Shown: positions 1 through 11,364 of the stretch, one piece after another
How the letters are laid out: every line of letters begins with the position of its first letter
Position numbering within the stretch: position 1 is the stretch's first letter
Source: Burkholderiales bacterium
GTDB taxonomy: Bacteria; Pseudomonadota; Gammaproteobacteria; Burkholderiales; Burkholderiaceae_C
Direction: 5' to 3'
DNA length: 11,364 bases
Assembly (NCBI GenBank): GCA_013205525.1
Contig: JABMMR010000152.1
Location: 1 to 11,364 of the forward strand
The notes under the pieces: model-generated
The model's input: the letters and a program-made list of their open reading frames with translations, nothing else
Databases searched by the model: none
Told to the model about the DNA's origin: nothing
Position numbers and translations under genes: made by a program

Positions 1-148
1 ACTTTTACCCACATGGCTGTCGTTAGGTAATTTTTTAGTTTAAAAGTATTATTCGTAGATTTGATGGGGGGGAGGGTATCAACTGATAGCTCTATTTTTA
101 TATAGAAATAGTATTAGTTTTTAAAAGCCAGATTTTTATGAGAATGCC
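1..148. other. AT-rich leader region upstream of the fibronectin-domain gene
   Basis: No gene is visible here. The stretch contains a run of seven G at 66-72 and a small inverted repeat, CTATTT (92-97) paired with AAATAG (106-111). AT-rich hexamers are present, but I could not place a convincing -35/-10 pair. It presumably holds the promoter of the two plus-strand genes. A mini-frame ATG AGA ATG CCA TGA at 138-152 ends on the start codon of the fibronectin-domain gene and might couple its translation. Confidence 0.4.
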
Positions 149-952
149 ATGAAATACAGACAGAAGACCAAGTACTTTATCTATGGCGTAATTGCTACAG
201 CAGTTCTTGTGCCGCTGGGAACATATGCGGTTAAAACAATTCCTGTGACGTTCAGTGAAGGTGATGTCTTGTCTGCTTCTGTATTGAATTCACTAATGGA
301 TCGCATAAACGATACACAACAAGGCTTCACCGCCAGCACAGATATTGTTGGTACATGGTCATGCACTACTTATTCCGCACAAGGCTCTTGTACTCCTGCG
401 TTTAGCACAACTGGAGGTGGCGTACTGGATAAAGCTACACAAAACATTACTTTTTCCTGTGCAAGTGGATCATGCAGTTACACGGCGGCTTCTTTTTGGC
501 CAGCTAATTGTCAAGCTAACGGAGTCCCCACTACTCAAGCATATGAATTGAATAGCAACATGATGGCAACTTCAATTGGTGTTAATTCGGTTCATAAAAT
601 AAATCCAAACAAATTCTTCTGGAATGTTGTCTCATCATTGCCACCACTCACCTACGTTGTTTGCGAGAAGAATAATCAAGCACCTGCTCCAGCAGATGCA
701 CTCTCAGCTACAGTAAGTGGTACCAGTGTTGCGCTTGCATGGACTGACCAAAGCACAGACGAGACAGGTTTTAAGGTTCAATATAAAACTAGCTCAAAAG
801 GTACTTGGACTACAGCAACAACTACAGCAGCTAGTGCTGTCTCTTACACCTTAAGCGGATTAACTGCGGGAACTTATTGGATACGTGTTGTTGCAACCAA
901 CTCAAATGGTGATGCTATGAGTAGCAGCGAAGTACAGGGGGTAATTCAATGA
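149..952 (+). CDS. Membrane-anchored or exported protein with C-terminal fibronectin type III domain
   Basis: The 267-aa product has a basic start (KYRQKTK), then a hydrophobic segment at residues 10-27 that could be a signal anchor or uncleaved signal peptide. A short GDVLSASVLN stretch at 38-47 resembles assembly segments of tail-fibre or surface proteins. Residues about 64-173 are a Ser/Thr-rich, beta-rich domain with six cysteines (72, 81, 104, 109, 121, 172), suggesting disulfides outside the cytoplasm. Residues about 178-267 are a fibronectin type III domain, with the ALAW strand, TGFKVQYK and the ending TYWIRVVATNSNG. The start at 149 has only a weak ribosome-binding site; a four-codon frame starting at 138 ends over this ATG in an ATGA overlap. 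Base composition is much more AT-rich than the operon on the other strand, which suggests separate acquisition. The stop overlaps the next start (ATGA, 949-952). The ligand or partner is unknown. Confidence 0.85.
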   Translation: MKYRQKTKYFIYGVIATAVLVPLGTYAVKTIPVTFSEGDVLSASVLNSLMDRINDTQQGFTASTDIVGTWSCTTYSAQGSCTPAFSTTGGGVLDKATQNITFSCASGSCSYTAASFWPANCQANGVPTTQAYELNSNMMATSIGVNSVHKINPNKFFWNVVSSLPPLTYVVCEKNNQAPAPADALSATVSGTSVALAWTDQSTDETGFKVQYKTSSKGTWTTATTTAASAVSYTLSGLTAGTYWIRVVATNSNGDAMSSSEVQGVIQ

Positions 953-1104
953 AAAAGATTTTTTTACTATTGACACTGATTGTTGTAGCAAGTTGTGGAG
1001 GTGGAGGTGGAGGTGATGGCGGTCCGACACAAGCTACTACATCTACAAATTCAACATTGCAGTTTGGTAACACCACTCTAGGAAACGCCAGGTTTTCTCA
1101 ATAA
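949..1104 (+). CDS. Short glycine-rich lipoprotein, probably frameshifted at its 3' end
   Basis: The 51-aa frame starts at an ATG overlapping the stop of the upstream gene and is preceded by AGGGGG at 936-941. It has a lysine start (MKKIF), a hydrophobic stretch and a lipobox-like VVAS before Cys16, followed by a glycine run (residues 17-22). This is a typical lipoprotein signal peptide with a flexible linker, so outer- or inner-membrane lipidation is expected. The mature part is only about 35 residues with no recognisable domain. Loss of one T in the T4 run at 1093-1096 would continue the frame into 1097-1159 and give a 69-aa protein ending FNVIKDI. The annotated stop may therefore be a sequencing error or a recent mutation. 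ATGA coupling suggests co-expression with the fibronectin-domain gene. Confidence 0.6.
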   Translation: MKKIFLLLTLIVVASCGGGGGGDGGPTQATTSTNSTLQFGNTTLGNARFSQ

Positions 1105-1159
1105 GATCGCCTCGTTGAACGCGATTGTAGAAACCTTCAATGTGATCAAAGATATCTGA
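1082..1159 (+). pseudogene. Stranded coding tail of the lipoprotein (plus-one frame)
   Basis: In the frame one base off the lipoprotein frame, 1082-1159 is open after a TAG at 1079. From about 1097 it reads LNKIASLNAIVETFNVIKDI and then TGA. Its codon choice (GCC, TCG, AAC, GCG, ACC) is more GC-rich than the preceding genes and looks coding. It has no start of its own. The best reading is that it is the true C-terminus of the lipoprotein, separated by a one-base insertion in the T4 run at 1093-1096. It could also be the end of an older host gene joined to the AT-rich insert. I saw no clear terminator between its TGA and the convergent methyltransferase stop at 1167. Confidence 0.4.
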
Positions 1160-1166
1160 CTTTGCT

Positions 1167-2234
1167 TCAGTCCTTGTTTGGTAAATCCGCCTCGGCCTCA
1201 ATCACCGAATAAAAAGCCTCGTCGCGCATGGGAGTCACCTTGGTGATGCGAAAGCCGGCATCTTCGAGCAACTGTTTGTAGACCGACAAGGGCTTGAAAA
1301 GCGCTCTGCCATAAGAGTCATAAAAAATATAGCGAAATTCCCAGGCCAAGGTGAAGTCGGTATTGCCTTCCAGCATGGCTTCGTTGATAACCAATTTGCC
1401 GCCAGGCGCCATGCAGCGCCTGACTTTGTCAAACAGCATTTTGCATACCGTGGGCTGCCAGTCGGCCAATGTGCGGTTGAACAGCACATGGTCAAAGCCG
1501 GCGGGGAATTCATCTTTGAAAAAATCACCTTCATGCACTTGTACACGCTGGGTCATTTGGCGCTCAGCAATATGCGCCATGGCCAGTTCTGCCGACACCG
1601 GCAGGTTGAACACCGTCACCTGCATGTGGGGGTATGCGCTGCACAAAGCGCAACCCACTGTGCCGTCGCCCCCGCCAATGTCGAGCAGTTTGTCGGCCTT
1701 GGCCACGGCTTGGGACATCAGCAAAGTGTCTATGCTGCCCGCAGCGGTCAGGCGCATCCAGTAGTACTCGAAATGTTCCACAGATTCGCGTGTGGCGTAA
1801 GGCCAGTTGATGCCTTCGGGCAAAGGTGCGCCACGCAGCACATCGATGAGCGAGAGGTTTGCCACCTTCTTCCAAAACCCCACCAAGTCGCGGTAGAAAA
1901 AACCTTCATTGCCTGCAGGCCCAAAAAAATACTTGGCATCTGCCGACAAACCAAACAGAGTTTCATCACCACTGTAAACACCGTTGCTCTCTTCCAATAA
2001 ACCGCTCAAGGCCAAGAGGTGCAAAAACTTCCATCCGCGGTGAAGGTTCAGGCCCAACAACACACAAATTTGTTGGGCTGGCATGGGTCCATGGTGACCC
2101 AATAACTCGGGGATTTGCAAGTCGAAAAAAACTTCCAGCAAGCGCAGACGCGCGCCTCCGCCCAAGATGCTGTAGTAGTTGCTGTCCATGGCACGAAGAG
2201 AGCCTTGGGGCGCGAGGAGTTCAGGGTGTTTCAT
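1167..2234 (-). CDS. SAM-dependent methyltransferase, O-methyltransferase (Methyltransf_2) type
   Basis: This 355-aa protein has the layout of acetylserotonin/caffeate-type O-methyltransferases: an N-terminal helical, winged-helix-like dimerisation domain (about 18-150), then a Rossmann catalytic domain. The SAM-binding motif I is LLDIGGGDGT at 183-192. The acidic loop is FNLP (209-212) where the family usually has FDLP. EGDFF (235-239) and the post-motif PGGKLVINE (277-285) also fit. The position of the usual catalytic His in LHDW reads LADW (256-259), so the general-base His is missing; the enzyme may methylate a different atom or rely on another base. The start at 2234 has a good AAGGAG site a few bases upstream. 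It is the last gene of the operon, 14 bases after the soluble sirtuin. Inferred role: late methylation of the pathway product. The substrate is not predictable. Confidence 0.85.
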   Translation of the reverse strand: MKHPELLAPQGSLRAMDSNYYSILGGGARLRLLEVFFDLQIPELLGHHGPMPAQQICVLLGLNLHRGWKFLHLLALSGLLEESNGVYSGDETLFGLSADAKYFFGPAGNEGFFYRDLVGFWKKVANLSLIDVLRGAPLPEGINWPYATRESVEHFEYYWMRLTAAGSIDTLLMSQAVAKADKLLDIGGGDGTVGCALCSAYPHMQVTVFNLPVSAELAMAHIAERQMTQRVQVHEGDFFKDEFPAGFDHVLFNRTLADWQPTVCKMLFDKVRRCMAPGGKLVINEAMLEGNTDFTLAWEFRYIFYDSYGRALFKPLSVYKQLLEDAGFRITKVTPMRDEAFYSVIEAEADLPNKD

Positions 2235-2248
2235 CTCTCTCCTTTTTC

Positions 2249-3088
2249 TCAGTCTTGAACAAGTTCATCCATGGCTTGCAAAGCGGCAAGAGCCGCCATA
2301 GACAGACCCATGCTGCCACTTAACTCGCAGTGTGGTTCTCTGGGGTTGATGCGGATCAAAGTGGCTTCGCTGTGCTTGGCTATGCGCTCTGAAAAAGAGC
2401 GCACAGTGGCCACTTCGGTGCCCGCGCCTATTTCGATCACCAAGAGCTGTTTGGTTTTCGCTAGGAAAGAATTTAAGGCTTGGTCTTTGCGTTCACGCTG
2501 TGTGTCCACCCAACTCCAGTCGCCAAACATCAAGATATTGGGCCGTGCCAGTGCTTGGCATTGGGGGCATGTAGGCAAGTCGCCAAGCCACTGGCAAGTG
2601 CCGGTGTCCACACTGGGCGTCAGCAAGTCACTAGACCAAGTGCGGGGCTCACAAGGCGTGGTGCATTGCAGGCGGTGGATCGTGCCGTGGCATTCATAGA
2701 CTTGTTTTTCTGCAAAGCCGGCGCGTTGAAACTGACCATCCACATTGCTGGTGAAAACAAAACTGCCATGCGGCATCAAGGCCGACCAGCGCTTGAGTAT
2801 GTCAAAGCCTGCATGGGCTTGTGTGTCTCGGTACAGCTTTAAGCGGTGGCCGTAAAACCCCCAGGCTTGTCTGGCATCACGCTCAAAAGCCTTGGGGTGT
2901 GCCATGTCTTGAAAATTCAAACCGCTTTCACCCAAGGCCGGATAGGCTTTCCAAAAACCGCTGTTGCCTCTGTAGTCGGGCAGACCTGAATCCACACCCA
3001 TGCCAGCCCCTGCGGTAATCAGCAAGCCGTCCGCTGCTTGCAAAGCCTGTGCTGCAGCTTGCAGGTCGGGCGAAGCTAAATACGCCAT
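2249..3088 (-). CDS. Soluble Sir2-family NAD-dependent deacylase (sirtuin)
   Basis: The 279-aa cytoplasmic protein has the full sirtuin motif set: GAGMGVDSGLPDYRG (27-41), the NAD-binding TSNVDGQF (113-120), catalytic His134 in ECHGT, four zinc-type cysteines (142, 146, 174, 177 in QCTTPC and CPQC), and INP (247-249) in the C-terminal NAD-contacting strand. Sirtuins remove acyl groups from lysines using NAD+; some ADP-ribosylate instead. The open frame extends upstream to 3337, but that part overlaps the preceding gene in another frame. The ATG at 3088 lies two bases after the upstream stop and gives the normal family length. No strong ribosome-binding site is visible, so coupled translation from the fused sirtuin gene is likely. 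RGNSGFW after the first motif differs from classic CobB and may mark a subfamily. Its substrate may be an enzyme or product of this operon (inference). Confidence 0.9.
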   Translation of the reverse strand: MAYLASPDLQAAAQALQAADGLLITAGAGMGVDSGLPDYRGNSGFWKAYPALGESGLNFQDMAHPKAFERDARQAWGFYGHRLKLYRDTQAHAGFDILKRWSALMPHGSFVFTSNVDGQFQRAGFAEKQVYECHGTIHRLQCTTPCEPRTWSSDLLTPSVDTGTCQWLGDLPTCPQCQALARPNILMFGDWSWVDTQRERKDQALNSFLAKTKQLLVIEIGAGTEVATVRSFSERIAKHSEATLIRINPREPHCELSGSMGLSMAALAALQAMDELVQD

Positions 3089-3090
3089 GT

Positions 3091-4725
3091 TCAAAGCTGG
3101 GCTTTTGACAAGCCCATATAGTCTGAGAGGGCAGGCAGCAAGTCTTCGGCCTTGTAAAACAGCAAGCGGTCGTTCGCTGTCAACACACAAGCGGGATAGC
3201 CTGGCATGATGAAAAAGCAGGGTACTTGGCGCAGCCGGGCTTGCTCTATCAATGCCAAAGCAGACGTGACGGCCACTTGGGTGCCAATCACCAGCATCAG
3301 GCTGCAGGTGCTGACCGCTTGTTGCGCTTGCAGCCAAGTAGCCAAAGAAATATCTTCACCAAAGGCAATCACTGCGGGTTTGAGGAAACCGCTGCATTCG
3401 CACACCGCATCATTGTGTTGCCAAACAGCGGGTTCTGGCCATGCTTGTGATGCGCCACACAACAAGCAGTGCACATGGTCGATATTGCCGTGCAGTTCCA
3501 CTGTGCTTTGTGTGCCAGCCTTGTGGTGCAAGCCATCCACGTTTTGCGTGATCACGGTGCGAACAAAACCGGCTTGTTGCAAAGCTGTCAGCGTCAGGTG
3601 CGCGGGGTTGGCTGGCGCAAGTGCTGCGGTTTTAAAAAACCGGTGGCAGGAGTTCCAGTACATCAAACGTGAATAACGGTTGTAAATAAAACCAGCGTAG
3701 TTATAGGTTGCCAAAGGCACGCCGGGTTCTAGCCAGTCGCCACGGGTGTAGTCGGGAATACCGGACGCGGTGCTGATGCCAGCACCCGTGAGTACCACCG
3801 CACCACCTTGGGCTTTTGCGTTGCGTAAATGTTGGGCCAAAGATTGCACGCCGGGGTCGAGAAACATCAAGCGGTGTTGGCGTTTGATCAAAGCAAAGAC
3901 CAGCCAAATACCCAAGAACATGGGCGCCATCAGCGAGGGCAGGTGCGACAGGCCGCTCAAATGGGGCCAAGCCAATTCCAAACCCAGAGTGATCAAGCCG
4001 GCCAAGGCGGCCAAGGGGTAGGCCCTGGCGTGGCCGGGGAGCAAGGTGCCAGGCAACGAGAACAAAACCAAAAGCACGGTGAACCCCAAAACCAGGGTGT
4101 TGGCAAGTGAGGGCTGTACATCTTGGACATAGAAATACGCTGCGCCCGCCAAGACCGCACCGACCAGTGCAAACAGCGTGGCGCGTATGTTGTGCAGCAG
4201 CATGGCCGCCAACAAACACAAGCCCGCCAAGCTCAAAGACAAGCTGCTGGGCTCGGTGCGCATGCCCATAGACCAAAAGTCACCACCGAAATAAAGCGTC
4301 ACATAAATAGCCGCCCACAGCGTCACCAATGAGGCCACACCCAGCGAGGGAAAGCCATAGCTGTAAGCGGTGCTGACCATTCTGAAACGCATGGCATAGC
4401 ATGCGCCAATCGCCATGGCCAGCAACACAGCAGACTGCATATCTCGCGACAACAAGCCCGCCCAAAGCAGGCCGATGACAGCGCCATCAAACAGGTTAAA
4501 ACCGTTGCTCCACTCCAGCGGGTGTTGGCGCAGCACATTGGCGCAAATAAACAGCGCCATGAGAGCGCCCAGCGCCATGCCAGCAGCGCTCCAGGGCGAG
4601 TACAAGGTCAGCGCCAATAAAAACAAAAAACCCTGCAAAGGCGTGCTGAGAAAAACAACTTGCGCCTGCGCATTCAACCAAGCGCTTGCGTAGGTTTGCC
4701 AAGGTGTCTTGGCGAAGGCCAGCAT
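3091..4725 (-). CDS. Fusion of a urea-transporter-like membrane domain with a C-terminal sirtuin
   Basis: The product is 544 aa. Residues 1-285 hold about ten hydrophobic segments arranged like the two five-helix repeats of urea transporters: VVFLSTPLQGFLFLLAL (23-39), the signature-like NGFNLFDGAVIGL (74-86; family pattern GxxGFNGxLVG), a second repeat from about 168, and a degenerate second signature near 208-226. Residues about 295-544 are a sirtuin: GAGISTASGIPDY (314-326), TQNVDGLH (393-400), catalytic His412 in ELHGN, cysteines 420, 423, 442 and 444, and LKPAVIAFGE (448-457). Two usual NAD-contact positions differ: GTQ at 481-483 where GTS is common, and IMP at 506-508 where IN is usual. 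The short loop after helix ten would place the sirtuin in the cytoplasm. The start is six bases after the decarboxylase stop. Inferred role: an NAD-dependent deacylase tethered to, or gating, a channel for urea or another small amide. Confidence 0.85.
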   Translation of the reverse strand: MLAFAKTPWQTYASAWLNAQAQVVFLSTPLQGFLFLLALTLYSPWSAAGMALGALMALFICANVLRQHPLEWSNGFNLFDGAVIGLLWAGLLSRDMQSAVLLAMAIGACYAMRFRMVSTAYSYGFPSLGVASLVTLWAAIYVTLYFGGDFWSMGMRTEPSSLSLSLAGLCLLAAMLLHNIRATLFALVGAVLAGAAYFYVQDVQPSLANTLVLGFTVLLVLFSLPGTLLPGHARAYPLAALAGLITLGLELAWPHLSGLSHLPSLMAPMFLGIWLVFALIKRQHRLMFLDPGVQSLAQHLRNAKAQGGAVVLTGAGISTASGIPDYTRGDWLEPGVPLATYNYAGFIYNRYSRLMYWNSCHRFFKTAALAPANPAHLTLTALQQAGFVRTVITQNVDGLHHKAGTQSTVELHGNIDHVHCLLCGASQAWPEPAVWQHNDAVCECSGFLKPAVIAFGEDISLATWLQAQQAVSTCSLMLVIGTQVAVTSALALIEQARLRQVPCFFIMPGYPACVLTANDRLLFYKAEDLLPALSDYMGLSKAQL

Positions 4726-4741
4726 AAGGCGTTAAGCCTTA
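4725..4741 (-). promoter_or_regulatory. Small hairpin at the decarboxylase / transporter-sirtuin junction
   Basis: On the transcript (minus strand) TAAGGC, a five-base loop TTAAC and GCCTTA form a perfect six-pair stem. It spans the decarboxylase stop codon and reaches the A of the ATG of the fused transporter-sirtuin gene. It lacks a T tract, so it is not a Rho-independent terminator. It could slow initiation of the membrane protein or favour re-initiation by terminating ribosomes. It may also be chance. Confidence 0.35.
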
Positions 4742-6129
4742 GGCGCTTTGTTTTTCAAGTGCTTGGGCACCGAGTCCAGCGCAAAAATATCTTCTCGGGT
4801 TTCGCGGCGGCGAATCACTTCAGGCCCGTTTTTGCCCAGCAAAACCACCGCAGGACGGGGTTGAATGAACTGCATGGACTGGGTCAAGCAATAAGCGCCC
4901 ACATTGGAGACCACCAAAGAGGAACCCAAGGACATGGGGGGCAGCATGGCGCGTTCGCGCAGCACATCGATTTGCATGCACAAGGGGCCAAACACCGACA
5001 CAGGTTGCGCGCCCATGACGGCGGCTTCGTCGTCAAAAGCAGAGGCTTCCACGCCGTGGTCGTACCAATAGGCAGTGGGCAACAGGTTCACACCCGCGTC
5101 CACAATCACCGCGTCGCCGCGACCTGGAATGGATTTGCGCGAGACCACGGTGCAAGCCATTTTCATGGCTGAATCGATGACCGCCCGTCCAGGCTCCAAC
5201 ATCAAAGTGGGGCGCTCGCCAAAGGCTTTGCCAGCTTTGGTCAGACCGCCAATGATGGCGTCGGCAAAGGGTTGCAGGTGTCGACCGGCGCCGCCGCCGA
5301 GTTCTACGGACTCAAAAGCAGGCTTGAGGCGATTACTTGAGGGGTAGCCGCCGCCAAAGTCAGCAATACGAACCGGTGGCATGCCCAGTTCGATGACTTT
5401 CTTCGCGACACCAGTGAGCACTTGCGCGGTACGCGCGTAAATGTCGGGGTTAACTTGGTAAGTGCCAGAGTGGTTGTGCAGTGCTTCAAGGCTCAGGCAA
5501 GTGCCGGCCTTTTTTACCCGTTTAAGGGCTTCGACCGCGTCGCCGTTGTCGTAGTTGAAACCAAACTTGGTCCATGACTGCTCGCCATGTTGGAAGTTGA
5601 TGCGCAGGCCAATGCGTGCCGTCATTTTCATTTGCTTGGCAATTTTCGCCAAGGCATCTAGCTCGTCATAGCTGTCGATGTTGATGAGCGCGCCTTCGGT
5701 CACCGCACGAATGAGTTCATGGGTTTGTTTGTAGGGGCCGTTGAAAATGATTTGGTGTCCAGGCACATTGAGGGAACGCGCCAAGTCGTATTCCATGCCA
5801 GAAACCACTTCCGCAAAGGCACCTTCTTGTTGGAAGATGGCGCACACAGCGGGCAGGTAATTGGTTTTGTAGGAATAACCAATGATGGTGTCAATGCCCG
5901 GGGCAGTGAACGCGTCCCGAAATGAGCGGTAAAGCGTGCGCACGGATTTTTCCGACACGATGTACAGGGGCGAGCCAAACTCGGCCAAGAGTTCGTTGAC
6001 ATCGCCCATTTCATCAAAGTCAGAGTCCTCTGACTTGATTTCATGCACGCGGTGTTTTTGCATGCCTTGCTGGGTGGCTAACTGCTCCAAGCGGGGAGTT
6101 TCATACTTCTTTTTAACGGCGACTAACAT
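4732..6129 (-). CDS. PLP-dependent decarboxylase, alanine-racemase fold (type III), with leader-like N-terminal extension
   Basis: The 465-aa enzyme belongs to the ornithine/diaminopimelate decarboxylase superfamily. Visible landmarks are YSYKTN (85-90, Lys88 forming the PLP Schiff base), HNHSGT (218-223), the phosphate-binding DFGGGYP (257-263), EPGRA (312-316), the partner-subunit active-site loop GPLCMQIDVL (381-390; Cys384, Asp388) and VGAY (410-413). Diaminopimelate decarboxylases have Glu after that Cys; here it is Met, so meso-diaminopimelate is unlikely as substrate. An extra stretch of about 45 residues precedes the barrel and contains YETPRLEQLA (9-18), matching the YxxPxLxxL(G) motif of peptide leaders bound by PqqD-like proteins. 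The start at 6129 overlaps the ATP-grasp gene by 17 bases and has GAGGAG upstream (about 6140-6145). Only the first five or six codons lie in the overlap, so the motif is free coding sequence. Inferred role: makes an amine or modified residue in the pathway. Confidence 0.88.
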   Translation of the reverse strand: MLVAVKKKYETPRLEQLATQQGMQKHRVHEIKSEDSDFDEMGDVNELLAEFGSPLYIVSEKSVRTLYRSFRDAFTAPGIDTIIGYSYKTNYLPAVCAIFQQEGAFAEVVSGMEYDLARSLNVPGHQIIFNGPYKQTHELIRAVTEGALINIDSYDELDALAKIAKQMKMTARIGLRINFQHGEQSWTKFGFNYDNGDAVEALKRVKKAGTCLSLEALHNHSGTYQVNPDIYARTAQVLTGVAKKVIELGMPPVRIADFGGGYPSSNRLKPAFESVELGGGAGRHLQPFADAIIGGLTKAGKAFGERPTLMLEPGRAVIDSAMKMACTVVSRKSIPGRGDAVIVDAGVNLLPTAYWYDHGVEASAFDDEAAVMGAQPVSVFGPLCMQIDVLRERAMLPPMSLGSSLVVSNVGAYCLTQSMQFIQPRPAVVLLGKNGPEVIRRRETREDIFALDSVPKHLKNKAPKA

Positions 6130-8287
6130 GACGGATCTCTCCTCGATTAATAAACATGGCCATGGCGCTGGCGCTGGCGGAAATTTCTTGGGCGGTGCGT
6201 AAAAACACCAAATCTTTGTCCAAAGCAGCTGCTTTGGGCGAGAGCAGGGGAGTGCGTGCTAAAGCTTTGAGCATCAGCGCTCGCGGCAAATTGACACCGA
6301 CCAACTCACCATAACCTATCCAAGCGGGTAAGCGTGGATTGACCTCGATCAAAATCATGCGGTCCGTGGTGATGTCGCGTATGAGTTCAACATCGGCGGG
6401 GCCTTGCCAGCCCACTTTTTTCAGCAGGCCACCCAAGCGGTGCATCACATCGGGCATATCCACTTTGATGCCAGACCAGGTTTTGCCGCGTTCGCACATG
6501 ACGGTCTTTTTCAGGGGCAGAGCGTCAAACATATTGCTGTCGCTGTCGCAAACCAAGCCAATGCTGAACTCTTCACCAAACACCACGGCTTGCACAATGA
6601 TTTTGTCTTCGCCAAATTCTTTGTAGCTGGCAAAAGCCAACTCGGCTTGCGCCAAGCTAAACACTTTGGTGGCCAGTGAATTCAAGCCCTTGATCATCAT
6701 CGGCGAGCCAAAGCGCTTCCAAGCCATCTGCAATTGTTTTTTGCTGCCCACCACCACGGTAGAGGGGAAGTCAAAATCAGCATAGCCATTGCGTTGGCCT
6801 AATTTGATCAGGCCTTGCTTGCTGAGCTTGTCGGTGGCTTGTGGCGTTGGCAACAAGGTATGGATACCGTGGGCAAGCAATTCACCCGAGATGCGTTGGT
6901 AGCGTGCAATCTCCACATCCAAATTGGGAATCACCATGTCCAAGCCATGCGCTTTTTGGATCGCCAACAAACGGTTCAAGGTGGCTTCATCGCAGCGCTC
7001 GGGCTTGTCTTCGTTGTCGTCAATCGGCATGCGGGCGCACACATCAAAGATTTCCTTGCGAAACAAACCGGTGTCGGTCGAGGCATAGCCCAAACCAATG
7101 ACTTGCCCGACTTCAGGCGCACTGCGCAAGCTGCGACCCACGCCCAAGCCAGGCTGGGTTAATTCCAGTGCGGAAATACCGGTGACCGCCACCGACACAT
7201 CGCCACGGCGAGACTTGATAACAGCAGGCGCGGGAACGACTGCCGAACCTGTGCGGGCCAATCCAACGATGGAACTGGCCGGCACCACCATCTCTTGCAC
7301 ATCGCGCGCATACATGGCACCGACTTGCGCTTGTTTGGGTGCGCGGCTGCCAGGCTCGAGAATTTCTTTGACCAAGGCCATGGGCTGGTTGGCTCCCGCC
7401 ATAGCCGTGAGGTAAACCCAAGAGGGGAAACGGCAGTTGACTTCCAGCAAATAAAAATGACCATTGCTTTGCGAGCGCACAAACTCAAGCTCTAGTGGGC
7501 CCCGCCAGTTCAGTTTGGAGAGTATGTGCAAAGCCAATTTGCGCAGGCTGGGGTCTTCCACCACCGAACCGACCATGCCTTTGCCGCGGGCATTGAGGCC
7601 AATTTTGCGCATCATGGTCATAGCCAAGCATGAGCCGTCTTCACGCGCCACCATGGACACCACATGCTCGGAGCCTTCAATCGCTTCTTGCAGCAAAACA
7701 CCGCCGCCCCATTTGGCGGCCAAAATGCTGGCTTCGTAAGCCGCTTGGTGAGCGTTATATACCCGTTTGGCACCTGCCACCGTGCCCTTGACCCACAGCG
7801 GGTAGCCAAACAAATCCGCATGCAAAGCCACAGAGGAAATGTCCAGCACATGCGTGGTTTTGGGGGAGATGATTTGGTTGGAGTAGCAAAACCAGTAAAG
7901 CTGAGGCTTGGTGATTTTGAAACTGTCGTCAGGATCAGGCAGCAAAGTGCGAATGCCCTCGCGCAGCAAGCGCTTGGCCAAACGCGCGTAAAGCGGCACC
8001 TCTAAATCTAGACAAGGCAAAAGCACATCAATCGGATGCTCATGATGGATGGCCAAAATTCTTTGCAGGGCAGCAAAGTCGCCATTGGCGATCGGGGAGA
8101 TGATGTGTACGGAATTGGCCACACCGGGTGTCCAAGCACCGGTGGTCCAAGTGTCGTAGACCAAGCCAAGAATTTCCAGGGGACCGGTCCAGTGGTCGCG
8201 CAGGGCTCTTGCCACTGCCAGACCCGGCTCCGGATTATCCAAACCACCCCAACCTGTTAACGCCACCCTGAGTGGTTTCGATTTCAT
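6113..8287 (-). CDS. Tandem ATP-grasp ligase (two CarB-like halves)
   Basis: The 724-aa protein is an internal duplication. Each half has a pre-ATP-grasp Rossmann part (6-125 and 364-485) and an ATP-grasp part (about 126-310 and 486-675). Matching landmarks are VALTGWGG/VAVTGISA, EPGLAVARALR/QPGLGVGRSLR, DVLLPCLDLEV/DMVIPNLDVEI, the ATP-binding lysines 167 and 533, and the metal ligands Glu268/Glu282/Asn284 and Glu634/Glu648/Asn650. Both halves keep these, so both may hydrolyse ATP. ATP-grasp enzymes form amide or similar bonds through an acyl-phosphate; carbamoyl-phosphate synthase is the best-known tandem case. No glutaminase partner is present, the protein is shorter than CarB (about 1070 aa), and I see no clear CarB oligomerisation domain. 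The ATG at 8287 overlaps the PqqD-like stop in ATGA, with AGAGG just upstream. Inferred role: ligation of an amino acid or carboxylate guided by the PqqD-like protein. Confidence 0.85.
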   Translation of the reverse strand: MKSKPLRVALTGWGGLDNPEPGLAVARALRDHWTGPLEILGLVYDTWTTGAWTPGVANSVHIISPIANGDFAALQRILAIHHEHPIDVLLPCLDLEVPLYARLAKRLLREGIRTLLPDPDDSFKITKPQLYWFCYSNQIISPKTTHVLDISSVALHADLFGYPLWVKGTVAGAKRVYNAHQAAYEASILAAKWGGGVLLQEAIEGSEHVVSMVAREDGSCLAMTMMRKIGLNARGKGMVGSVVEDPSLRKLALHILSKLNWRGPLELEFVRSQSNGHFYLLEVNCRFPSWVYLTAMAGANQPMALVKEILEPGSRAPKQAQVGAMYARDVQEMVVPASSIVGLARTGSAVVPAPAVIKSRRGDVSVAVTGISALELTQPGLGVGRSLRSAPEVGQVIGLGYASTDTGLFRKEIFDVCARMPIDDNEDKPERCDEATLNRLLAIQKAHGLDMVIPNLDVEIARYQRISGELLAHGIHTLLPTPQATDKLSKQGLIKLGQRNGYADFDFPSTVVVGSKKQLQMAWKRFGSPMMIKGLNSLATKVFSLAQAELAFASYKEFGEDKIIVQAVVFGEEFSIGLVCDSDSNMFDALPLKKTVMCERGKTWSGIKVDMPDVMHRLGGLLKKVGWQGPADVELIRDITTDRMILIEVNPRLPAWIGYGELVGVNLPRALMLKALARTPLLSPKAAALDKDLVFLRTAQEISASASAMAMFINRGEIRHVSRR

Positions 8288-8562
8288 TTAGCCTCTAGCA
8301 TGTCCAAGGTTCGCAGCTCTTTCACCAAAGACAAAACGTCTTTGCGAGCGGTATCTTCATCGATATCAAATTGCTCGGTCAAGAGGTCGGTGAGGCGGGC
8401 CACATGAGCGCCCTTTTTCATCGCCTCGACCAGCACCCAGCCGGATGAGTTGCATGCGCAAATCACCGCGGTCTGGGTATCAAACAGCATGCCGCATTCG
8501 CCTTCAGTATCAGGCTCAAGGTTGATGCGGCTGCGCAGTTTTAAGCTGACGGCTGGTTTCAA
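8284..8562 (-). CDS. PqqD-like protein (RiPP recognition element fold)
   Basis: The 92-aa protein fits the PqqD family in length and layout: an N-terminal beta hairpin region (about 7-40, RINLEPDTEGECGMLFD), the N-x-x-G-x-x-L position in NSSGWVLVEAM (38-48), then helices DLLTEQFDIDEDTARKDVLSLVKELRTLDML (59-89) typical of the winged helix. PqqD proteins bind peptide leaders and present them to modifying enzymes. Cysteines 23, 35 and 37 are unusual additions. No ATG suits the fold; the first ATG, codon 25, would delete strand one. TTG at 8562-8560 overlaps the TPR gene stop as TTGA and is the best start, although a slightly longer protein cannot be excluded. Translation is probably coupled to the TPR gene, which may keep this protein scarce. 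It is followed, with ATGA overlap, by the ATP-grasp gene. Likely partner: the YxxPxL tail of the decarboxylase, or a precursor encoded elsewhere. Confidence 0.82.
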   Translation of the reverse strand: MKPAVSLKLRSRINLEPDTEGECGMLFDTQTAVICACNSSGWVLVEAMKKGAHVARLTDLLTEQFDIDEDTARKDVLSLVKELRTLDMLEAK

Positions 8563-11123
8563 AGCTTTTTCAACTCTTCCAAACCGAACAAAGCGTCACC
8601 ATAGGTGGCATTTACTTTCAAGGCTTCTTGGAAGTACTTGGTCGCACCAGCTTTGTCCTTTTGCAAGGTCTTGGCAAAGCCCATACCTGCCAAAGCATCC
8701 AAGCTGAAGGGGTTGCGGCTGACCTCAGCTGCAAACAACTTCTCGGCTTTTTCGCCATTGCCCAAGCGGTAGTTCACCCAGCCCAAAATGGAGCCAGCGG
8801 TGTATTCGACATACCAGTAAGAGAAGGGAAAGCCAGGAACGGGCTTGTTACGGGGAACAGGCAACAAGGTTTTGGGTTCCAGCGCCAAGGCTGCTTCAAG
8901 GAAAGGCACGGCTTCCTTGTGCTTGCCCATGCGGTAGTAGGTAAAGCCAATACCGCGACCGTTGTTGGGGTCTTTCGAGCCGGCTTTGTTGGACTCTTCA
9001 AAACGCTTGATGGCGGTTTCAAAGCTGCCCGCGTAGTAGTTGCCCCAGCCCAAGGTGGACAGAACCACCGGCGTCATTGTGGCGGAAATTTTCAGCTTGC
9101 CCAACACGGGGTCAATGTAAGTGGGTGCCAAAGAAACAGCAGCCAGTGCTTTTTTGTCTGCATCGGCTTGGTTGTTCAGACCGTTGTAGGCGCGAGCCAG
9201 CGAAAACTGAATGTCAGCCGAGAAGGGGTAAATCAACTCGCCCAGTTTCAACACTTCGCGCGCATCCACAAAAGCACCGTCGTCAATCATCTTCACGGTA
9301 GGCGCGGTGAAAGCGGCGACACCTTGGTAAGGCGCCAAGTTGTAAGCCGTCACCAAAGACTTGCTGGCGGCTTCATATTGCTTGAGTTCGGTTTGCGCGT
9401 AGCCCAAACCTTTGTGCGACAAAAAGGCTTTGGGGTTGGCGGCAACGATGGCGGCAAACGCTTTTTGTGCGCCGGCATAGTCTTTCTTGTAGAAAGCCAT
9501 CCAAGCCAAACCGTCTTCAACCAGCCATTTGATGTCGGCGGGCATTTCGCCACGCGCTTGTTCGAACTTGGCCTTGGCTTCGTCGAATTGACCGGCTTCG
9601 AGCTTGGCCCAAGCGGTGTTGTAAATCACCAAGTCAGCACGCTTGGCAGCAATCACGCCGCTTTGTGAAGAGTAGTAGTTGGCGTCAATTTTTAAAGCTG
9701 CAGCAAAAGAAGCCGCAGCAGCTTTGGGCTCACCCATGGCCAACTGTGTCCAGCCCATGCCGTCTAAAGCAACGGGGTTGTTGGCAGAAGCGGCTTCCGA
9801 CTCTTTGGCCTTGAAGGCCGCCAAAGCGCCTTTGAGGTCGCCCTTGAAATAAGCTTCCCAGCCGGCTTTCACCAAAGCAGTTTTGCCGAATTGCAGGGTG
9901 GCCAAGCCAGAGGTGGCTGAAGCGTAGAAGGGGACTTTCTTGATCGAGGCATTGTAGAATTTCTCAGCACCTGCCAAGTCGTTTTTGGCTAAAGCCACCC
10001 AGCCCAAACCGGCCAAGGCGTCGGCGTTGTCACCGGCTTTGTTGGCTGCGTCAAAAGCTTTGATGGCTTCAGGGTATTTTTTCAGCGCCAGTTGTGACCA
10101 GCCTGTACCCAGGTGTCCGCTGACCTCGGTGCCACCAGCTTCGGCGTACTGCTCAAAGCGTTTGATGGCAGCCGCTGCCGAGCCGCCGTAGTACAGCGAC
10201 CAAGCCATGGACAACAAAGCGGTTTGCTTGGCTTTGCCGGTCAGTTTGATCTTGTCAAACACGGGGTCAATATAGAAAGGCGCCAAACTGGCGGCGTAGG
10301 TCAAGCTGGAAAGCGCGACTTTTTCATCATTCAAGCCGTTGCTGGCGCGTGAAATCAGGTAGTACAGGTCGGCCGAGAAGGGATAGGCAAATTCGCCCAT
10401 CAACAACATCGCCTTGGCTTCTTTGAATTGACCTGCGTTGATCAGGGTGTCTGCATTGCTGGTGTAAGAAGCCAATGATTGGTAAGGATTGAGTTTGAAA
10501 GACTGGCTCAGGTTGGAAGCCGCTGCTGCGTAGTCTTTCTTTTTCATGGCAACCGTGCCCAAACCGGTCAAAGACAAATAGGCTTTGGGGTTTTTAGCGA
10601 TCACGTCTTTGAACATCTTCTCTGCACCGGCGCTGTCGCCCTTGTAGTACGCCATCCAAGCAAAGCCGTCATCCATCAGCCATTGCAAATCGGCAGGGGC
10701 TTCTTTTTTGGCATCGTTGAAATAGCTGGCAGCTTCATCAAAGCGGCCTAAGTTCACCAAGCCCCAAGCTTTTTGGTAGGGCACTAACAACAGGCCTTCA
10801 GCGGAATAAAGGCCGCTGTAAGAATAAGAAAAATTGGGGTCAATCGCCAAAGCGTCTTTAAAAGCGTTGCGCGCATCAGAGGTTTTACCCATGGCCAGTA
10901 AAGTCCAACCACGGCCGTCAGCGGCAGCGGCGTTCTTTTTAGACTTGGCGTCGGCTGCTTTGGCATCAAAAGCTTTAAGCGCACCTTCTAAATCGCCTTT
11001 GAAGTAAGCGCTCCACGCGTCTTTGACGATGGCGGTTTTTTCAAATGGGGTGGGTTCGGCAGCAAAACTGACTGCGCCTACTGCCATCATGGCAGCGACA
11101 AGGGTGGTGCGTACAAACTTCAT
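8559..11123 (-). CDS. Exported TPR-repeat protein with internal duplication
   Basis: The 854-aa protein begins with a Sec signal peptide (MKFVRTTLVAAMM...; cleavage likely near SFA-AEP, residues 19-23), so it should be periplasmic or outer-membrane associated. The rest is helical TPR-like repeats with recurring GW/GxxxxxxG, A-x-x-x-F and NP positions. Residues 27-411 and 412-820 are two copies of one module: FEKTAIVKDAW/FGKTALVKAGW, YPFSADLYY/YPFSADIQF, YIDPVFDKIK/YIDPVLGKLK and AIKRFEQ/AIKRFEE all lie exactly 385 residues apart. Near the end the second copy carries an extra Pro-rich insert (about 749-779) with FPFSYWYVEY. TPR arrays are protein-binding scaffolds; no enzymatic domain is seen. 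The start at 11123 has AAGGAA shortly upstream. It is the first gene of the operon, and its stop overlaps the PqqD-like start. Inferred role: a periplasmic scaffold or receptor for the pathway product or for an envelope partner. Confidence 0.88.
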   Translation of the reverse strand: MKFVRTTLVAAMMAVGAVSFAAEPTPFEKTAIVKDAWSAYFKGDLEGALKAFDAKAADAKSKKNAAAADGRGWTLLAMGKTSDARNAFKDALAIDPNFSYSYSGLYSAEGLLLVPYQKAWGLVNLGRFDEAASYFNDAKKEAPADLQWLMDDGFAWMAYYKGDSAGAEKMFKDVIAKNPKAYLSLTGLGTVAMKKKDYAAAASNLSQSFKLNPYQSLASYTSNADTLINAGQFKEAKAMLLMGEFAYPFSADLYYLISRASNGLNDEKVALSSLTYAASLAPFYIDPVFDKIKLTGKAKQTALLSMAWSLYYGGSAAAAIKRFEQYAEAGGTEVSGHLGTGWSQLALKKYPEAIKAFDAANKAGDNADALAGLGWVALAKNDLAGAEKFYNASIKKVPFYASATSGLATLQFGKTALVKAGWEAYFKGDLKGALAAFKAKESEAASANNPVALDGMGWTQLAMGEPKAAAASFAAALKIDANYYSSQSGVIAAKRADLVIYNTAWAKLEAGQFDEAKAKFEQARGEMPADIKWLVEDGLAWMAFYKKDYAGAQKAFAAIVAANPKAFLSHKGLGYAQTELKQYEAASKSLVTAYNLAPYQGVAAFTAPTVKMIDDGAFVDAREVLKLGELIYPFSADIQFSLARAYNGLNNQADADKKALAAVSLAPTYIDPVLGKLKISATMTPVVLSTLGWGNYYAGSFETAIKRFEESNKAGSKDPNNGRGIGFTYYRMGKHKEAVPFLEAALALEPKTLLPVPRNKPVPGFPFSYWYVEYTAGSILGWVNYRLGNGEKAEKLFAAEVSRNPFSLDALAGMGFAKTLQKDKAGATKYFQEALKVNATYGDALFGLEELKKL

Positions 11124-11290
11124 TTCGGTTCCTTTTTTAGGGTTGCAAACAAACTATCTGAGAAATCTGCAGCGAATGTAATCTGTAATCAAAGACAGAT
11201 TTGTTAAACACCATAAAAAAAATGTTAAAGCATGTGTAAATGTGAGCCACTTATCATATTTATCAAATTCAAATATTTTTTTGACTTGTA
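11124..11290 (-). promoter_or_regulatory. AT-rich upstream region of the seven-gene operon
   Basis: This gene-free stretch directly precedes the first operon gene and should contain its promoter and 5' leader. It is far more AT-rich than the operon. AAGGAA, a few bases before the ATG at 11123, is the ribosome-binding site. Candidate hexamers on the minus strand include TTTACA and TTGATA, but none has a good -10 at 16-18 bases, so I do not call a specific promoter. An alternative sigma factor or an activator is possible. Confidence 0.4.
11180..11201. promoter_or_regulatory. Perfect 7-bp inverted repeat in the operon leader
   Basis: AATCTGT (11180-11186) and ACAGATT (11195-11201) are perfect inverted copies around an eight-base centre, about 57 to 78 bases before the operon start codon. 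It could be a dimeric repressor or activator site or an mRNA hairpin. No T tract follows it in the transcribed direction, so it is not an attenuator terminator on its own. Confidence 0.35.
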
Positions 11291-11291
11291 G

Positions 11292-11326
11292 AACGCACAA
11301 CGCACAACGCACAACGCACAAAGCAC
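11292..11326. repeat. 7-bp tandem repeat, AACGCAC x4 plus one variant
   Basis: Four exact head-to-tail copies of AACGCAC (11292-11319) are followed by a one-mismatch copy AAAGCAC (11320-11326). The unit is too short and has no spacer, so it is not CRISPR. It lies upstream of the operon leader and could vary in copy number by slippage, or serve as iterated binding sites. Confidence 0.8.
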
Positions 11327-11339
11327 AAGGCTAAGGTAG

Positions 11340-11353
11340 CTGTCCTAAGACAG
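11340..11353. other. Short hairpin near the right window edge
   Basis: CTGTC and GACAG flank a four-base loop CTAA, giving a five-pair stem. No T tract follows in either direction within view, and the window ends 11 bases later. It may belong to a flanking gene's control or end region. The evidence is weak. Confidence 0.25.
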
Positions 11354-11364
11354 GAGTTGCAGAT

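Follow-up and report, generated by a model that had tools for sequence, protein, structure and literature searches.

A urea transporter-like channel fused to a sirtuin or an M23 domain in a conserved, apparently undescribed bacterial gene unit

In the DNA of a freshwater Burkholderiales bacterium, a complete sirtuin forms the tail of a urea transporter-type (UT) membrane channel, and in the majority of relatives compared a metallopeptidase takes its place. The gene for this fusion belongs to a conserved unit that consists of genes for a PqqD-like protein, an ATP-grasp ligase, a PLP decarboxylase and the UT fusion. We analysed a stretch of 11,364 nt (GCA_013205525.1, contig JABMMR010000152.1, positions 1 to 11,364), which we call the window. 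It contains an operon of seven genes that is a local form of a widespread, apparently undescribed system. The preliminary description of this DNA knew of no described pathway with this set of genes, and we likewise recognised no published description of it within open-licence papers.

An operon of seven genes

The open reading frame list and domain searches revealed seven co-directional, mostly overlapping genes on the minus strand at 1167-11123 of the window, with the domains that had been named for them earlier. The first in reading order (8559..11123) encodes a TPR-repeat protein of 854 aa that is predicted to be exported, based on an N-terminal signal-like sequence judged by eye. It is followed by genes for a PqqD-like domain protein of 92 aa with a TTG start (8284..8562; PF05402, E 1.3e-9), a tandem ATP-grasp ligase of 724 aa recognised by domain and fold matches (6113..8287), and a fold-III PLP decarboxylase of 465 aa with a YSYKTN lysine motif and a GPLCMQID motif (4732..6129). 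Next come a 544-aa fusion (3091..4725) of a UT channel (residues ~1-285) to a Sir2 domain (~290-540), a stand-alone Sir2 protein (2249..3094) of 281 aa from a TTG or 279 aa from an ATG at 3088, and a SAM-dependent O-methyltransferase of 355 aa (1167..2234; PF00891). The junctions are -4, -4, -17, +6, -4 (TTG start) or +2 (ATG start), and +14 bases. The preliminary description gave the first as -3, one off from what the coordinates give, and was right that the seven genes adjoin. The window is an entire contig of a metagenome-assembled genome, so it lacks the DNA that precedes the TPR gene. No structured RNA or tRNA was found in the window, and neither promoters (4 vs 4.9 in shuffles) nor terminators (13 vs 15.9) were in excess.

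Three other genomes from this genus (G013, G021, G024) have the same gene order, with two additional genes separating UT-Sir2 from Sir2 in G013; the G024 contig, like the window, ends at the operon. Comparison of the window with congeners (three for six of the genes, two for the TPR gene) gave dN/dS values of 0.00-0.20 for all seven genes. Thus, all seven are under purifying selection, and the kept gene order and dN/dS across congeners rule out a chance neighbourhood. We also rejected a known anti-phage defence system, since seven of the eight window proteins had no PADLOC match at E 0.001; the sole match was that of the methyltransferase to mad2 (E 1.2e-9). A phage origin was rejected as well; a PHROGs search of seven window proteins (the TPR protein omitted) matched the two sirtuins, the methyltransferase and an fn3 protein.

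A conserved core across 14 families

We compared 32 neighbourhoods picked by their ATP-grasp gene and belonging to 14 families, the window's among them. Matches occurred in 35 other genomes of the phylum, and wide neighbourhoods were examined for 20 of these (21 loci). A PqqD gene was present in all 32 loci, a decarboxylase gene in 31 and a UT gene in 27. Genes for PqqD, ATP-grasp and decarboxylase adjoin and point in one direction, and in most loci a UT gene with a C-terminal catalytic domain comes next. This domain is of the M23 type in 20/32 loci and a sirtuin in 6/32 as well as in the window. M23 fusions partner single ATP-grasp proteins in 19/19 cases, and sirtuin fusions partner tandem ATP-grasp proteins in 7/7 (window included); L077 is outside the former count because its UT-M23 gene is a second copy beside another decarboxylase. 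Three loci (L071, L097, L099) have no UT gene past the decarboxylase though the contig continues, which counts against the function proposed below. The contig of L096 ends within the UT gene.

The remaining genes are less widely shared. A small exported protein and a TPR protein are encoded close by in roughly half of the loci. A large TPR protein is encoded directly upstream of PqqD in 6/8 tandem-type loci, including close relatives of the window protein in G676 and G883, and in none of the single-type loci, two of which gave weak TPR-repeat matches only. The small exported (OMP) protein was found in 4/12 genomes searched. It was absent from all four genomes of the window's genus, from G676, G903 and G883 (tandem type) and from G899 (single type), and these eight absences count against the function proposed below. 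The O-methyltransferase (PF00891) and the stand-alone Sir2, which is a second, different Sir2 type, occurred in this genus only among the loci compared. Thus, the idea that the seven genes form one common pathway set is borne out across genera for the core and fails for the full seven, where the second sirtuin and O-methyltransferase are confined to the genus and the large TPR protein upstream of PqqD to the tandem type.

The channel and its exchangeable domain

The UT-Sir2 protein of the window has the UT fold followed by a sirtuin domain with the GAGxS and QNxD motifs, the catalytic His and four Zn cysteines, making it a putative NAD-dependent deacylase on a UT channel. The catalytic residues are retained in both the fused sirtuin and M23 domains, the latter as judged by alignment columns. 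The sirtuin and M23 tails are both predicted to be cytoplasmic. Hydropathy counts, a crude method, gave nine segments and hence an outside tail for two of seven proteins (L083, L064), which counts against the reading we prefer below. The window UT domain is diverged (Pfam 56.1 bits vs 178.5 for the M23 type), and both the window UT (32.3 bits) and the M23-type UT (108.7 bits) fall below the NCBIfam urea-transporter cut-off of 274.6 bits. Within the class, one of 350 genomes had a UT-Sir2 match at E 1e-70, and this was the window's own. We aligned 32 UT-Sir2 rows from the matches listed (120 of 864, many of them plain sirtuins) and, for UT-M23, 19 sequences from the matches listed (120 of 598) plus four from the loci. 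The VIA list was dominated by sirtuins and says nothing against other folds.

The ligase and the decarboxylase

Both halves of the window ATP-grasp protein retain the conserved Lys, Glu, Asn and Arg residues in an alignment with 26 relatives drawn from the matches listed (120 of 177). A tree was made from 20 single and 27 tandem proteins.

The nearest solved relative of the window decarboxylase in a PDB search was N-citrylornithine decarboxylase (E 1.6e-50), whose substrate is an amino acid held in an amide bond according to an excerpt of PMC7857480. The window enzyme has the FigC-type CMQ motif, within GPLCMQID. The Met355 of this motif is given in that excerpt as the chain-stacking residue of FigC, and its window equivalent, Met385, is invariant in an alignment of 30 decarboxylases from which partial sequences (<1200 bases) were omitted. 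FigC His357 and Arg387 are said there to bind citrate; by counted alignment columns the window has Ile387 and Gln417 at these positions. As far as the excerpt defines the citrate-binding residues, their replacement suggests that the partner is not citrate. Further PDB matches were 2j66 (BTRK, E 2.7e-22) and 7ru7 (L-glutamyl-[BtrI acyl-carrier protein] decarboxylase, E 2.2e-22). The enzyme is also related to diaminopimelate decarboxylase. It has CMQ vs the CES substrate motif of 1twi, and scored 195.5 bits vs a curated LysA cut-off of 297.9.

These results bear on the earlier proposal that the operon makes an amino-acid- or peptide-derived product with NAD-dependent deacylation as a step. The first part is consistent with the co-occurrence of ligase and decarboxylase and the resemblance of the latter to an enzyme for amide-linked amino acids. 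The second part does not hold as a general step, since M23 takes the place of the sirtuin in the majority of loci.

Proposed function and alternatives

Tentatively, and with rather less than even confidence, we propose that the system couples an amino acid to a partner and removes its carboxyl group while the two are joined, after which a domain that cleaves amides, placed at the mouth of a urea-type channel, acts on the conjugate. The ATP-dependent coupling would be the task of the ATP-grasp enzyme, and the partner could be a peptide or carrier bound by PqqD or a different small acid. The PLP enzyme would decarboxylate the amide-bound amino acid, as N-citrylornithine decarboxylase does. At the cytoplasmic opening of the channel, the fused domain would cut or deacylate the conjugate, M23 hydrolytically and the sirtuin with the use of NAD+, and the UT channel would let out a small product that is uncharged or an amide. 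Tailoring or control of this product may fall to the second sirtuin and the O-methyltransferase in the window's genus.

It seems rather unlikely that this extends to a general mode of biosynthesis and release, in which an amide-cleaving enzyme built into a urea-type channel on its cytoplasmic side frees a small amino-acid-derived product and passes it through the membrane within one protein. If true, two unrelated chemistries, one of a zinc peptidase and one of a sirtuin that uses NAD, would serve for one cut. Work on sirtuins has centred on protein deacylation and NAD sensing; here a biosynthetic sirtuin would act on a small-molecule conjugate instead of proteins. The exchange of sirtuin for M23 makes a testable claim on the role of both domains. 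Relatives in named bacteria, such as Ghiorsea bivora (annotated as a bare urea transporter) and Sulfuritalea hydrogenivorans sk43H (an ATP-grasp relative annotated merely as hypothetical protein), mean that the product can be sought.

A somewhat unlikely alternative is that the sirtuin domain is a regulator that deacylates lysines of the operon enzymes, with a GNAT writer, a NadE-like protein that supplies NAD locally and the channel tethering the domain to the membrane. CobB deacylates acetyl-CoA synthetase, and NadE-like and GNAT genes come directly after UT-Sir2 in G676 and G883; in G676 the NadE-like gene, from its ATG, shares 4 bases with the end of UT-Sir2. This arrangement also fits a regulatory acylation cycle and counts against the ligation and release that we propose. 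The NAD synthase family was found in all 10 genomes searched, and its members in the operons of G676 and G883 are paralogues with low scores (107 and 113 bits vs ~240 for the usual gene). The regulatory account is weakened by M23 occupying the same position elsewhere, by a related GNAT that accompanies the M23 type in two loci with no sirtuin match (L073, L077), and by the lack of matched NadE-like or GNAT relatives in the loci of G013, G021, G024 and G778 and among the window proteins, where for G024 and the window the sequence stops at the operon.

We regard it as quite improbable that PqqD presents a ribosomal peptide (RiPP) encoded elsewhere, on which the ATP-grasp enzyme would make an amide or ester, the decarboxylase would alter the terminal residue and the M23 or sirtuin domain would serve as leader peptidase or deacylase. 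The PqqD-family domain is universal among the loci, and the nearest NCBIfam names to the window protein are PqqD chaperones of lasso-peptide and other peptide maturation, below cut-offs. Set against this, no convincing small ORF was shared across families among the 144 located in the 700 bases that precede PqqD. Matches stayed within one family label except for one weak pair (L065/L093; 38 residues, E 3.8e-5), both members of which are out of frame with PqqD and resemble reading frames that arise by chance. Because the PqqD and TPR genes overlap in the window's genus, the small ORFs upstream there fall inside the latter. A TetR-type domain that precedes the PqqD domain in 7/32 loci would suit a sensor.

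Very unlikely is processing of cell-wall fragments, with M23 cutting peptidoglycan peptides, the decarboxylase acting on diaminopimelate pieces, the exported TPR protein remodelling the wall and the sirtuin form repurposed: M23 domains are usually murein endopeptidases, this one weakly matches MepM and Pgp3 in NCBIfam (E 0.0025 and 0.0038) and the decarboxylase has diaminopimelate kin, but its motif GPLCM[NQ]ID is not of the diaminopimelate type, M23 sits where an NAD-dependent sirtuin, expected to be cytoplasmic, sits, and a sirtuin cannot stand in for a murein endopeptidase.

Comparison with known systems

In butirosin biosynthesis, the ATP-grasp enzyme BtrJ loads glutamate on the carrier BtrI, where BtrK decarboxylates it. 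The combination of an ATP-grasp enzyme with a fold-III decarboxylase is shared with the window system, in which PqqD occupies the carrier's place; the eight window proteins contain no acyl-carrier protein domain. This absence, and that of a precursor peptide gene in the stretch before PqqD, weigh against the function proposed above. We know of no such channel in the butirosin pathway.

The top fold match of the window ATP-grasp protein was the carbamoyl-phosphate synthetase large chain, which likewise has two ATP-grasp units per chain. The E. coli chain in the PDB list has 1073 residues vs 724 in the window protein, and none of the other window proteins belongs to carbamoyl phosphate use.

In class M sirtuins (SirTM), the catalytic His is replaced. 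The stand-alone Sir2 of the window keeps an ECHG motif with this His, and its best PDB matches were SIRT5 chains (4e-18), ahead of 5a3a (6.4e-12), which we take to be a SirTM structure. SirTM operons, as described in an excerpt of PMC4518038, resemble the window in placing a sirtuin in a metabolic operon, there with a lipoylated carrier and a macrodomain. The UT-Sir2 relative P0171 also carries a macrodomain. The window differs from these operons in its catalytic His and in the absence of lipoate genes among its proteins.

The FigA/FigC rhizoferrin pathway, as far as the excerpt of PMC7857480 describes it, also keeps ligase and decarboxylase genes together. FigA is an NIS synthetase that ligates citrate to ornithine, whereas the window ligase is an ATP-grasp enzyme, and that excerpt mentions nothing equivalent to the channel, PqqD and TPR genes. 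Finally, compared with urea transporters (UT, SLC14, bacterial yut), the channel proteins of the system described here add a C-terminal sirtuin or M23 domain.

A seven-gene operon forms a discrete accessory unit within its genus

The window (G000:C90) is a whole 11,364-base contig of a 1.86 Mb metagenome-assembled genome that is 82.8% complete. On its minus strand, from 11123 to 1167, seven genes are arranged head to tail with junctions, by coordinates, of -4, -4, -17, +6, -4 or +2, and +14 bases. In gene order, the Pfam domains are TPR repeats; PqqD; two ATP-grasp stretches; both domains of a fold-III PLP decarboxylase; a urea-transporter channel domain (UT) followed by SIR2; SIR2; and Methyltransf_2. 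GC content is 54% in the operon versus 42% in the left flank, where a plus-strand gene (149-952) encodes an Fn3-domain protein with weak matches to phage tail families. Comparison with three congeners, or two for the TPR gene, which is split in L024, gave dN/dS values of 0.00 to 0.20 for all seven genes. All seven are under purifying selection.

The ATP-grasp gene is present in four of 84 genomes of the genus, counting the window's own. The operon start adjoins the same small gene, labelled DUF140, in the congeners G013 and G021. The downstream neighbour varies: a KFA gene in G013, so that its operon is flanked by DUF140 and KFA, a HemW-like gene in G021 and the fn3 protein in the window (KFA is a label given by reading the sequence, and HemW-like is likewise an assigned name). 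In another genome of the genus, G036, the KFA and DUF140 genes lie ~30 bases apart (L108, match ends 1343 and 1376), and the ATP-grasp search listed no match for this genome. This junction is an empty site, and within the genus the operon is accessory and discrete.

The congeners differ in detail. G021 contains a second, diverged copy of the decarboxylase end, the UT-SIR2 gene (UT-Sir2, 85% identity to that of the window) and the start of the stand-alone sirtuin gene (L027, G021:C260:1-3129), from either duplication or strain mixture. In G013, two extra genes (L023:15188-17098) separate UT-Sir2 from the sirtuin; they encode a YHYH protein and an exported-looking protein of 263 aa without a Pfam match. 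The TPR gene of G024 is broken into ORFs of 789 and 83 aa (L024:178-2731) by a frame break or an assembly error.

Four of the genes are conserved and linked across the phylum

A profile of the ATP-grasp protein matched 36 of 398 phylum genomes at E 1e-60 or better and, in separate searches, five of 399 genomes of the order (own genome counted in both), and four of 98 and three of 117 genomes of two families. A decarboxylase relative adjoins the ATP-grasp gene in all 33 short loci from phylum and order relatives (L031 to L063; L056 is cut by a contig end). We then compared wider neighbourhoods, 32 in 31 genomes, not counting the window. Because selection was by the ATP-grasp gene, all contain it; PqqD was found in 32, the decarboxylase in 31 and UT in 27. 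The same-strand order is PqqD, ATP-grasp, decarboxylase, UT; the exception, L077, contains portions of two copies. Loci lacking UT either reach a contig end (L076, L092) or continue without it (L071, L097, L099). Fourteen family labels span the loci and the window (f1, f11, f21, f44, f75, f76, f78, f79, f82, f86, f95, f99, f102, f104).

The preliminary description proposed a seven-gene pathway, an idea that scattering of the genes in related genomes would contradict. The core is not scattered and stays linked across relatives; the pathway idea is supported in part, the conserved unit being these four genes and not the seven. Among the loci compared, the methyltransferase and the stand-alone sirtuin had matches only in the three congeners, sirtuin matches to UT-Sir2 tails apart; for tandem loci outside the genus, L064 and L065 are the basis of this negative, since contig ends truncate the rest. 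The system is real and conserved.

The channel domain carries an exchangeable tail

Most of the ATP-grasp proteins found have a single domain (~365 aa) and are accompanied by a UT that carries an M23 metallopeptidase tail (UT-M23, ~725 aa); the window has tandem ATP-grasp with UT-Sir2. Among loci with ATP-grasp, UT and tail in one run, tandem paired with sirtuin in 7/7 (window counted) and single with M23 in 19/19. Named sources include Ghiorsea, Mariprofundus, Magnetococcales and Gammaproteobacteria for UT-M23, and Betaproteobacteria, Alphaproteobacteria and Nitrospinota for UT-Sir2. Both forms occur within one genus (G778 tandem; G561 and G961 single) and within one family (G676, G903 and G883 tandem; G899 single). 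In G883 the genes are split over two contigs that are likely parts of one locus: one has the ATP-grasp gene, the other the decarboxylase, UT-Sir2, NadE-like and GNAT genes. In a half-domain tree, the N halves, the C halves and the single domains were each separated from the rest by one branch (support 100/100 and 100/99, and for the singles a weak 89/58), so one fusion event suffices.

L073 and L077 have, between the decarboxylase and UT-M23 genes, a GNAT gene (54 and 56% identity) of the same kind as the one that follows UT-Sir2 in G676 and G883. A small exported protein labelled OMP, beta-barrel-like by eye and without a match in Pfam or NCBIfam, is encoded near 15 of the 32 loci, in nine of these downstream on the same strand, and a TPR protein is nearby in 19. 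Relatives of the M23-form OMP and TPR proteins occur on the opposite strand in the sirtuin-form G778. A large TPR protein is encoded upstream of PqqD in six of eight tandem loci, the exceptions being L065 and L091. We read both forms as one system with an exchangeable channel tail.

One UT-Sir2 relative, P0171 (697 aa), has an extra C-terminal macrodomain, a domain type that handles ADP-ribose products.

A possible role for each component

The PqqD protein may be a sensor, or its ligand may be a peptide or a carrier. A TetR-type domain precedes PqqD in seven of the 32 loci; the fusion of the two encoded first in an M23-type operon (L068:7974-8789, plus strand) suggests a ligand sensor. Within 700 bases upstream of PqqD we found no convincing precursor peptide common to several families.

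Gene linkage, domain identity, retained active-site residues and the exchange of tails are observed, and every substrate, the step order and export are inferred. The ATP-grasp enzyme would couple a partner and an amino acid, which the PLP enzyme would decarboxylate while it is attached, and the M23 or sirtuin tail would release or deacylate the conjugate at the pore. The chief rival is that the sirtuin is a regulator acting at the protein level. Regulation also fits two genes immediately behind UT-Sir2 in G676 and G883, a short NadE-like paralogue and then a GNAT gene. The paralogue (L064:9053-9955, plus strand, 300 aa; L117:529-1407, minus strand, match ends) contains by Pfam only an NAD synthase domain, and in G676 there is a four-base overlap between the UT-Sir2 stop and its start. 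It may be an NAD source for the sirtuin or an amide-forming enzyme. The main argument for an amide-cleaving step shared by both forms is the tail exchange, an argument from analogy. A channel-fused sirtuin is unusual and the function of the system is open to direct tests.

Comparison with known systems

Among PDB entries, the window decarboxylase matched N-citrylornithine decarboxylase (FigC) best, at E 1.6e-50 against 5e-40 for diaminopimelate decarboxylase; a further match was an L-glutamyl-[BtrI acyl-carrier protein] decarboxylase (2.2e-22). FigC decarboxylates ornithine bound to citrate in making rhizoferrin (PMC7857480). The aligned motif is GPLCMQID in the window, GPSCMQHD in FigC and GGLCESSD in a diaminopimelate decarboxylase. 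According to the docking in section 7 of that paper, Met355 of FigC stacks on the substrate chain and His357 and Arg387 bind citrate. Counting equivalences on the alignment, Met355 and Tyr383 correspond to Met385 and Tyr413 of the window, both invariant among 30 aligned decarboxylases, whereas His357 and Arg387 are replaced by Ile387 and Gln417. These comparisons point to an amide-bound substrate; conjugate chemistry is plausible, with a partner predicted to be other than citrate.

We found no published description of this system in the open-licence literature, and it is apparently undescribed so far. We call it new in kind because no known kind was found with the core; its chemistry may be a variant of conjugate decarboxylation.
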